From assembly GCA_021838635.1 (NCBI GenBank), contig JAKCDC010000004.1, positions 1-64,000 of the forward strand: 64,000 nt of DNA, in the 5' to 3' direction. This stretch comes from Pseudomonadota bacterium (lineage in GTDB: Bacteria > Pseudomonadota > Gammaproteobacteria > Steroidobacterales > Steroidobacteraceae). Below are positions 1 to 64,000 of this stretch, one piece after another. The notes beneath the pieces are model-generated. The model searched no databases, was not told where the DNA came from, and worked only from the letters and a program-made list of their open reading frames with translations. The position numbers and the translations under genes were made by a program. Positions within the stretch are counted from its first letter, which is position 1. Every line of letters starts with the position of its first letter.

Positions 1-43
1 CTCCAGCACTGACGCCCAAATCAATTCGCACCCGAGAGGCCCC

Positions 44-81
44 CGGGGAGAGTGCCCGCCGTTAAACGGACAGTCTCCCCG
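44..81 (-). terminator. Hairpin downstream of the TraT-like gene
   Basis: An 11-nt arm (CGGGGAGAGTG) pairs with CAGTCTCCCCG with one mismatch, and an inner CCGTT/AACGG repeat extends it. It lies just past the stop codon of the minus-strand lipoprotein gene, as a terminator would. There is no U-tract, so intrinsic termination is uncertain. Confidence 0.4.
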
Positions 82-102
82 AGCTGACCGTAGCGAACGG
101 TC

Positions 103-849
103 TCAGAACAGTCCGCTGATCTCTCCGGCGACTTCGTGAGTCAGTGCTGGAGTCGCATAGGAGAACTTCAGGTCGAGTCCGTGAGCCTGGGCAACAATGC
201 GATCTCGATAGATCATCCAGTTCTTTACCCCACTCGTGCTCGTCGTGGTGGTCCCTCCAATGCCCTGCTGCGCATTCGTCTGACTACTCGTGTAAACACC
301 TGTCTGACGTTGCTCCAGCTGAATGTCCACCACCATCATGTACGCCTTCTGGCTCAGGAAATGGCCGACGACACCTCCCACCAGCGCGCCGGCGAGTCCG
401 AAGGCGGCGGTGGTGCCGCCATTGCCACCGAACGCCGCAGAGCCAATCGCTCCTCCGAAGCCACCCGCGAGTACGCCTGCCGCCGTGTTACTGGTTCGCT
501 GTACCCCGATGTATCGCACGTTGTACATGACCATGTATTCCGCGCGGTTCGGATTATTGGTGATTTGATACCCTCGGCGCATCAGATCCCCGTTGACTAG
601 GGACTGAAAGCCGAGATTCTGCGCGCTCGAGGTATTGTGTCCCTCGACGAATATGATGCGTTTACTCGGCGCGACGGGCTGCAGGAAGATGCTGCTGCTC
701 ATCTGTGCGGATAGATGCATGTTGCCCGCGCTGAGTCCGCTGGCGCTCGTCGCCTGAGGGGCGGGGCCGGTTGCGCAACCCGCCAAGCCGAGCGCGCCGG
801 CTGCAGCGACGGCTACCGTTCCGATCCGAATCTTCTGCGTGTAAGACAT
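103..849 (-). CDS. TraT-family outer-membrane lipoprotein
   Basis: 248 aa. A lipoprotein signal peptide ends in the lipobox LAGC near residue 25. The rest follows TraT, the F-plasmid surface-exclusion and serum-resistance lipoprotein. An N-terminal MSSSIFLQP resembles the MSETIWLEP segment, a long Gly/Ala-rich glycine-zipper-like stretch occupies roughly residues 120-165, and a conserved tail includes VDIQLEQR and AHGLDLKFSYATPAL. Length matches TraT (about 240 aa). A GAGG ribosome site precedes the ATG. No conjugation gene is nearby, so it is a chromosomal relative whose role (surface shielding or envelope stability) is not shown by the sequence. Family call is firm; function is inferred. 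Confidence 0.85.
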   Translation of the reverse strand: MSYTQKIRIGTVAVAAAGALGLAGCATGPAPQATSASGLSAGNMHLSAQMSSSIFLQPVAPSKRIIFVEGHNTSSAQNLGFQSLVNGDLMRRGYQITNNPNRAEYMVMYNVRYIGVQRTSNTAAGVLAGGFGGAIGSAAFGGNGGTTAAFGLAGALVGGVVGHFLSQKAYMMVVDIQLEQRQTGVYTSSQTNAQQGIGGTTTTSTSGVKNWMIYRDRIVAQAHGLDLKFSYATPALTHEVAGEISGLF

Positions 850-1930
850 TTGTCATCCTCTATTATTTTGAAATCCGTGCCGACCTATTCGATAGGTGGC
901 TCTAAGAGCCGTATCACGTAACAGTGGACGCCTCGCGTGTTTTCCTTGAGCTGTTCTCTTGAGTGAGACCCGATGCGCCAATTGCCTATAGCATCGACAA
1001 CTGGTTGAAAAAGGAAAGTGCGGTAGCGGTGATTACGGCAGAACTGAGAGCTGCATCACGCGTGTCCAGGGTCTTGGTCACTGCATACGCAGGGCACGCA
1101 CCTGAGCATCTGTGCGAAAAGGGGGGCGATAGTCGAAACGCTGTCCTGCGAAGTTGTTTTCCGGAGCGCGCTGTTTGACGCGGCGTTATGGCGCGGTAGA
1201 TCATGGTTGAGAACGATCTTGAGCCGCACTGAGGCGACGGTGATCGAGCGGATCGTCGCTGGTTGCCCTTCAGCGCCTCCGGCAGGCACAGGTGTCAGCG
1301 ACTCTGCTGTAACTCGGTAGTTGGGTGGCGGCAATGGGAGGATGCCAAATCTCTCGTCTAACACGGCAATGCCGCGAGGTGTCCTCGGGGCGCGAATCGG
1401 TGCGCGCTGACGCCGGCTTGGCTGCGATTAGCCGAGTGATATCCAAGAGGCAGTGCGACAGTCGATGGGATCAGAGAGCGGCCGCGAACGGCGGTCCGAG
1501 CTGAGGGCCCTCTGCGAGGAGTTCCTGCGACAAGAGAGCGGCAGCCTGTGCGCGGCGCTTGCGGATATTCGCGGTGCTTTCGTGATTTCCGGGCGGATCG
1601 ACCCGAAAAATTGATCTAGCGCAATTTATGGCGAACAGCGGGCGATATTGTGCATGATCGGGCGGGCACCCATGCTGCCAAGGCCCGCGGCAGCCTACCG
1701 AATATGACCTATTCAAATCAGAGAGAAGACCTGGGCCCGAGAGTCAAGTGCTTTGCGCATGGCTCCGGATTTGACTCAAATAAAAGACTTCGCGCGGTAC
1801 GGGCGCAGGAGGGTGTGGGGCATGAATGGGCGCAAAGGCGCTTAAGTCACAACCTCAGGTTACCGCATGCCCAGTCCGTAAACGCACTGGCCGATTTTCC
1901 TGGATGCATTCGCGTGCCGAGCATGAATTC
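850..1930. other. 1.1 kb without a recognisable gene
   Basis: Apart from the two palindromes next to the TraT-like gene I see nothing supportable. The ORFs listed here (963-1178, 986-1204, 1056-1364, 1471-1716, 1650-1934) overlap one another, have no family resemblance and lack good ribosome sites. Base composition is less GC-rich than the rest of the window. Confidence 0.5.
883..910. promoter_or_regulatory. Two abutting palindromes upstream of the TraT-like gene
   Basis: ACCTAT-TCG-ATAGGT (883-897) is followed directly by GGCTCT-A-AGAGCC (898-910). Both are perfect inverted repeats and lie 34-61 bp upstream of the minus-strand ATG, in its likely promoter. They could be operators or a hairpin; no regulator can be assigned. 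Confidence 0.35.
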
Positions 1931-3100
1931 ATGATCAATACTCCGTTTCCGCGACTTCGAATTCGGGACCACGACTTGCTACCGGTCATCCAAGGGGGCA
2001 TGGGCGTCGGCGTTTCGGGTCACCGGCTTGCTGGCACCGTAGCTAAGCACGGTGCGGTCGGCACCGTGGCCAGCGTCGACCTGCGACGTCTGTATCCCGA
2101 CATTATGACCCGGTTGCGCAAGTGCAAAGACGCGGCGTCACATGGCGCCGCCAACGTCGAGGCGCTCGATCGTGAGATAAACGCCGCGCGAGCGCTCGCC
2201 GGACCGAATGGCTTCATCGCTGTGAACGTCATGCGTGCCCTTTCAAACTACGCCGAATTGGTCGTCCAGGCGTGCAAGAGCGGTGCAAACGCCATTGTGT
2301 CGGGCGCTGGACTTCCGTTCGATCTTCCGGATCTCACGGAATGCTTTCCAAACGTGGCGCTGATCCCAATCCTGTCGGAAGAGCGGGGTGTCCGTGCGGT
2401 ATTGAAGCGTTGGAGTCGGAAAGGCCGGACTCCCGATGCGGTGATCATCGAACATCCGCGTTACGCCGGCGGCCACCTCGGCGCGACGCGTATCGAGGAC
2501 GTGAGCGATGCGCGCTTCGATTTCTCGCGCGTGATCGAGGGCATCCGCAAGGTATTTGAAGAGATCGGGATTGCGTTCGAGCGCATTCCGCTGATTCCCT
2601 CCGGAGGGATCAATTCGTTCCAGAAAATATCGACGGCGTTCGAGTTGGGAGCGAGTGGCGTGCAGATTGGTACGCCGTTCGCTGTGACGCAGGAGTGTGA
2701 CGCGCATCCGAATTTCAAGAAGGTGCTCGCTGAGGCCGGACCGCAGGATATTGTCACGTTCATGAGTTCCGCGGGCCTGCCGGCCCGCGCCGTGCTGACC
2801 CCATGGCTGAAGCGATACCTTGCCAAGGAGGGGAGGCTGCGCGCCAGCGCGTGTCCGCATCCGGCGGGGAATCACTGCCCCAACAAAGTGGAATGCCTCG
2901 CTTTCTGTGGATTCAAGGACGGCAACCAAACGGCGGGTCAGTTCTGCATCGAGAGCCAGCTGGCGGCGGCTCAACGGGGCAACATCGAGAAGGGTCTGTT
3001 TTTCCGAGGCAGTGAATCATTGCCGTTCGGTTCCGAGATTCGAACCGTCCTGGACCTGCTGCAGCGGCTGCTCACGGATCCGTGCGAAATCACCGCCTGA
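1931..3100 (+). CDS. Nitronate monooxygenase (2-nitropropane dioxygenase family)
   Basis: 389 aa. FMN-dependent TIM-barrel enzyme that oxidises alkyl nitronates. Family marks are the N-terminal QGGMGVGVSG (about residues 21-30), GGHLGA in mid-protein, IPLIPSGGINS and the phosphate-binding GASGVQIGTPF. The C-terminal part is Cys-rich (CPHPAGNHC, CLAFCGF), seen in one subgroup of these proteins and possibly structural or metal-binding. I chose the ATG at 1931 because the 35 residues the ORF adds upstream do not resemble the family; the ribosome site is weak. Single gene with no obvious partner. The true substrate is unknown, since this family also includes trans-2-enoyl-ACP reductase-like members. 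Confidence 0.85.
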   Translation: MINTPFPRLRIRDHDLLPVIQGGMGVGVSGHRLAGTVAKHGAVGTVASVDLRRLYPDIMTRLRKCKDAASHGAANVEALDREINAARALAGPNGFIAVNVMRALSNYAELVVQACKSGANAIVSGAGLPFDLPDLTECFPNVALIPILSEERGVRAVLKRWSRKGRTPDAVIIEHPRYAGGHLGATRIEDVSDARFDFSRVIEGIRKVFEEIGIAFERIPLIPSGGINSFQKISTAFELGASGVQIGTPFAVTQECDAHPNFKKVLAEAGPQDIVTFMSSAGLPARAVLTPWLKRYLAKEGRLRASACPHPAGNHCPNKVECLAFCGFKDGNQTAGQFCIESQLAAAQRGNIEKGLFFRGSESLPFGSEIRTVLDLLQRLLTDPCEITA

Positions 3101-3713
3101 CTCGCACTGCTGGACGCATGGCAGCACGGATGCCAAGGGTAGGTGTGACGCCGGTGTGAGGCGCGTCAAGGGGCCGACTTTCCGTCCAATCTCAAGAATG
3201 AGAATGAATCGGCTGGCAATTGGCCCCGTTGACGGGCGGAACGCGTAGGGGGCCCGACCTGGAAGTGCCGGACAGGATGGGTGATACGTCTCGCCGGTCC
3301 AGTGGCGATTCGGATGGTGTGGGCAGCGAGCGGAAATCCCGCGGTGATGGTGTCCGTCCCCCCAACCTCAAAGTAGGCACCGGCTTTTGAGGACAGCGCG
3401 GAAGGGATCGGCGTTCTGCATCCCTGCTCCGAGCGGGTCAACGGGATCGCCGATGACCGGCCCTTAGGCGCGATGACCGCTGTGCGGTACTGGCGCATCG
3501 TGCCGAGCGCAGTGTGGGTGTGGCGCACGTGTGCCCTGGAGGGATGGAGTGCAATGCAAGGTCCTGCGCACCTTCGGGTGAGATGAGGTTCTCAGCCCAG
3601 GGTTGCATAGTGGTATACGTACCCGTGAGGGGTCTGGCATGCCTGCCGCCTCTGGAAACCCTGCCCACAATCCGCTGGAATACCCCCCGGTGGGGCTTCC
3701 GGGAGGCAGAGGG
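3101..3713. other. 0.6 kb with no recognisable gene
   Basis: Short ORFs on both strands (3166-3528, 3192-3380, 3438-3728, 3464-3724, 3514-3753) overlap in competing frames and match nothing I recognise. The 3' end must carry the promoter of the SbcD-like gene, but no clear -35/-10 pair stands out. Confidence 0.5.
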
Positions 3714-4808
3714 ATGCGATTCATTCATACGGCGGACTGGCAGCTCGGCTTGAAGCTGCGCTACCTGAGTGCAGAGCGGGCCGCGCAGCTGCGCCTGCTG
3801 CGGTTCCAGACGGTACGCGCCATTGGTGCGCTTGCACGCGAAGTGCGTGCCGATGCGGTGCTCGTCGCCGGCGATGTACTCGATGACAATGCGCTTGGCC
3901 GCGATGCGTTGCAGCAGACCTCGGATGCGCTCGGCAGCTTCGGGGACATTCCGGTCGGCCTCCTACCGGGGAACCACGATGCGGCGACCGAGGACGGCGC
4001 GCTGAGCCGGCTCGAATTGCCCCCGAACGTGCGGCTCCTGGTCACCCGTGAGCCCATCCAGATCGGCGAGGCGTTGATCTACCCGTGCCCTCTGTATCGC
4101 CGGCATGAGACCGATGACCCGACCGGATGGTTGCCGGAGCGCGCTGCCGGTGAGGGCATCCGGATCGCCGTGGCGCACGGGGGAGTCATCAATTTCTCCG
4201 GCGATGCGGAGCGCGTCGTGCCGAACCTCATCGACGCGAACCGGGTGATCGCGAAAGGCTTCGACTACCTGGCCCTTGGGGATTGGCACAGTGCCTTCTG
4301 CTACAGCACGCGTGCGTGGTACCCGGGCGCCCCGGAACCGACTCGTTTCAAGGAAACCGATCCGGGCGCAGTGCTGGTGGTGGACATCGACGGGCCGGGC
4401 AGCGAGCCGCGGGTGCAGCGTCGGCAGGTTGCGCAGACGCATTGGCTGACTCTCGATCGCGACCTCACCGAGGATGTGCAGGTCGCCGAGCTGCGTTCGG
4501 AACTTGAAGCTCTGCCGGAACGCTCCCAGACCCTGGTGCATCTGCGGGTGCGAGGAACAGTGTCTATGGCGGCACGGGATGCGTTGGACGAACTCGTGCA
4601 CGAGTACCGCGAGCGGCTCGCGTACCTCGACGCCGATCTCGATGCCCTGCTTGCGCAGCCCCGCCCGCAAGACCTGGCCGCTATGACCGCCGAGGGTTTC
4701 ATGGCGGCGGGCGTTCAGCGCCTGCAGTCTGGAACGGACGCGGTTGACGCGGATGCCCTACAGCTGTTCTATCGGCTCCAGCGGGAGACATCCGATGCGG
4801 CTGCTTGA
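3714..4808 (+). CDS. SbcD/Mre11-like metallophosphoesterase (DNA repair nuclease subunit)
   Basis: 364 aa. Calcineurin-like phosphoesterase of the SbcD/Mre11/YhaO group, predicted to be the nuclease partner of the SMC-like ATPase encoded next. Motifs in order: HTADWQLG at the N-terminus, VAGDVLDD, PGNHD, an AHGG and LALGDWHS. Two expected metal ligands differ from the SbcD/Mre11 consensus: DxH is D-W-Q and GHxH is G-D-W-H. I recall a subfamily sharing both changes, so they are probably natural variation. Start chosen at the ATG preceded by GGAGG; the longer ORF adds 37 non-conserved residues. It overlaps the next gene by 14 bp, implying translational coupling. Confidence 0.85.
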   Translation: MRFIHTADWQLGLKLRYLSAERAAQLRLLRFQTVRAIGALAREVRADAVLVAGDVLDDNALGRDALQQTSDALGSFGDIPVGLLPGNHDAATEDGALSRLELPPNVRLLVTREPIQIGEALIYPCPLYRRHETDDPTGWLPERAAGEGIRIAVAHGGVINFSGDAERVVPNLIDANRVIAKGFDYLALGDWHSAFCYSTRAWYPGAPEPTRFKETDPGAVLVVDIDGPGSEPRVQRRQVAQTHWLTLDRDLTEDVQVAELRSELEALPERSQTLVHLRVRGTVSMAARDALDELVHEYRERLAYLDADLDALLAQPRPQDLAAMTAEGFMAAGVQRLQSGTDAVDADALQLFYRLQRETSDAAA

Positions 4809-7422
4809 GCTGGAGACCCGTCACTGGCGCGGACTCTCGCGCCGCCTTGGCCCCTTCTCACCCCGGCTCAACCTGGTGCTCGGCCCCAATGAAGCGGGCA
4901 AGAGCCGACTGTTTCAGGCCATTCAGTTCGCGCTGTTCGAATCCCACAAGGGTTCGGCGCAGCACAAGCAGCGGCTGCAGAGCTGGAGTTCCTCCGACGC
5001 CCCGTCGGTCCGGCTGGTGTTCGAGGTCGAGGGTCGTCAGTACGAACTGCAGAAGCAGTTCCTCAAGGCTGCTACGGCTCAGCTCGCTGGCGGGGGTGCG
5101 ACTCTGCGCGCTGAGGATGCCGAGGCCGAGCTGCGTGACCTGCTCGGCACCCGGGCGAATAGCTCACGCACGCCACACGCGGAGGAGCTCGGCATCTGGC
5201 CGCTGCTGATGGTGGCGCAAGGAGCATCGCGGCGCGGCACGGGCGAGGATCTCAACGAAGACAGCCGCGCACGGCTCCAGCAGCGCCTGTCTGCGGAAAT
5301 CGGTGTGGCCGCCGTCTCGGCGAAGGGCCAGCAGCTGATGGCTCGTGTGCAAGAGGCCTACGAGCACTACTACACCCCGACCGGCCAGGAGACGATGCCG
5401 CTGCGCAATGCGCGCAAGGCACTCACGCAAGCTGAGGACGCACGGCAGATGGCGCAAAACGCCCATGAGGCGCGCGAGCGGACTGCAGAGGAGCTGCGGA
5501 TCGCGCGCGAGGAATTGGCCTCGCTGTCCGCTCGACTGGAAAATGCCAAGCGGGAGACGGCCGTGGCAGATGAGCGCGCCGCGGCGGCGCGGCGCGCGGG
5601 AACGCAGCTGGCCGCCGCCGAAGGCGCGCTCAATACCGCGGTTGTGACGACCGCCAGTGCCGAACACGAACTGAGGTCACGGCAGCAGGCGGATGAGACG
5701 CTTCGGCGACTGGACGAGGAGCGCGGTGAGCTGGACGCGCAGCTGGAAGGGTTGACAGCACGCCAGCAAGCCCTTGAGGCGGACGCCGAAGGCGCTGTGC
5801 GCAGAGCATCATCCGCAGAACAAGCACTCAAGGCAGCCGGTGTCGCTCTGGAACAGGCGCGTCGGGAAGCCCGCCGAGGTGAATTGAGCGAACGGCGCCG
5901 AGAGCTGCAGGAGAAGCTCGGGGCACTCGAGCGTATCGATCGGGAGCTGCAAGAGGCGCATCAGCAGCGCGCCCGCGAGCCCGACATTGGGGCGCAGGCA
6001 CTGGTGCAGTTGCAGCGTCTTGACCAGGCAGTACGCACGACGGAAGCCCATCTGCACGGCGCGGCGGTCAGTGTCGTGATCACGCTCGAACAGGCTTCGA
6101 ACATCGATGGGACGGCGCACCCTGCCGGGGCGAGACTGGCATTTGACGTGATCGAGAACCGCACGGTGCGCCTCGGCGATCTGGCCACGATCGAGGTGCG
6201 GCCGGGCCGAGGCACGCTGGATGCGCTTCGCGATGCGAAAACGCAGGCCGACGCCGAACTCGCGGACGCGCTGAATCAACTCGGGGTGCCTACGGTGCAG
6301 GCAGCGCGCGCAGTGTACGAACGTATCCAGCGGTTCACCCAGCAGATCGAACAGCTGACCAGCCAGGCGCGCGCCACGTGGTCCAAGCCACGGGAGGGCT
6401 TGCGCGAGGATCTGCTGCGCGCCGAGGCGGAGCTCGAGCGGCTCGGACCGCAGCGGCCGGTGACCGACAGTGCACAAGCGCTGGAGGCGGCGCTCGCCAT
6501 AGCCGACAGCGAGGCCAATTCCGCGCGGGGCGCGCGCGATGCGGTGAATTTGGCGTTGACCATCATCCGCGAGCAGATCGCAGCGCAGAGCGCGGTTCGA
6601 TGCGACAAGCAGGCGGAGCGGGAGCGTTTGGCGGGGAACTGGGCTGCTCAGCCGACCGCGCAGGCGCTGCAGCAGACGCTGCAGGAGCACATCGGCCACC
6701 GGGCGCTTGCGCAGCAGGCGGTGGAGCAATGCCGACGGGTGTTCACGGACTTAGGGGGTGAGGGCGCCGAGCAGGATGCGCGGCGGCTCGCTCAGTCTCT
6801 GCACACTCTGCAGGAACGTGTCCAGGAGATCCGCGACCGGGTGCAGCAGCTCACCGGTGCATTGCACGCCGCCTTGGGCGTTGGAACATATGATGCGTTG
6901 CAGGATGCGCAGGTACTCGCTGAGTCGGCGCACGTGCAGCTGCGGCGTCTGGAGCGGCAGGCCGTGGCGGCGAAGCGCCTATGGGAGGTGCTCTCCCAGG
7001 AGCGTAAACGCGTCGTCGAGCGCCTCACGGCACCGGTCATGCAGCGGGTCAGGCCGTACCTCGTGAGCCTGTTCCCCGGCTGCGATCTCGATTTGGGCGA
7101 GGAGTTGGGGATGGTGGGCCTGCGCGGTGACGCGCTGAGCGAGCCGTTCGAAGCGCTCTCCGGCGGCGCGCAGGAGCAGCTGGCGTTGCTGACCCGAATC
7201 GGACTCGCCGAGGTGCTGGCCGGGGAGGGCACGCTGCCGCTGGTGCTGGATGACTCCCTGGTGAACACCGATCCGCTGCGGATCCGGCAGATTCATCGGG
7301 TCCTGTTCCGGGCCGCGGACCGACTGCAGCTGCTGGTCTTCAGTTGCCACGACGTGCTCTTCGATGGGTCGGGTGCCGAGCAGGTCTTCCGGTTGAGCGG
7401 GTCGCGGCGCGCCGCCGGATAA
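4795..7422 (+). CDS. SbcC/Rad50-like SMC ATPase (YhaN type, no zinc hook)
   Basis: 875 aa. Split ABC ATPase with a long coiled coil, the expected partner of the preceding nuclease subunit. Walker A GPNEAGKSR lies at residues 30-38. The C-terminal head has the signature LSGGAQEQLALLTRIGLAEV and Walker B LPLVLDDSLV. The middle is Ala/Glu/Arg-rich heptad sequence. Where SbcC/Rad50 carries a CxxC zinc hook there is none. Instead residues of about 420-475 form a short beta-rich, non-coiled segment (VSVVITLEQ through TIEVRPGRG) between the arms, which may be an alternative apex domain. Start ATG overlaps the upstream stop. The pair probably processes DNA ends. Confidence 0.85.
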   Translation: MRLLELETRHWRGLSRRLGPFSPRLNLVLGPNEAGKSRLFQAIQFALFESHKGSAQHKQRLQSWSSSDAPSVRLVFEVEGRQYELQKQFLKAATAQLAGGGATLRAEDAEAELRDLLGTRANSSRTPHAEELGIWPLLMVAQGASRRGTGEDLNEDSRARLQQRLSAEIGVAAVSAKGQQLMARVQEAYEHYYTPTGQETMPLRNARKALTQAEDARQMAQNAHEARERTAEELRIAREELASLSARLENAKRETAVADERAAAARRAGTQLAAAEGALNTAVVTTASAEHELRSRQQADETLRRLDEERGELDAQLEGLTARQQALEADAEGAVRRASSAEQALKAAGVALEQARREARRGELSERRRELQEKLGALERIDRELQEAHQQRAREPDIGAQALVQLQRLDQAVRTTEAHLHGAAVSVVITLEQASNIDGTAHPAGARLAFDVIENRTVRLGDLATIEVRPGRGTLDALRDAKTQADAELADALNQLGVPTVQAARAVYERIQRFTQQIEQLTSQARATWSKPREGLREDLLRAEAELERLGPQRPVTDSAQALEAALAIADSEANSARGARDAVNLALTIIREQIAAQSAVRCDKQAERERLAGNWAAQPTAQALQQTLQEHIGHRALAQQAVEQCRRVFTDLGGEGAEQDARRLAQSLHTLQERVQEIRDRVQQLTGALHAALGVGTYDALQDAQVLAESAHVQLRRLERQAVAAKRLWEVLSQERKRVVERLTAPVMQRVRPYLVSLFPGCDLDLGEELGMVGLRGDALSEPFEALSGGAQEQLALLTRIGLAEVLAGEGTLPLVLDDSLVNTDPLRIRQIHRVLFRAADRLQLLVFSCHDVLFDGSGAEQVFRLSGSRRAAG

Positions 7423-7428
7423 GCGGGA

Positions 7429-7458
7429 GGGTCGGGGACGTAAGTCCGCCCCTGACCC
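7429..7458. terminator. Hairpin between convergent genes
   Basis: GGGTCGGGG pairs with CCCC-T-GACCC with one bulged base, in the 73-bp gap between the convergent SbcC-like and DUF2075 genes. No U-tract. It could end transcription from either side. Confidence 0.35.
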
Positions 7459-7495
7459 ATCGGCGGACTGCGCGCATCGCGCTGCGCGGCGGCCC

Positions 7496-9358
7496 TCAAG
7501 GGCGGCCGCTGCGCCGCCGCAGGTATTCCCGCACACCCGGATCCGTCGCATACACATAACACCCTTTCATGCCGCGGGTCATGAGCGTCCGGTACGTGTT
7601 CTTGATGATCCGATCGATTTTCTCAACAGCGCTCCTCGGATCGATGGCCATATCCTTCTTGTATCCCTTGATCGACTTGTCGAACCGGTCGCGAGCCTGC
7701 GGGACCGTCTGCAGTCGACCGTCCTTCATCACCAGGTCAGGCCCGATGATGACTCCGATGTATTCGACTTCAAGGCCCTGGCAGGTGTGGATGCAGCCGA
7801 CTTCACGGACCGACTCCGGGGCGATGATCCACAGACTCCCGTCCTCGGTCAGATTCCAACGGCGGGCGTACTCGCCGATGACGATGTCGTATGCGGCAGG
7901 ATTACGCTTGCTCCTCCACGGCCAACAATACCCGGCGACCACGCGGGCCTTGTTGCGAGTATTCTTGGTCTCGATTGCAGCGTGCATCGCGCTGACGTCG
8001 TCGAATACGCAGAATTCGAGCGGGATGCCCGCGAGCGTCTGGTTTGCGGTCGGGCGGATCTCGAGCACCTCGTCGATCCACGCCAGGTAGCCGTCGGATC
8101 CGGCACACCGGAATTGAGAGGCCAGCTGAAGGACTTCGAGCTGCGCGCCGTGCTCGGCGGCAAAGCGGCTGATGACAGCCTTTGAGCCAACGTCCTTCCA
8201 GGTCACCTGCTGGCTCTCGTCCAGGAAAAAGATTGAGCAGGGTGCTGCCCGGAGGAGATCTTTGATGGAGTGCTCGCCCTTGTTGCCGAAGAAGCCCACT
8301 TTTTCCGTGAGCCGGTGTGCCTCGTCCACGATCAGCGTACCGACGGCGTTCGCCGGTGCATCCAGGAACCGGTCGGGGCCCGTGAACAGGCCCGCCAGTT
8401 TGACCTTGTCTTGCTTCAGGCGGCCGAGCTGCTCGACGAAGACGTGCCGGGGGGCGGCGTTCTTCGATACGTACATCGCGAAGATCTTCTTCGCCAGCAG
8501 CGCCGCCAGCAGATGCACGGCAACCACGGACTTGCCCGTGCCCGGCCCGCCCTCAACGATCACAACGCGCGGGGCGCCTGGACTCGCGGTACGTGCAGCT
8601 TCCAGACAGGCCTCGAAGACTTCTTTCTGGTCATCAAGCAGGATGAACTCCTGACGACCCTGAACGATTCCCGTGACGGCATCCGCGAGGGCCCGGGAGG
8701 GCCTGATGCGGCCGCTTTCAAGGGCCACCAGGACTTCGTTGCCCCGTCCGCGGGGAATGTGTCTGCGAATGAAGTCCCGGAGCTTCTCGCCTTCTCCCTT
8801 GGCGAAGAGCGGCGCCTCGCGCAGGTAGGGCTCGTAATGCGTCGAGTCAATGACGCTGTCGCGTTTGTAATTGTGCAGAAACGCGCAGGGCTGCAGGCCG
8901 ATGCCCGGACTCTCCTCGTAAACCGCTTCGTTGAAGCCGCGCAGGAATGCCGCGTAGGACCACGCCTGGTAGGAGGGGTGAACTTCCGGGCGTTCTGTGC
9001 CCCCGACATGGGTGAGGACGATCGCATCTCGGGGCGATGCGCGGGCAGTTTCCCACTGCTTCAGTTCAATGATGATGGCGCGACGCTTGCCGGTGTCGGT
9101 GTGACCGGCGACGGTTACGTCGATTCGTTTCAAGGACAGCGGGAGCAGGAACTCGACCGCGATACCGAGATCATCGGGAACCGAGGCGTCATCGAGCACA
9201 TTGGCAACGTGCTGGAGGGAATTGCCCCAGGAGCGCTGTTCAGCCCTGGCGACGGAGCGCCCCGTTGCGGCCTTGAATTGCTCCAGGATCACCTCGTCGA
9301 TGTCGCCGCGCCGGACATCGCGCAGAAAGGCATTCTTCTCCGATCGATAGACGATCAT
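7496..9358 (-). CDS. DUF2075 helicase with PD-(D/E)XK-like N-terminal domain
   Basis: 620 aa. The N-terminal 200 residues show a pattern typical of PD-(D/E)XK nucleases: an acidic AVEFLLP, then RIDVTVAG, then IIIELKQW. The rest is the DUF2075/Schlafen-group-like superfamily 1 helicase module: Walker A EGGPGTGKS, Walker B LIVDEAHR, FFLDESQQV, SQFRCAGSDGYLAWI, VAGYCWPW and GCIHTCQGLEVEYIGVIIGPDL. A DNA- or RNA-unwinding nuclease is therefore predicted. It follows a MazG-like gene by 24 bp on the same strand and is convergent with an SbcCD-like pair. DUF2075 proteins are often found near defence genes; a defence role here is inference only. Confidence 0.85.
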   Translation of the reverse strand: MIVYRSEKNAFLRDVRRGDIDEVILEQFKAATGRSVARAEQRSWGNSLQHVANVLDDASVPDDLGIAVEFLLPLSLKRIDVTVAGHTDTGKRRAIIIELKQWETARASPRDAIVLTHVGGTERPEVHPSYQAWSYAAFLRGFNEAVYEESPGIGLQPCAFLHNYKRDSVIDSTHYEPYLREAPLFAKGEGEKLRDFIRRHIPRGRGNEVLVALESGRIRPSRALADAVTGIVQGRQEFILLDDQKEVFEACLEAARTASPGAPRVVIVEGGPGTGKSVVAVHLLAALLAKKIFAMYVSKNAAPRHVFVEQLGRLKQDKVKLAGLFTGPDRFLDAPANAVGTLIVDEAHRLTEKVGFFGNKGEHSIKDLLRAAPCSIFFLDESQQVTWKDVGSKAVISRFAAEHGAQLEVLQLASQFRCAGSDGYLAWIDEVLEIRPTANQTLAGIPLEFCVFDDVSAMHAAIETKNTRNKARVVAGYCWPWRSKRNPAAYDIVIGEYARRWNLTEDGSLWIIAPESVREVGCIHTCQGLEVEYIGVIIGPDLVMKDGRLQTVPQARDRFDKSIKGYKKDMAIDPRSAVEKIDRIIKNTYRTLMTRGMKGCYVYATDPGVREYLRRRSGRP

Positions 9359-9382
9359 CGGGCTCAGCCCCCGGCCGGTTGC

Positions 9383-9766
9383 TTAGAGATCCGTATATTT
9401 CTTGCTGCTTCCGCGCGCCGCCTGGACCGGGTATTTTTCGGCGTTCACACGTAATTTCTCGGCCACGGCGGCGTCAAGGTCCACGCCGAGAACATCGGCG
9501 AGGCGCACGACGTAGAGCAGGACGTCCGCCAATTCGTGGCGGACGGCGGTGGCGGTGGCGGGGTCCCGGGCCGCCTCGTACGAGGCTTCGACGCTCATCC
9601 ACTGGAATACTTCCGACAACTCCCCGACTTCACCGGTCAGCGCCATGACGAGGTTCTTCGGCGCATGAAACGGGTCCCACTCTCGTTCTGCCGCGAACCG
9701 CCGCAGTGCTGCGATGAGTCTGCTCGCATCGATGAGCGGATCGGAAGACGTGTCGTGATCGTTCAT
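9383..9766 (-). CDS. MazG-like nucleotide pyrophosphohydrolase
   Basis: 127 aa. All-alpha NTP pyrophosphatase of the MazG/dCTPase-like group, which hydrolyses nucleoside triphosphates to monophosphates plus pyrophosphate. The metal-binding signature is present as LTGEVGELSEVFQW followed by HELADVLLYVVRLADVLGVDL. The C-terminus has the usual KLRVNAEKYPV. I start at the internal ATG because the ORF's first 55 residues (from 9931) are not conserved; no strong ribosome site precedes it. It is the first gene of a probable two-gene operon with the DUF2075 helicase. It might limit the dNTP pool or remove modified nucleotides. Confidence 0.8.
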   Translation of the reverse strand: MNDHDTSSDPLIDASRLIAALRRFAAEREWDPFHAPKNLVMALTGEVGELSEVFQWMSVEASYEAARDPATATAVRHELADVLLYVVRLADVLGVDLDAAVAEKLRVNAEKYPVQAARGSSKKYTDL

Positions 9767-10124
9767 GTGGGCGGGTGCGATCTGTGGCCAAAGGGCCCAA
9801 GTTTCTCGGTACGCTGCTGCGAGTTTACGGGGTTTTGTGCGCAACGGTTCGCTGCCCTCGCGGCAAAGTAATGACGGGCTGAGTTTCCCGTGCAGCGCGG
9901 CCCCGGTCTTCGGCGGCGCCGACCCGTGCATTGCGGCGAAGCGGGCGCTGCTGGGTTTCGCCGCGGTCGCACTGAACGAAGGCTGAACGGCGGCCTGCTC
10001 GTCATGCTCACCGGCGTTCGATCATCATAAAGGTGTGTGTGCCCGCAGACGGAGCGCCTGCACGCCCGGCACGCCGGTGCAAAAGGGCTATTTCGGCCCC
10101 CGTCCGCCCCCGTACAATGTCGCC
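9767..10124. other. Divergent intergenic region
   Basis: 358 bp between the MazG-like gene (leftward) and the secreted 965-aa protein (rightward). It must hold both promoters. I find no clear promoter pair, repeat or RNA. Confidence 0.4.
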
Positions 10125-13022
10125 ATGCGCGTCCCTCGTCTGCTGGCGCTCAGCGCCACCCTCTCCATGTTCCTCAGTGTGGCCGTTCGAGCGGGGGTGG
10201 CGCCGTTCGATCTCGCCGGACCCAATCTTGAGGTGACCGTCAGCCGTCACCACGAGACGCTGCCGATTTCCGATGTGCCCAATCTCTCGGTGGGGGATCG
10301 CCTGTGGATCCGTGCCGACCTGCCCGCGACGCAGTCGGAGCGCTACCTGCTGATCGTGGCCTTCCTGCGTGGTGCGACCAACCCGCCGCCAGAGCGCTGG
10401 TTCCACGGCTGCTCGACCTGGGAGCCGCAGTGTGCGCGGCAGGGTCTGACGCTCACCGTGCCGCGCGGGGCCGAGCAGGTGCTGGTGTTCCTCGCGCCGG
10501 AGACGAGCGGGGACTTCAGAACGCTGGTCGGCGCGGTGCGTGGTCGGCCCGGGGCGTTCGTCCGGACCTCGCAGGACCTGAACCAGGCGACGCTGGACAT
10601 TGCCCGACTGGATCGCTACCTGGATGCCATCCAGTCCCTGGAGGTGAACGCCCCGGAGCGCCTGAAGGACGTCGCCCCGAAGCTCGCCCGCAGCCTGGCG
10701 ATCAAAGTGAACACGAAGTGCCTGCAGCGCATTACCCAATTGCAGGCTCCCTGCCTGATGCGCGGCGGGCAGTCGCTCATTCTCAATGATGGGCACAGCA
10801 CGTCGATTGTCGATGCGCTGACATCGGGTCCGGCCTCGGCTTTGGCCATGGAAGCGAGCTATACCCCGCAGCTGAGCTACGGCTATTACAGCCCTTATAT
10901 CGCCTCGGTCATCGATATCGCGCGCATCTTCAGTTCGTTCACTACGGCGCAGTACGAGTACATTCCGGCGCTCGCAGCCCAGCACGGCGACGTGCTGGCC
11001 CTCACGCTCAATACCCCGCCGTCCTTCCACGATCCGAAATCAGTGCTGGTAACGGCGCTGCCGGCAATCGAGGCGCCTGAGCTGCCGCCGCTGCATGCGG
11101 TCAACCCTAAACAAAGCTTCTGCATCCGTCGCAAGCGCTTGATTCTGCCGGTCGAGGGCGCTCCACTGGTCTTCTCGACGAACTATGCGCACCGCATGCG
11201 GCTACGGCTGACCGAAGCGAACGGTCACACGATCGACCTGCCGGCGTGGGCGGATGCTGAGGTCGGCGGCTTCGTCGTTGACACCCACCCCATTCGCGGA
11301 ATGCAGTTCCGCGCCGCCGCGGATGGGGTGCTCTACGGGGACTGGGGGTTCTCGCGCTACCAGGGTCCGCGTTTCCAGTTGAAAAACACCACTGCTGCGG
11401 GATGGTCGGTGGCGACGCCGAGCGATGCGGCCGTCATCGTTGGCCGGGAAGACTCGATCCGCCTCACGGCACCGAGTCTCAGCTGCCTCAAGAGCATCGC
11501 GGTGCGCGATTCGACCGGTACCGAACGGTCCGCACACTGGACGGCGGTGTATCCGAATCAGGTGAAGGTGCAGTTACCGCTGAAGGATACGCCGCCGGGC
11601 CCGGTGACGTTGCTGCTGAACCAGTTCGGCACCGCGGCACCGGTTCGCGTGCCGCTGGATGCCTACTCGGTGCCCGCCAGCCTGGATAGCTTCGTGCTCC
11701 ATGCGGGGGACACCCAGGGAATGCTGAAGGGCAGCCGCCTCGACGAGGTGGCCCGCCTGACGATCGATCGTGTCGTCTTTGTCCCGGGCGCGTTGAAGAC
11801 GCGTCATGGCGTAGATCATCTCGCCGTGACTGCCGAGGAGCCGAAGGCCGCGGCGCGTCTGAAGGCGGGCGAGGCCGGCGTGGTGCGAGTGCGGCTGAAG
11901 GACGGTCGGGTCCTGACGCTCCAGGGGACGGTCGCCGCGCCGCGGCCGAGCGTCGTGCTCATGGCCAAGAGCGTGTATCTGTCGGATTCGGCGGCGCCCA
12001 GCCACATCCATCTCGGCAACGGCAACGAGCTGCCCCAGCTTGCACAGCTGACGTTCTCCGTGCGCGCCGTGGCGCCCATGGTCTTCGACCAGGACGAGTC
12101 GATCCAAGTGGCCACGACCGATGGGCTGTACTCGACCACGCTCAGCCTGACAAACGGCGGCATCACGCTGGAGAATCAGCAGGTGGCCATTGCGACCCTT
12201 GATCCGGCCCGCGCCTTCGGACCTTCGGCGTTCGGGCCGCTGCGCTTCAGGGTCATCGACGAGGGCGTCAAGGGCGGCTGGCAGCCGCTGGCCACACTGG
12301 TCCGGCTGCCGCAGCTGCACCGACTGGTCTGTCCCGCCACGCCGAAACTCGCCTGCAAGTTGACGGGTGCCGACCTGTTCCTGGTCGACGCCATTGCCAA
12401 TGACCCGGCGTTTCAACAGGCTGTGCAGGTGCCCGACGGATTTCCAGGCTACGCGCTGCCGGTGCCCCATCCGGCCAACGGAACGCTTTACGTGAAGCTC
12501 CGAGACGATCCCTCGGTCGTGAATATGGCGACGGTGGCGGTGGATCAGTTGCCGGCCCCGCACAAGGCTGCGCCTCGGAGCGCTCACCGTGGCGCACGCA
12601 AGAAGGCGCGGCGGACCACGGCGGCTCAGAAGACGCGGATGGACAACAAGTCTGTGGCGCAGAGGCTTCCGCCACCGCCGTCGGGGTCCGGGCGCTCCGG
12701 ATCCGAGCCGCCGCTGGATGCCGCCCATTTGCCGCTCAGTCTCCCGGCGGAACGCTCGGCGCAGGGCACGAACGCCGGTGACGGCGCGCACGCGCCGGCC
12801 GTCGCGGCACCTGGCACGCCTTCGGAGGCTCCCGCCAAAAAAAAGGTGGCGCCGAGTACTGCACCGACAGACAAGCGCCCTCTCAGTCCGTCGCCGCCGC
12901 ACTCCAGTCCAGCGGCTGCGCCGCGCTCGACGTCACCGCCACAGACGATCCCGTCGGCACCTCCGAGTGGAGCGGCAGTCGCCGCCGCATCGCTCGCGGC
13001 GCACCCCACCCCGAACAGGTAG
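10125..13022 (+). CDS. Large secreted protein of unknown function
   Basis: 965 aa from the ATG at 10125. I do not recognise the family. Residues 1-25 are a Sec signal peptide (MRVPRLLALSATLSMFLSVAVRAG). The mature part looks mostly beta-rich with four short motifs containing Cys (HGCSTWEPQCA, KCLQRITQLQAPC, SFCIRRK, LVCPATPKLACK), which would suit periplasmic disulfides. A globular region runs to about residue 815. The last 150 residues are low-complexity Ala/Pro/Ser/Lys/Arg-rich sequence that may thread through or bind the cell wall. Single gene facing away from the MazG/DUF2075 operon. Codon use is as GC-rich as its neighbours, and the frame stays open for 2.9 kb, so it is a real gene. Confidence 0.75.
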   Translation: MRVPRLLALSATLSMFLSVAVRAGVAPFDLAGPNLEVTVSRHHETLPISDVPNLSVGDRLWIRADLPATQSERYLLIVAFLRGATNPPPERWFHGCSTWEPQCARQGLTLTVPRGAEQVLVFLAPETSGDFRTLVGAVRGRPGAFVRTSQDLNQATLDIARLDRYLDAIQSLEVNAPERLKDVAPKLARSLAIKVNTKCLQRITQLQAPCLMRGGQSLILNDGHSTSIVDALTSGPASALAMEASYTPQLSYGYYSPYIASVIDIARIFSSFTTAQYEYIPALAAQHGDVLALTLNTPPSFHDPKSVLVTALPAIEAPELPPLHAVNPKQSFCIRRKRLILPVEGAPLVFSTNYAHRMRLRLTEANGHTIDLPAWADAEVGGFVVDTHPIRGMQFRAAADGVLYGDWGFSRYQGPRFQLKNTTAAGWSVATPSDAAVIVGREDSIRLTAPSLSCLKSIAVRDSTGTERSAHWTAVYPNQVKVQLPLKDTPPGPVTLLLNQFGTAAPVRVPLDAYSVPASLDSFVLHAGDTQGMLKGSRLDEVARLTIDRVVFVPGALKTRHGVDHLAVTAEEPKAAARLKAGEAGVVRVRLKDGRVLTLQGTVAAPRPSVVLMAKSVYLSDSAAPSHIHLGNGNELPQLAQLTFSVRAVAPMVFDQDESIQVATTDGLYSTTLSLTNGGITLENQQVAIATLDPARAFGPSAFGPLRFRVIDEGVKGGWQPLATLVRLPQLHRLVCPATPKLACKLTGADLFLVDAIANDPAFQQAVQVPDGFPGYALPVPHPANGTLYVKLRDDPSVVNMATVAVDQLPAPHKAAPRSAHRGARKKARRTTAAQKTRMDNKSVAQRLPPPPSGSGRSGSEPPLDAAHLPLSLPAERSAQGTNAGDGAHAPAVAAPGTPSEAPAKKKVAPSTAPTDKRPLSPSPPHSSPAAAPRSTSPPQTIPSAPPSGAAVAAASLAAHPTPNR

Positions 13023-13256
13023 CCTCCGGCCATAAGCGCGCGGATGCCGTAGTGCACTGCGCGAGTGACAAGCGGTGCCTGTGACCGGTCCACTGCGGGG
13101 GCGATTTGACCCGCGGTCACGGCGGATTGTCCAGGGTCCTGCAGTTTTGGCGACATGTCCATGATGATGAGAAATAAATGGACCGCCCGCGCCACCGGGT
13201 ATCCGCGCAGCGCCGCCGACGCGAACGGGCAACCGGCCGCGCGGTGCCGAACTCAG

Positions 13257-13271
13257 CCGCTCACTCGTCTT
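13257..13271 (+). promoter_or_regulatory. 15-nt element upstream of the ECF sigma gene, shared with the TonB receptor gene
   Basis: CCGCTCACTCGTCTT ends 40 bp before the sigma-factor ATG. The identical 15-mer recurs at 15015-15029, 54 bp before the TonB-receptor ATG. A shared element at these two places is what a FecI-type sigma factor would recognise when it drives itself and its receptor. The CGTC core resembles ECF -10 elements, but I cannot tell whether it is the -35 or the -10. Confidence 0.55.
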
Positions 13272-13311
13272 ACCCTAGGACGATCCTGTCTGCAGCAGGT
13301 GTGATGATCCG

Positions 13312-13905
13312 ATGTTCAGGCGAATGCGCGGCAAGCCCAATCGGGCCCCCTCCGAAGATCCCGCGGACCGGGCCCAGGGGCACACGCATGCGCTCTCGCA
13401 CCTGTTTGAAGAGCACAACCGGACGCTGCAATCGTTTCTGGTGGCGCGGCTCGGCAATGAACAGGAGGCACGCGAAGTCGCGCAGGAAGCCTACGTCCGC
13501 CTCCTGCAATTGCACCAGCCAGGGACCGTCAGCTTTCTGCGTGCCTACCTGTTCAAAACGGCGGCCAATCTCGCGGTCGACCGGATCCGTCAGCGCGCCA
13601 ACCGGGACCGGCTCGATCGCAGCGGCCCGGAGCGGGACATCGTCGATCGGCTGAGTCCGGACCGTCGGCTCATGGCCGCTGAGGAGCTGGCCGTACTGGA
13701 GCAGGCGCTACGCGAGCTGCCTGCGGCCTACCGGCGCGCGTTCATCCTGCAGCGCTTCGAGGAGTGCTCGACAGCAGATGTGGCCCGCGCGCTCGGCGTG
13801 CAGGAACGGATGGCCCGCAATTACATCAGCCGTGCAGCGATCTACTGCAAGCTGCGTTTGGACGGCGTTCCGCCCTCCGAGGCTACTGCGAGGGTGAGAG
13901 CATGA
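13312..13905 (+). CDS. FecI-like ECF RNA polymerase sigma factor
   Basis: 197 aa. Sigma region 2 spans about residues 25-95 (LSHLFEEHNRTLQSFLVARL, EAREVAQEAYVRLLQL, FLRAYLFKTAANLAVDRIRQ). Region 4 occupies about 120-185, with the helix-turn-helix around CSTADVARALGVQERMARNYISRA. Short Arg-rich extensions flank the domains. Its stop overlaps the start of a FecR gene (ATGA), and a TonB receptor with an STN signalling domain follows. That is the classic cell-surface signalling order: receptor to FecR to sigma to receptor promoter. Likely autoregulated through the 15-nt element upstream. Confidence 0.92.
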   Translation: MFRRMRGKPNRAPSEDPADRAQGHTHALSHLFEEHNRTLQSFLVARLGNEQEAREVAQEAYVRLLQLHQPGTVSFLRAYLFKTAANLAVDRIRQRANRDRLDRSGPERDIVDRLSPDRRLMAAEELAVLEQALRELPAAYRRAFILQRFEECSTADVARALGVQERMARNYISRAAIYCKLRLDGVPPSEATARVRA

Positions 13906-14981
13906 CCGTGTTCGAGGGGCCGCGCGCCCGATCCGTCCGCGCGCGCATTCGCGCCCTGGACGAGGCAATGGGCTGGCTGCTGCGCATCCGGGACGGGGCG
14001 CTTTCGGAGCGCGACCTGGCACAGTGGACGCTCTGGTATGAGTCCGACGAGCGGCACAAACGCGCGTTCGACGACATGCAATCCTTCTGGCTCGCTTCCG
14101 GAGACCTCGCCACCGACGCGACGGCGCGGCAGCGCCTGTTGCGTCTGAGTGATAGCGGCGGCAAGCCGCGGCCGCACCGCCGCTTCCGCCCCTATGTTCA
14201 ACCGCTGGGCTGGGGGCTGGCACTGGCCGCGTCGATCGCGCTGCTTGCGGTCGGACTGCGCGCTCGAGCGCCGGAGCAGCCCGGCATATCGTCTCAGTCT
14301 CCACTGGCCGACGCCGCGCCTCTGTTCCGCAAGAAGGTACTGCCGGATGGCTCCATTGTGCAGTTGGCGCCTCGCTCCGCGGTGAGTGTCCATTACACGG
14401 CCGACCAACGTCTGGTGACGATGCGCTCTGGCGAGGCGTACTTCTCCGTAGTGCACAATCTTGCGCGGCCGTTCATTCTGACCGTCAACCACTTGACCAT
14501 CCGGGACGTCGGCACAGCCTTCAACATCCGCGACGCAGGGTCGTGTACGGTCGTCACCGTGGTTCGCGGCTCGCTTGAGGTCGTCGCCGATCCGCACTCC
14601 GGGCGTTCTCGCACACCGACGCGCCCACTGCGTGTGCATGTCCGTGCGGGTGAACAATTCCGCTGGGATCGGCGCGAAGTGCCGGTGCTGCGCAAAGCGA
14701 ATACCGAACGCGTACTGGCCTGGCGGCAAGGGCGCCTCGAGTATGTTGATCAGCCGCTCTCCAGCGTCATCGCTGACGTCAATCGTTATGCCAAACGCCC
14801 TGTGATCATCGGCGACCGCGCAGCCGGCCGCATCCGCTTTACCGGCACTGTCTTTACGCGTACCGCCGATGCGTGGGTGCAAGCGCTGCCGAACGAATTC
14901 CCAGTCGAACTGATCTCCACGGGCGGCAAGACCTTGATTCTGGCAAGCCGTCCCGCAGCCCGCGCCACGAGCGGTCGGTAG
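13902..14981 (+). CDS. FecR-family anti-sigma factor / transmembrane signal transducer
   Basis: 359 aa. An N-terminal cytoplasmic part of about 100 residues carries the DUF4880-like motif (ALSERDLAQWTLWYESDERHKRAFDDMQSFW) that binds the sigma factor. One membrane segment follows near residues 104-122 (GWGLALAASIALLAVGL). The periplasmic FecR domain includes LPDGSIVQLAPRSAVSV, MRSGEAYFSVVHNLARPF and VRDVGTAFNIRD-like sequence. A C-terminal STN-like region follows (WRQGRLEYVDQPLSSVIADVNRY). It should carry the signal from the TonB receptor to the sigma factor. Start overlaps the sigma stop by 4 bp. Confidence 0.92.
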   Translation: MTVFEGPRARSVRARIRALDEAMGWLLRIRDGALSERDLAQWTLWYESDERHKRAFDDMQSFWLASGDLATDATARQRLLRLSDSGGKPRPHRRFRPYVQPLGWGLALAASIALLAVGLRARAPEQPGISSQSPLADAAPLFRKKVLPDGSIVQLAPRSAVSVHYTADQRLVTMRSGEAYFSVVHNLARPFILTVNHLTIRDVGTAFNIRDAGSCTVVTVVRGSLEVVADPHSGRSRTPTRPLRVHVRAGEQFRWDRREVPVLRKANTERVLAWRQGRLEYVDQPLSSVIADVNRYAKRPVIIGDRAAGRIRFTGTVFTRTADAWVQALPNEFPVELISTGGKTLILASRPAARATSGR

Positions 14982-15014
14982 CAAGACGCAGGCGTTTCCG
15001 AGTGCCGGATCTGT

Positions 15015-15029
15015 CCGCTCACTCGTCTT
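15015..15029 (+). promoter_or_regulatory. Second copy of the 15-nt element, upstream of the TonB receptor gene
   Basis: CCGCTCACTCGTCTT, identical to 13257-13271. It lies between the fecR-like stop and the receptor ATG, so the receptor likely has its own promoter driven by the ECF sigma factor. Confidence 0.55.
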
Positions 15030-15083
15030 GGTCTGCACAGGATCGGGTTTCACACGATCCGTTCAATTCAGGGGTCCTTTCGC

Positions 15084-17681
15084 ATGCGGAAATGGTGTTT
15101 GGCGTCCGCCGCACTGATGGCGGGATTGATGGGATGTGGCCCGTGGCCGACGGCCGCCCGCGCCGCAGTGGCCTCCTTGGCGAGCTTCCACCGCGATGTC
15201 CGCTTCGACATCGCGCCGCAAGCGCTGGCCACCGCGCTCATCGAGTTTTCGCGCCAGGCGAACGTGCAGATTGCCGCGCCGGCCTCTTTGCTCGAGCATC
15301 GGGCCACCCGCGGTGTACGCGGGCGCATGCCGATCGATGTGGCACTGCGGCGGCTGCTGTCCGGAACCCCTCTTGGATTTCATCCGGTCGGCGCCAATAC
15401 GCTCGGGATCGATCGGATCATCATCCGCGGCACAAAGCCCTCAATCGGTGGCGCGGAGACGCCGGCGCTCCGGGCGGCTACGGCGGCGCAGAGCGATGCC
15501 GCGGCCAGTGTTGCTGCGGGACCGGGCAGTTCCACGGACCTCAACGAGGTCATTGTGACGGCGACAAAGCGGCCCGAGCGCGCCGGAGACGTCGCGGCCG
15601 CTCTCACGGTGTTCAGCAGCGATGCGCTGCTCAACGAGGGCTACACGAGTTTCAAGGACTTTGCCGGCCTGACGCCGGGCATGCAGGTGATGGGGTCGTT
15701 CGGCTCCGGAGAGCCCGTGATCCGCGGGATCACCTCCGGGGCCGATACTGGGGCGCTGGTCGGCATCGTCGTCGACGGCGCCCCGATCGGCGCGAGTTCC
15801 TCGCTGACTTCGAGCGGCGCACTCGATGCGCTCGATCTTGATCCGATAGACTTCTCCAACGTCCAGATCCTCAAAGGGCCGCAGGGCACGCTCTACGGGG
15901 CGAACACGCTCGCTGGCATCATCTCCTACACGCTGCGCAAACCAAATCTGCATCGTGCCAACGCGGTTCTGCGCGGCGGGCGCGGTGCCACTGAGGACGG
16001 AGAGCCGAGCTACACCGTGCGCGGCGCCGCAAGCCTGCCGATCGTCACCGGCAAGTTTGCCATTCGCGTCTCCGCGTACCGAGACTTCAACGGTGGTTAC
16101 ATCGACAATGCGACGCGCGGCATCGCCAACCAGAACGTAGCCTCTCACTGGGGCGCGATGCTCTCGGCACTCTATCGGCCAACAGATGCACTCAGCATCA
16201 TGTTGACGGGGTTCTTCCAGAACTTCGATGCCATTGCAAACAAAGTGATCTACAACCCCAAGACGCATCAGCCCGTGGCCGGAGGATTGGCTTACGACGC
16301 ATATATCTATCCCACCTCGAACAAACAAATCCGTGTCGGCCTCCTCAACGCCCATTATCGAATGTCCGCGGCAACCGTGACCTCGGTGACTTCGTATCAG
16401 CGCATTCAGACGGCTGATGTTCTGAACGGGACCGGCGGTGGGCTCGCTGCTGTTCTTAGTCTGCTGCCGGCCTTTGGCGGGCAGCCGTTTCCGGCCCCTG
16501 GTGCACTGGCCATGGGGACCGGCGGCACCGTGCGCAAGTTCACCCAGGAGCTGCGGCTGAATTCCAGCGGTGCCGGTTCGTGGCGCTGGCTGGTTGGCGG
16601 TTATTACTCAGATGAGCGTGACGTCGACCAGGAACCCATGGTCGGGCGGGCCGCCTCTGGGGCCGTTCTGTCCGATCTGAATCCCGCCATCTATTTCGAC
16701 ATCCTCAGCCACTATCGCGAGTACTCCGGATTCGGCGATCTGACCTACGATATCACGCCGGCGTTCTCGCTCACCGGCGGGATCCGGCTCGGCCATATCC
16801 AGCAGGCGTACTCGCAGACCTTTGGCGGCAGCGATGCGGCTGCCTATAACTTCGTGTTGACCGCCCTCGGTGGCGCCGCCACACCTTACAGCATTCCGCT
16901 CGCCCGATCGAGCCAGAACATCACCAACTACCTGGCCACGGCTCGTTACCACTTCACGCCGAACACCATGCTCTACGCGCGGTTTGCCACCGGGTTCCGT
17001 CCGGGCGGGCCGAACGCCCGGATCAACGGCTTGCCGCCGGTTTTTCAGCCGGACACGACCAAGGATTACGAGGTCGGCCTGAAGTCCGGCTTCTGGCGTG
17101 GCAAAGGTGCGCTCGATCTGACTACGTATTACATGCAGTGGGACGGAATCCTGGTGCCAATTTCCGCGCACAGCGTTTCCGGACTCGGCAACGGCGGCAA
17201 TGCGGAGTCGTACGGCGTCGAGGCCGCCCTGACGCTCGTGCCGATCCACGCGCTGACCTTCAATCTGACACTCGCCGATGCTCGTGCGCAGATCACCCGG
17301 GCAGATCCGGCCGCGACCGGTGCGCTGGCCGTGGGGGATCCGTTGCCGTACGACCCGCATTGGAGCGGATCGTTGTCGGCCAATTACCAGGTACATGCCT
17401 GGGGCCGCTGGCGGGCGGACTTCGGTGCCACCGCGAAATATGACGGCGTGCGTCACTCAGGGTTCGCCTCGAGCGTGCAGATCCCCGATTACATTATGCC
17501 GTCTTATACGCTCCTCGATCTGCGCGCAGGTCTGGCCGACGGGGACACGGATGTCATGCTTTACGTTGACAACGTGACCAACGATCGGGCGCAGCTCGCA
17601 GCTACCACGGCGTTCGGACCCACGGAAATCACGATTCAGCGGCCTCGAACGATCGGTGCGCTCGTCACGTTGCACTTTTGA
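15084..17681 (+). CDS. TonB-dependent receptor with N-terminal STN signalling domain
   Basis: 865 aa outer-membrane transducer. Signal peptide ends near residue 27 (TAARA). An STN domain spans about 38-95 (FDIAPQALATALIEFSRQANVQI, VALRRLLSGTPLGF), followed by a linker and a TonB-box-like NEVIVTATKR. The plug has VIRGI and ILKGPQGTLYGANTLAG, and the 22-strand-type barrel ends in the aromatic LVTLHF. The STN domain and upstream sigma/FecR genes mean ligand binding is reported inward. The cargo is not evident. Downstream genes for a D-aminopeptidase-like hydrolase and a dipeptide epimerase suggest peptides, possibly with D-amino acids, but barrel sequence alone cannot show this. Confidence 0.93.
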   Translation: MRKWCLASAALMAGLMGCGPWPTAARAAVASLASFHRDVRFDIAPQALATALIEFSRQANVQIAAPASLLEHRATRGVRGRMPIDVALRRLLSGTPLGFHPVGANTLGIDRIIIRGTKPSIGGAETPALRAATAAQSDAAASVAAGPGSSTDLNEVIVTATKRPERAGDVAAALTVFSSDALLNEGYTSFKDFAGLTPGMQVMGSFGSGEPVIRGITSGADTGALVGIVVDGAPIGASSSLTSSGALDALDLDPIDFSNVQILKGPQGTLYGANTLAGIISYTLRKPNLHRANAVLRGGRGATEDGEPSYTVRGAASLPIVTGKFAIRVSAYRDFNGGYIDNATRGIANQNVASHWGAMLSALYRPTDALSIMLTGFFQNFDAIANKVIYNPKTHQPVAGGLAYDAYIYPTSNKQIRVGLLNAHYRMSAATVTSVTSYQRIQTADVLNGTGGGLAAVLSLLPAFGGQPFPAPGALAMGTGGTVRKFTQELRLNSSGAGSWRWLVGGYYSDERDVDQEPMVGRAASGAVLSDLNPAIYFDILSHYREYSGFGDLTYDITPAFSLTGGIRLGHIQQAYSQTFGGSDAAAYNFVLTALGGAATPYSIPLARSSQNITNYLATARYHFTPNTMLYARFATGFRPGGPNARINGLPPVFQPDTTKDYEVGLKSGFWRGKGALDLTTYYMQWDGILVPISAHSVSGLGNGGNAESYGVEAALTLVPIHALTFNLTLADARAQITRADPAATGALAVGDPLPYDPHWSGSLSANYQVHAWGRWRADFGATAKYDGVRHSGFASSVQIPDYIMPSYTLLDLRAGLADGDTDVMLYVDNVTNDRAQLAATTAFGPTEITIQRPRTIGALVTLHF

Positions 17682-18064
17682 GCGCCAAGCGGATGAGGCC
17701 CGCGGAGCATCTCAGGACGTACCCGCACCCCCGGTGTGGAGTGAATCAGGCCGTGAATCTGACCGGCGTGCAGCTAAGACTCTCCAATACGACCCCCGGG
17801 AGTCCCGACCCACGTACCGAACCAACTGCGCACCCCGCCATTCGGGCTGACAGGCCTCACGATGGCCGCCAGCAGCGCCTTCTTCCCCGCCCTTACGGTA
17901 CCGGTGAGTTCTCGCTGGGGCGCATACGCGGCGCTTGCCCCGATCGCTGCGGCGCTCGCCGTACCCTGTGTTCTGCCGCCCGCGTATTGCCTTGCCGAGT
18001 GCGGACGCGGCGGCGCGCCGATTCCGTGCGGCCACATCCACAATCGCGTCCGGCGGAGTAAGCG
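17682..18064. other. Intergenic region, possibly one small ORF
   Basis: About 380 bp between the TonB receptor and the serine hydrolase. No clear terminator or promoter is visible. The only candidate gene is the 68-codon ORF at 17862-18068, listed separately. Confidence 0.4.
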
Positions 18065-18068
18065 ATGA
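17862..18068 (+). CDS. Possible small hydrophobic protein
   Basis: 68 aa, unrecognised. It has one hydrophobic stretch (AALAPIAAALAVPCVLPPAYCLA) with a Cys-containing basic tail. Its TGA overlaps the ATG of the following serine hydrolase (ATGA), the arrangement used for translational coupling. However its own ribosome site is weak, and the hydrolase has a good GGAG of its own within this ORF's last codons. It may be spurious. Confidence 0.25.
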   Translation: MAASSAFFPALTVPVSSRWGAYAALAPIAAALAVPCVLPPAYCLAECGRGGAPIPCGHIHNRVRRSKR

Positions 18069-19648
18069 ACCTGCGTACGCATCTTGCGGTCTGCGACCCG
18101 AAGGCACTCGATTCAATCTTCGCACCGTATGATCAATGCCAGTTCCCCGGTGTCGCTGTTGCCGTTGCCATCGACGGCCGGCCGGTCTATCGGCGTGGGT
18201 TCGGCTTGGCTAACATGGAACTTCCTGTGCTACTCACGCCGGGCACGCGCATGCGCATCGGCTCGACGACCAAGCATTTCGTCGCGCTCGCCTTTTTGCT
18301 TCTCTGCGAAGAGGGACTCGCCAGCCTCGAGGCACACATCGGGCAGTACGTTCCGCAGCTGCATTCGGTGAATGACGCCGTGACCATGGGTGCGTTGATG
18401 AGCCATACGAGCGGCCTGCGCGACGTGTTCCAGGTTTCCATGTTCATGCACGGAATCGGACGTACGATCACTGACGCGCAGCTCCTGGAATATTACCGAC
18501 AGATCGACGACAGAGAATTTCCGGCCGGAACGGGCTGGAGCTACAACAATGGAGGCTACCTCCTGTTGACGGCCGCCATCGAGCGGATCACCGGGCAGAG
18601 GCTCGATGAAGTGCTCGAACAGAGGATCTTCGCGCCGCTTGGCATGTACGACACGCGGCTGCGGCGCTGGGACAATGATTTCTTGCCAAACAGCGCTTCG
18701 CTGCACATGCTCGATCCGCGCTGCGGGTATACCAAAGTTACGACGGGCATGGAGCTGACGGGCGCCGGCGGCATCGTGTCGAGCATGGATGACATGCTGC
18801 GTTGGCTGCATCACATGGACGCCCCGCTGGTCGGCTCGGCGGCCACCTGGCGCGTGCTGCGCTCGCCCGTCCTGCTTGCTGACGGTACGCCCACATCGTA
18901 CGGACTCGGGCTTGTCGCCGACCGTTATTTGGGTCTCGCGACGCTCTCGCACGCCGGCGGAGTATTCGGCGGAAATTCGCAGATGATCAAGGTGCCCGCG
19001 GCGGGCCTCGACATCTCGATCGCGGTGAATCGCGCGGATGCAAATGCGATCGACTTAGCCTTTCGGGTCATCGATGCCTGCGTTCCCGGGCTTGAGGCGG
19101 TGGCGAACGAGCCCATCGATCCGAACGTCTGCGGCGTCTACCGCTCGCCCAGGTCCGGACGAGTTTTGGAGGTCACGGCACTCGACGGACGCGGCGTCTT
19201 GAGGGTCGATGGCGGTATGCCCATGGGTCTGAGTCCGGCGGGATCGGGTGCCTGGAAGATGTCCCCGATGTTCGCATTTCTCGGTCTGACCGTCCGCACC
19301 GAGAGTGGCGGCCTCGTGTTCGGCCAGTTCGGTAGCGAGGACGTGCTCGAGCGACTGGTGCCCGCGAGCGCCGCGGTGCTCGGTGCGTACTCGGGGCGGT
19401 ATCGATGCGACGGGGTCGCGGTGACGGCGTGGGTACGCGAGGAGGACGGGGAGGCGCGCCTGATCACCGAGGGCCGCTTTGGCGTCGCCCGGTATGCGCT
19501 GCGGCCGCTCGGTGCACAGGTCTGGCAGGCCCAGGCGCTTGATCCGCTCGCCCCGACGGGCGGTGTGTTGACGTTTGCAGAGCGCGCCGACGATTTCACG
19601 CTGAACGCCGATCGCATGCGGAACGTTCGGTTCCAGCGGGTGGCGTAG
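18065..19648 (+). CDS. Serine hydrolase of the class C beta-lactamase fold, D-aminopeptidase-like
   Basis: 527 aa, without a signal peptide. The penicillin-binding-protein fold covers about residues 1-340: SxxK is S67-T-T-K70, YxN is Y160-N-N162 and the third box is the HAG near residue 296. Two C-terminal beta-barrel-like domains follow (about 350-430 and 435-527; LGAYSGRYRCDGVAVTAWV). This three-domain plan, length and motif spacing match Ochrobactrum anthropi D-aminopeptidase, which removes N-terminal D-amino acids. A start GGAG sits 8 bp upstream. The next gene encodes a dipeptide epimerase, supporting work on peptides with D-residues. It could instead be an esterase of the same fold. Confidence 0.8.
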   Translation: MNLRTHLAVCDPKALDSIFAPYDQCQFPGVAVAVAIDGRPVYRRGFGLANMELPVLLTPGTRMRIGSTTKHFVALAFLLLCEEGLASLEAHIGQYVPQLHSVNDAVTMGALMSHTSGLRDVFQVSMFMHGIGRTITDAQLLEYYRQIDDREFPAGTGWSYNNGGYLLLTAAIERITGQRLDEVLEQRIFAPLGMYDTRLRRWDNDFLPNSASLHMLDPRCGYTKVTTGMELTGAGGIVSSMDDMLRWLHHMDAPLVGSAATWRVLRSPVLLADGTPTSYGLGLVADRYLGLATLSHAGGVFGGNSQMIKVPAAGLDISIAVNRADANAIDLAFRVIDACVPGLEAVANEPIDPNVCGVYRSPRSGRVLEVTALDGRGVLRVDGGMPMGLSPAGSGAWKMSPMFAFLGLTVRTESGGLVFGQFGSEDVLERLVPASAAVLGAYSGRYRCDGVAVTAWVREEDGEARLITEGRFGVARYALRPLGAQVWQAQALDPLAPTGGVLTFAERADDFTLNADRMRNVRFQRVA

Positions 19649-19744
19649 GTGCCGTGCCCCGTCGTGCGCCGACGCCGGCCGCTCGCGGGCAGCTAGCCGC
19701 AGGTGTGTGTGCCGTCGGACTAATCGTTGATCGATGAGGTCTCG

Positions 19745-20746
19745 ATGTTGAAGATCACCGTCATTCCGGAGCGCTGGCCGATGAAAGAGCCAATACGCAT
19801 CTCGGGCTATGTGTTCACGCATTTCGACGTCTTGGTCGCCAATATCGAGCAGGACGGCATCCTTGGGTGCGGGGAAGCAAGCGGGGTGTACTACCACGAG
19901 GAGGATCCGCAGCGGATGGCCGCGCAGATCGAGCGGGTGCGCGCACAGCTCGAGTCCGGAATTTCCCGTACCACGCTGCGCGAGGTGCTGCCTCCCGGCG
20001 GAGCCCGGGCGGCGCTCGATGCCGCCCTGTGGGATCTCGAGGCCAAGCGCTCGGGTGTGTCGGTGTACGAGCGAGCGGGCGCTGGCGCTCCGCGCGCGCT
20101 CCCGACGACGTACACGGTCGGCGCCGACGCACCGGACCGCATGGCGCAGGCGGCGCGGGAATTCGCGACTGCGCCCCGCCTGAAACTGAAGCTCACCGGG
20201 GAGGATGACCTCGAGCGCCTGCGGGCCGTGCGCGCGGCCCGGCCCGAGGCGTGGATCGGCATCGACGCCAACCAGGGACTCACGCGCGCCTCGCTCGATG
20301 CGCTGCTGCCGGAGCTCGAGGCCTTGGGTGTGCAGCTGATCGAGCAGCCGTTGCCGGTGGGCCAGGAGGCGCAATTGCGCGGTCTGCGCTCGCCGATTCC
20401 GCTCGCGGCCGATGAAAGCGTCCAGGCGATGGGGGATCTCGCCCGTGCTCGGGGTATCTTCGACGTCGTCAATATCAAACTCGACAAATGCGGCGGACTC
20501 ACCGAGGCGTTGCTGATGGTGCACGAGATCCGTCGTCTCGGCATGCAGCCGATGGTCGGGTGCATGTCGAGCACCACGCTCGGGATCGCGCCGGCGTGCG
20601 TCGTCGGACAGCTGTGTGATCTGGTCGATCTCGACGCGCCGCTATTCCTGAGCGAGGACCGCAGTCCCGCGTCGGTCTACCGTGAAGGCTCGGTGCGCTG
20701 CCCGCAGGTGTGGGGGTTCCCCGCCCATCACGGTGCCCGAGGCTGA
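19745..20746 (+). CDS. Dipeptide epimerase (L-Ala-D/L-Glu epimerase-like, enolase superfamily)
   Basis: 333 aa. Muconate-lactonizing subgroup of the enolase superfamily. Catalytic pattern: KxK at K147-L-K149, metal ligands D174 (DAN), E200 (IEQPLP) and D223-E224 (ADES), and the second acid/base Lys near K245 (NIKLDKCGG). VGCMSSTTLGIAPA near residue 280 resembles the specificity segment of L-Ala-D/L-Glu epimerases, which convert murein-derived L-Ala-D-Glu to L-Ala-L-Glu. I use the ATG at 19745 (GAGG 7 bp upstream) instead of the TTG used by the ORF. It follows the D-aminopeptidase-like gene, which fits D-amino-acid peptide breakdown. Exact dipeptide unknown. Confidence 0.82.
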   Translation: MLKITVIPERWPMKEPIRISGYVFTHFDVLVANIEQDGILGCGEASGVYYHEEDPQRMAAQIERVRAQLESGISRTTLREVLPPGGARAALDAALWDLEAKRSGVSVYERAGAGAPRALPTTYTVGADAPDRMAQAAREFATAPRLKLKLTGEDDLERLRAVRAARPEAWIGIDANQGLTRASLDALLPELEALGVQLIEQPLPVGQEAQLRGLRSPIPLAADESVQAMGDLARARGIFDVVNIKLDKCGGLTEALLMVHEIRRLGMQPMVGCMSSTTLGIAPACVVGQLCDLVDLDAPLFLSEDRSPASVYREGSVRCPQVWGFPAHHGARG

Positions 20747-20817
20747 GTTCCGGTGCCGTGCGCGCGCGGGACCCGAGCGCCGCCTTTTGCCAGACGGATC
20801 GGGAGCGCGTGATCTCC

Positions 20818-21096
20818 ATGATTACTGAGCACGGGGAAGCGGGGCGTTTCACAACGCTGTGCCTTCGCGTGCTCGCGCAGGCCGATCCTGCGGCGCTGGG
20901 GCGTGTGCTCAGCTATTTTCAGACCCTGAATGTCGTGCCGCGGCGGGTCGTGGCGGAACTGGACTCCTCCGGCGCACAGCACATCCGGGTCGAGACCCTG
21001 GGCGTTAGTGTTCAGCAGCTCGCCATGATCGGGGCGAAGCTCGCGCAGCATCCGACCGTGGAGCACGCTGATTGGCATGTCCTTTATCCCGGGTGA
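20818..21096 (+). CDS. Small ACT-like domain protein
   Basis: 92 aa. The whole protein reads as one ACT-type beta-alpha-beta fold: FTTLCLRVLAQADPAALGRVLSYFQTLNVVPRRVVAEL, then IRVETLGVSVQQLAMIGAKLAQHPTVEHADW. ACT domains usually bind amino acids to control enzymes. There is no attached catalytic or DNA-binding domain. It follows the epimerase by 71 bp on the same strand, so it may sense an amino acid made by this block. The ATG at 20818 is used; the ORF's 36 upstream residues overlap the epimerase gene. Family call is moderate. Confidence 0.55.
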   Translation: MITEHGEAGRFTTLCLRVLAQADPAALGRVLSYFQTLNVVPRRVVAELDSSGAQHIRVETLGVSVQQLAMIGAKLAQHPTVEHADWHVLYPG

Positions 21097-21137
21097 GGCA
21101 CGAGTTTGTCTTGACGGGGCGACCCGGCGCGGCCACC

Positions 21138-21170
21138 CGGCCGTCCGGCGCAAACCCCGCCGGACGGCCG
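21138..21170. terminator. Bidirectional hairpin terminator
   Basis: A perfect 13-bp stem, CGGCCGTCCGGCG with CGCCGGACGGCCG, and a 7-nt loop (CAAACCC). It sits between the convergent ACT-like and DUF1993 genes and so can serve both. Confidence 0.72.
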
Positions 21171-21182
21171 ATCTGCGCAGTC

Positions 21183-21701
21183 TCAGACCATCGTCATCGG
21201 AATACCGGCGAGATAGTCGCGCTTGCCGAGCTCCACGCCTGAGTGGCGCAGGATCCCGTATGCGGTGCTGATGTGGAAGTAGAAGTTTGCTAGCACGAAG
21301 TGGTTGAGGTAATCGACCCCGCGCATCTTCGCCTTGTTCTCACGACCCAGCGGGAAAATTATCTCGCGCTCGGCCGAGGCGTCGATTTTGGCCTTGTCGA
21401 GCGTCTTGACGAAGGTGATCGTCTTGGCGATCCGCGTCTTCAGCTCGGCAAACGACTGTTCGTTGTCTTCGTGTTTGGGAGGTTCGACGTCGGCGAGCCG
21501 TGCACCGCCGTTCTTGGCCGCATCGCAGGCGATTTGTACCTGACGGGTGAGCGGGAACATGTCCGGAAACAGCCGGGTGTTGAGCAGTATCGCCGCATCG
21601 AATTTCTTTGCCGCGGCATAGGCTTCCGCCTTGTCGAGCATCGAGGCGAGTGCGTTGAGTCCGATCTCGAACGATGAAATCGCTGCGTTTGACATCGACA
21701 T
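21183..21701 (-). CDS. DUF1993 family protein
   Basis: 172 aa. Matches the DUF1993 family, small helical proteins related to the DinB/YfiT four-helix fold: NALASMLDKAEAYAAAKKFD, LFPDMFPLTRQVQIACDAAK, FPLGRENKAKMRGVDYLNHFVLANFYFHIS and TAYGILRHSGVELGKRDYLAG. The function of the family is not established. I start at the ATG at 21701, which has GAGG 7 bp upstream; the 72 further residues of the ORF are not conserved. Single gene, convergent with the peptide block. Confidence 0.85.
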   Translation of the reverse strand: MSMSNAAISSFEIGLNALASMLDKAEAYAAAKKFDAAILLNTRLFPDMFPLTRQVQIACDAAKNGGARLADVEPPKHEDNEQSFAELKTRIAKTITFVKTLDKAKIDASAEREIIFPLGRENKAKMRGVDYLNHFVLANFYFHISTAYGILRHSGVELGKRDYLAGIPMTMV

Positions 21702-22362
21702 GAAATGACCTCGTGGTGGTATGAATGATCCGGCGTGCCGCGGGTGCAGCCTGCGTTGGCGCATGAGCGCTGCTTGACTCGCTGCCGGCATGATGCCTCT
21801 GGAAACATGACGTTTCGTGCATCCTGCGACCAGCCGAGAGGCCGCTGCGACAGCGGTCGTCGTGGCGGCGCCTGAATTCTGGAACGGTCGGCATCCTGGT
21901 GCAGCGCCGTGCGGCAAGGGTACCGCTCGCGCGGTGTCCTTTTAGCAGGCTGCGGTAGGGGCGGGCGAGAAAATTCGATTCGGACGCGGTCCATGAGGCG
22001 CCGAGGCCGGTGCTGGCGGATGCGCTGCGGGGAGGCCGCCTCGGTCGGGGATGTGGTCGTTCATGTTCCCCTACGGCGCCTCGAGCAGTCGCCGCCGCAG
22101 GCGCTCGATGCCTTCTTCGGGGCTGTCGTGCAACGCTCCTTCGGCACGGGCAATCTGGGCCGCAGAGTCAGGGCCGCGCCCCTGGGGCTTCTCGTGCGGG
22201 TGAGTGAGTGTCCGCGGACGACCGGGCTTGGGGGGAGGCCCGCGCCGGTCCCGGCGCCTGCCATTCGGTTAGACTGCAAGCGCCTTGCCGGGCGACACAG
22301 GAGTTCGGGATGCGAGCGGCGCGCTACCATGCCGGCGTGCTGCGGCGCTCCGTTGAAGGTCC
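21702..22362. other. 0.66 kb divergent region without a clear gene
   Basis: Promoters for DUF1993 (leftward) and the dehydrogenase (rightward) must be here. Competing ORFs on both strands (21909-22616, 22010-22207, 22061-22330) look random. One minus-strand frame ends in a helix-like stretch (DSPEEGIERLRRRLLEAP, stop near 22074), but I find no convincing start. Confidence 0.4.
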
Positions 22363-23445
22363 ATGAACCGATCGATCGATGCCGACGCGCTGCGCCGCCT
22401 CGGAGCGGACTTGCTGGTGCAGGCCGGAGTGCCGGCAGCGGATGCGCGGCTGCTGGCCGACACGCTGGTCACCGCGGAGCAGTGGGGCCACGCCTCGCAC
22501 GGCATGCTGCGTCTGCCGTGGTATCTGGCGCGGCTGCGCAGCGGTGCTATGACTGCGGTGACGCAATCGCAGCTTGTGCTCGACAACGGTGCGGTTGCGG
22601 TGATCGATGGTCGTGACGGCATTGGCCAGGTCCTGGCGCAGGAGGCGACCCGAGTGGGGATCGCTCGGGCGCAGGCACATGGCGTGAGTGTCGTGGCGGT
22701 ACGCAACTCCAATCATTTCGGTACCGCGGCGTACTTCACGCGTCAGTGCGCGCACCAGGGCTGCATCGGTGTGCTGGCGACGAACGCGAGTCCGGCTATG
22801 GCGCCGTGGGGCGGCCGGACAAAGGCGCTCGGCACCAATCCCTGGTCCATCGCTGCCCCGGCGGGGGCACGCGGGGTCGTCGTGATGGACATCGCCAACA
22901 CCGCGGTGGCGCGCGGCAAGATCTACGCGGCCGCGCAGCGCAACGAGGCGATTCCGGCTGGTTGGGCTGCGGATGGACGCGGCGTTCCGACCACCGATGC
23001 GCACACGGCATTGCAGGGTCTGATCCTGCCCATGGCCGGACACAAGGGCTACATCATCTCGTTCATGATGGACGTGCTCGCCGGGGTGTTGACTGGGAGC
23101 GCCTTCGGTGCGGGGGTGGCCGGGCCGTATGTCGCTGACCGCGCGAGCGGTTGCGGGCACCTGTTCATTACGATCCAGATCGACGCTCTGATGCCGCGCG
23201 CGCAGTTCGAGCAGCGCCTCGCGCGACTCATCGAGGAGGTGAAGGCAGTTCCGCGGGCGGCGGGCATCGAGGAGATCTTCTTTCCCGGGGAGATCGAGGC
23301 TCGGCGGTGCGCCGAGAGCAGGACGCGGGGCCTCTCGATCCCGGAACAGACGTGGAAGACGCTGTCGGAACTCGCGGCGCAATCCACTGTGGCGATGCCG
23401 GGGATTCGCGCGGCGGCAGGGCCGGCCGAGTGCGGGCCATCGTGA
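22363..23445 (+). CDS. Ldh-family NAD(P)-dependent oxidoreductase (malate/L-lactate dehydrogenase type)
   Basis: 360 aa. Member of the malate/L-lactate/sulfolactate dehydrogenase family, which reduces 2-oxoacids and is unrelated to classical Rossmann LDH. Family marks: catalytic-region GHASHGMLRLPWYL, VAVRNSNHFGTAAYFT, TNASPAMAPWGG, ALGTNPWSIAAPA, VMDIANTAVARGKI and MAGHKGYIISFMMDVLAGVLTGSAFG. Length is normal. Its stop overlaps the start of a monooxygenase-like gene (GTGA), so the two are coupled. Substrate cannot be fixed from sequence; members use malate, ureidoglycolate, sulfolactate or delta-1-piperideine-2-carboxylate. Confidence 0.88.
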   Translation: MNRSIDADALRRLGADLLVQAGVPAADARLLADTLVTAEQWGHASHGMLRLPWYLARLRSGAMTAVTQSQLVLDNGAVAVIDGRDGIGQVLAQEATRVGIARAQAHGVSVVAVRNSNHFGTAAYFTRQCAHQGCIGVLATNASPAMAPWGGRTKALGTNPWSIAAPAGARGVVVMDIANTAVARGKIYAAAQRNEAIPAGWAADGRGVPTTDAHTALQGLILPMAGHKGYIISFMMDVLAGVLTGSAFGAGVAGPYVADRASGCGHLFITIQIDALMPRAQFEQRLARLIEEVKAVPRAAGIEEIFFPGEIEARRCAESRTRGLSIPEQTWKTLSELAAQSTVAMPGIRAAAGPAECGPS

Positions 23446-23744
23446 TCGCACTCATCGTCACACTGGAAGTCCACGCCGACCAACTGGAGCGCTTTCTCGC
23501 CGCGATCCGCCAGAACGCGCAGCACAGCTTCACGCGCGAGCACGGCTGCAAGTATTTCGACGTCACGCAGGACGCGCAGCGGCCGACGCATTTCGTTTTT
23601 TACGAGCTCTACACCGATGAGGCGGCGCTCGAGGCACATCGTGCGGCTGCGCACGTTGCCGAATGGCGTCGGGCCGCCGAGGCCTGCGTCGTCCCGGGAA
23701 GCCAGATCAATACCGTCTGCCGCCAGCTGTTTCATTTCGCCTGA
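23442..23744 (+). CDS. Putative quinol monooxygenase (ABM domain)
   Basis: 100 aa. Dimeric alpha-beta-barrel protein of the YgiN/ABM type: IALIVTLEVHADQLERFLAAIRQNAQHSFTREHGCKYFDV, THFVFYELYTDEAALEAHRAAAHVAEW. Such proteins oxidise quinols or detoxify reactive carbonyl metabolites without a cofactor. I start at the GTG whose TG is shared with the preceding stop; a GTG four codons earlier is also possible. Translational coupling suggests it acts with the Ldh-type dehydrogenase. Confidence 0.75.
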   Translation: MIALIVTLEVHADQLERFLAAIRQNAQHSFTREHGCKYFDVTQDAQRPTHFVFYELYTDEAALEAHRAAAHVAEWRRAAEACVVPGSQINTVCRQLFHFA

Positions 23745-23950
23745 GCGTCCGCGACCGAGCCGCCCCCGGTGGCACTGGGCCTGCCCGTGCGTTGGGCGCG
23801 GGTCGGCGGCGCTCGGCATTGAGTCGCCAAGGCCATTACAATGACCGCGGGGAGAGTTTCTGGCGGCGGCTTGCGGCGAGGGTTTGCGCCGGCGTTTGAT
23901 CGTCCGGGCAGCATCGCTGCGGCGCGGCCACCTTTACAGAGGATGGCGAG

Positions 23951-25114
23951 ATGCGACACATGTATTACGCTGTGGCGGCCACGGCTCTCCTGGGGGCATT
24001 GGGGACGCAGACGAGTTACGCCGTGACGGCAACCAAGGCGGTATTCGGGCACCTGCCCGATGGCAGAGCCGTGTATGCGGTCACGCTGCGCAACCGGGCG
24101 GGAATCACGGTCCGGCTGCTGACCTACGGAGCACGGGTGCAGGAGATTCTCACGCCGGATCGCAACGGACACTTCGCGGACGTGGCGCTCGGCTACCCCA
24201 CGTTGCGCGGCTATCTCAGTAAGTCCGATCCGTACTTCGGTGCCACCGTCGGGCGATTCGCCAACCGGATCGCAAAGGGCCGCTTCACGCTGAATGGCCA
24301 CACGTATCAGTTGCCGATCAACGACGGACCGAACTCGCTGCACGGCGGCACGAAGGGGTTCGACCGGCGCTTATGGACGGTGCTCGGCGTGCACCGCGGA
24401 CGATCCCTGGGTAGCGTCACTCTGCGCTACGTCAGTCCGAACGGTCAGGAAGGCTATCCGGGTACGCTCACCGCGACCGTGACCTACGCGCTCTCGAACC
24501 GTAACCAGCTCTTTATCCGCTATCGGGCCACGACCAATGCCCCGACCATCGTGAATTTGAGCAACCACACCTACTGGAATCTCTCGGGCGAGGGCTCCGG
24601 CAGCATCCTTAATGAGCAGCTCATGATTCCGGCGGCGGACATCACGCCAACGGACGCGACGCAGATCCCGACGGGCGTGATCCGGCCGGTGGCCGGTACG
24701 CCGTTCGACTTCCGCACGCCCAAGCTCATCGGACGCGACATCCTCGACGGCCACTCGCGCCAGCTGGTCTTCGGTCGCGGCTACGACATGAACTGGGTGT
24801 TCGGCCGCGGACCTATTGCCGGACTGCGCCTGATGGCCCGGATCGTCGATCCGGTCTCCGGTCGGGTGCTTACGTTGCAGTCGAACCAGCCCGGCCTGCA
24901 GTTCTACAGCGGCAATTATCTCAACGGCACCATCGTTGGCATTTCCGGGCACATTTATCGGCAGGGTGATGCGTTCGTGCTCGAGCCGCAGGTCTTCCCG
25001 GATACGCCGAATCACCCGAACTTCGGCTCGGCGCGGCTGAATCCCGGTCAGGTCTACCGCAATAATATTGTGTATACCTTTTCGACGATGTCCGCCGGCG
25101 CGGCGAAGCGGTGA
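23951..25114 (+). CDS. Secreted aldose 1-epimerase (galactose mutarotase)
   Basis: 387 aa. Interconverts alpha and beta anomers of galactose or glucose. A signal peptide (MRHMYYAVAATALLGALGTQTSYA) places it in the periplasm. Family marks: RVQEILTPDRNG, GATVGRFANRIAKGRF, NDGPNSLHGG with the first catalytic His, NLSNHTYWNLSGEGSG with the second, and the catalytic Glu in FVLEPQVFPDTPNHPNFG. A GAGG ribosome site precedes the ATG. It heads a cluster with KDPGal aldolase and a sodium-sugar symporter, which fits galactose use; the gene itself closes with its own hairpin. Confidence 0.92.
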   Translation: MRHMYYAVAATALLGALGTQTSYAVTATKAVFGHLPDGRAVYAVTLRNRAGITVRLLTYGARVQEILTPDRNGHFADVALGYPTLRGYLSKSDPYFGATVGRFANRIAKGRFTLNGHTYQLPINDGPNSLHGGTKGFDRRLWTVLGVHRGRSLGSVTLRYVSPNGQEGYPGTLTATVTYALSNRNQLFIRYRATTNAPTIVNLSNHTYWNLSGEGSGSILNEQLMIPAADITPTDATQIPTGVIRPVAGTPFDFRTPKLIGRDILDGHSRQLVFGRGYDMNWVFGRGPIAGLRLMARIVDPVSGRVLTLQSNQPGLQFYSGNYLNGTIVGISGHIYRQGDAFVLEPQVFPDTPNHPNFGSARLNPGQVYRNNIVYTFSTMSAGAAKR

Positions 25115-25120
25115 TGCACG

Positions 25121-25152
25121 CGGGACGGCCGGGCGGTGGCCTGGCCGTCCCG
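25121..25152 (+). terminator. Hairpin terminator after the mutarotase gene
   Basis: A perfect 10-bp stem (CGGGACGGCC with GGCCGTCCCG) and a 12-nt loop begin 6 bp after the stop codon. No U-tract. Confidence 0.6.
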
Positions 25153-25203
25153 TTGCCGGGGCGCCGCGTTTGGCATGCAGAGGCAGACTTTTGCCGTCAA
25201 GCG

Positions 25204-25222
25204 GATTAATCTTATGAATAAG
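25204..25222. promoter_or_regulatory. Palindromic AT-rich site before the aldolase-symporter operon
   Basis: GATTAATC (perfect palindrome) overlaps CTTAT-GA-ATAAG (5-bp arms) in an otherwise GC-rich gap, about 150 bp upstream of the aldolase ATG. It is a good candidate operator; no regulator gene is present nearby. Confidence 0.35.
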
Positions 25223-25369
25223 GCGAGATCAGGCCGATGGCGCACCGGAGCCTGTCTCTCATATCGACGCCGGATCGGCGGATCCTTGCGCTGAGTGCGC
25301 GTGGCCGGAGCGACACTGGCGCCAAGCGCCTTGCGCGCGTGGCGTTGTGGACATTTGGGGGGGCATGAG

Positions 25370-26014
25370 ATGACGATGAGACACGTGGTTGGCGCGGCGA
25401 CCCCGCCGGTGATCGCCATCCTTCGCGGCGTAACGCCGGCGGAGGCGATCGATATTGGTGGCGCGCTGATTGACGGCGGGATCCGCATGATGGAGGTGCC
25501 GCTGAACTCCCCTCAGCCGCTGGAGAGCATCGCGCGGTTGACCGGCAGGTTCGGCGAGCAGGCGTTGATTGGTGCCGGCACCGTGCTCACGGTGCAGGAT
25601 GTCGAGGAGGCTGCCGCAGCCGGGGCGCGGCTGGTGGTCTCGCCGCACACCGATCCGCAGGTGATCCGGCGTACGGTGGATCTCGGACTCGATAGCTTTC
25701 CGGGGTTCCTCTCCGCGAGCGAGGCGTTCTGCGCGCTCCAGGCCGGCGCCACGCAGCTGAAGCTCTTCCCGGCCCTCACTGTGGGGACGCTCTACCTGAA
25801 GGCCTTGCGCGAAGTGCTGCCCCGCACCGCCGGGGTCTGGGCGGTCGGCGGCACCGGTGCGCACGATCTTGCCAGCTGGCTTGAGGCCGGGGCTGCGGGC
25901 ATCGGGGTCGGCGGCTCACTCTATAAAGCCGCAGATGCCCCGTCTCTGGTGCGCGAGCGCGCACAGGCGCTGCATGCCGCATGGGCGCGCCACCTGGCGA
26001 CCCGGCGCGCCTGA
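25370..26014 (+). CDS. dgoA: 2-dehydro-3-deoxy-6-phosphogalactonate aldolase
   Basis: 214 aa. Class I aldolase that splits 2-keto-3-deoxy-6-phosphogalactonate into pyruvate and glyceraldehyde 3-phosphate, last step of the De Ley-Doudoroff galactonate route. Marks: IAILRGVTPAEA, the catalytic Glu in MEVPLNSPQPLESI, IGAGTVLT, VVSPHTDPQVI, the Schiff-base Lys in LKLFPA, and WAVGGTGAHDLASWLEAGAAGIGVGGSLY. VPLNSPQP favours the KDPGal (DgoA) branch over KDPG aldolase. The start ATG follows a G-run; the 25 earlier ORF residues are not conserved. The symporter gene begins 10 bp later. Kinase and galactonate dehydratase are not in the window. Confidence 0.87.
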   Translation: MTMRHVVGAATPPVIAILRGVTPAEAIDIGGALIDGGIRMMEVPLNSPQPLESIARLTGRFGEQALIGAGTVLTVQDVEEAAAAGARLVVSPHTDPQVIRRTVDLGLDSFPGFLSASEAFCALQAGATQLKLFPALTVGTLYLKALREVLPRTAGVWAVGGTGAHDLASWLEAGAAGIGVGGSLYKAADAPSLVRERAQALHAAWARHLATRRA

Positions 26015-26024
26015 GAGGTCGAAC

Positions 26025-27728
26025 ATGCATCCGAAGGCAATCGACTGGATCATCATGGGGACGTACTTCGCGGTCGTGCTGGGCATCGGCGCGGCCCTGA
26101 AGCGCTCCATGCGCACCAGCACGGACTTCTTTCTCTCCGGGCGCGCCATACCGGCCTGGATCGCCGGACTTGCGTTCATCTCGGCGAACCTCGGCGCTCA
26201 AGAGGTCATCGGCATGGCCGCCTCGGGCGCCAAGTACGGCATGGCCACCGCCCAGTTCTACTGGGTGGGCGCGATTCCGGCGATGGTCTTTCTCGGGGTG
26301 TTCATGATGCCGTTCTACTACGGCTCGCGCGCCCGCTCGGTGCCGGAGTACCTGAAGCTGCGCTTTGATGAGAAGACCCGGGGGCTGAACGCCATCACCT
26401 TCGCGGTGATGACGGTGTTCTCTTCCGGGATCTCGCTGTACGCGCTCGCATTGCTGCTGCGGTTGCTGCTCGGCTGGGACTTCAACACCAGCGTATCGCT
26501 CTCGGCGCTGATCGTGCTGGTGTACATCTTCCTCGGCGGACTGACTTCGGCAATTTACAACGAAGTGTTGCAGTTTTTTCTCATCGTGTTCGGCTTCGCG
26601 CCGCTGGTGCTGATCGGTCTGAAAGACGTCGGTGGCTGGCAGGGGCTGGTTGCCGGCCTGCACACGGTGGCGCGTGCACGCGGCTTTGCGCCCGATGCGT
26701 GGCTGAGCACCTGGAGCGTGATGGGCAGCCCGCATGAGAACCCCATGGGCATCGACTGGTTCAGCATGGCCATGGGACTCGGGTTCGTGCTGTCCTTTGG
26801 CTATTGGTGTACCGACTTCCTGGTGGTTCAGCGGGCGCTCTCGGCCGAGTCGATGGACTCGGCGCGGCGCACACCGCTGATCGCCGCGATCCCGAAGATG
26901 CTCTTCCCGTTCCTGGTGATCCTGCCGGGCATGATCGCCATCGCCGCCACGGTGCACGGCGGGGCGAGCGGCCTGACGCTGCCGCGTCAGGCCGACGGGC
27001 ACCTCAACTACAACATGGTCGTGCCGTTGATGCTCGGGCGGTACTTCCCGAACGGCATGCTCGGACTTGGCCTGACGGCGCTGATGGCGAGCTTCATGAC
27101 CGGCATGGCGGGCAACGTCACGGCGTTCAACACGGTATGGACGTACGACATCTACCAGGCGTACATCCGCCGCGAGGCCTCCGATGCGCACTATCTCACC
27201 GTCGGTCGTGTGGCCACCGTGGTCGGCATCGCGCTCTCAGTGGCGGCCGCCTACGTCACCCATCGCTTCAACAACATCATGGATCTGCTGCAGCTGCTGT
27301 TCGCGTTCGTCAATGCACCGCTGTTCGCCACGTTCCTGCTCGGCATGTTCTGGAAGCGCACCAGCGGACACGGCGCGTTCGCAGGACTGCTGGCCGGTAC
27401 CGCCGCTGCGGCCGTGCATCACGGCCTGACGCTGCCGGCCGGCGCCTCACCGGGCATCAAGGGCGGCTGGATCGCCGTGATGCATCTGTACCCGAGCCCC
27501 ATGGCACAGAACTTCTGGACCGCGATCTATGCGTTCGGCGTGTGCTTCCTGGTGACCGTCGGCGTCAGTCTCCTCACCCAGCCGCGGCCCGAGGGGGAAC
27601 TGGTCGGGCTGGTCTATTCACTCACACCGCGCCAGGACTCGAGTGCCGCCCGCTGGTACCGCCGCCCGGCGGTGCTCGGCGTGTGCGTCCTCGCTGCCGC
27701 CGTGACCCTCAACTTCTTGTTCTGGTGA
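26025..27728 (+). CDS. Sodium:solute symporter (SSS family), sugar type
   Basis: 567 aa, about 14 membrane helices. SSS/SLC5 fold: IIMGTYFAVVLGIGAALKR, DFFLSGRAIPAWIAGLAFISANLGAQEVIGMAASGAKYG, SVPEYLKLRF, VYIFLGGLTSAIYNEVLQF, LSFGYWCTDFLVVQRALSA and GLGLTALMASFMTGMAGNVTAFNTVWTYDIYQ. The last pattern is typical of the SGLT/galactose branch. A ribosome site GAGAGG precedes the ATG. It follows the KDPGal aldolase by 10 bp and precedes a 67-aa membrane protein by 6 bp, forming a tight operon, so galactose or a related sugar is the likely cargo. Confidence 0.9.
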   Translation: MHPKAIDWIIMGTYFAVVLGIGAALKRSMRTSTDFFLSGRAIPAWIAGLAFISANLGAQEVIGMAASGAKYGMATAQFYWVGAIPAMVFLGVFMMPFYYGSRARSVPEYLKLRFDEKTRGLNAITFAVMTVFSSGISLYALALLLRLLLGWDFNTSVSLSALIVLVYIFLGGLTSAIYNEVLQFFLIVFGFAPLVLIGLKDVGGWQGLVAGLHTVARARGFAPDAWLSTWSVMGSPHENPMGIDWFSMAMGLGFVLSFGYWCTDFLVVQRALSAESMDSARRTPLIAAIPKMLFPFLVILPGMIAIAATVHGGASGLTLPRQADGHLNYNMVVPLMLGRYFPNGMLGLGLTALMASFMTGMAGNVTAFNTVWTYDIYQAYIRREASDAHYLTVGRVATVVGIALSVAAAYVTHRFNNIMDLLQLLFAFVNAPLFATFLLGMFWKRTSGHGAFAGLLAGTAAAAVHHGLTLPAGASPGIKGGWIAVMHLYPSPMAQNFWTAIYAFGVCFLVTVGVSLLTQPRPEGELVGLVYSLTPRQDSSAARWYRRPAVLGVCVLAAAVTLNFLFW

Positions 27729-27734
27729 TCACTC

Positions 27735-27938
27735 ATGGGACTTGATATCCGCATTCCGGTCGGTGCACTGTTCAGCCTGCTCGGCCTCCTGCTCGCCGGC
27801 TACGGTCTGCACGGCGGTGCGGCGCTCGCGAGACGCTCACTCGGCATCAACATCGACCTGTGGTGGGGCCTGGTGATGCTCGTGTTCGGCGTGGCCATGC
27901 TGTTGCTGGCGTGGCGCGCCCGCGCGCGCAACCGCTGA
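27735..27938 (+). CDS. Small two-helix membrane protein
   Basis: 67 aa. Two predicted membrane segments (VGALFSLLGLLLAGYGLHGG and LWWGLVMLVFGVAMLLLAW) joined by a short loop (ARRSLGINID), with an Arg-rich tail. The gene begins 6 bp after the symporter stop, so it is almost certainly co-transcribed and may be an accessory or stabilising subunit. No catalytic motif. Function inferred from position only. Confidence 0.7.
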   Translation: MGLDIRIPVGALFSLLGLLLAGYGLHGGAALARRSLGINIDLWWGLVMLVFGVAMLLLAWRARARNR

Positions 27939-27975
27939 GGCGCACTCTTCGGTGATCGGCGTGTCAGCGCGCCTC

Positions 27976-28237
27976 TTACGGGGATGCGCGAGGCCGTCGG
28001 TCCGGACGTAGACGCCGCGCGTCTGTCGGTGAACCGCAGCCGCTGACCGATGTGCGCGAGGCGCAGCCGCTCGGGTAACAGCACCTCGACGCTCTGGCCG
28101 CGCAGCGCCCGCGGGTCATGGCCGAGCAGTCGCTGCACCGGGTCGCTGGCGAACACGATGGTTCCCGATTCATCGACAATGAGCGCCGCGGCCTGGGGAT
28201 CCGGTAGCGCGCAGTCCAAGTGAGCCGGCGGTTGCAT
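27976..28237 (-). pseudogene. Remnant of a PAS-domain protein
   Basis: The frame from the ATG at 28237 reads as the first half of a PAS domain: DPQAAALIVDESGTIVFASD, then LLGHDPRALRGQSVEVLLPERLRLAHIGQRLRF. The family pattern then breaks off, and a continuation of the PAS-like Arg/Pro-rich end is found in another frame (stop at 27976). No kinase, GGDEF or other output domain follows. The remnant is antisense-adjacent to the small membrane protein gene. A truncated or frameshifted sensor gene is the simplest reading. Confidence 0.5.
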
Positions 28238-28322
28238 CACAGACCACGGTATTCGTCGTGATCGGGTCGCACAGAAGTCGGTACAAATGCGTATCCGCAT
28301 CCGGTGCGTTTGCCCGCCCCGC

Positions 28323-28646
28323 CTAGGGCGCGCGCAGTTGCTCGAGGCGCTGTAGCCGACGCTCCAGGCTCCGTTGCGCTTCCAACAGTTCCACGGCTAG
28401 TACTGCACCGCTCAGGTTTACGCCAAGATCGCGCATCAGCCGCCCGACGAGCGCCAGGCGCGGCAGCGCTGCCGCCGGCAGCAGCCACTCGGCCGGGGCG
28501 GCGCCCCGCGGCGCCACCAGCCCGAGGTCGGCCAGCTCGGCAATCGCCGTGAGATCGAGTCGGCACAGCGCGCAGATGTCACCGGCGCCGATCCAGTCGG
28601 TCTCGCCCATCAGGTGCACCTCGTATCGTTCGACGGCCTCGGTCAC
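28323..28646 (-). CDS. cbpM: Chaperone modulator CbpM
   Basis: 107 aa. Small MerR-like winged-helix protein that binds the J domain of CbpA and inhibits its co-chaperone and DNA-binding activity. Family pattern: DWIGAGDICALCRLDLTAIAELADLGLVAP, then AAALPRLALVGRLMRDLGVNLSGAVLAVELLEAQRSLERRLQRLEQL. It begins 4 bp after the cbpA stop on the same strand, the usual cbpA-cbpM order. Confidence 0.88.
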   Translation of the reverse strand: MTEAVERYEVHLMGETDWIGAGDICALCRLDLTAIAELADLGLVAPRGAAPAEWLLPAAALPRLALVGRLMRDLGVNLSGAVLAVELLEAQRSLERRLQRLEQLRAP

Positions 28647-28650
28647 GGCA

Positions 28651-29613
28651 TCACCTCTTGAGTTCGGCGCGCGGATCGAATGTCCCCAGCGTTGTGCGCA
28701 TCTGTTCGTATATCGCGCGCGCCTCTGGGGAATTCGCCGGTGGTGCGACGATCTTCAGCTGCACATAAGCGTCCCCCGGCGGCTGGCCCGGCAGACCGCG
28801 GCCGCGCAGACGGAGCTTTTGACCGGACTGCGCACCGCTTGGCACCTGCATGTCGACCGCGCCGCCGAGCGTCGGGACGGTGACCGTCGCGCCGAGTGCA
28901 GCTTCCCAGGGCGCGATCGGCAGCGTTAACGTAACGTCGCGGCCCTCCAGCTGGTAGAGACGATGCGGCCGGACGTGCACCTCGAGATACAGGTCGCCCG
29001 CCCGGGCGCCTCCTGCGCTGCGCTCGCCCTGGCCGGCGAGGCGGATGAGCTGGCCGTCGGTGACGCCCGCCGGAATGCTCACCCGCACCGTGTGGGCCCG
29101 TACGTCCAGCGAGCCGTCGGGCTTCATGTCGGGCCGCTTGAGTTCCAGCGTGCGCGTACCGCCGCCGAAGGCTTCCTCCAGGTCGAGGTCGATGCGTGCA
29201 TGGTGATCGCGGCCCTGGCGCGGCGCGCGCCGGGCGCCACCGCCGAACGGACTCGCCCCGCCGAACAGCGAGGAGAAGAAATCGCTGAAGCCCTCGCCGT
29301 CGAAGCCGGGCGCCCCGGTGGCCCCGGGGCGTGTCCCGCCGGTGAACTCGAAGCCGCTCGCCCAATCCGGTGGGGGGCGGAACTGCTGCCCGGACTTCCA
29401 CTCACTGCCGAGCTGATCGTAGGCGGCGCGCTTCTCCGGGTCCTTCAGGACCTCGTAGGCCTCCTGCACTTCCTTGAATTTCTGCTCGGCGTTCTTTTCC
29501 TTGCTCACATCGGGGTGATATTTGCGCGCGAGTCGCCGATAGGACTTCTTGATCTCCTCGGCCGTAGCCGTCCGGCCGACGCCGAGCAGCTGATAATAAT
29601 CCCGGTATTCCAT
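28651..29613 (-). CDS. cbpA: DnaJ-like co-chaperone CbpA
   Basis: 320 aa. The J domain occupies residues 1-68 with the HPD motif (YHPDVSKEKN) that stimulates DnaK. A Gly/Phe/Pro-rich linker follows (GGASPFGGGARRAPRQGRDHHARIDL), then two C-terminal substrate-binding beta domains (TVRVSIPAGVTDGQLIRLAGQGE, VTVPTLGGAVDMQVPSGAQSGQKLRLRGRGLPG). There is no zinc-finger region, which separates CbpA from DnaJ. The ATG at 29613 is used because the ORF's upstream 162 residues run antisense through trxC. A sigma-32-like promoter lies about 50 bp upstream, and cbpM follows in the operon. Confidence 0.93.
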   Translation of the reverse strand: MEYRDYYQLLGVGRTATAEEIKKSYRRLARKYHPDVSKEKNAEQKFKEVQEAYEVLKDPEKRAAYDQLGSEWKSGQQFRPPPDWASGFEFTGGTRPGATGAPGFDGEGFSDFFSSLFGGASPFGGGARRAPRQGRDHHARIDLDLEEAFGGGTRTLELKRPDMKPDGSLDVRAHTVRVSIPAGVTDGQLIRLAGQGERSAGGARAGDLYLEVHVRPHRLYQLEGRDVTLTLPIAPWEAALGATVTVPTLGGAVDMQVPSGAQSGQKLRLRGRGLPGQPPGDAYVQLKIVAPPANSPEARAIYEQMRTTLGTFDPRAELKR

Positions 29614-29661
29614 GTGCGATGCAGCCCTCGCGGAATCAATATAAGGAAGCGCTGAACGCAA

Positions 29662-29689
29662 AGATGGGGGCGATGGCGGCGAAGCCAAG
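29662..29689 (-). promoter_or_regulatory. Sigma-32-like promoter for cbpA-cbpM
   Basis: On the minus strand, CTTGGCT, 13 nt, CCCCATCT. This matches the heat-shock consensus CTTGAAA/CCCCATNT perfectly at the -10 and in the CTTG of the -35. Transcription would start about 40 nt before the cbpA ATG. Confidence 0.55.
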
Positions 29690-29698
29690 GGTCGGGTG

Positions 29699-29727
29699 CT
29701 TGAACCGGGTCGGTGTCGACCCCATGT
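29699..29727 (+). promoter_or_regulatory. Sigma-32-like promoter for trxC
   Basis: CTTGAAC, 14 nt, CCCCATGT: 6 of 7 at -35 and a full match at -10. Initiation 6-8 nt past the -10 would fall at or next to the trxC ATG at 29735, so the message may be leaderless, agreeing with the lack of a Shine-Dalgarno sequence. Confidence 0.6.
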
Positions 29728-29734
29728 CCGGCTC

Positions 29735-30190
29735 ATGAACGCCGAAACTTCCGTGGCCGATGCGCTGCTGATTGCGTGCCCCCACTGCCACTCGCTGGTG
29801 CGAGTGCCCGAGGCACGCCTCGGAGAGCACCCGAAGTGTCCGCGCTGCAAGGCCGCGGTCCTCAGCGGGCAGACCGTTGCCCTCGATGCCGGTGGGTTCG
29901 CCGCACATGTCGAGCGGGCCTCGCTGCCGGTATTGGTGGATTTCTGGGCACCGTGGTGCGGTCCGTGCCGCATGATGGCGCCGGTGCTGGACCGCGTGGC
30001 CGCGCAGCGCGCCACCACGCTGCGCATCGGCAAGGTCAATACCGACGAGCAGCAGCAGCTGGCCGGTCGCTTTGGCATCCGCAGCATCCCAACCCTCATT
30101 CTCTTCCGCGGCGGTCAGGAACTGGCGCGCCATTCTGGCGCGGTGGACGCCGCCACGCTCGCACGCTGGCTCGATCAGGCGCTGCGCTGA
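29735..30190 (+). CDS. trxC: Thioredoxin 2 (TrxC)
   Basis: 151 aa. An N-terminal zinc-ribbon of about 35 residues contains two CxxC pairs (CPHCHSLVRVP and CPRC). A full thioredoxin fold follows with the active site WCGPC in FWAPWCGPCRMMAPVLD, and the cis-Pro in RSIPTLILF. This two-part plan is diagnostic of TrxC, a cytoplasmic protein-disulfide reductase used in oxidative or heat stress. It diverges from cbpA across a 120-bp region with heat-shock-type promoters on both strands. Confidence 0.93.
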   Translation: MNAETSVADALLIACPHCHSLVRVPEARLGEHPKCPRCKAAVLSGQTVALDAGGFAAHVERASLPVLVDFWAPWCGPCRMMAPVLDRVAAQRATTLRIGKVNTDEQQQLAGRFGIRSIPTLILFRGGQELARHSGAVDAATLARWLDQALR

Positions 30191-30224
30191 ACGCCCGGCG
30201 TGCCGGTGCGCAGCGGTCCTGCGG

Positions 30225-31028
30225 TCAGGACACGCTCTCGGCGCTGTAGCGGGCGAGCAGCCCGGTGCGCAGCGCGTAGCGGAACACCCGCACGAAGAAG
30301 TACCCGGCCAGGGCGACATCGAGCAGCGCGAACGCCGCACCCGGCAGCAGTGCCGCCGCCGGCAGGGCATGACCGGCGAGGATCGCGCGCATGCCCTGAA
30401 AGACGTACGCGGGTGGCAACCCTTTGGCGATGAGCTGCATCCAGCGCGGTAGCGTCGCGAGCGGATAGAACACCCCCACGAACGGTGAGATCAGCGCTGG
30501 TAGGGGCCACACAAGCCATTCCGACGCCGGACCCAGACGCAGCACCAGCGCGCTGGCGAGGATGCCGAGTGCGATGCCGAAGCAGAACAGCACGAGCAGG
30601 AACGGCAGCAGCATCGCACCAAGGGAGAAGAACGAGAGTCCGAACACCACGGTCGCCAGTACCAGCATCACCGCGAGCCCGATCGCACTGGTGCCGATGC
30701 TGCTGATGACCAGGCCGGTGATGTACTCCGGTGTGGTGAGTGGTGTTGCAAATAAGTTCAGGAAGTTTCGCGACCACACGTCCTCCAGGAACGCGGTGCT
30801 CACCCCTTGCATGATGCGCGTGAAAAAATCCCACAGCAGCACCGCGCCAAGCAGGCTCGGGACGTAGTTGAACCGGCCCGCGCTCATCGTGTTCAGGTAG
30901 CGGGTGATAAATCCCCACACCACGATGTCGATCGCCACCCAGGCGAACATCGGCAATGCGCGGACCGGACTGCCGCGGATCAGGTAGAACTGGCGCAGCA
31001 GGATCCCAGCGATCGGGCGCAGCTTCAT
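30225..31028 (-). CDS. ABC-2 type transporter permease
   Basis: 267 aa with about six membrane helices: FAWVAIDIVVWGFITRYLN, YVPSLLGAVLLWDFFTRIMQG, ITGLVISSIGTSAIGLAVMLVLATVVFG, LGAMLLPFLLVLFCFGIALGIL, LVWPLPALISPFVGVFYPL and LLPGAAFALLDVALAGYFFV. The conserved LPALISPFVGVFYPLATLP segment is typical of ABC-2 exporters. Its ATG overlaps the ATPase stop (ATGA), so the two form one exporter. Substrate unknown; such systems export drugs, polysaccharides or lipids. The 61 additional N-terminal ORF residues lie inside the ATPase gene and are rejected. Confidence 0.88.
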   Translation of the reverse strand: MKLRPIAGILLRQFYLIRGSPVRALPMFAWVAIDIVVWGFITRYLNTMSAGRFNYVPSLLGAVLLWDFFTRIMQGVSTAFLEDVWSRNFLNLFATPLTTPEYITGLVISSIGTSAIGLAVMLVLATVVFGLSFFSLGAMLLPFLLVLFCFGIALGILASALVLRLGPASEWLVWPLPALISPFVGVFYPLATLPRWMQLIAKGLPPAYVFQGMRAILAGHALPAAALLPGAAFALLDVALAGYFFVRVFRYALRTGLLARYSAESVS

Positions 31029-31849
31029 TGCGTGCGCTCCACGGCGCTCAGCGGCTCGCGCGCCAGACGAATGAACAGCGCCTCCAGGGTCTCCGCGCCG
31101 TGCTCGGCCGGCAGCCGACGCGGATCGCCCTCCAGCAGGATGCGCCCGCGCGAGAGGAACAGCACCCGGTCGCAGACTGTCTCGACCTCGTACATGTTGT
31201 GCGAGGTCCAAAGAATGCCGCAGCCGTCGTCGCTCGCCAGGCCTCGGATGCGCTCGCGGACCGTTTGCGCCGCGGATGGGTCGAGGGACGCCGTCGGTTC
31301 ATCGAGCAGCAGCAGTTGCGGCCGGTTCAGTACCGCCTTGGCCAATGCGACCCGCGTCTGCTCGCCGGAGGACAGTACCCCGCACTTGGTGTTGCGCAGG
31401 TGCTCAAGATCGAACTGCTGTAGCAGCGCTTCGATGCGCGCGGCGAGACGCGCGATGCCGTAGATGAGGGCAAAGAACCGCAGGTTCTGCTCGACCGTGA
31501 GGTTGCCGGGCAGCGTGGCATACACAGCCGCAAAGTTTGCCTGGGCCAAGGCGCGCGAACGCTCCTGCGCCAGGTCGATTCCCGCAATTCGGATGTCACC
31601 CGCACTTGGGCTGAGCACGCCGAGAATCATGTTGATCGTCGTGGTCTTCCCGGCGCCGTTCGGTCCCAACAGGCCGACCACTTCACCGCGTTGCACCTCG
31701 AACGAGACGTCCTTAACTGCGACCAATGAGGCGTAGGTCTTGCATAGCAGCGCGACGCTGAGTGCCGCATGAATTTCACCGGACCGGCGAGTTCTGGTCC
31801 CGGCGGCCTGCGCCGAAGCGATGTCAGCGGTTCGATCGTGCATCGGCAT
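31025..31849 (-). CDS. ABC transporter ATP-binding protein (ABC-2 exporter)
   Basis: 274 aa. Nucleotide-binding subunit partnered with the following permease. Walker A GLLGPNGAGKTTTINM, Q-loop region, signature LSSGEQTRVALAKAVL (SSGEQ instead of the usual SGGQ), Walker B LLLLDEPTASLD and H-switch WTSHNMYEV. The N-terminal 30 residues are an unconserved hydrophilic extension, so the true start could be later, but no better site is evident. The first gene of a two-gene operon. Confidence 0.9.
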   Translation of the reverse strand: MPMHDRTADIASAQAAGTRTRRSGEIHAALSVALLCKTYASLVAVKDVSFEVQRGEVVGLLGPNGAGKTTTINMILGVLSPSAGDIRIAGIDLAQERSRALAQANFAAVYATLPGNLTVEQNLRFFALIYGIARLAARIEALLQQFDLEHLRNTKCGVLSSGEQTRVALAKAVLNRPQLLLLDEPTASLDPSAAQTVRERIRGLASDDGCGILWTSHNMYEVETVCDRVLFLSRGRILLEGDPRRLPAEHGAETLEALFIRLAREPLSAVERTQ

Positions 31850-32126
31850 CTGAGATGTCCAGGGTGCAGGCGGCGCGCTCGCGCCCGCTCAGTACGCGCA
31901 CGGGGTGCTGCGCGAGGCTGTAAATCTATCTAGGCCCCCGAGCCGAATCAAGCCGTGCGCTCACCCGCTGATCCGCGTACCCACCACCGCGCGGTGTGTA
32001 CGGTCCCGCGGTTGCGGCGTACGCCGCGTCGTGGTACATGATTTTATATCTAGGGAGCGGGCCTAACACTGTGAACGGGGCCCGAGCTGTGCCGTGCAGG
32101 AATCACCGAATCCGCGATCCGAGGTC

Positions 32127-32969
32127 ATGAGCGAGGCGGCGCCGGGCGCTTACGGCCGGCTGCTGCCATTTCTGGCGCACCCGGTCTTGCGCGATCGCCC
32201 GCGGCGGCGGCTCACGGCGTGGACCTGGTTCGGCTGGCTGAGCCTGCTGCTGGTACTCGGCTTCCTCGGCGGCCGGTTGGATGACCTGCTGGTGCACTGG
32301 TTTGGCTGGCGCATCGCGCCGGACACGTTTCAGGCCTATCTGGTCATGCATCCATCCCTCGCCGCCGCCAGTATCGTGCTGGTCGCCCCGTTGCTCGAGG
32401 AACTTGCCTACCGTGCCTTCCTCTCCACCTCGCCGCCCGCGGTGTTCGTCGGACTCGCGTTCTTTCTCTGCTACATGTTCCTTGGCATTCGCATCAATCT
32501 CGAGCATCCGCGCGCGGTCAGCACCATCCGCCACTACTTTGCGCCGTTCTGGGCACTCGTGCCGGCCAGTCTGGTGAGCCTCGGACTGTACGTCTATGCG
32601 CGCGAGGCCGTGCTCGGGTTCTTCCGCCGCCACGGAATCTGGGTGTTTTGGGTGTCGTGTGTGCTGTTCGGCGTGGAGCACGCCGAGGTGTACTCCAACT
32701 CCCTGACCTGGTGGGCGCTCGTGCTGGTGCTGCCGCAGTTTCTGGTCGGCGTTGGACTTGCCTATATTCGCATCGCCTTCGGTCTGCGTTGGAGCATCGT
32801 GACGCACTTGGCCTATGACGGCTTGATCGTATCGGCCTCCTGGACCTACCTCTCGACGGCGAGCGGCACGCCGTTGCGCGAGGCCGTCGGGCTTGGTCTG
32901 ATGCTCCTGGTGGCATTAATCCTGGTGTACGGACTCGCCGTGACGTGGCGGGTGCTGCGCAACCGCTGA
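32127..32969 (+). CDS. CPBP-family intramembrane metalloprotease
   Basis: 280 aa, about eight membrane helices. Abi/CAAX-protease-like (CPBP) marks: EExxxR as EELAYR in the fourth hydrophobic segment, FxxxH as FGVEH in mid-protein, and a third His in VTHLAYDGL. These residues form the metal site in prenyl-protein proteases; bacterial members act in bacteriocin immunity or protein processing. The ORF begins at a GTG 11 codons earlier (32094); neither start has a strong ribosome site. It stands alone and ends at a clear hairpin shared with the next gene. Confidence 0.8.
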   Translation: MSEAAPGAYGRLLPFLAHPVLRDRPRRRLTAWTWFGWLSLLLVLGFLGGRLDDLLVHWFGWRIAPDTFQAYLVMHPSLAAASIVLVAPLLEELAYRAFLSTSPPAVFVGLAFFLCYMFLGIRINLEHPRAVSTIRHYFAPFWALVPASLVSLGLYVYAREAVLGFFRRHGIWVFWVSCVLFGVEHAEVYSNSLTWWALVLVLPQFLVGVGLAYIRIAFGLRWSIVTHLAYDGLIVSASWTYLSTASGTPLREAVGLGLMLLVALILVYGLAVTWRVLRNR

Positions 32970-33027
32970 GCGTGCGGGCGAGTCTGTGAACACATCGCAG
33001 TGCGCGGATGGGTGCGCGCGCCCCGCC

Positions 33028-33061
33028 CGGTCCGCCGCGCCGGACAGGGCGCAGCGGACCG
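33028..33061. terminator. Bidirectional hairpin terminator
   Basis: CGGTCCGCCGCGCC pairs with GGCGCAGCGGACCG with one mismatch, around a 6-nt loop. It lies between the convergent CPBP protease and BNR-repeat genes. Confidence 0.65.
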
Positions 33062-33083
33062 GTTCCTGCCGGGCGAGGACGCC

Positions 33084-36000
33084 TCAGAGCAGGCGTCGAC
33101 CCGTGGCGCTTGCCGCCTGCAGTCGTTGCTCGCCCTGGCGCGCTTCATGTTCCAGGGTGTTGAATGCCGCGATCTGTGCCGGATCCGGCGCCCGATAGTC
33201 AAGACCGATGCTTGATTGCAAGTAGGCGAGGAAGCTGCGCAAGCGCATGTTGTGCATCACGTCCCCTTCGCTCGAGCGCACGTGCCGTTGCACCACGGCG
33301 TGCACCGCAGCATGCAGTGCCTGCATCGCCGGACCTGCGGCCGCGGCACTTAGTTTGTGCTCGGATACGGCTTTGGCCAGCTGCCGGCGCAGCAGGATCG
33401 CTGCGTTGATGTCCCGGTCGAGTACATCGACGCTGCGGTGCAGCGCAAGCTGCAGTGCCAGATGCTGCTTGAGAATTGCCGGCGTGGTGTGCAGGCGTGG
33501 ATCGAGCTTCACCGCGAACGATCGCCGGTATGCCTCGTTCCCGTATCGCAGGACCACGGTGTAGCGGCCGGGATTGACGAGCGGTCCGCGTGCACTTGCG
33601 GATAAGCCGTCGGTGACCTCCGGGGGCTCCCAGCCGATCACTTCCGTGGCATCCGCATAGCGCAGATTCCACTGGAAGCGGTTCAGTCCTGCGGTCACCG
33701 CAGTCATCTTCTCCAGGGCCCGATGCTTCACCTGTGAGGGCTGCAGGTTGTCGCGCACCGTGGCGGGCAGCTTGCGGCTGTGTGCGGGCTTCAGGTGCAG
33801 CGTGTAGCGCGCGATCTGCTGCCCCCGGGCACCGAGAAATGCCAGGCTCACCGGGGTCTGGCCGTGATAGCCGGCCGGGAGGTGGAAGAACACGGTTGCG
33901 CCGAACGGGGGGTTCGTGCCCACCGACTCGCGGTGTTCCGCGCCCGAGTCCTGTCCGTAGGCATGCGTCAGCCACGCGGTCTCGGGCGCGTACAGGTGCG
34001 TTGCGGTACCCGAGGGCTGCGCCGACTGCGTCATCTGCTCGAGCAGCGGCACGTCATCGAGAACCCAGAATGAGCGGCCGTGTGTCGCGGCGACAAGCTC
34101 GCCCTCGCGGCGGTTGAAGGCGAGATCTCGCACCTGCACGTGCGGCAGATTGACACCGAGCGCCGTCCAGTGCGCGCCGCCATCGAGGCTGGCATATACC
34201 GTGTTGCCGCTGCCTAAGACCAGGAGGCGGGCATCGGCGGGATCCTGCTTCACCACGAATACGTATTGATCGTTCGGCAGCCCCTGGGTGAGGGTCGTCC
34301 AGTGGCGCCCATAGTCGGTCGTTTTGAATACATAGGGATGATAATCATCCCACATGTAACGTGACGCGCTGAGATAGGCGGTCCCGGCCGCGACGTGCGA
34401 AGGCTCAATCGAGGTGATCTCGGCCCAATGGGTGAGCTGTGGCGGGGTGACCAGCTGCCAATGCTTGCCGCCGTCGACGGTGACATGCACCAGCCCGTCC
34501 TGCGAGCCTGCCCAGATCACGTGCGGGTTCAGCCGCGACACGGCCAGAGCCGAGATGTCCGGAAATACCTCGGCGCCGGTCTGATCAAGGTTGATCGGGC
34601 CGCCCGGCGGCCCCTCGGTGGCCGGATCGTTACGCGTCAGGTCCGGGCTGATGACCTTCCAGGTGCGTCCGTTGTCATGGCTGACCATGACGTACTGCGA
34701 GGCCAGAAACAGCTCGTGCGGATCGTCGGGGGAGAAGAAGATCGGATGGGTCCAGCCGAAGCGGTATTGCATCCGCGCGGCATCTCCGCCGTCCATATAG
34801 ATCGGCGAGGGACTCACTGACCGGCGCACCCCGGTCAGCCGGTTGTACCGTTGCATGATGGTGTAGTAATCGCTGCCGAAGGTGACGTAACGGCTGCCAG
34901 GCTTCGGCGCGACGAACGAGCTCTCCCCAAGTGCGACCGAGTGCCAGGCCGACACCGGGATTGCCCCGTCGATCGAGGCGCTGGGTCCCTCGAAGGAGCC
35001 TTCGTCCTGCTGCGCGCCGTACACATTGAACGGGAACGCATGATCGAGCGCAACGTGGTAGAACTGGCCCGTCGGCTGGTTGTGTTCGGTGCTCCAGGTC
35101 TTGCCGCCGTCGGTCGAGACCGTGGCGCCGCCGTCATTGCCGACCAGCAGGATCTTCGGGTGGTGCGGGTTGATCCAGACGATGTGATTGTCGCCGTGGC
35201 GCATATGCAGCAGCGAGAACGCCTTGCCGCCGTCGCGCGAGACCCAGACGCCGTCGACGTTCGGTGCATACACCGTGTTCGGATTGCTGGGGTCGGCGTA
35301 AATCGTCATGTAGTAGAAGGCTCTCTGGCGCAGACTCCAGCTGCGGTTGACGCGCTGCCAGGTCTTGCCGCCGTTGGCCGAGCGAAACACGCCGCCGTGC
35401 TTCGCCTGGATGATGGCGTAGACGATATTTGGATGACTGGCGGCGACTGACACGCCCATGCGTCCGAGCAGGCCGTGCGGCAGGCCCGGGTTGTGCGAGA
35501 GGTTCGTCCAGTGCGCGCCGCCGTCGGTGCTTTTGTACAAGCCGCTGCCCGGACCGCCGTCGATGAGTGTCCAGGGCGTGCGCTGCGCCTGCCACATCGT
35601 CGCATACAGCACGTTCGGGTCGCGCGGATCCATCACCAGATCGATCGCGCCGGTCTTGGGGTTGACGTAGAGCACCTTGTGCCAGGTCTTGCCGCCGTCG
35701 CTCGACTTGAAGATGCCGCGCTCGGCGTTGGGCTTGAAGACATGGCCCATGGAGGCAACGTACACGATGTCGGGATTGCGCGGATCGACCACGATGGCGC
35801 TGGTGGTGCGCGTGCCGGCAAGACCGGCGTACTTCCACGTCTTGCCGCCGTCGATCGACTTGAAGATGCCGTCGCCGGTGACCATGTCGTTGCGGATGTC
35901 CGCCTCGCCGGTGCCGACATAGATCACTTTTGGATTTGAAGTGGCCACGGCAACCGCGCCGACACTACCGCTTGCGGATGTCCACTTGCCGTCCGTGATG

Positions 36001-36269
36001 TTGTGCCACCGCACCCCGTAGTCGGTGCTCTTCCAGACACCACCGTCCACGGCGCCCATGTAGAACAGGTTGCGCTTGCCGGCAACGCCCGAGACCGCCA
36101 CGACGCGCCCGCCGATGTCAGGTCCAATGTTTCGCCAGGTGAGCTTGCCGTTGAGAAATTTCTGCAGCGCAGCGGCGTGCGCTGCGAGTGGCAGGCACAG
36201 CAATGCGGCGAGCGCGATGAACAGGGATTTGCGGCGGACGAGCCGCGGGTCGGCATCGGCGTGAAGCAT
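33084..36269 (-). CDS. Secreted BNR/VPS10-like beta-propeller protein
   Basis: 1061 aa. Signal peptide to about residue 33 (FIALAALLCLPLAAHAA). More than ten Asp-box/BNR repeats follow (KSTDYGVRW, KSIDGGKTW, KSSDGGKTW, KSTDGGAHW, RSANGGKTW, VSRDGGKAF, VSTDGGKTW, VSHDNGRTW, VTVDGGKHW, KTTDYGRHW, ASLDGGAHW), giving one or two sortilin/VPS10-type propellers over about residues 45-770. The C-terminal 290 residues are a beta-sandwich-like domain and a helical end seen in a widespread family of periplasmic glycosyl-hydrolase-like proteins of uncertain activity. A sialidase role is unlikely without the arginine triad. Good ribosome site (AGAGGTG). Confidence 0.85.
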   Translation of the reverse strand: MLHADADPRLVRRKSLFIALAALLCLPLAAHAAALQKFLNGKLTWRNIGPDIGGRVVAVSGVAGKRNLFYMGAVDGGVWKSTDYGVRWHNITDGKWTSASGSVGAVAVATSNPKVIYVGTGEADIRNDMVTGDGIFKSIDGGKTWKYAGLAGTRTTSAIVVDPRNPDIVYVASMGHVFKPNAERGIFKSSDGGKTWHKVLYVNPKTGAIDLVMDPRDPNVLYATMWQAQRTPWTLIDGGPGSGLYKSTDGGAHWTNLSHNPGLPHGLLGRMGVSVAASHPNIVYAIIQAKHGGVFRSANGGKTWQRVNRSWSLRQRAFYYMTIYADPSNPNTVYAPNVDGVWVSRDGGKAFSLLHMRHGDNHIVWINPHHPKILLVGNDGGATVSTDGGKTWSTEHNQPTGQFYHVALDHAFPFNVYGAQQDEGSFEGPSASIDGAIPVSAWHSVALGESSFVAPKPGSRYVTFGSDYYTIMQRYNRLTGVRRSVSPSPIYMDGGDAARMQYRFGWTHPIFFSPDDPHELFLASQYVMVSHDNGRTWKVISPDLTRNDPATEGPPGGPINLDQTGAEVFPDISALAVSRLNPHVIWAGSQDGLVHVTVDGGKHWQLVTPPQLTHWAEITSIEPSHVAAGTAYLSASRYMWDDYHPYVFKTTDYGRHWTTLTQGLPNDQYVFVVKQDPADARLLVLGSGNTVYASLDGGAHWTALGVNLPHVQVRDLAFNRREGELVAATHGRSFWVLDDVPLLEQMTQSAQPSGTATHLYAPETAWLTHAYGQDSGAEHRESVGTNPPFGATVFFHLPAGYHGQTPVSLAFLGARGQQIARYTLHLKPAHSRKLPATVRDNLQPSQVKHRALEKMTAVTAGLNRFQWNLRYADATEVIGWEPPEVTDGLSASARGPLVNPGRYTVVLRYGNEAYRRSFAVKLDPRLHTTPAILKQHLALQLALHRSVDVLDRDINAAILLRRQLAKAVSEHKLSAAAAGPAMQALHAAVHAVVQRHVRSSEGDVMHNMRLRSFLAYLQSSIGLDYRAPDPAQIAAFNTLEHEARQGEQRLQAASATGRRLL

Positions 36270-36478
36270 GCGCGATCACCTCTTGGGAGTGGGTGTACGG
36301 AATGCGGGCGAAGCGAATCGGGCCAGCTTAACGGACTGCCCAGGGACCCGCAACGAAGCGGCGGCCGGCGCCGTTCTCGGCGGTACCCGTCCTCCCGGCG
36401 GGACCGGGGGCGATACTGACCGGGTCCCAGGGTGCCCCTGTGTCGACCGCGAGGTCTGTGGTGAGCGCTCGGTACGGC

Positions 36479-37310
36479 ATGTTCTGCCTGGTGGCGTCAT
36501 GGGCCATGCTTGGTTTGCCCGCCGCAGCGGGGATGACACAGACCCCGATGCCCGCGCCGCTGCCATTCGCCGCGCTTGCGGGACCCGGGCCTACCGAGCA
36601 GATCGTTTCGTTGTGGCCGTGCGTATCGACGGTGAGGGGCCGTTCCATTTTCTCCTCGATACCGGCGCGGACAGTTCGATGGTCTCCCCGGTGCTGGTGC
36701 GCGAACTCGCGCTCGCGCCGCATCGTGATGGCAGCGAGCGGGCACAGGGCACGACCGGTATCCATAGGCTCCGGTGGGTGCTGATCCGCCGTCTGCGGGT
36801 CGGGACCATCGTCAAGCACGGTTTGCGCGTGCCGGTGAGCGACAGCCCCGTGATGATCGGTCTCGACGGGATTCTCGGCATGGCCGGATTCGGTCCGGTA
36901 CGCGTGGTGGTCGATTTCCATCGTCGCGAGGTGACTATCGAGCAATCAAGCCGCCGTATCCTCGGCAGCTTCCTGGAGATCCCCGCCCGGCGCACCACGG
37001 GCGGGTTGCTCGTGATCCCCGCGCGCGTGGCGGATGCGCCGGTCCAGGCGGTGCTCGATGCCGGCTCGGCGGTCACGTCTGGCAACTTCGCGTTGCGCAA
37101 GGCGCTGCTGCGCGCGTCGAAACGCGCCGCGCTCGCGACGGTCTACGGCGTGACCGAGCAAGTCGCCGGTGGCCCAGTAGCGCGTGCGCCGCCTGTCTAC
37201 CTCGGGCCGCCCGCGCGCTGATCCTCGACTATCCGCGAGCCCGGGTTTACCTGCTGACAAAGTCCTCGTCGTCGGTGCGCATCACGCACGAGTTCTTCCC
37301 GATTCCTTAA
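36479..37310 (+). pseudogene. Broken secreted retropepsin-like aspartic protease gene
   Basis: Three pieces of one protein are in different frames. A signal peptide (MFCLVASWAMLGLPAAAG) lies in the frame starting 36479. The protease domain follows in another frame: FVVAVRIDGEGPFHFLLDTGADSSMVSP with the catalytic DTGA, then a second repeat with LDAGSAVTSGN, where the usual DTG is DAG. The frame ends at 37221, while the expected last strand (LILDYPRARVYL) continues in a third frame. About 60 residues normally found between the repeat and that strand are missing. Two frameshifts plus a deletion make a decayed gene likely; sequencing error is the alternative for the first shift. Confidence 0.6.
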
Positions 37311-37468
37311 GATCCGCCAGGCGCCGGCGGTGTTCTGGTTCCGATACAGCCCACGCCGGGCCGCGCGCGCTGGCGGCGGCGCTGCGACGCGGTGGTTGTT
37401 GTGCGCCCGCCCGTGCCGCAGTATGCCGGGCACGCCCGAACCGACCGCTGTGGACCGAGGAGACGCCC

Positions 37469-37786
37469 GTGATCAAAGTCAGCGTGATGTATCCGAATCA
37501 GCCCGGTGCCCGCTTCGATCATGACTACTACCGCGAGCGCCACATGCCCCTGGTGCAGCGGCTGATGGGGTCACTGTGCCAGTACTACACGGTCGACAGA
37601 GGACTCTCTGGCGGCGGCGCCGACGCTCCGGCGGTCTATGTGGCGATGTGCCACATCTTCTGCGACTCGGTCGCGGCATTCGATGCCGGGTTCGGTCCGC
37701 ATGCCGAGGAGATCCTCGCGGATATCGCTAATTACACCGATCTTGCGCCGGTCATCCAGATCAGCGAGGTAGTGGTCGGTCACTGA
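37469..37786 (+). CDS. EthD-family protein
   Basis: 105 aa. Ferredoxin-like EthD domain: IKVSVMYPNQPGARFDHDYYRERHMPLVQRLMG, YVAMCHIFCDSVAAFDAGFGPHAEEILADIANYTDLAPVIQISEVV. The DHDYYxxxHMPL motif is the family hallmark. EthD was named for a gene needed in ether-fuel degradation; members are small dimeric proteins with unclear chemistry. The GTG at 37469 follows a good GAGGAG ribosome site; the ORF's earlier 95 residues are not related. It precedes the PrnB-like gene on the same strand with a 281-bp gap. Confidence 0.87.
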   Translation: MIKVSVMYPNQPGARFDHDYYRERHMPLVQRLMGSLCQYYTVDRGLSGGGADAPAVYVAMCHIFCDSVAAFDAGFGPHAEEILADIANYTDLAPVIQISEVVVGH

Positions 37787-38067
37787 GTGGCGCGGGGTGC
37801 CCCGCGGCACCGTTCGCCGGCCGGCACCGGCTCGCGCCGTGGCGCAAATCCCCGCCTCACCGAAGTGGGCGAACCGGTGGCGCTGCGGGTGACATCCTTA
37901 AAGAGCCGCCGCGCCGCGAACCACGGCCCGCAAGGGGGCCGCGTCTGGGCGGTAGAAAAGACCGCTGTTCTGTGCAGCCTGCTAAACACGTGCGGAATCG
38001 GAACAATGTTCCCTTCCGCTGGCGGCACACTATCCGCTCTGCAGTTGCGTCCCCGGGGTATGTGCCG

Positions 38068-39243
38068 ATGAGCATCAGGGCGGAAGCGTTCGAGCACTGG
38101 ATCCGCACGGCCTTCGTTGACCTGAATACCGAGCTCGAAGAGCGCTACTTTGCGCAGGCCGATCGCAGCCAGGTGGCCGACATCGGCGCCTCGCTCAAGA
38201 GTGCGTTGCGCGATGAGGGACTTGTGTTCGTCCGGGCGCTGCTTCAGGAGGGTAATACAGGCGAGGGCTTCGAGAGTGCCTTCGCAGTCCTGGGCAATGT
38301 CGGGATGTATCTGGCCGCACTGCGCCGCCACGAGTTGACCCACCCTGCACGCGAGGAGCGTTCCCCGTTTCCGGAGGCTTCGGCGCTGGCGTTGCACGTC
38401 GGGGCATCGCTCGGAATGGCCCCACGGTTCGCCACCAGTCACCTTGCGACCCGCAATCGCGCCCGCGCCGGGATACGCAAGAGCTTCACTCGACTGCCCG
38501 ATGAGTTCTTGTTCATTGACGAGAACACCCGCGGCATTCTCAGTCTGCAGCTCACCGCCACGGCGCTGACGAACATCACGCACCTCGGGATTTCCAGTCC
38601 GGTCACCGACGGGATGTTCGCCGCGGCGCATCGCAGTCTCGAGGAAGTGCTTCTCATCAACGAGCGCTTAATGGCGCAGCTCGACGTCGAGCGATTTTTT
38701 TACTCCGTGCGACCGTATTACAAACCCTATCGGGTCGGGCGCCAGGAGTATCGGGGCGCCAATGCCGGTGATTTCTCCGGTATCAACGAACTCGATCTGC
38801 TGCTCGGGGTGTGCCGCGCCAACGATCCGTATTACGCGCAGCTGCTGGTAGACAAGATGCTGTTCATGCCGCCGGCCGACCAGGCGCGCCTGCGCGAGTG
38901 CATGACGCACCAGAGCTTGCTTGATGAGTTGCTCGAACTGCTGCCCGGGCATCGGCACACGGACTGGTTCCAGCGTAACGCGCGTGCTTACCTCGGGCTG
39001 TGTGACCTGTTCGCTCGCTACGCCGTGCAGCATCACGACGGCCTGGTCAGGCGGTTCATCACGGAGCCGGCTGCGCGGCTCGCTGCGCAGGGACTCGAGG
39101 ACCTCACCGCCAGCGGTCCGCCGCTGCCGGTGCTGCTGCGCGCACTGGAGGTGCTGCGCGACCTGCGCTGCGCGGCCGATCGGAGCGATATCGCTACGCG
39201 CCATGGGGATCTTGAGCGGCTGCGCGCCGCAGTGGGTGCGTAA
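38068..39243 (+). CDS. PrnB-like protein (DUF1864; heme-dioxygenase superfamily)
   Basis: 391 aa, helical, soluble. It resembles PrnB, the enzyme that rearranges 7-chlorotryptophan to monodechloroaminopyrrolnitrin and which shares the heme-binding fold of indoleamine/tryptophan 2,3-dioxygenases. The clearest match is FFYSVRPYYKPYRVGRQEYRGANAG against the [21 protein letters not shown] segment I recall for PrnB. FTRLPDEFLFID matches its TGLPDE region. The C-terminal quarter is divergent and longer. Several His residues could be the axial heme ligand (for example in LLPGHRHTDWF), but I cannot say which. No halogenase or other pyrrolnitrin gene is present, so the product is probably something else. 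Start ATG chosen where homology begins. Confidence 0.65.
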   Translation: MSIRAEAFEHWIRTAFVDLNTELEERYFAQADRSQVADIGASLKSALRDEGLVFVRALLQEGNTGEGFESAFAVLGNVGMYLAALRRHELTHPAREERSPFPEASALALHVGASLGMAPRFATSHLATRNRARAGIRKSFTRLPDEFLFIDENTRGILSLQLTATALTNITHLGISSPVTDGMFAAAHRSLEEVLLINERLMAQLDVERFFYSVRPYYKPYRVGRQEYRGANAGDFSGINELDLLLGVCRANDPYYAQLLVDKMLFMPPADQARLRECMTHQSLLDELLELLPGHRHTDWFQRNARAYLGLCDLFARYAVQHHDGLVRRFITEPAARLAAQGLEDLTASGPPLPVLLRALEVLRDLRCAADRSDIATRHGDLERLRAAVGA

Positions 39244-39515
39244 GAGACCAAGAGCGGTTCAGACGAGGTCCGCGCTTCGGGGCGCATAACGACTGGCCCC
39301 GCGCCGGTGGTTCCCGCCGCTGGCGCGCAAGACCTGACCGCGCCGGTAGGGCGGCGGATCAGCGAGTCGATACGGCAGGGCGCGTACCTGCTGGCAAGTG
39401 TTGGCGGCCGGAGGAGGCGGCCCGTACAATCCTCAGTGCCGCGCCGTGCTCGTATGGCGGTGGCGTATGGTGTGGCGCCCATTTGAGGAGGCGGATCTCG
39501 ATATCCGGATATGAG

Positions 39516-39788
39516 ATGGTCACTGCGATAATACTGATGAACGTCGAGCCGTCGCGCACCGTTGAGGTGGCGCAGACGCTGAGCGAAATGACTGGAGTGT
39601 CCGAGGTTTACTCGGTGGCTGGGCATTTCGACCTGGTGGCGGTCGTTCGTGTCCGGGAGAACGAGATGCTGGCCGAACTTGTGGCACAGCGCATCCGCAC
39701 TGTCTCGGGCGTGACGCGTACCGAGACGCTCATCGCCTTCCGCGCCTTCTCCCGCCACGACCTCGAGAGCTTGTTCAGTCTCGATTGA
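39516..39788 (+). CDS. Stand-alone Lrp/AsnC ligand-binding (RAM) domain protein
   Basis: 90 aa. The entire protein is the C-terminal sensing domain of Lrp/AsnC regulators: MVTAIILMNVEPSRTVEVAQTLSEMTGVSEVYSVAGHFDLVAVVRVRENEMLAELVAQRIRTVSGVTRTETLIAF. There is no helix-turn-helix. Such single-domain proteins form oligomers that bind amino acids and may modulate full-length Lrp proteins. The ORF start (TTG 39483) adds 11 residues; the ATG gives the canonical length. It faces the GGDEF gene convergently. Confidence 0.85.
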   Translation: MVTAIILMNVEPSRTVEVAQTLSEMTGVSEVYSVAGHFDLVAVVRVRENEMLAELVAQRIRTVSGVTRTETLIAFRAFSRHDLESLFSLD

Positions 39789-39994
39789 ACAGGCCCGCGG
39801 GTCGGTTCTCGGGGGGCGCGCCCTTGGTGTTCGGTGCTGCCTGGCGGCTTGTCCTGTGCCTGTGCTTCTGCGCAGGACTTGGGTGTGCGGCGAATTGGCG
39901 CGCATCTGGCTGGCGCGTGTGCCCGATGTATTGGCTTATGGTAAGATCTGACGGCATTTGAGCCACTTCCCGCTACAGTCAGCCTCAAAGTCGC

Positions 39995-41089
39995 TCAGAG
40001 TGCGGTGGGATCCGCCGCGATGACTCGGTTGCGTCCGGAGTTCTTCGCCCGATACAGCGCGAAGTCGGCATCCTGGATGAGCAGTTCCGCAGTGCAACGC
40101 GGGTGAGATGCCGCACGGGTCGCAACACCGATGCTGATGGTGAGGTCGTGACGGCCCCAGCGTGCGGCCTGAACCTCAGCGCGCACACGCTCTGCGAGGG
40201 CGCGCGCGCCTACACCGTCCGTGGCGGGTAGGATGACCACGAACTCCTCGCCGCCGTAGCGGGCGACGATGTCCGACTCCCGAACCGCAGCCCGGATGAT
40301 CTGCGCCAGCTGACGCAGCGCATCATCGCCCACCTGGTGTCCGAAATTGTCGTTGAGCGATTTGAAGTGATCGGCATCGATGAGCAGCAGTGACAACCAT
40401 TCCTGTGCGCGCTGGCTGCGGGCGACCGCCTGGTTCAGCTGCTGGGTGAGTGCGAGACGATTGTAGAGGCCGGTGAGCGGATCGGTGATGGCTTGCGCGT
40501 GCAGTTGCATGTTCAGATGGCGCAACCGGCTCTGGTACTCCTCCAGCTCATGCTGATATGTCCGGGCGGATTCGAGAGCCTGCTGCAGCGCCCGGTGCAT
40601 CGAGCGCAATTTCAGCTGGACGGCTGCCTGGCGGGCGAGCGCCTGCAGCGCCGAGCGCTGACGCGGCTCCAGGCGCCGCGGCCGCTGATCCAGCACGCAC
40701 AGCGTACCGAGGGCATGGCCCTCCTCGGTGATGAGCGGGGCGCCGGCGTAGAAGCGGATCCGCGGCCCCTCGAGCACCAGGGGATTGTCGGCAAAACGCT
40801 CGTCCGCGGCGGTGTCCGGTACTTCCATGATCTGGTCCGGGACGAGAATGGCATGCGCGCAGAACGCCAGCTCGCGCGCCGTCTGCTCGAGCACCGTACC
40901 GAAGTGCGATTTGAACCACTGCCGATCCGTGTCGATCAGACTGACGAACGACAGTGGTGCATCGCACAGAGTCGCGGCGAGCAGCGTCAGGTCATCGAAC
41001 GCCTGCTCGGGGACGGAATCGAGAATCTCGAGGATGCGCAGCGACTTCAGGCGCTCGACCTCGTTGTCCGGGACCGCCGCGCCTTTCAT
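39995..41089 (-). CDS. GAF-GGDEF diguanylate cyclase
   Basis: 364 aa. An N-terminal GAF domain occupies about residues 20-165 (LRILEILDSVPEQAFDDLTLLAATLCDAPLSFVSLIDTDRQWFK, GTLCVLDQRPRRLEPRQ). A short coiled linker leads to the GGDEF domain (about 200-360) with active-site GGEEF and the inhibitory I-site RESD five residues before it. It should make cyclic di-GMP from two GTP, under a small-molecule or redox signal sensed by GAF. The ATG at 41089 overlaps the stop of an 8-codon leader ORF that has the strong ribosome site, so translation is probably coupled. Confidence 0.92.
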   Translation of the reverse strand: MKGAAVPDNEVERLKSLRILEILDSVPEQAFDDLTLLAATLCDAPLSFVSLIDTDRQWFKSHFGTVLEQTARELAFCAHAILVPDQIMEVPDTAADERFADNPLVLEGPRIRFYAGAPLITEEGHALGTLCVLDQRPRRLEPRQRSALQALARQAAVQLKLRSMHRALQQALESARTYQHELEEYQSRLRHLNMQLHAQAITDPLTGLYNRLALTQQLNQAVARSQRAQEWLSLLLIDADHFKSLNDNFGHQVGDDALRQLAQIIRAAVRESDIVARYGGEEFVVILPATDGVGARALAERVRAEVQAARWGRHDLTISIGVATRAASHPRCTAELLIQDADFALYRAKNSGRNRVIAADPTAL

Positions 41090-41112
41090 CTCGTCGTGAC
41101 CGGTTCGTGCAT
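41086..41112 (-). CDS. Eight-codon leader ORF coupled to the GGDEF gene
   Basis: MHEPVTTR, preceded by a near-ideal AGGAGGAG 7 nt upstream. Its TGA overlaps the diguanylate-cyclase ATG (ATGA), while that ATG has no ribosome site of its own beyond GACGAG. The layout suggests that ribosomes load on the leader and restart. A one-base frameshift near an originally longer start is the alternative. Confidence 0.5.
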   Translation of the reverse strand: MHEPVTTR

Positions 41113-41237
41113 GCGGACTCCTCCTGCCAGACACGCCTAGAATGCTAGCAAAGGCGTCTGCGACCAGGACAGTGTTGCCGGCCGCCGACGACTTGAGCGT
41201 TGGCTTGTGAGGTGGTGCGCGGCTCGCCCGCGCACGG

Positions 41238-43409
41238 TTAGTCGTCGTTCGAGGCCAGCAGCGGTCCCCCCCAGGCCGGACGTCGCAGTCGAGTGCTGGT
41301 GGCGGCGCTGTCGACGGTGCTGAGGGCGGCATGGGCGCGCAGCTTAGGTTCGATCACGGCGGCGCTCGCCGGTCGGCCGAATAGATAGCCCTGGTATTGG
41401 TCGCAACCGAGCGCGGCGAGGCGGGCCAGCTGTAGCGGCGTCTCGACCCCCTCGGCGATCACCTTCATGTGCAGGTTGTGCGCGAGGGAGATGATGGCGT
41501 GCACGATCAGTCCGGTTTGCGGATCGTCGTTCATCTCGCGCACGAAGCTGGCGTCGATCTTGAGCCGGTCGATCGGGAAGCGGCGCAGGTAACTCATGTT
41601 CGAATAGCCCGTGCCGAAGTCATCCACCGACACCAGCACGCCCATGCGGCTCAGCCGTTCGAGGATCGCCACCGAGGACTGCGCGTCGGTCATGACCGCA
41701 CTCTCGGTGATCTCCAGCTCCAGCAGCTTCGGGGCCAGCTGGTGCGCATCGAGCGCCGCAGCGATGGTCTGCAGCAGGCCGCTCTCGCGAAACTGCAGCG
41801 CCGAGAGGTTCACCGCCACGCGCATCAGCAGTCCGTCGTTCTGCCACAGGCGGGCTTGTCGGCAGGCCTCCTCTAGAACCCAGGCGCCGATCGGCAGAAT
41901 GAGGCCGGTTTCCTCGGCGATCGGTATGAAGGTGAGGGGTGGAAGGTAGCCGCGTTCCGGGTGGCGCCAGCGCAGCAGCGCCTCGACGCTGCTGACGCGC
42001 CCGCTCGTGACCTCGACGCGCGGCTGATAGTGCAGCTCGAACTGGCCGCGCTCGAGCGCCCGGTGCAGGTCGCTCTCCAGGCACAGACGCTCTTGCGTGA
42101 AACCGTTCATGTCTGCGGCGAAGCACTGCCAGGACCGCCCGCCACGCCGCTTCGCGCTGTACATTGCCTCATCCGCATGGGCCAGGAGTGTCTCCTGCGT
42201 ATCGGCATCGCCGGGGTGCAGACTGATGCCGATGCTGGTGGAGACCAGGACCTCCAGCGTCTGCAGGCGCAGCGGCTTGCTCAGCGCCGCGCTGATGCTC
42301 TCAGCGACGCGGCCGGCCTCGGCGGGGCTGCGGACGTGCCGCACGAGCACCAGAAATTCATCGCCGCTCATACGCGCAACGGTGTCGCCCGCGCGCACCG
42401 CGACGCGCAGCCGGCGCGCCACCTCGCGCAGTAGCTCATCGCCAGCGCTGTGGCCGAGCGAATCGTTGATCAGCTTAAAACGGTCGAGGTCAAGGGCGAG
42501 CACGGCGAACGGCCCGAGGCCGGCGCGCGCGTCCTTCAAGGCTGCCTCGAGGCGCCCGAGGAACGCGGTGTGGTTGGGCAGCCCGGTCAGCGCATCGTGC
42601 AGCGCCTGGTGGCGCAACTGCGCATTGATCTGCCGCAGCCGACTCGCGTGCGCCCGGGTGCGCGCCGCCAGTTCCGCGGTATACAGATCGCTGATCAGCG
42701 TGCAGGCGAGTACGCTGCCGGCGGCCAGCGCGATCGTAGCGGCGCACCAGAAGCTATTCAGAACCAGTCCGCCGCGGCTGACGGCGCCGGGGGCGAAGTG
42801 GGCGGCGGCGATGCCGAGGTAGTGGGTACCGCTGATGCCCAGGCCCATCAGCACCGCACCAGCGAGACGGGCCAGCGGGTGCGCCGTCGGGTCCCGCCGC
42901 GGCTGGAACGTCAGGTGCAGTGCCAGACCGGAGGTCAGGATGCTGAAAAGGATCGAAGCGGCGAGGAGCGCGGGCCGGTAGCGAATCGCCGGGGTGATGT
43001 CGATGGCGGCCATGCCGAGGTAGTGCATCGCGCCAATGCCGCCGCCCATCACCAGCGCGCCGAACATGAGCCGGCGCAGGCTCAGCCGCCCGGTGGCCGC
43101 GATGCGGATCGCACCCCAGGAGGTCAGGATCGCCACCAGCAGCGACAGCAGCGTCAGCGGCACGTCGTAGTGCAGTTGGATCGGCATCGCCATGGCGAGC
43201 ATGCCAATGAAGTGCATCGACCAGATGCCGATGCCGAGCACGCAAGCGCCGCCGAAGGTCCAGAAGCGACGCAGGGGGCGGCCCTCATCCACAACGCGTG
43301 CGGCGAGGCGAAACGCGGTGTAGGCGACGAAGACGGCGATCGTGACCGACAGCCCGACCAGCCAGCTATCGAAGGTGGTGTGCATGACGAACCGATTCCA
43401 TGCGCGCAT
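41238..43409 (-). CDS. MHYT-GGDEF-EAL membrane protein (cyclic-di-GMP turnover)
   Basis: 723 aa. An N-terminal MHYT sensor of seven membrane helices has three motif copies (SMHFIGMLA, AMHYLGMAA, THYLGIAAAH), thought to bind copper or a diatomic gas. A GGDEF domain follows with SGDEF and an upstream RAGD I-site, then an EAL domain with EALLRWRHPERGYLPPLTFIPIAEE, NLSALQF, LEITESAVM, DDFGTGYSNMSYLRRFPIDRLKID and EGVET. The phosphodiesterase residues look complete; cyclase activity is possible with SGDEF. Start is uncertain: ATG 43409 or 43385 both give a complete first helix, and the ORF's extra 33 residues seem unneeded. Upstream of GAF-GGDEF on the same strand. Confidence 0.9.
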   Translation of the reverse strand: MRAWNRFVMHTTFDSWLVGLSVTIAVFVAYTAFRLAARVVDEGRPLRRFWTFGGACVLGIGIWSMHFIGMLAMAMPIQLHYDVPLTLLSLLVAILTSWGAIRIAATGRLSLRRLMFGALVMGGGIGAMHYLGMAAIDITPAIRYRPALLAASILFSILTSGLALHLTFQPRRDPTAHPLARLAGAVLMGLGISGTHYLGIAAAHFAPGAVSRGGLVLNSFWCAATIALAAGSVLACTLISDLYTAELAARTRAHASRLRQINAQLRHQALHDALTGLPNHTAFLGRLEAALKDARAGLGPFAVLALDLDRFKLINDSLGHSAGDELLREVARRLRVAVRAGDTVARMSGDEFLVLVRHVRSPAEAGRVAESISAALSKPLRLQTLEVLVSTSIGISLHPGDADTQETLLAHADEAMYSAKRRGGRSWQCFAADMNGFTQERLCLESDLHRALERGQFELHYQPRVEVTSGRVSSVEALLRWRHPERGYLPPLTFIPIAEETGLILPIGAWVLEEACRQARLWQNDGLLMRVAVNLSALQFRESGLLQTIAAALDAHQLAPKLLELEITESAVMTDAQSSVAILERLSRMGVLVSVDDFGTGYSNMSYLRRFPIDRLKIDASFVREMNDDPQTGLIVHAIISLAHNLHMKVIAEGVETPLQLARLAALGCDQYQGYLFGRPASAAVIEPKLRAHAALSTVDSAATSTRLRRPAWGGPLLASNDD

Positions 43410-43702
43410 CCTAATGAGGGCCTGCCGGCGAGCTGTGACTCGCGTCGCAGCAGCGCGCAGGCAGCCTGGCCCTGCCGCGGCGCCTGTGCGGCGGGCTAAC
43501 TCGTTCATCAGCCTAAGAATTTTTGCGATTTGTCACGGATTGGGGCGGGTTCGTATACGTACAAATCCCGATCCCCGCCGAGCGTGCGGGCCCGCGGGAG
43601 CGGGTGGGGCTAGGACATTTGCCGCGGTTGGCGCAAGACTTGTTGTGCGGCGGCCGATTGCGCATAGTGCGGCCTCCTTCGGCCGACCCCTCCCCACCGC
43701 TG

Positions 43703-46075
43703 ATGCTGTCCATCGAATCCCGTATCGCCGCGGAGCTCGCGGTCCGTCCGCCGCAGGTTCTCGCGGCCGTCGCGCTGCTCGACGGTGGCGCTACCGTCCC
43801 GTTCGTCGCCCGCTACCGCAAAGAGGCCACCGGCGGCCTCGATGATGTCCAGCTGCGCACGCTGCAAGAGCGCCTGGTCTATCTGCGCGAACTCGAGGAG
43901 CGGCGCGTGGTGGTGCTGAAGAGCATCGAGGAGCAGGGGAAGCTCACGCCGGAGCTGCGCGCGAGTCTCGAGGCCGCCGAGACCAAGCAGCGCCTGGAGG
44001 ATTTGTATCTGCCCTATAAGCCCAAGCGGCGTACCAAGGCACAGATTGCCCGCGAGGCGGGACTCGATGCGCTCGCCACGGCGCTGCTCGAAGACCCGCA
44101 GCTCGATCCGGAGCGCGAGGCCGCCAAATATCTGCGCGAGCCGTTCACTACGGAGCAGGGGGAGAACCCGGGCGTCCCGGACACCAAGGTGGCGCTGGAA
44201 GGTGCCCGCCAGGTGTTGATGGAGCGTTTCGCGGAGGATGCGGCGCTGGTCGGCTCGCTGCGCGAGCACCTGCACGAGACGGGCTGGGTGGTCGCGAAAA
44301 TCGAGCCGGGCAAGGAGGAGGCTGGCGCGAAGTTCCGCGACTACTTTGACTATCGCGAGCCCCTCAAGGCGATTCCCTCGCATCGGGCGCTCGCGCTGTT
44401 TCGCGGTCGCAAGGAGCAGGTGCTGCAGATCGTGCTGAAGCTGCCGGAGCAGTTGGAGACCGAAGGGGCGCCGGCGACCACCGAGGCCAACTCCTGCGAG
44501 CGCAAGATCGCCGCGCGCTTCGCAATCGCTGATCAGGGTCGCCCGGCCGATGCGTGGCTCGCCCAGACCGTGCGTTGGTCCTGGCAGGTGAAGCTCGCCT
44601 GGCAGCTCGAAGGCGAGCTGTTCGCCGCGCTGCGCGAGAGTGCCGAAACCGAGGCGATTTCCGTGTTTGCGCGCAACTTGCACGACCTGCTGCTCGCCGC
44701 GCCGGCCGGTCCGCGGGCGACCATGGGACTCGATCCGGGACTGCGCACGGGCGTGAAGGTGGCAGTCGTGGATCGTACCGGCAAGGTGCTCGATACCGCG
44801 ACGGTCTATCCGCACGTGCCGCGCAATGAATGGGAGGCGACACTGCAGGTGCTCGTGGCGCTGTGCCGCAAGCATTCGGTCGATCTGATCAGCATCGGCA
44901 ATGGCACCGCCTCGCGCGAAACAGACCGTCTGGCCGCCGACCTGATCAAGCGGTTCCCGGACTTGAAGCTCACCAAAATCGTGGTATCGGAGGCGGGAGC
45001 CTCGGTGTACTCGGCATCCGAGCTCGCATCGCGGGAGTTGCCGGAGCTCGACGTCAGCCTGCGTGGCGGTGTGTCCATTGCGCGCCGCTTGCAGGATCCG
45101 CTCGCGGAGCTGGTGAAAATCGATCCGAAATCGATCGGTGTGGGTCAGTACCAGCATGACGTCAACCAGAGCAAGCTGGCTCGCTCACTCGATGCGGTGG
45201 TCGAGGACTGCGTCAACGCCGTCGGCGTCGACGTCAACACCGCCTCCCCGGCGCTGCTGGCACGCATTTCCGGCCTGTCGGGGACGCTGGCCGAGGCGAT
45301 CGTGCGCCACCGCAACGAGCATGGGGCGTTTGGCAGCCGTGAGGCGCTGCTCGCCGTGCCCCGCCTGGGTGCAAAGACGTTCGAACAGGCCGCAGGATTC
45401 CTGCGCGTCAACGATGGCTCGAACCCGCTCGACCGCTCCGCGGTACACCCGGAGGCTTATCCGCTCGTCGAGCGCATCCTGGCCGATCTCGGCAAGCCGC
45501 TCGCCCAGGTGATGGGCGACGCTGGCGCCCTGAAGCGCCTCGATGCCGGGCGGTACACCGACGAGCGGTTCGGTCTGCCAACGGTGCGTGACATCCTGCG
45601 TGAGCTCGAGAAGCCCGGTCGCGATCCGCGCCCGGAGTTCAAGACCGCGGTGTTCCACGAGGGCGTGGAGGATCTGAAAGATCTGCAGCCGGGCATGCTG
45701 CTCGAGGGCGTGGTGACCAACGTCACCAACTTCGGCGCCTTTGTCGACATCGGTGTGCACCAGGATGGTCTGGTGCACATTTCCATGATGTCGCACCGGT
45801 TCGTGAAGGATCCGCGCGAACTCGTCAAGGCCGGCGACGTGGTCAAGATCAAAGTGCTCGAGGTGGATCTGCAGCGCCGGCGCGTCGCACTCACCATGCG
45901 GCTCGATGAGGCTCCCTCGCCTGAGCGCACCGGCGCCGCCCCGCGGCCGAGCGGGGAGAGCGAGCGAAACCGACGCAATCCGCGCCCCGCCCCGCGGGCG
46001 CATACCGCGCGTGCCAGCGAACCCGGTGGCAATGGAGTGATGGCGGAGGCATTGGCGCGCGCGCTGAAGCGCTAG
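43703..46075 (+). CDS. tex: Tex family S1 RNA-binding transcription accessory protein
   Basis: 790 aa. Highly conserved cytoplasmic nucleic-acid-binding protein related to eukaryotic Spt6. Order: N-terminal helical region ([48 protein letters not shown]), YqgF-like fold ([19 protein letters not shown]), helix-hairpin-helix motifs ([21 protein letters not shown]), and a C-terminal S1 domain ([31 protein letters not shown]). A basic disordered tail follows. The ATG at 43703 is the conserved start; the ORF's 60 upstream residues are not. A strong hairpin ends the gene. Confidence 0.96.
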
Positions 46076-46095
46076 CGTCCAGCGCTTCAGCGCGC
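46059..46095. terminator. Bidirectional 15-bp hairpin terminator
   Basis: A perfect 15-bp stem, GCGCGCTGAAGCGCT with AGCGCTTCAGCGCGC, and a 7-nt loop. It spans the last codons of tex and the gap to the convergent MerR-type regulator, serving both genes. Confidence 0.72.
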
Positions 46096-46102
46096 GGATA
46101 TC

Positions 46103-47032
46103 TCATGCCGGGTCGTGTTCCGCCCGGTAATCGGATATCACCCGCGGCAACTCTTCGAGGCGGGCGATGAAGCGCACCCCGGGGATGCGGCGGCGTAGCC
46201 GGGCCCAGCGCGCGCCTCCGGCCCAGATTTCGATGTGCTGGGGTAACTGGGCGCGCAGGTCCTTGAGCATCTCGAGCGCGGCTTTTTGCCGCAGGGCCTC
46301 GCTGAAGGACAGGCCGACCACCTCCACGCCCTGCTGCCGCGCCGCCTCGCTGATATCCCAGGCGGGCGTCTGCACGCCCAGAGACACGCAGCGGATGCCT
46401 TCGACCGCCAAGCATGCCTGCGCCATCAGCAGCCCCAACTGATGCTCTTCGCCCGGCAGCGTCGTCAGCATGACGCTGGGGTGGCGCACGCCCGGGTAGA
46501 TGGCCCCGATGCCCTGGCGCAGCTGATGCTGCATCTGCTCGGTGTAGAGGTGCTCCTGGCTGATCGACAGCTGGCCGAGCGACCAGGCCTCCCCGACCCG
46601 CAGATTCATCCGGGCGGCGAAATCGATGACGAAGCGCTGCAGTCCGAGCCGCTGCAATGCCAGGGAAAGATGCGAGCGCAGGCCTGTTTCGTCGTAGGTC
46701 GCCAGGAGCCGCAGCGTGGTGTCGAACAGCTCCCCGTCCTCGGGCCGGGCGGCGGCGTGGGCAGGTTTGTCTTCGTCCCCCGATGCCCGCGCGATCAGCG
46801 CTTCCAGCGGCGTTGCGACCAGCTGTCCGGCACGTAACCCGCGGCCGAGCAAACGGCTGATCAGCCGCAGCTTGTGCACCTGGTCCTGCGGGTAAAGGCG
46901 CTCACCGTGCGCATCCCGCAGCGGTAGCGGAAACCCATAGCGTCGCTCCCAGATCCGCAGGGTGTCCTTGGACAGCCCTGTCTCGCGCTCCACGGCGCTG
47001 ATCGAGGCATCGGGCAACTGAGGCGTGGGCAC
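46103..47032 (-). CDS. CarH/LitR-type MerR regulator with adenosyl-B12 photosensor domain
   Basis: 309 aa from the GTG at 47032. Residues of about 8-75 are a MerR winged helix ([26 protein letters not shown]). A helical-bundle cap follows, then a Rossmann-like B12-binding domain. The cap carries Wx9EH exactly (W150, E160-H161: [12 protein letters not shown]), and the B12 domain has ExHxxG (E195-x-H197-x-x-G200), whose His is the lower cobalt ligand in CarH. Spacing of these residues matches Thermus CarH. Such proteins bind DNA in the dark with adenosylcobalamin and let go in light. It diverges from folE2 with inverted repeats between, so folE2 is the obvious target. Confidence 0.85.
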
Positions 47033-47034
47033 GT

Positions 47035-47049
47035 TTTGTCCTGGACAAA
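47035..47049. promoter_or_regulatory. Operator copy 1: TTTGTC-N3-GACAAA
   Basis: TTTGTC CTG GACAAA; the full perfect repeat is TTTTGTCC-T-GGACAAAA (47034-47050). It abuts the -35 of the folE2 promoter and starts 2 bp upstream of the regulator's GTG. Same core as copy 2. Confidence 0.6.
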
Positions 47050-47051
47050 AA

Positions 47052-47080
47052 TTGACAGATCTCAGCCCAGGCCATATTGT
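47052..47080 (+). promoter_or_regulatory. Sigma-70-type promoter of folE2
   Basis: A consensus TTGACA (47052-47057), exactly 17 bp, then TATTGT (47075-47080). Initiation would lie near 47087, about 45 nt before the folE2 ATG. The two TTTGTC-N3-GACAAA repeats flank it. Confidence 0.55.
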
Positions 47081-47096
47081 CCACACACACGTTCAA

Positions 47097-47111
47097 TTTG
47101 TCTAGGACAAA
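47097..47111. promoter_or_regulatory. Operator copy 2: TTTGTC-N3-GACAAA
   Basis: TTTGTC TAG GACAAA, 62 bp centre-to-centre from copy 1 (about six helical turns), placed over the expected early transcribed region of folE2. A half site (TTGTCC) lies between at 47078-47083. The arrangement would suit repression by a tetrameric CarH-like protein. Confidence 0.6.
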
Positions 47112-47131
47112 ATAGCCTACGAGGACGCCCC

Positions 47132-47962
47132 ATGAATGCCGCCGCCCGTTCTGTTCTCGCCGATGTCCAAGCCAGTCCCGATACCCGCAATATCCGCATC
47201 AACCGGGTGGGCGTGAAAGGCTTGCGGACCCAGCTGCGGGTGCGCCAGGCCGATGGCAGCGAGCAGCACACGGTGGCGCGCCTGGATATGTCCGTAGGAC
47301 TCCCGGGCGAGGTGAAGGGGACGCACATGTCCCGCTTCGTCGAGGTCATCGAGGCCAATCCGACGGCGCTCGATCTGCCGGCGCTGCTGGCGCTGCTGCA
47401 ACGGATGCTCGCGCGGCTCGGCGCCGATCGCGGCGAGATCGCCGTGGCCTGCACGTATTTCATCCGAAAATCTGCCCCGGTCTCGGGCGTGGAGAGCCTG
47501 CTCGATTATGAAATCCTGATGCGCGCGGTACATGACCCGCAGGGCGGCACGCGCGCAACGCTGCAGGTGTGCGTGCCGGTGACGAGTCTGTGTCCCTGCT
47601 CGAAGGAGATTTCCGCGTACGGTGCGCACAACCAGCGCTCGCACGTGACCATTGAGGCGCAGCTGAATGCGCCGATGAGCATCGAGGAACTCGTCCGCAT
47701 CGCCGAGGAGGAAGCCTCGTGCGAGCTGTTCGGTCTGCTGAAGCGGCCGGATGAGAAATTCGTGACCGAGCGCGCCTACGAGAATCCGAAGTTCGCCGAG
47801 GACCTCGTGCGCGACATCGCGCTGCGTCTGAACGCCGAGGAGCGGGTGACGCGCTATCGTGTGACGGCCGAGAACTTCGAATCCATCCACAACCACTCCG
47901 CATTCGCTGAAATCGAGCGCGCGGCACACCCCGCGGCATCCGATCACCCGCACCTCGCCTGA
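47132..47962 (+). CDS. folE2: GTP cyclohydrolase FolE2
   Basis: 276 aa. Type IB GTP cyclohydrolase I, converting GTP to 7,8-dihydroneopterin triphosphate, first step of folate and related pterin synthesis. Marks: the GxHMSRF motif ([14 protein letters not shown]), the catalytic-metal segment [24 protein letters not shown] and the C-terminal [10 protein letters not shown]. It does not depend strictly on zinc, unlike FolE. A GAGG ribosome site precedes the ATG. Control by the divergent B12 photosensor is likely. Light control makes sense if the folate is for photolyase/cryptochrome antenna pigment, as in some LitR regulons. Confidence 0.94.
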
Positions 47963-47993
47963 TCATCACGCTGCCCGTGCGAACACCGCCGCG

Positions 47994-48025
47994 CCTGATC
48001 GGGCGCTGGCGCGCGCCCGATCGGG
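47994..48025 (+). terminator. Hairpin terminator after folE2
   Basis: CCTGATCGGGCGC pairs with GCGCCCGATCGGG (one G-T pair) around a 6-nt loop, 32 bp after the stop. No U-tract. Confidence 0.6.
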
Positions 48026-48228
48026 GGCGTAAGGTAAGCACACATGACGGAGGGGGCATGGACAACGTGCGCGCAGGCTAGCGCGGCGCCGGGTGGTGAT
48101 GCACACCGCGTCGGCGCCGCCCGCGCTGAGCGCCGCACTCGCACCGTGGTGCGCGGCCGCGGCCACCAACGGCGTACCCTGCGGGGACGCGCGTGTGATC
48201 TTCACGACTGAGCGGAGTGCAGGCGCCG

Positions 48229-51042
48229 ATGCGTTGGACGATGGAACGCAAAACGCAGCTCGCCTTCGCCTGTGCTTTGGCCTGTGTGGTGCTGATCGGA
48301 GTCGTCTCCGTGCTCAGCCTGCAGCGCCTGCGGCGCGACGCCGCCTGGGTCACGCACACCGTGATGGTGCTTGCGAATCTGCGCCAACTGCAGGGCGGCA
48401 TCGAGACGGCCGAGTCCGATGAGCGAGACTTCCTCATCACCGAGAGTCCGACCGACCTGCGCGGGTACCGACATGCCGCGCGTGCCATCGAGGGCGGCTA
48501 CGGCCGGCTGCAGCGCCAGACTGCCGATAATCCGCTCGAACAGCGCCGCCTGGTGCGGCTCGCACCGCTCCTGGCGGCCCGCATCGCCGGGCTGAGTGCG
48601 CTCATCACGCTGCGGCGTGAGCATGGCTTTCAGGCCGCACAGCGCCAGCAGGTGCTGGCGCGGGCGCATCGCACGCTCGCCCAGCAGATCGACCGGATCA
48701 TCCGCCGGATGCGCGTGACCGAGCGAGCGCTGCTGGCCAGTCGCGAGGCGGCCGCCGCGCAGCGCGCGCGCCTGACCGAACAGACCGTCGCGGTCGGTGG
48801 CGCACTGGCCTTCGTCATTACCGCCCTGGCGCTCGGGGCGCTGCGGCGGGATTTTGCCGGGCGCCGCCGGGCCGAGACCGCAGTGCGTCAGTTGAACGCC
48901 GACCTGGAAAACCGTGTCATCCAGCGCACCGATGAACTGGCTCGTGCCAACGCCTCGGTGCGAGCCAGTGAGCGGCGGCTGCGCGCGTTCGTCAGTACCA
49001 CCTCGGACGTCCTCTACCAGATCGCACCGGACTGGAGCGAACTGCGCACCCAGCGCCCGGACGGCGACGGTGGCGCAGCGTCGGTGCCGACCACGGACTG
49101 GCTTGAGCGCTTCGTGCATGCCGAGGACCGCGAGCGGGTGCGCGCCGCCGTTGCCGAAGCGCTGCGCACGGGAGGATTACTCGAACTTGAGCACCGCATT
49201 CGGCGAAGCGACGGCAGCGTCGGTTGGGTGGTGTCCCGAGCGGTACCGCTGAAGGACGACGCGGACCGGATTATCGAATGGTTCGGCGCCGCCAGCGACG
49301 TGACCGAGCGCAAAGAGGCGCGTCTGAAGCTCGAGGCGCAGCTTGCGCGGCTCAGCCTGCTCGGCAGCATCACCCGCGCCATGGGTGAACGCCAGGACGT
49401 GCACAGCATCTTCGAGGTCGTCATCCATACCCTCGAGGCGCACCTGGCGCTCGATTTATGCTCGATCAACCGGTACGACAGCGCCGCGCACCGTCTGATC
49501 GTCGCTCGCGTGGGCAGGCAGAGCGCCGCGCTCGCGCTCGAATTGGCGCTCACCGAGAACACCAGCATCGACATCGGTCAAAACGGTCTGTCGCGTTGTG
49601 TGCGCGGCGAGTTGGTGTACGAACCGGATCTGGCGGTGCTCGGCGCGGTGTTTCCCCGCCGTCTGGCCGCCGGCGGTCTCGGCTCGCTGGTGGCCGCGCC
49701 GCTGCGCTTCGAGAGCCAGGTGTTTGGCGTGCTGCTCGCGGCGCGGCGCGAGCCACGCGGTTTCTCCAGCGGAGAGTGCGAATTTCTGCGTCAACTTGCC
49801 GAGCACGTCGCGCTCGCGGCCCAGCAGACGCAGCTGCACGAGGCGCTGCAGCGCGCGTACGACGATTTGCGCCAGACCCAGCAGGCAGTGCTGCAGCAGG
49901 AGCGTCTGCTCGCCCTCGGTACGATGGCAAGTGGCATCGCGCACGACATCAACAATGCGATCTCCCCCATCATGTTGTATACGGACATGCTGCTCGAGGA
50001 CCCGGAGGTACCGCTCCGGGTCCACAAGTCGCTGCAGGTGATCCAGCGAGCGGTCGAGCAGGTGGCGCACACGGTGGCGCGCATGCGTGAGTTCTACCGA
50101 GCGCGCGAGCCACAGCAGCGGCTCGCGCCGGTCGATCTGAATCAACTGGTCGAGGACGTGATTGATCTGACCCGTGCGCGCTGGAGCGATATGCCGCAGC
50201 AGCGCGGCGTCGTGATCGAGCTGCAGACCGAGCTGCAGCCGCAGCTGCCCCTGGTGCCGGGCGTCGCCAGCGAGTTGCGCGATGCGCTCACCAATCTGGT
50301 GTTCAACGCCGTCGATGCCATGCCGCAGGGCGGGCGCCTGGCGCTGCGGACCCGGCTGCTCGCGCCGGCGGCCGCGAACGGCCCGGCGCGCGGGTACGTG
50401 CAGCTGGCGGTGGCCGACTCCGGGGTGGGCATGGACGAGGAGACGCGCAGCCGCTGCCTCGAACCTTTCTACACCACCAAGGGTGAGCGTGGCACTGGCC
50501 TCGGGCTGCCGATGGTCTACGGCACCCTGCAGCGACACGGCGGGGAAATCGAGGTTGCGAGCGTTCAGGGCGAGGGCACGTGCGTGACGCTGAGCTTTCC
50601 AGTGATGCGCGACGATGCGGGCAGTGTGACCGGGATCCGTCCGGTCGAGGTGGTGCCGCCTCGGCGCATCCTGCTCGTCGATGACGATCCGATCGTGATT
50701 CAATCGACCCGCGAGACGTTGAGCGCCGACGGCCATGCCGTGAGCGCCGCCGACGGTGGGCAGGCGGGAATCGATGCGTTTCGCCACGCGCTGAGCGCGG
50801 GGGAGCCTTATGAAGTCGTGATTACGGACCTGGGCATGCCGCAGGTCGACGGCCGCCAGGTTGCCGCGGCCGTCAAGGGCGCTCGCCCGCAGACGCTCGT
50901 TGTGCTGTTGACCGGCTGGGGGCGGCGGCTGGTAGAGGAGGGGGAGATTCCCCCATACGTCGATCGGGTGCTCACCAAGCCGCCACGGCTGCACGAGCTG
51001 CGGGCGGCATTGGTGCCCCCGGGGGATGCGCCCGCAGCCTGA
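48229..51042 (+). CDS. Hybrid sensor histidine kinase/response regulator (CHASE3-PAS-GAF-HK-REC)
   Basis: 937 aa. A membrane helix (about 8-28) starts a CHASE3-like periplasmic region (GIETAESDERDFLITESPTDLRGYRHA) ended by a second helix (about 185-205). Then a coiled coil, a PAS domain (about 240-360, with LEHRIRRSDGSVGWVVSR), and a GAF domain (about 380-530). HisKA follows with the phospho-His in GIAHDINNAISPI, and HATPase with NLVFNAVDAM, DSGVGMDE and GTGLGLPMVYG. A C-terminal receiver carries the Asp in VITDLGMPQVDG and Lys in VLTKPP. It is convergent with a REC-EAL gene, a plausible output. GTG 48217 is an alternative start. Confidence 0.93.
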   Translation: MRWTMERKTQLAFACALACVVLIGVVSVLSLQRLRRDAAWVTHTVMVLANLRQLQGGIETAESDERDFLITESPTDLRGYRHAARAIEGGYGRLQRQTADNPLEQRRLVRLAPLLAARIAGLSALITLRREHGFQAAQRQQVLARAHRTLAQQIDRIIRRMRVTERALLASREAAAAQRARLTEQTVAVGGALAFVITALALGALRRDFAGRRRAETAVRQLNADLENRVIQRTDELARANASVRASERRLRAFVSTTSDVLYQIAPDWSELRTQRPDGDGGAASVPTTDWLERFVHAEDRERVRAAVAEALRTGGLLELEHRIRRSDGSVGWVVSRAVPLKDDADRIIEWFGAASDVTERKEARLKLEAQLARLSLLGSITRAMGERQDVHSIFEVVIHTLEAHLALDLCSINRYDSAAHRLIVARVGRQSAALALELALTENTSIDIGQNGLSRCVRGELVYEPDLAVLGAVFPRRLAAGGLGSLVAAPLRFESQVFGVLLAARREPRGFSSGECEFLRQLAEHVALAAQQTQLHEALQRAYDDLRQTQQAVLQQERLLALGTMASGIAHDINNAISPIMLYTDMLLEDPEVPLRVHKSLQVIQRAVEQVAHTVARMREFYRAREPQQRLAPVDLNQLVEDVIDLTRARWSDMPQQRGVVIELQTELQPQLPLVPGVASELRDALTNLVFNAVDAMPQGGRLALRTRLLAPAAANGPARGYVQLAVADSGVGMDEETRSRCLEPFYTTKGERGTGLGLPMVYGTLQRHGGEIEVASVQGEGTCVTLSFPVMRDDAGSVTGIRPVEVVPPRRILLVDDDPIVIQSTRETLSADGHAVSAADGGQAGIDAFRHALSAGEPYEVVITDLGMPQVDGRQVAAAVKGARPQTLVVLLTGWGRRLVEEGEIPPYVDRVLTKPPRLHELRAALVPPGDAPAA

Positions 51043-51059
51043 ACGACTAGAGGTTCAGG
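51038..51059. terminator. Short hairpin spanning convergent stops
   Basis: CCTGAAC pairs with GTTCAGG around 8 nt, covering the stop codons of both the histidine kinase and the REC-EAL gene. A seven-bp stem is modest; no U-tract. Confidence 0.35.
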
Positions 51060-52159
51060 GTCGGTCGCCCGAACAGATAGCCCTGCAGCAGATCGACTCC
51101 GAGCCGCCGCGCGGTGCCCGCCTCGGCCTCGGTCTCGATGCCCTCGAGCACCACGCGGCTGCCCGTGGCCTGGGCGAAGCGGGTGAGCAACTCGACCAGC
51201 CGTTGCTTGCGCTCCTCGCGGTCGATGTTGCGCACGATGCTCATGTCGACTTTCAGGAAGGCCGGCTGCAGCTCCGCCAGTACCGCGAGCGAGTTGTATC
51301 CAGAGCCCAGGTCGTCGATCGCGATGCGGAAACCGGCCTGCGAGAGCCAGAGGATCGCGGCCCGCCAGTCGGTTTCCTCCAACAGATTGCTGCGCTCGGT
51401 GATTTCAATCACCAGCCGATCTGCGGCCGCGCGCAGCGGTTCGAAACGCCGCTGCACGGCGGGCAGATCTGCCAGCTCGCGCGGGTGGGAGTTGATGAAC
51501 AGCAGAAGCCCCTGCGGCAGCTTGTTCAGCCAGTCGGCGGCGGCTTGCGCGATCCAATCGGCGAGCGGACCGAGCATGTCGTGCTGCTCGGCCGCCCCGA
51601 GTACCCGCAGCGGGGTGTTGAGCGTCGGGTGGCAGCTACGCAGCAGTGCCTCGTAGCCCTGCAGCGCCCCGCTGTCGGCCTCGATGAGCGGTTGCACGGC
51701 GAGCTGCAGCATGCAGCCGCCGAGGCACGCTTCCAGTTCGCGGCGCTGCTGTTCCAGCCCATCCTGTTGGGCGCGTCCGTAGATGCGCTCCAGCCGGCCG
51801 CGCTCGGCGAGTGCTTCCTCGAGTACGCTGAACAGCGCATCGAGATGAAATGGCTTGGCGACCAGGCGGGACACTTCGCCGCGGTTTACCGCCCCCATCA
51901 CCACCGGCAGGTCGAGTGCTCCGGATATCAGCACGCGCACGCAGCGCGGCTGGACCGTTCGCAACTGGCGCAGGACCTCCAGTCCATCCGGTGGCGGCAG
52001 CTGGTAATCGACCACTGCGGCATCGTATTGCTGCGAGCAAATACGGTTCAGCGCCTCGGCGCCATCACCGGCCTCCTCGACGTCGCAGCCCCTGCGCTCC
52101 ATTGCGGTCCGCAGGACCGCGCGGAGATTGTTGTCGTCTTCGACGACCAGAACGCGCAT
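51047..52159 (-). CDS. REC-EAL response regulator (cyclic-di-GMP phosphodiesterase)
   Basis: 370 aa. A receiver domain (1-120) has the DD pair in VVEDDNN, phospho-acceptor Asp in AVVDYQLPPPDG, Thr/Ser in LISGAL and Lys in VAKPFH. The EAL domain (about 130-370) has YEALLR, INSHPRE in place of the usual NxS motif, VIEITERSNL, DDLGSGYNSLAVLAELQPAFLKVD and EGIETEAE. These keep the main metal and catalytic residues, so cyclic-di-GMP hydrolysis under phosphorylation control is likely. The adjacent hybrid kinase is the natural partner. An ATG is the first codon of a typical receiver. Confidence 0.92.
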   Translation of the reverse strand: MRVLVVEDDNNLRAVLRTAMERRGCDVEEAGDGAEALNRICSQQYDAAVVDYQLPPPDGLEVLRQLRTVQPRCVRVLISGALDLPVVMGAVNRGEVSRLVAKPFHLDALFSVLEEALAERGRLERIYGRAQQDGLEQQRRELEACLGGCMLQLAVQPLIEADSGALQGYEALLRSCHPTLNTPLRVLGAAEQHDMLGPLADWIAQAAADWLNKLPQGLLLFINSHPRELADLPAVQRRFEPLRAAADRLVIEITERSNLLEETDWRAAILWLSQAGFRIAIDDLGSGYNSLAVLAELQPAFLKVDMSIVRNIDREERKQRLVELLTRFAQATGSRVVLEGIETEAEAGTARRLGVDLLQGYLFGRPTLNL

Positions 52160-52273
52160 CGTGCTCTCCTAGTCCGTCGCCGCAAGTTATAGGCGTACGC
52201 CCACGGGGGCGTCAAATCGGTGCGCTGGCAGCCGTGACCCCGGTCGCGCTTTTCGCCCTGTCGCTGCGCGCCC

Positions 52274-52969
52274 TTACGCGCTGGTAGACATAAATACGCC
52301 GGATTTGCGGTTAAACAGGGCCGTCAGCAGCACCGCTCGTACGAGACAGCCCTTGTCGCTCGGTTGCGTCTTGATGACATGGGCGACCAAGTCCATGCCG
52401 AGCGCTTCGATGCGGATGTTGCGCCCCGGCCGCAGGGCCACGGCCGTATACAGGCTCACGCCGCTCGCCGATAGATCACGCAGCACCGCTGAGACCGGCG
52501 CCTCATCGGGTGCGGCATGCACGGTGACCCGACTGTTTTTCTCCACTCGCGGCGCGGCGCGCCTGCCGAACGGCTCACGGGCGGTGGCCAGTTCAGAGGC
52601 CACGGGCGCCAGTGGACTGGCGCAGCGGCGGCAGCGAGTTTCTGCCTCGATGCGTGTCGGGACGGGTGCAGTACAAAATGGACAGGTGCCTGCGGTGGCC
52701 GCGGCCGTCCGGCGCACTTCGCCGTCGGTCGGGCGGGTCCGGGAGGAGAGAGGACGGCGTCGGCTCTCGTCATACGCCTTCCGTTTGACCGGGTCGCGCA
52801 GTACTTGGTACGCCTGGTTGATGCGCGCGGCCAACTCGGTATTGCCGCCGAGATCCGGGTGGGCGCGCAGCTGGCTCATCAGGCAGCGGTACACCGCCGT
52901 GATCACCTCGGGCGGGGCCTCGGGTTGAACGTAGAGGATCCGGTACAGATTGCGTCGTTCGTGCGTCAT
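52274..52969 (-). CDS. J-domain / zinc-ribbon / PilZ fusion protein
   Basis: 231 aa with an unusual order. A J domain at residues 5-70 (NLYRILYVQPEAPPEVITAVYRCL, HPD at 37-39, INQAYQVLRDPVKRKAYDE) would stimulate a DnaK-type chaperone. A zinc ribbon follows with CPFC (96-99) and CRRC (113-116). The C-terminal PilZ domain (about 133-225) keeps the cyclic-di-GMP motifs RxxxR (R137-R141) and DxSxxG (DLSASG, 165-170). A cyclic-di-GMP-controlled co-chaperone is a fair reading. It lies downstream of nothing on its strand and upstream of REC-EAL by 114 bp, so the two may be co-transcribed. Confidence 0.85.
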   Translation of the reverse strand: MTHERRNLYRILYVQPEAPPEVITAVYRCLMSQLRAHPDLGGNTELAARINQAYQVLRDPVKRKAYDESRRRPLSSRTRPTDGEVRRTAAATAGTCPFCTAPVPTRIEAETRCRRCASPLAPVASELATAREPFGRRAAPRVEKNSRVTVHAAPDEAPVSAVLRDLSASGVSLYTAVALRPGRNIRIEALGMDLVAHVIKTQPSDKGCLVRAVLLTALFNRKSGVFMSTSA

Positions 52970-53222
52970 TCGGCATTAAATCGGCTGCCGCGCTCGGGAC
53001 TTAAGGCCGGTGCCCGGGACGTTCCCCGGGGAGGTGGCGGCCCCTGGGCTCCCAGCCTGCCGGCCGTCGCCGGCGATCATGACTATCGCACAGAACGGGC
53101 CTCTTGGGGGGGTGTGTCCCGGACGCCCCAATCGCATATTCTTGCCGGACGGCCGGCGGGGGCGAGGTGCGGTTGCCTCGGGGGGAGGCGGCCGCGGATC
53201 CAAAACGCAGACGGAGTGCACC

Positions 53223-54068
53223 ATGACCACAAGCGCCGCTGAACGCTTCAACGGCAAAGTCGTGCTGATCACCGGAGCCTCCTCGGGCATCGGTGAGGAG
53301 ATGGCGCTGCAGCTCGCGCGCGCAGGGGCGCGCCTGGCGCTCGCGGCGCGTCGTACCGAGCGGCTGGAGCAACTGCGCGGGCAGATCCTGTCGGTCGGCG
53401 GCGCTGAGCCGTTGATCATCGCCTGCGACGTCACTCGGGATGAAGATCCGCTGCGCGCGGTGGCCGAGACGATCGCGCGCTGGGGTCGGCTCGACATCGT
53501 TATTGCGAACGCTGGCTTCGGTGTCGTCGGTTCCTTCGCACAGCTGTCGGTCGAGGACTACCGCCGGCAGTTCGAGACAAACGTATTTGGTGTCTTGCGC
53601 ACGCTGCGGGCCGCGCTGCCGGCGGTGCTTGAATCCCACGGTCAACTTGTCCTGCTCGGCAGCGTAGCGGGGTGGACGGCCTCCCCCGGCACCTCGCCCT
53701 ACGCCATGAGCAAGTTCGCCGTGCGTGCGCTCGCCAACGCCATGACCCCGGAGCTGGCGCTGCAGGGTGTACGTGTGACGCTGATCAGTCCGGGGTTCGT
53801 CGAGAGCGACATCCGCCGCGTGGACAATCAGGGGCATCTGCATGCCGAGGCGGCCGAGCCCATTCCGCGCTGGCTGGTGATGGCGCGTACTGAGGCGGTG
53901 CGCATCATGCTGCACGCCATCGCGCGGGGGCAGCGCGAAGTGATCGTCACCGGGCATGGCAAGCTGTTCGTCTTTCTTGAGCGGTTTTTTCCCTGGGTGT
54001 TGCGTGCCGCGGCGCGCCGCATGGCCGCGACACGCGGTGGGTATCGGACGGAGCCGAAGACCGAGTGA
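53223..54068 (+). CDS. Short-chain dehydrogenase/reductase
   Basis: 281 aa. Classical SDR fold. Cofactor motif TGASSGIG at about residues 18-25, NAG in VIANAGFG, catalytic Ser in LLGSVAG and YxxxK as YAMSK. After the Rossmann domain, 60 residues include a hydrophobic/basic end (LFVFLERFFPWVLRAAARRM) that may touch the membrane, as in DhrS7-like members. Start ATG is the first plausible one; the ORF's upstream 71 residues are unrelated. Its stop overlaps the GTG of a WYL regulator (GTGA), so the two are coupled. Substrate unknown. Confidence 0.9.
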   Translation: MTTSAAERFNGKVVLITGASSGIGEEMALQLARAGARLALAARRTERLEQLRGQILSVGGAEPLIIACDVTRDEDPLRAVAETIARWGRLDIVIANAGFGVVGSFAQLSVEDYRRQFETNVFGVLRTLRAALPAVLESHGQLVLLGSVAGWTASPGTSPYAMSKFAVRALANAMTPELALQGVRVTLISPGFVESDIRRVDNQGHLHAEAAEPIPRWLVMARTEAVRIMLHAIARGQREVIVTGHGKLFVFLERFFPWVLRAAARRMAATRGGYRTEPKTE

Positions 54069-54772
54069 GCCGGACCGCCCGGCTGTTCGAACTCCTGGAT
54101 GCGCTGCGCGCGCGCCGGCGGCCGGTCACGGCAGCGCAGCTCGCCGAGGGGCTCTCGGTGTCCGTGCGCACCATCTACCGAGACGTGCAGACGCTGATCG
54201 GACTCGGCGCGCCGATCGACGGCGGCGCCGGTATGGGTTACGTGCTGCGTAGCGGCTTTTTTCTGCCCCCATTGATGTTCAGCGAAGAGGAGCTCGAGGC
54301 GCTGGTGCTCGGGGCGCGCTGGGTGCGTGCGCAGGGGGATGCGGGACTTGCCCGCGCCGGGGACTCGGTGCTGGCGAAAATCGCCACGGTATCGCCGCGC
54401 GAGCTGCGCGAGCGGATGGCCGAGACCGGATTGTGGGCGCCGCGCATCGCAGCCGACGCCGGCGGGGAAGCGCCCCTCGGTGCGCTGCGCGAGGCGATCC
54501 GCCGCGAGCACAAACTGCGGTTCCGATACGTGGATGCCGCCGGCGCAGCGAGCGAGCGGCAGGTCTGGCCCATTGCGCTCGCCTTCTTCGAAGGGGTGCG
54601 CGTGCTGGCCGCCTGGTGCGAGTTGCGCGCCGGCTTTCGCCATTTCCGCACTGATCGGATCGGGCAGCTCGAGTCTTTGCACGAACCTTACCCGCGGCCG
54701 CGGCGTGATCTGGTGAGCCAGTGGCGCGGACAGCTCCGTCAGCGCGGCCCGGCGCCTGCGGAGGGCTGCTGA
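54065..54772 (+). CDS. YafY-type HTH-WYL transcriptional regulator
   Basis: 235 aa. N-terminal winged helix (RLFELLDALRARRRPVTAAQLAEGLSVSVRTIYRDVQTL, residues 4-45) and wing (GAPIDGGAGMGYVLR), followed by a WYL ligand-binding region (about 130-215; ALREAIRREHKLRFRYVDAAGAASERQVWPIAL, VLAAWCELRAGFRHFRTDRI). The W-Y-L triplet itself is altered. Begins at a GTG shared with the SDR stop. It most likely controls its own SDR operon. Confidence 0.9.
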   Translation: MSRTARLFELLDALRARRRPVTAAQLAEGLSVSVRTIYRDVQTLIGLGAPIDGGAGMGYVLRSGFFLPPLMFSEEELEALVLGARWVRAQGDAGLARAGDSVLAKIATVSPRELRERMAETGLWAPRIAADAGGEAPLGALREAIRREHKLRFRYVDAAGAASERQVWPIALAFFEGVRVLAAWCELRAGFRHFRTDRIGQLESLHEPYPRPRRDLVSQWRGQLRQRGPAPAEGC

Positions 54773-54835
54773 CGGAATCTGTCACGGCCCGGGCGCATCT
54801 TCAGGCTCCGATGCACACACTCAACGAGTCCTCTG

Positions 54836-55453
54836 ATGCGCCTCTATTACCACCCCCTCGCTTTCAATGCCCGCCGTGCCGTCATGACCGCCGTCGAACT
54901 CGGCGCGCCCGTCGAGCTCATCGTCGTCGATCTGAAGAATGGTGAGCAGCGCCAGCCGCCGTTCCTGCGGCTCAATCCCAACCATCGCGTGCCCGTGCTG
55001 CAGGATGGGGAGTTCGTGCTGTGGGAATCTCATGCCATCATGCAGTACTTGGCGGAGATCACCCCGGGCCAGCGGCTCTATCCGTCCCAGCCGCAACCGC
55101 GAGCTGACGTTAATCGGTGGCTTTTCTGGAGCGCGTACCATCTCTCCCCGGCGGTGCGCGACCTGAATTTTGAGCGCGTGATCAAGCCCCTGCTGGGGCG
55201 CGGAGGGCCTGACGCGGGCATCGTTGCGCGTGCCGATCTGCAGGTGCGCGAACTTGTCGCGGTGCTCGATGAACACCTTGCGCAGCGGCAGTGGCTCAGT
55301 GGGACGGCACTGACGCTGGCTGACCTGGCGATCGCAGCGCCATTGGGCGCAGGAGCCGAGGCCGAGCTGCCCCTCGGTGAGTGCGCTCATCTGCGGGCAT
55401 GGTTAGAGCGCGTGCAGACGCTCGACTCCTGGCGCAGGAGCGCTGCCGCCTGA
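54836..55453 (+). CDS. Glutathione S-transferase
   Basis: 205 aa. Thioredoxin-like N-domain (LYYHPLAFNARRAVMTAVELGAPVELIVVDL, NHRVPVLQDGEFVLWESHAIMQYLAE) with the cis-Pro and the ES glutathione-binding pair, then an all-helical C-domain (WLSGTALTLADLAIAAPL, the N-capping box). The N-terminal pattern suits theta/phi-like bacterial GSTs; the Ser in HPLAFNARR or a nearby residue activates glutathione. Follows the WYL gene by 63 bp on the same strand, so it may belong to that operon. Confidence 0.9.
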   Translation: MRLYYHPLAFNARRAVMTAVELGAPVELIVVDLKNGEQRQPPFLRLNPNHRVPVLQDGEFVLWESHAIMQYLAEITPGQRLYPSQPQPRADVNRWLFWSAYHLSPAVRDLNFERVIKPLLGRGGPDAGIVARADLQVRELVAVLDEHLAQRQWLSGTALTLADLAIAAPLGAGAEAELPLGECAHLRAWLERVQTLDSWRRSAAA

Positions 55454-55457
55454 GTTC

Positions 55458-55488
55458 AGGTGCACCGGCGCGCGGCGCCGGTGCACCT
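55458..55488. terminator. Bidirectional 14-bp hairpin terminator
   Basis: A perfect stem, AGGTGCACCGGCGC with GCGCCGGTGCACCT, and a 3-nt loop lie between the stops of the two convergent GST genes. Confidence 0.75.
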
Positions 55489-55490
55489 CC

Positions 55491-56111
55491 TCATACGTGA
55501 AGTGTGGTGTCGTCGAACGGCGCGGCGATGAACTCAGGCTGCGCCTCCGCCCACTGTGACAGCGCGCGCAACCGAGGATGTGCACCCGCCGCGAGCGCCT
55601 CCGGCACCTTCTCCTGAGTGAATCTCCAGCTCACCGCCGCGGCGATGGTCGCGGCGGTGAGTCTCGGCGCGGCATCCCTCGCGCAGACCTCGGTCTCAAG
55701 CGCCCGGTAGGCGGCTTGCAGCTGCTCGGTCACCCGCTGCATCCAGGGCTCGTATTGCTTCTCGCTCGGGCGCAGTTGGCGCTCGTAGACGATTTGCACG
55801 GATTTCTCGCAGGCCGCGAGTGCCAGTCCCACGATGCGCAGCGCCGTGGCGCGCGCGGCCGGTTCGGCCGGGAGGAGTGAGCGCGGACGCGCGAGAGTCT
55901 CGGCGTAATCGAGGATGAGCGTCGAGTCGAGCAGCATCGTCCCATCGTCGCACACGAATGTCGGCGCCTTGACGACCGGGTTGATGGCTTTGAACTGCTC
56001 GTAGGTGCGGAACACCGAGAGGGAGCGGTGCGTGTAAGGCAACCCGAGCGCCTGCAGCGAAACTGCCACGCGTCGCACGTAGGGTGAATCGAGCATGCCG
56101 ATGAGCTGCAT
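55491..56111 (-). CDS. Glutathione S-transferase, YibF-like
   Basis: 206 aa. N-domain MQLIGMLDSPYVRRVAVSLQALGLPYTHRSLSVF with S9-P-Y in the position of the catalytic Ser/Cys of bacterial GSTs. Cis-Pro in VVKAPTFVCDDGTMLLDSTLILDYAE, with the DS pair that binds the glutathione gamma-Glu. The C-domain is helical with LTAATIAAAVSWRF. Not closely similar to the neighbouring GST, so the two are not a recent duplication. Substrate unknown. Confidence 0.9.
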   Translation of the reverse strand: MQLIGMLDSPYVRRVAVSLQALGLPYTHRSLSVFRTYEQFKAINPVVKAPTFVCDDGTMLLDSTLILDYAETLARPRSLLPAEPAARATALRIVGLALAACEKSVQIVYERQLRPSEKQYEPWMQRVTEQLQAAYRALETEVCARDAAPRLTAATIAAAVSWRFTQEKVPEALAAGAHPRLRALSQWAEAQPEFIAAPFDDTTLHV

Positions 56112-56130
56112 CAGGGCGCTCCGCGTGCGT

Positions 56131-56538
56131 CTACTGAATGGGCACGACGCGCAGACCGGAGATCTGGTGCGCGTGATTGAAGAACACGGCCAGGCCCACC
56201 GTCTGCTTCTTGAACATGGTATGGACGATCACCATAGGGTGGCCCTTGAAGCTCATCTGGTCGCTGCCGAGGGTCTTGGCGTACGGTCCGAAACGCTTCT
56301 CCATGAACTGCCAGAGCTTCTGCAGCTTTGCCGGTGTCGCGTGCGCGCGCATGGTGGCGTTGAAATGCGTCTGCGCCTGGGGGAACTGGCCGGCGGCCAG
56401 TTGATGGATGAAGGCGGTGGCTTCGGTGCGTCTGCCGGCAGGCGTTGCAGCCCGGGCCCCGGTCAGCGCCAGCGGCGCCAGCAGAGCAAGTGCACAGGCG
56501 CTGCGCAGGGCATTCAGTTTTCGGGTCGTACGAAACAT
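56131..56538 (-). CDS. Small secreted DUF3887-like protein
   Basis: 135 aa. Signal peptide (LRSACALALLAPLALTGARA). The mature part resembles DUF3887: TEATAFIHQLAAGQFPQAQTHFNATMRAHATPAKLQKLWQFMEKRFGPYAKTLG, ending VFFNHAHQISGLRVVP. The fold is probably a small NTF2-like or related alpha-beta cone. Function unknown. ATG at 56538 is preceded by GAGAGG. It starts 25 bp after the DUF58 stop on the same strand, so it may be the last gene of the MoxR operon. Confidence 0.7.
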   Translation of the reverse strand: MFRTTRKLNALRSACALALLAPLALTGARAATPAGRRTEATAFIHQLAAGQFPQAQTHFNATMRAHATPAKLQKLWQFMEKRFGPYAKTLGSDQMSFKGHPMVIVHTMFKKQTVGLAVFFNHAHQISGLRVVPIQ

Positions 56539-56563
56539 GGCATGTCCTCTCTTGGTCGAGGGG

Positions 56564-57853
56564 TCAAATCCGCCGCTCGCGGCGGAAGCGTTGATAGGCA
56601 TCGAGCACTGCGCGGTCGAGCTGCTCGGGTCGCTCGATGAGCGCAGCGGCTCCCATCGCCCGCAGCGCCCGCACGTTGCCCGTCAGGGTGCGATGGTACT
56701 CGGCGGCGGCCAGTGCGCGATAGGGCGCAAGCGCATCGGCGGGCACCGCCGAGGGCAGGGCCGTGATCGCCGGATTCTCCACGGCGCATATCAGCGTGAA
56801 ATGCTTCGGGCTGAGCAGCCGCACCGCCTCGCTCAGCTCATCGAGCGCCGTATCGAGCAGATCGGTCAGCAGCACCACCAGCAGGCGCCGCGGCGCCGCG
56901 GCGCGGATACGGGCGGCGGCGAGCGCGGGATTGGCTTGGCCGGCGTGCACGGTACACTCGGTGAGCAGGCGGCGGATGCGAGTCACGGCGGCCGCGCCGC
57001 GCGTCGGCGCGAGCAGAGTCAGCGGTCGTTCGGCAAACAGCAGCAGTCCGACCGCATCATCGAGCTCCACGGCGCGCTGGGCCAACCGGGCCGCGACGTT
57101 GACGTACAAGCCAAGCCGGTCGATCGGGCCCGTCGCCAGCGCCGAGGTGCGCCCGACATCCACCGCGAGCACAATCTCCAGGCGGCGCTCCTCTGCGAGC
57201 TCGCGGCTGACGAGTCGGCCGCGTCGGGCGCTCGCCTTCCAGTCGATGGCGTGCAGGGAGTCCCCGTGGCGATACTCACGCAGTTGCAGGATCTCCGTGC
57301 TGCCGCCGCCGAAGTGGGTCGCCGTCCCTTCGCCCGATGCATTGCCACCGATGCGTTCCGAGCGGCCGATCAGATCGGGAATCACCGTCGCGATGTACTC
57401 CGCGGCCGGGTGCGCCGGCCACCAGGCCAGTTGCAGCGGTCCGGCCACGCGCAGCGCGGGCACGGGCCAACGGTAACGGCCGAGCCGGCGCGGTTCGGCG
57501 CGTAGTTCGAGCGCAACGGTTTGCCCGCGCGCCAGCCGCAGCGGCGCGATACGGGTCTCGGCGGCGAACTGGGCCGGTGCCTGCAGCGCCGCTTGAATCC
57601 TCAGCTGCGCGCGCCGATCCTGGACGAAGAGAAACTGAATGGTACGTTCGCGCCCGAGTGGCCAGCGTTCGGGTCCGAGCAGGCGCAGCCCGACCGACTC
57701 GCGGCGCACCCACAGGCTCTCGTAGATCAGCCCGAGCAGCACCAGCGCGCCCGGTAGGCTCCACAGCCGCCCGAACACCGCAGTCCATTGTGCGAGGATG
57801 CCGAGCAGCCCCGTCAGCAGGATCAACAGCAGGGCATTGCGCTGCAGGCTCAT
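56564..57853 (-). CDS. DUF58 protein (MoxR-associated, vWA-like)
   Basis: 429 aa. Two N-terminal membrane helices (about 7-48: ALLLILLTGLLGILAQW, LPGALVLLGLIYESLWV), a beta-rich region, then the DUF58 signature GDSLHAIDWKASARRGRLVSRE at about residue 200. A von-Willebrand-A-like fold follows (VLAVDVGRTS, LVVLLTDLLD). DUF58 proteins accompany MoxR ATPases, thought to be chaperones for complex assembly at the envelope. The gene begins 16 bp after moxR. Confidence 0.9.
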   Translation of the reverse strand: MSLQRNALLLILLTGLLGILAQWTAVFGRLWSLPGALVLLGLIYESLWVRRESVGLRLLGPERWPLGRERTIQFLFVQDRRAQLRIQAALQAPAQFAAETRIAPLRLARGQTVALELRAEPRRLGRYRWPVPALRVAGPLQLAWWPAHPAAEYIATVIPDLIGRSERIGGNASGEGTATHFGGGSTEILQLREYRHGDSLHAIDWKASARRGRLVSRELAEERRLEIVLAVDVGRTSALATGPIDRLGLYVNVAARLAQRAVELDDAVGLLLFAERPLTLLAPTRGAAAVTRIRRLLTECTVHAGQANPALAAARIRAAAPRRLLVVLLTDLLDTALDELSEAVRLLSPKHFTLICAVENPAITALPSAVPADALAPYRALAAAEYHRTLTGNVRALRAMGAAALIERPEQLDRAVLDAYQRFRRERRI

Positions 57854-57869
57854 GGGACGTCGGGCTGCC

Positions 57870-58820
57870 TCAGCGCGGTACCGGCACCCGCTCGAGCAGC
57901 GTGCGCACCAGCTCGCGTCCGTTGCGGCCTTCGAGCAGTGCCTCGGGCGTCAGTGCCAGCCGGTGTGCGCTGACCCAGGGCGCGACCCGCTTCAGGTCAT
58001 CGGGGGCGACGAAGTCGCCCCCGCGCAGGCCCGCCGCGACACGCGCGGCACGCAGCAGAGCGAGCGCGCCGCGGGTGGAAAGACCGAGTGCGATCTGCGG
58101 ATGCTCGCGCGAGGCCTGCGTCAGAGCGAGTGCGTAATCGCGCAGCTCCGCTGAGACGTGCACGGCATCGGCGCATGCGCGCGCTGCGGCGAGGAGCGGG
58201 GCGTCGATTGCCGCGACGGTGTTGGCTTCCTGCGCCGCGGCTGCGGCGGCCACGGTGCCGTATCGCTCGAGCACTGTGCGCTCATCATTCGCGGCCGGAT
58301 ATGTGACATCCACACGCATCATGAACCGGTCGAGCTGCGACTCCGGCAGCGGGAAAGTGCCCTCGAACTCGTGCGGGTTCTGCGTGGCAATCACCACGAA
58401 CTCCGCGGGCAGGCGGTAGGTCTGCCGGTCAATGCTCACCTGGCGCTCCTCCATGGCCTCGAGCAGTGCCGATTGCGTCTTCGGACCGGCGCGGTTGATC
58501 TCATCGATCAGCAGCACTTCGGTGAACACCGGTCCGGGCCGCAGCGCGAACTTGCGGTTTGTCTCATCGAATACGTGTACGCCGGTGACATCCGCCGGCA
58601 TCAGATCGGCGGTGCCTTGGATGCGGCTGAACCGGCCGGCGAGCGTGCGCGCGAGACTCTTGCCGAGCAGCGTTTTGCCGAGCCCGGGTGGGCCCTCGAC
58701 CAGAATGTGGCCGCGCGCCACTACGCAGATCACGACCGCGGCGATCAGTTCCCGCAATCCGACCACCGTGCCGGCGAGCCGCTGCTCGATCTGCCCGGCG
58801 AATTCCTCAAGCGCATTCAT
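57870..58820 (-). CDS. MoxR-family AAA+ ATPase
   Basis: 316 aa. Walker A EGPPGLGKT (about 41-49), Walker B EVLLIDEINRAGPKTQSALLEAMEE, sensor 1 VIATQNPHEFEGTFPLPESQLDRFMMRV and a C-terminal lid domain with LGLSTRGALALLRAARVAAGLRG. MoxR proteins act with vWA-type partners to load cofactors or assemble membrane complexes. Its ATG overlaps the DUF4350 stop (ATGA). The ORF's 48 earlier residues lie inside that gene and are dropped. Confidence 0.95.
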   Translation of the reverse strand: MNALEEFAGQIEQRLAGTVVGLRELIAAVVICVVARGHILVEGPPGLGKTLLGKSLARTLAGRFSRIQGTADLMPADVTGVHVFDETNRKFALRPGPVFTEVLLIDEINRAGPKTQSALLEAMEERQVSIDRQTYRLPAEFVVIATQNPHEFEGTFPLPESQLDRFMMRVDVTYPAANDERTVLERYGTVAAAAAAQEANTVAAIDAPLLAAARACADAVHVSAELRDYALALTQASREHPQIALGLSTRGALALLRAARVAAGLRGGDFVAPDDLKRVAPWVSAHRLALTPEALLEGRNGRELVRTLLERVPVPR

Positions 58821-60046
58821 GTCAGTTGCCTTCGAAGTCGAGCCAGAATGGATTGCAGCCGCAACAGGTTGATGCGCTTGCCGGCCGTGGTGCGCTCGCG
58901 CAGCTGCTCGAGTGCATGCCAGTCGCGCCGCGCCGCGCCGCTGCTCGAGCGCAGCCACCGCCACGGGTCCTCGTTCGGCACGCGTGCCTGAATCTCCGCG
59001 GCGAAGCCCGCAATCAGCCGCGGTGCGATGTCCTCGGGTTGCACCACTGCCGCCAGATAGCGCGCGCTACCCTCAATGTACGCCGTTTCATCGATTGCCT
59101 GCCAGCGGCTGCGCGTCGCGCGCAGCGGTTGGGTGCCAAACACGAAGACCAGCCACAGCGCGAGTAGCCACAGCAGTGTATCGTGCAGCCTCGGATCGGC
59201 AAAAAAGGCCTTGGCATCGTAGAACGCAGTCAGACCCTGGTGTGCGTCATCGAAGATGACCGCACCGCGCGGACTGCGTGACCAGGCGAGCACGTTGGCG
59301 AGAAATCGGGCATTGCCGCGCCGCACGAGTCCGGCGTTGGCGAATGGGCTCGCCACGGCCGACACGATGATCTGTCCGCCACCGAGACGCTCAAGCCACA
59401 CTGCCGGCGCTCCGTCGCGCGCCAGTGTGGCGAGCACGAGCGGTATCCGGTGCCCCGTCGCATGTGCCACCCAGGGCCGTTCGATGAGGGAGTCGACTGG
59501 GTGCAAAGTGCCGATCCCGCGCATCAAGGGCTGCGCGCTGCGCACCTGGAGCGTCTCGGAACGCGAGCCTGGCGTGTGCACTGCTGCGTGTAGCGTCGTG
59601 CTCCGCGGCGCCGGCGTGAACTGCAGTCCGCTCAACCGCCTGAGGTTCTTCAGCTCCAGAGGATCGTACGTGCTGAGGGTCCACGTTGGGGTGTCATCGA
59701 GCGCTGCCGCCACGAGCAGCGTGTTGCCGCGCATCACCCAGCGGCGTAGATACGCAAGCTCCTCGGCCTGCATCGGAACACGCTGCGGCAGAGTCAGGAG
59801 CAGTACATTGCCACGCGGACGCGGCGCGAGACGCGCCAGAGCAGTGTAGCGCTCGCGCAGACTTAGCCGGGGTACGTGCGCTGCGCCGAGCCAGCGCCAG
59901 ATGCTGAGGTAGCCGGCCGGGCGGGCGCTGTCCGAGACCGGCGCCCCGCTTGCGGGCACGCGATGCTGCGGTTTGGGGACCAACAGCGCGTAGAAGAGCA
60001 GCAGCGCCCCGGCCGCCAGTGCCGCGGTGATGAGCCGATCCTTCAC
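58817..60046 (-). CDS. DUF4350-family membrane-anchored protein
   Basis: 409 aa. A membrane helix (about 6-24: TAALAAGALLLFYALLV) is followed by a GATase-like periplasmic domain (LSIWRWLGAAHVPRLSLRERYTALARL, VLLLTLPQRVPM, LRRWVMRGNTLLVAA). A second helix lies near 285-305 (DTLLWLLALWLVFVFGTQPL), and a cytoplasmic helical end follows (AIDETAYIEGSARYLAAVVQPEDIAPRL). The GTG at 60046 shares bases with the DUF4129 stop (GTGA) and is preferred over the ATG 13 codons upstream. A fixed component of MoxR/DUF58 loci; role unknown. Confidence 0.8.
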   Translation of the reverse strand: MKDRLITAALAAGALLLFYALLVPKPQHRVPASGAPVSDSARPAGYLSIWRWLGAAHVPRLSLRERYTALARLAPRPRGNVLLLTLPQRVPMQAEELAYLRRWVMRGNTLLVAAALDDTPTWTLSTYDPLELKNLRRLSGLQFTPAPRSTTLHAAVHTPGSRSETLQVRSAQPLMRGIGTLHPVDSLIERPWVAHATGHRIPLVLATLARDGAPAVWLERLGGGQIIVSAVASPFANAGLVRRGNARFLANVLAWSRSPRGAVIFDDAHQGLTAFYDAKAFFADPRLHDTLLWLLALWLVFVFGTQPLRATRSRWQAIDETAYIEGSARYLAAVVQPEDIAPRLIAGFAAEIQARVPNEDPWRWLRSSSGAARRDWHALEQLRERTTAGKRINLLRLQSILARLRRQLT

Positions 60047-60975
60047 AACGGCGCTCGGCGGCCGACGGTGCGGGCGGTGCGGCACTGCGCGTAGAGCGCA
60101 GGGATGCTCTGCAGAACCGGCTCCGGCACGCGGGCCACAGCGGGCGGACCGTAGCGTTCACGCTCGGCCAACAGCGCCACCTGCGCGAACTCCTCGCGCT
60201 GTGCGCCGGTGTCAAAACGTGCCTGTGTCGCCAGTTCCCGGCAGGTCAGGTGCTGCGCACGCTCCAGACGCCCGCTTTCGACCAATGCTTCGATGAGTAC
60301 TCGCAGGATGCGCGAGGGCTGACTGCCGAGCGTGCTCCAGTCCGGGGAGGGTGGGGCGGGGGCTGCCGTCTTCCCCCTTGGCGCCCTGGGGTGCCGCGCG
60401 GGGTGAGGCGTTCGGGGTTTGAACAGGCCGGCACGCAGGCCGAAGTACACGCCAACCAGCGCAAGGGCGAACAGCAGCGCCACGAGGCACCACAATAGCG
60501 TATGCAGCAGCTGTACGCCGCCGCGTCCGCGCAGCAGTGCGCGCAGGTGCTCGCGCACGAAGGTCGTCAGCGGCGCGCTCCAGTGCCTGAGCCATGTGCG
60601 TATTCGGTCCCACTCGCTCGGTGCCGGTGTAGGGGCGGCGAGCGCCTCGGCGGTGTCCTGCAGCACTGCGGGGTTGGGTGCGGGCGACCGGGGTGCGCCG
60701 GCGTAGTGGCGCGCCAGCGCCGCGAGCTCACCGAGACCGGCCGACTGCAGTGTCGTGCGCCACGCTGGCGGCAGCAGCCCCCGCAGTCCGAGCTGCTTCA
60801 GTGCGTGGCCGAGTGCCGGACACTGCGCGTGCAGTGCCGGCCAGCCCTTGAGCACCGGGGAGTGGGCCGCGCACTGCGCGAGCACGGTCTGCGGCGGTGG
60901 TACCGCGGCGCGCAGCGGCGTCACGGCGCTCCAGAGCGTCACGAGCGCCAATGCCAAGAGCGGCCGGCCCGGCAT
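60043..60975 (-). CDS. DUF4129-family membrane protein
   Basis: 310 aa. Signal or anchor segment at 5-23. A Cys-containing periplasmic part follows. One membrane helix sits near 157-180 (LHTLLWCLVALLFALALVGVYFGL). The C-terminal cytoplasmic domain is DUF4129-like: ILRVLIEALVESGRLERAQHLTCRELATQARF, EEFAQVALLAERERYG. DUF4129 domains sit at the end of transglutaminase-like proteins in related loci; here it is a separate gene without transglutaminase. Tightly packed between its neighbours (3 bp after the upstream gene's stop). Confidence 0.8.
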   Translation of the reverse strand: MPGRPLLALALVTLWSAVTPLRAAVPPPQTVLAQCAAHSPVLKGWPALHAQCPALGHALKQLGLRGLLPPAWRTTLQSAGLGELAALARHYAGAPRSPAPNPAVLQDTAEALAAPTPAPSEWDRIRTWLRHWSAPLTTFVREHLRALLRGRGGVQLLHTLLWCLVALLFALALVGVYFGLRAGLFKPRTPHPARHPRAPRGKTAAPAPPSPDWSTLGSQPSRILRVLIEALVESGRLERAQHLTCRELATQARFDTGAQREEFAQVALLAERERYGPPAVARVPEPVLQSIPALYAQCRTARTVGRRAPL

Positions 60976-60978
60976 GGC

Positions 60979-61905
60979 TCAGGGGGCGCTGAGTGCCTCC
61001 GCCCGTGCGGCCAAGTCGGCGCCTTCAACCCGCAGCGTCAGGTCTCGGAAGATCACCAGCGAGATGGCAGAACTGAGCGGCAGGGTCAAAAGATGTGTGG
61101 TCTGCGAAATCATCTGCGCGATGCGCAGGTGGGTGCCGAGCTGCGTTTGCGATGCGGCGTGCAGCGAGAACAGTCCGAACGCGCCGCTGAGCGCCCAGGG
61201 TACGATGAAGCCGAGGATGCCGATGACGATGTTCGCCACAAACAGAATGGCCGTGACACGCCACCAGTGGCCCTTGACCAGGCGCCAGCTGCGCCCGATG
61301 GCGGCGGCGGCCCCGGTGTCCTCGACGAACATGGCGGCCTGCCACAGCAACAGCCGCAGCGACACATAGATGAACACGCAGGCAGATGCGATTCCCACCA
61401 CTGCGATGAGCACCCAGGGCAGCGGGTGCATGAGAGTGGCGCGGTCGGCGTGGAAGATCGCCACAACGGCGACCACGACGATGATCATGGGGATCGCGAT
61501 GGCGAACATGATCAGCCCCTGCAGGATCACCCCTGCGATCAGGCGCAGCAATCGGTGCAGACCGACGTTCAGTGCCGCACCGGTTTCGAGCGATCCCCCT
61601 TGCATCGTGCGAATCTGCGTCGCGAACAGTGCGCCGGTGACCACCATGATGATCAGCAGCAGCGCGATGGTCGCCAGCGCATTCTGCGGTCCGTTCATCA
61701 ATGTCCACATGATCATCTCGTGCTGCCACGCCGAGACGTTCAGCGGCGGTAGTGTCGGCGTCACGGCAAATACCGCGATTGCGCCGGCAACAATGGTGAT
61801 CAGTGCCAGAATCCAGCAACGGCTGAACGATGCGCTGAACAGCCGTAGCCAATCGTCGAGTACACCGCCGATCGACTGAGGTGCGGAGGATGCCTGGTAT
61901 GTCAT
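60979..61905 (-). CDS. Six-helix integral membrane protein of the MoxR locus
   Basis: 308 aa with about six membrane segments (ILALITIVAGAIAVFAV, ALATIALLLIIMVVTGALFA, LLRLIAGVILQGLIMFAIAIPMIIVVVAVVAIF, LPWVLIAVVGIASACVFIYVSLRLLLW, AILFVANIVIGILGFIVPWAL, and a C-terminal helix). The segment YVSLRLLLWQAAMFVEDTGAAAAIGRSWRLVKGHWWRV is typical of DUF7544/glycerophosphodiester-like membrane domains found in these loci. The ATG at 61905 has GGAG upstream. First gene of the leftward MoxR operon, divergent from RDD. Confidence 0.75.
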   Translation of the reverse strand: MTYQASSAPQSIGGVLDDWLRLFSASFSRCWILALITIVAGAIAVFAVTPTLPPLNVSAWQHEMIMWTLMNGPQNALATIALLLIIMVVTGALFATQIRTMQGGSLETGAALNVGLHRLLRLIAGVILQGLIMFAIAIPMIIVVVAVVAIFHADRATLMHPLPWVLIAVVGIASACVFIYVSLRLLLWQAAMFVEDTGAAAAIGRSWRLVKGHWWRVTAILFVANIVIGILGFIVPWALSGAFGLFSLHAASQTQLGTHLRIAQMISQTTHLLTLPLSSAISLVIFRDLTLRVEGADLAARAEALSAP

Positions 61906-62014
61906 GATCGCTCCGATGCAGTTGCGGGTCGGCGGCCGCCGGGCCGGCGTCTTGCCGCCATCGGGCAGAATAGCTAAGCTGAACCTTGACCGGCAACCCT
62001 TTTCATCGTACGGG

Positions 62015-62752
62015 ATGGCGATGGCCGAGGCTGTACTCACCGTCAGGAGTCTTACGGGCGTCGAGATGACGCTGCCGGTTGCAGGACCGGGAATGCGCAG
62101 CTACGCATTTCTCATCGATTGGCAGATCCGCCTGCTCGGCGCGCTCGCCGTCCTGCTCATTGTCGTGCTGCTGCGCCTCCTGCCGGGGCTGCCTAAGCCG
62201 TTTGCCGCGCATCTGCTGCTGGGCGGCGGCATCGTCTCGGTGCTGATTTATCTGCTATATCAGCCGGTTGCTGAAATCGTGACGCGAGGCCGCACCCCGG
62301 GGCTACGCTCGGCCGGGGCACGGATCGTGACGCTGGAGGGCACCACGCCGGGTATAGGGCCGTTGCTGGTTCGCAACATTTTTAGACTGATCGATGCTCT
62401 GCCGCTGTGTTATGTCGTCGGGCTGGTCACCTGCATGCTGACCGAGCAGCACGTCCGTCTCGGGGACATCGTGGCCGGCACGGTGATGGTGTGCGCGGCC
62501 GAGGAGGCGGGGGGGCCGCTCGATCGGCTCGCGCTGCATGCCCAGCACAGCGCGCTGCCGCCCGATACCGCCGAGCTCGTGCATGACTTGCTTGGGCGCT
62601 TCAATACTTTGGCGCCGGCGCAGCGCACCGCGCTCGCGCTCACAGTGCTGCGCAAGGTCGATCCGGACTTCGGCGCATCCGCGACGCCGCCCGAGGAGAG
62701 TGTGCTGCGGGCGAGGCTGGAGGCGTTGCTTGGGCGTATCGAACGATCCTGA
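62015..62752 (+). CDS. RDD-family membrane protein
   Basis: 245 aa. The RDD domain covers residues 25-160: RSYAFLIDWQIRLLGALAVLLIVVLLRLLPG (the first R..D pair), YLLYQPVAEIVTRGRTPGLRSAGARIVTLEG and LLVRNIFRLIDALPLCYVVGLVTCMLTEQHVRLGDIVAGTVMV. A cytoplasmic helical end follows. Some RDD proteins are sodium/proton antiporters, but the function here is unknown. Start ATG 62015 (or 62021) lacks a strong ribosome site. Overlaps the SpoIIM-like gene by 23 bp, so they are coupled. Confidence 0.88.
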   Translation: MAMAEAVLTVRSLTGVEMTLPVAGPGMRSYAFLIDWQIRLLGALAVLLIVVLLRLLPGLPKPFAAHLLLGGGIVSVLIYLLYQPVAEIVTRGRTPGLRSAGARIVTLEGTTPGIGPLLVRNIFRLIDALPLCYVVGLVTCMLTEQHVRLGDIVAGTVMVCAAEEAGGPLDRLALHAQHSALPPDTAELVHDLLGRFNTLAPAQRTALALTVLRKVDPDFGASATPPEESVLRARLEALLGRIERS

Positions 62753-63722
62753 GGCGGCGCTTTGGGTGCGCAAGCACGCCCCGCAGTGGCAGCAGCTCGC
62801 GGCTGAAACCGCGGCGGCCGCGCACCACGCGCACCCGAGCGTCGAGCAAGCGCTGCGCACGCTCGGGGCCTACCGCACGCTCGCGCGTCATCTGGCCACG
62901 GTACGCTCGCTGATGCCGGGCAGTCTGCCGGCGGCCGCGCTGGAGCGAACGTGCGCGCAGTTGCATACCGCCGTGAATCGCCCGAGGCACTTCGGTCGTG
63001 CCGAATGGCTGCGGATGGTGCGGGAGGACGTGCCCGCCGCGGCCGCGACCGTGCGGGTCACGACCCTGTGGCTCGCGGCGTTGCTCGTGGCGAGCGCAGG
63101 TGCCGGGTGGTGGCTGGTGAGCCGCTATCCGGAGCTCGTCAGCCTGATCGCCAGTCCGCAGATGATCGATGGTGTCGAGCATGGGCACCTGTGGACCTAC
63201 CAGATCCTCAACCTCGGGCCGCCAGCGCTGCTTTCGGCGCGGATTTTCTCCAACAACGTCATGGTCACGCTCGCAGCGTTCTGCTTCGGCACGCTGGTCG
63301 GCCTCGGGGCGTTCTACATGATCGCCTTCAATGGTCTGATGCTGGGAGGACTGCTCGCTTTTACGCACCAGCACGGCCTCGGACTCGGCCTGCTCAAATT
63401 CACCCTTGCGCACGGACCTGTGGAGCTGTCGGTGATGTGCCTGGCAGCCGCGGCCGGCACGGCACTCGGCGAGGCGCTCATCCGCCCCGGCGAGTTCACG
63501 CGCAGCGAGGCGCTGCGCCAGCGCGCCGCGCAGCTCGGCCCGCTGTTGCTGGCCTGTGCGCTGCTGTTGCTCGGGTCGGGGCTGATCGAAGGGTTCATCT
63601 CACCGCGGCCGCAGATCTCGATCCCGGTGCGCATCGGGATTGGCCTCGGCTACTGGACGCTGATGATGCTGTGGCTCACGGGGCGACTCTTCCGGCGCAC
63701 CCGACGGCCGGTCATTTCCTGA
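62730..63722 (+). CDS. SpoIIM-like (stage II sporulation protein M family) membrane protein
   Basis: 330 aa. A cytoplasmic helical N-domain (VRKHAPQWQQLAAETA) precedes about six membrane helices: TLWLAALLVASAGAGWWLV, then the SpoIIM/DUF95 core ARIFSNNVMVTLAAFCFGTLVGLGAFYMIAFNGLMLGGL, FTLAHGPVELSVMCLAAAAGTALGEALI and the C-terminal pair. In non-sporulating bacteria these genes travel with RDD and MoxR genes. No ATG suits the start; I propose TTG at 62730, which has a GGAGG 6 bp upstream and adds seven residues before the conserved part. Confidence 0.85.
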   Translation: MGVSNDPEAALWVRKHAPQWQQLAAETAAAAHHAHPSVEQALRTLGAYRTLARHLATVRSLMPGSLPAAALERTCAQLHTAVNRPRHFGRAEWLRMVREDVPAAAATVRVTTLWLAALLVASAGAGWWLVSRYPELVSLIASPQMIDGVEHGHLWTYQILNLGPPALLSARIFSNNVMVTLAAFCFGTLVGLGAFYMIAFNGLMLGGLLAFTHQHGLGLGLLKFTLAHGPVELSVMCLAAAAGTALGEALIRPGEFTRSEALRQRAAQLGPLLLACALLLLGSGLIEGFISPRPQISIPVRIGIGLGYWTLMMLWLTGRLFRRTRRPVIS

Positions 63723-63724
63723 TG

Positions 63725-63749
63725 CGACACGCCGCGTGGCGGCGTGTCG
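63725..63749 (+). terminator. Hairpin terminator after the SpoIIM-like gene
   Basis: A perfect 11-bp stem (CGACACGCCGC with GCGGCGTGTCG) and a 3-nt loop start 3 bp after the stop. No U-tract. Confidence 0.6.
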
Positions 63750-64000
63750 GCGCTGTCTCGCTGGATGCACGCGGGGAACGCGGTCCTGAGGTCCGGCCAC
63801 CCGCCGGGGGCCATTGAGCCGGGCTGCGGCCGCGTGCTCAAGGGCGTAACGCAGACTTGCTCCATTGGCGAGCACCATCTGCCCGCGCGGGTCATGTTGC
63901 GTGTTGACGGCTACACCACCGTGGCGCAGTACGCCTGCTACGATGTGCCGGTGAGTATCCAGGTGCCGGCGGCCTGAGAGCCGCCGCGCGCATTTACACC
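63750..64000. other. Window end without a clear gene
   Basis: ORFs here (63744-63977 plus, 63600-63878 minus) compete and match no family I recognise. The plus-strand frame's end (ARVMLRVDGYTTVAQYACYDVPVSIQ) is somewhat protein-like but is not enough to call. Confidence 0.35.

Follow-up and report, generated by a model that had tools for sequence, protein, structure and literature searches.

An SO4414-type protein of the IDO/PrnB superfamily is a candidate ring-opening heme dioxygenase for tryptophan or a close relative

The open reading frame at positions 38068–39243 (+) of a 64,000-nucleotide stretch from a Steroidobacteraceae bacterium (contig JAKCDC010000004.1; this whole stretch is called the window below) encodes a 391-amino-acid, SO4414-type member of the IDO/PrnB superfamily of heme proteins. 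On balance, and by a modest measure, we think it probable that the protein is an IDO-like heme dioxygenase that opens the ring of tryptophan or a close relative and supplies a second kynureninase-type route. In the predicted chemistry, ferrous heme would be bound through H323, R215 would hold the carboxylate of tryptophan or its close relative, and O2 would be inserted across indole C2–C3 to yield an N-formylkynurenine-type product. This compound would then pass through a formamidase and a kynureninase-like PLP enzyme to an anthranilate-type product. In function, such an enzyme would be an alternative to both TDO and IDO.

The reading frame has an ATG start and is real: both the score of its Pfam PF08933 ("PrnB") match (510 bits, E 3.7e-153, profile positions 3–386 of 387) and its orthologs in related genomes are far beyond chance. 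An earlier note on this DNA had described a PrnB-type core, and both of its elements were located, FFYSVRPYYKPYRVGRQEYRG at residues 210–230 and LPDE at residues 143–146. In a sequence search of the PDB, the best match was SO4414 from Shewanella oneidensis (2nwb/1zee, 456 bits; 53% identity over 382 residues), whereas true PrnB scored 50 and 40 bits and IDO1 was marginal. The full-length PF08933 match and the match to SO4414 place the protein in the SO4414 type, and the Pfam name "PrnB" is misleading here because the model fits that type. The Pfam IDO model (PF01231) reached 13.5 bits on the window protein, below its cut-off of 26; neither the Pfam Trp_dioxygenase model (TDO, PF03301) nor a search of NCBIfam gave a match. 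The same note had proposed a divergent, extended C terminus, and this did not hold. The PF08933 match reaches profile position 386 of 387, C-terminal residues are invariant in 44 of 44 relatives, and the C terminus is among the best-conserved parts of the SO4414-type family in the 44-sequence alignment; from these comparisons, it appears divergent solely in relation to pyrrolnitrin PrnB. The description of the protein as a PrnB with an odd C terminus was rejected given its SO4414 type, with 53% identity to SO4414 and only 50 bits to PrnB, and identity with pyrrolnitrin PrnB was rejected on sequence and gene context. The location of the gene outside a pyrrolnitrin cluster is supported by its different gene partners. 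No tryptophan halogenase, and no linked halogenase of the prnA or prnC kind, was found among the best 25 of the 72 families in the window.

The proposed IDO/PrnB-superfamily heme fold was borne out by structure prediction. An AlphaFold2 model of the window protein built on the 44-sequence alignment (pLDDT 92, pTM 0.90) was compared with the PDB using Foldseek, and the top match was 2nwb_A (TM 0.95, rmsd 1.1), an entry titled "putative 2,3-dioxygenase SO4414 in complex with ferric heme". PrnB (TM 0.63–0.72) and IDO1 (TM about 0.6–0.67) followed, with E values of 1e-8 to 1e-10. From 2nwb and the invariant H323, we infer that the window protein binds heme.

The axial His and substrate Arg of the window protein were aligned with IDO only, using hhalign with bacterial IDO and human IDO2 (82.8% probability, E 9e-6). 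R215 of the motif F210-F211-x3-R215 (38695–38712, +) aligns with the IDO substrate-carboxylate Arg (R231 in human IDO1), and H323 of the H322-H323 pair (39031–39036, +) pairs with the His that is the axial heme ligand of IDO (H346 in human IDO1). In human IDO1, R231 forms an ion pair with the substrate carboxylate, and H346 is a heme ligand with imidazolate character (PMC5700043). The axial His and substrate Arg of IDO/TDO therefore both have counterparts (H323 and R215), and H323 provides the conserved axial-His candidate that had been anticipated. GANAG (residues 230–234; 38755–38769, +) was identified as the counterpart of the IDO DE-loop (GGSAG type) by HMMER alignment with IDO1 and by hhalign; N232 and its neighbors in this motif are invariant. 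The GTGG motif of the JK loop is conserved in IDO and TDO and touches the substrate (PMC5700043); it is absent from the window protein, where TASGPPL (residues 347–353; 39106–39126, +) is predicted to stand in its place. This placement draws on conservation and on global hhalign alignment of the following helix: TASGPPL lies directly before the C-terminal helix that is paired with the IDO post-GTGG helix and is therefore the presumed replacement of the catalytic loop. In the alignment, R215, H322, H323, T347, S349, G350, P351, P352, L353, and D365 are invariant in 44 of 44 sequences, and A348 is conserved in 43.

The SO4414-type gene is rare and patchy in its distribution. Intact or near-complete copies were present in 17 of 60 related genomes (the window's own included), and a fragment was present in one further genome. 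A gammaproteobacterial sample held 3 carriers among 369 genomes besides the window's own, all of one genus, and the single carrier among 151 genomes of a Sphingomonadales sample was the genome on which the sample had been centered. Relatives by name included Steroidobacteraceae-type MAGs, Sphingomonas, Novosphingobium, Parvularculaceae, Marinicaulis, and others. The idea that the three gammaproteobacterial carriers are Shewanella was rejected because their proteins are only 57–58% identical to SO4414. The wider order-level profile of carriers was uninformative because the family is rare.

Kynureninase-like enzymes recur beside the gene. A kynureninase-like class V PLP enzyme was encoded within 10 kb at 24 of 80 loci, compared with 0.66 expected from the density of kynureninase-like hits in carrier genomes; at 56 of 80 loci, it was absent from the fetched flanks, some of which are short. 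Fourteen of the 24 genes lie within ~130 bp of the SO4414-type gene, and some overlap it by a few bases (large negative gaps reflected over-long ORF calls, and tblastn positions were used for those rows). Three genomes of another gammaproteobacterial genus have the two genes overlapping by 8 bp (two genomes) or 9 bp apart (one genome, in which a divergent AsnC/Lrp regulator is also present). The adjacent-type enzyme clusters with canonical kynureninases in a tree, where long branches leave its placement unsure. It retains the PLP Lys and the GW[WF]xH and DxR...YN motifs, and the best PDB match to its profile is kynureninase 1qz9 (E 6.9e-44; next match, 1.3e-28). A second type, KynU2, predominates in the window's genus; its scores to desulfurases equal or exceed those to kynureninases, and its identity as a kynureninase or a desulfurase-like enzyme is not clear-cut. 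The informative partners of the SO4414-type gene, seen outside the window, are genes for kynureninase-like PLP enzymes and for anthraniloyl-CoA-type catabolism. These partners make likely the indole or aromatic ring reaction that the earlier note had suggested.

The distribution of TDO is also consistent with the ring-opening reading. TDO (PF03301) was missing in 35 of the 52 carriers tested, and IDO was present in 1 of 58. In Sphingomonadales, TDO occurred in 1 of 11 carriers versus 122 of 150 non-carriers (Fisher p 1.8e-6, from raw counts with 11 carriers and no phylogenetic correction). Two TDO-bearing controls that were read in detail had TDO, a KynB-type (PF04199) gene, and kynureninase in one operon; we take PF04199 to be the family to which bacterial kynurenine formamidase belongs. 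In carriers that lack TDO (two Sphingomonas and three gammaproteobacteria), the gene immediately preceding kynureninase encodes an alpha/beta-hydrolase with an HGGCW motif. Eukaryote-type kynurenine formamidases typically have HGGxW, and judging by its motif, the hydrolase is likely to be a non-PF04199 kynurenine formamidase in bacteria. These carriers have a putative formamidase and a kynureninase with no known dioxygenase, which leaves a gap that the SO4414-type protein could fill. Two stricter rules were rejected: that all carriers lack TDO, since TDO is present in the window's own genus, and that kynureninase without TDO always implies an SO4414-type gene, since canonical kynureninase is common without that gene in Sphingomonadales (103 of 151), and about 8 of these genomes have neither TDO nor the SO4414-type gene. 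At loci L180, L177, and L181, in genomes with neither TDO nor IDO, the gene for the HGGCW hydrolase overlaps or adjoins that for a canonical kynureninase. One genome (G470, locus L118) carries TDO, IDO, and an SO4414-type gene together and offers a natural test for differing substrates.

Within the window's genus, the gene is found with an island of anthraniloyl-CoA-type degradation genes. In a sample of 60 genomes from the genus, KynU2 was present in 12 of 18 carriers versus 2 of 42 non-carriers (p 9e-7), and a salicylyl-CoA/aminobenzoyl-CoA monooxygenase-type gene was present in 10 of 18 versus 4 of 42; p-values from this sample are indicative because some genomes are incomplete and related. 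In one genome (G034, contig C100), the SO4414-type gene is accompanied within ~30 kb by genes for two acyl-CoA dehydrogenases, a RidA-like protein, an SDR, an FAD/OYE fusion, and two PF04199 cyclases. The same stretch also encodes an indolepyruvate-oxidoreductase-type pair, TonB receptors, an amino-acid permease, and a CDGSH-cupin protein, together with KynU2 and a further class V enzyme. The FAD/OYE fusion passes NF006101, "salicylyl-CoA 5-hydroxylase/oxidoreductase" (1245 bits versus a cut-off of 1078), a family that we take to resemble 2-aminobenzoyl-CoA monooxygenase/reductase. A conserved 352-amino-acid protein that joins an N-terminal CDGSH iron-sulfur motif to a C-terminal cupin is encoded beside a TonB receptor and an amino-acid permease at L128:2205–3263, with homologs at L126, L130, L131, and L135–L137.

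The window species itself has its own TDO (G000:C54), and its canonical kynureninase gene lies next to one for an FAD monooxygenase (G000:C93). At E 1e-100, its genome yielded no close copy of the salicylyl-CoA-type monooxygenase, and its KynU2 gene is intact and stands alone on another contig (L123:6819–8003, contig C52). In this species, the pathway seems partly scattered or degraded. The TonB, permease, CDGSH-cupin, and class V neighbors that sister genomes have are missing around this copy of KynU2. Replacement of TDO fails as a reading for the window species because it has its own TDO and canonical kynureninase, and retention of the two makes this the species in which the ring-opening reading is weakest. 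The window gene is intact and conserved; therefore, it probably acts in parallel to TDO, perhaps on another indole. Counting against the ring-opening reading more widely are the absent GTGG motif, the 56 loci without a kynureninase-like gene, the desulfurase-like scores of KynU2, and the small number of Sphingomonadales carriers (only 11).

The alternative that survives best, which we rate as unlikely but worth serious attention, is that the substrate is not L-Trp but an indole amino acid that is modified or otherwise different (D-Trp, Trp carrying a hydroxy group or an N-substituent, or a Trp-derived metabolite); coexistence with canonical TDO in the window's genus would then be possible. Three features fit such a substrate: the genus retains TDO, kynureninase, and its neighboring FAD monooxygenase in parallel; the linked cluster includes a TonB receptor and an amino-acid permease of its own; and the TASGPPL loop is unlike GTGG. 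In Sphingomonadales, however, the gene occurs in genomes that lack TDO, a pattern most simply explained by Trp itself being the substrate. We consider it distinctly improbable that the protein rearranges tryptophan to an aminophenylpyrrole in the manner of PrnB, or monooxygenates an indole, in a natural-product pathway. The PrnB fold is held in common, and the superfamily includes several non-dioxygenase oxygenases (PMC11791213), but the score to PrnB is low, the best 25 of the 72 window families include no halogenase, and the genes that recur beside it are kynureninase-like or belong to CoA-type catabolism. A shade less probable again is a substrate of indole-3-acetate or indole-3-acetyl-CoA, supplied by the linked indolepyruvate-oxidoreductase-type genes and giving 2-aminobenzoyl-CoA as product. 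Several carriers do have a TPP/POR oxidoreductase pair and an aminobenzoyl-CoA-type monooxygenase on the contig of the gene, but the oxidoreductase genes are near only 9 of 80 loci, and the tightest and most widespread partner is the PLP kynureninase-like enzyme, which requires an alpha-amino acid. Very improbable, and the weakest of the four, is a non-catalytic or regulatory heme-binding protein, which would suit the missing GTGG motif and a catalytic activity that is predicted only, but not the substrate-type Arg, axial His, and DE-loop invariant in 44 sequences or the overlap with an enzyme gene.

Two enzyme classes, TDO and IDO, are recognized for oxidative opening of the tryptophan indole ring (PMC5350241). 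Returning to the ring-opening reading, we tentatively suggest, with confidence that falls somewhat short of even, that the SO4414 type is a third evolutionary class of bacterial tryptophan 2,3-dioxygenase, in which TASGPPL would take the place of GTGG, TDO would have been supplanted in several lineages by an enzyme with its own kynureninase-like partner, and a separate branch would lead to anthraniloyl-CoA in the window's genus. The nearest known system is SO4414 itself (PDB: 1zee, 2nwb), which belongs to the same family end to end and shares the His-His pair and TASGPPL, but it comes from another organism and is annotated merely as a putative 2,3-dioxygenase. PrnB (monodechloroaminopyrrolnitrin synthase; PDB: 2v7i, 9dfg) has the superfamily fold and an RPxYxPxRVG-type motif in common with the window protein but is only 14–20% identical in structural alignment and has other gene partners. 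The IDO enzymes (IDO1/IDO2 and bacterial IDO) share the fold and the aligned FFxxxR, DE-loop, and axial His; however, they are about 15% identical, belong to another Pfam family, and have GTGG where the window protein has TASGPPL. TDO (KynA, PF03301) catalyzes the kind of reaction proposed for the window protein and shows similar linkage to kynureninase genes, but it has no sequence match to that protein; the window genome also encodes a canonical TDO, and most sphingomonad carriers lack one.

SO4414 has been a structural-genomics orphan since 2005, with a structure now ~20 years old, and a literature search on SO4414 and DUF1864 found no functional study. SO4414 was reportedly studied beside a TDO by Forouhar et al. 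in 2007 (PNAS). With its gene linkage and the inverse distribution of TDO, the SO4414 type becomes a candidate third class that can be tested directly, and if the proposal is true, the misleading "PrnB" label on the family would be corrected.

An EthD-family dimeric alpha/beta-barrel protein is encoded just upstream of the gene (37469–37786, +; TIGR02118, E 6.6e-31; GTG start at 37469). The earlier note was correct about its presence, but its use as a clue to function could not be sustained, since EthD neighbors are limited to 8 of 80 loci, all from close relatives in the same genus. EthD was rejected as a functional partner and is a conserved neighbor within the genus only. Downstream of the gene is a stand-alone Lrp/AsnC ligand-binding domain protein with no HTH (39483–39788, +; PF01037, E 7e-16), and a protein of this type was found near 5 of 80 loci. 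The EthD protein on the 5' side and the HTH-less Lrp/AsnC domain on the 3' side have a similar fold. BNR/sortilin-type repeat proteins of ~1060 amino acids recur near the gene or the catabolic island (window 33084–36269, –; L132:11569–14745; L189:7834–11109). Elsewhere in the window, 46103–47086 (–) gave a weak match to a CarH-like regulator (B12 photoreceptor type; E 3.7e-33, under the curated cut-off), and 103–849 (–) encodes a TraT-family (PF05818) lipoprotein (E 2.6e-55).
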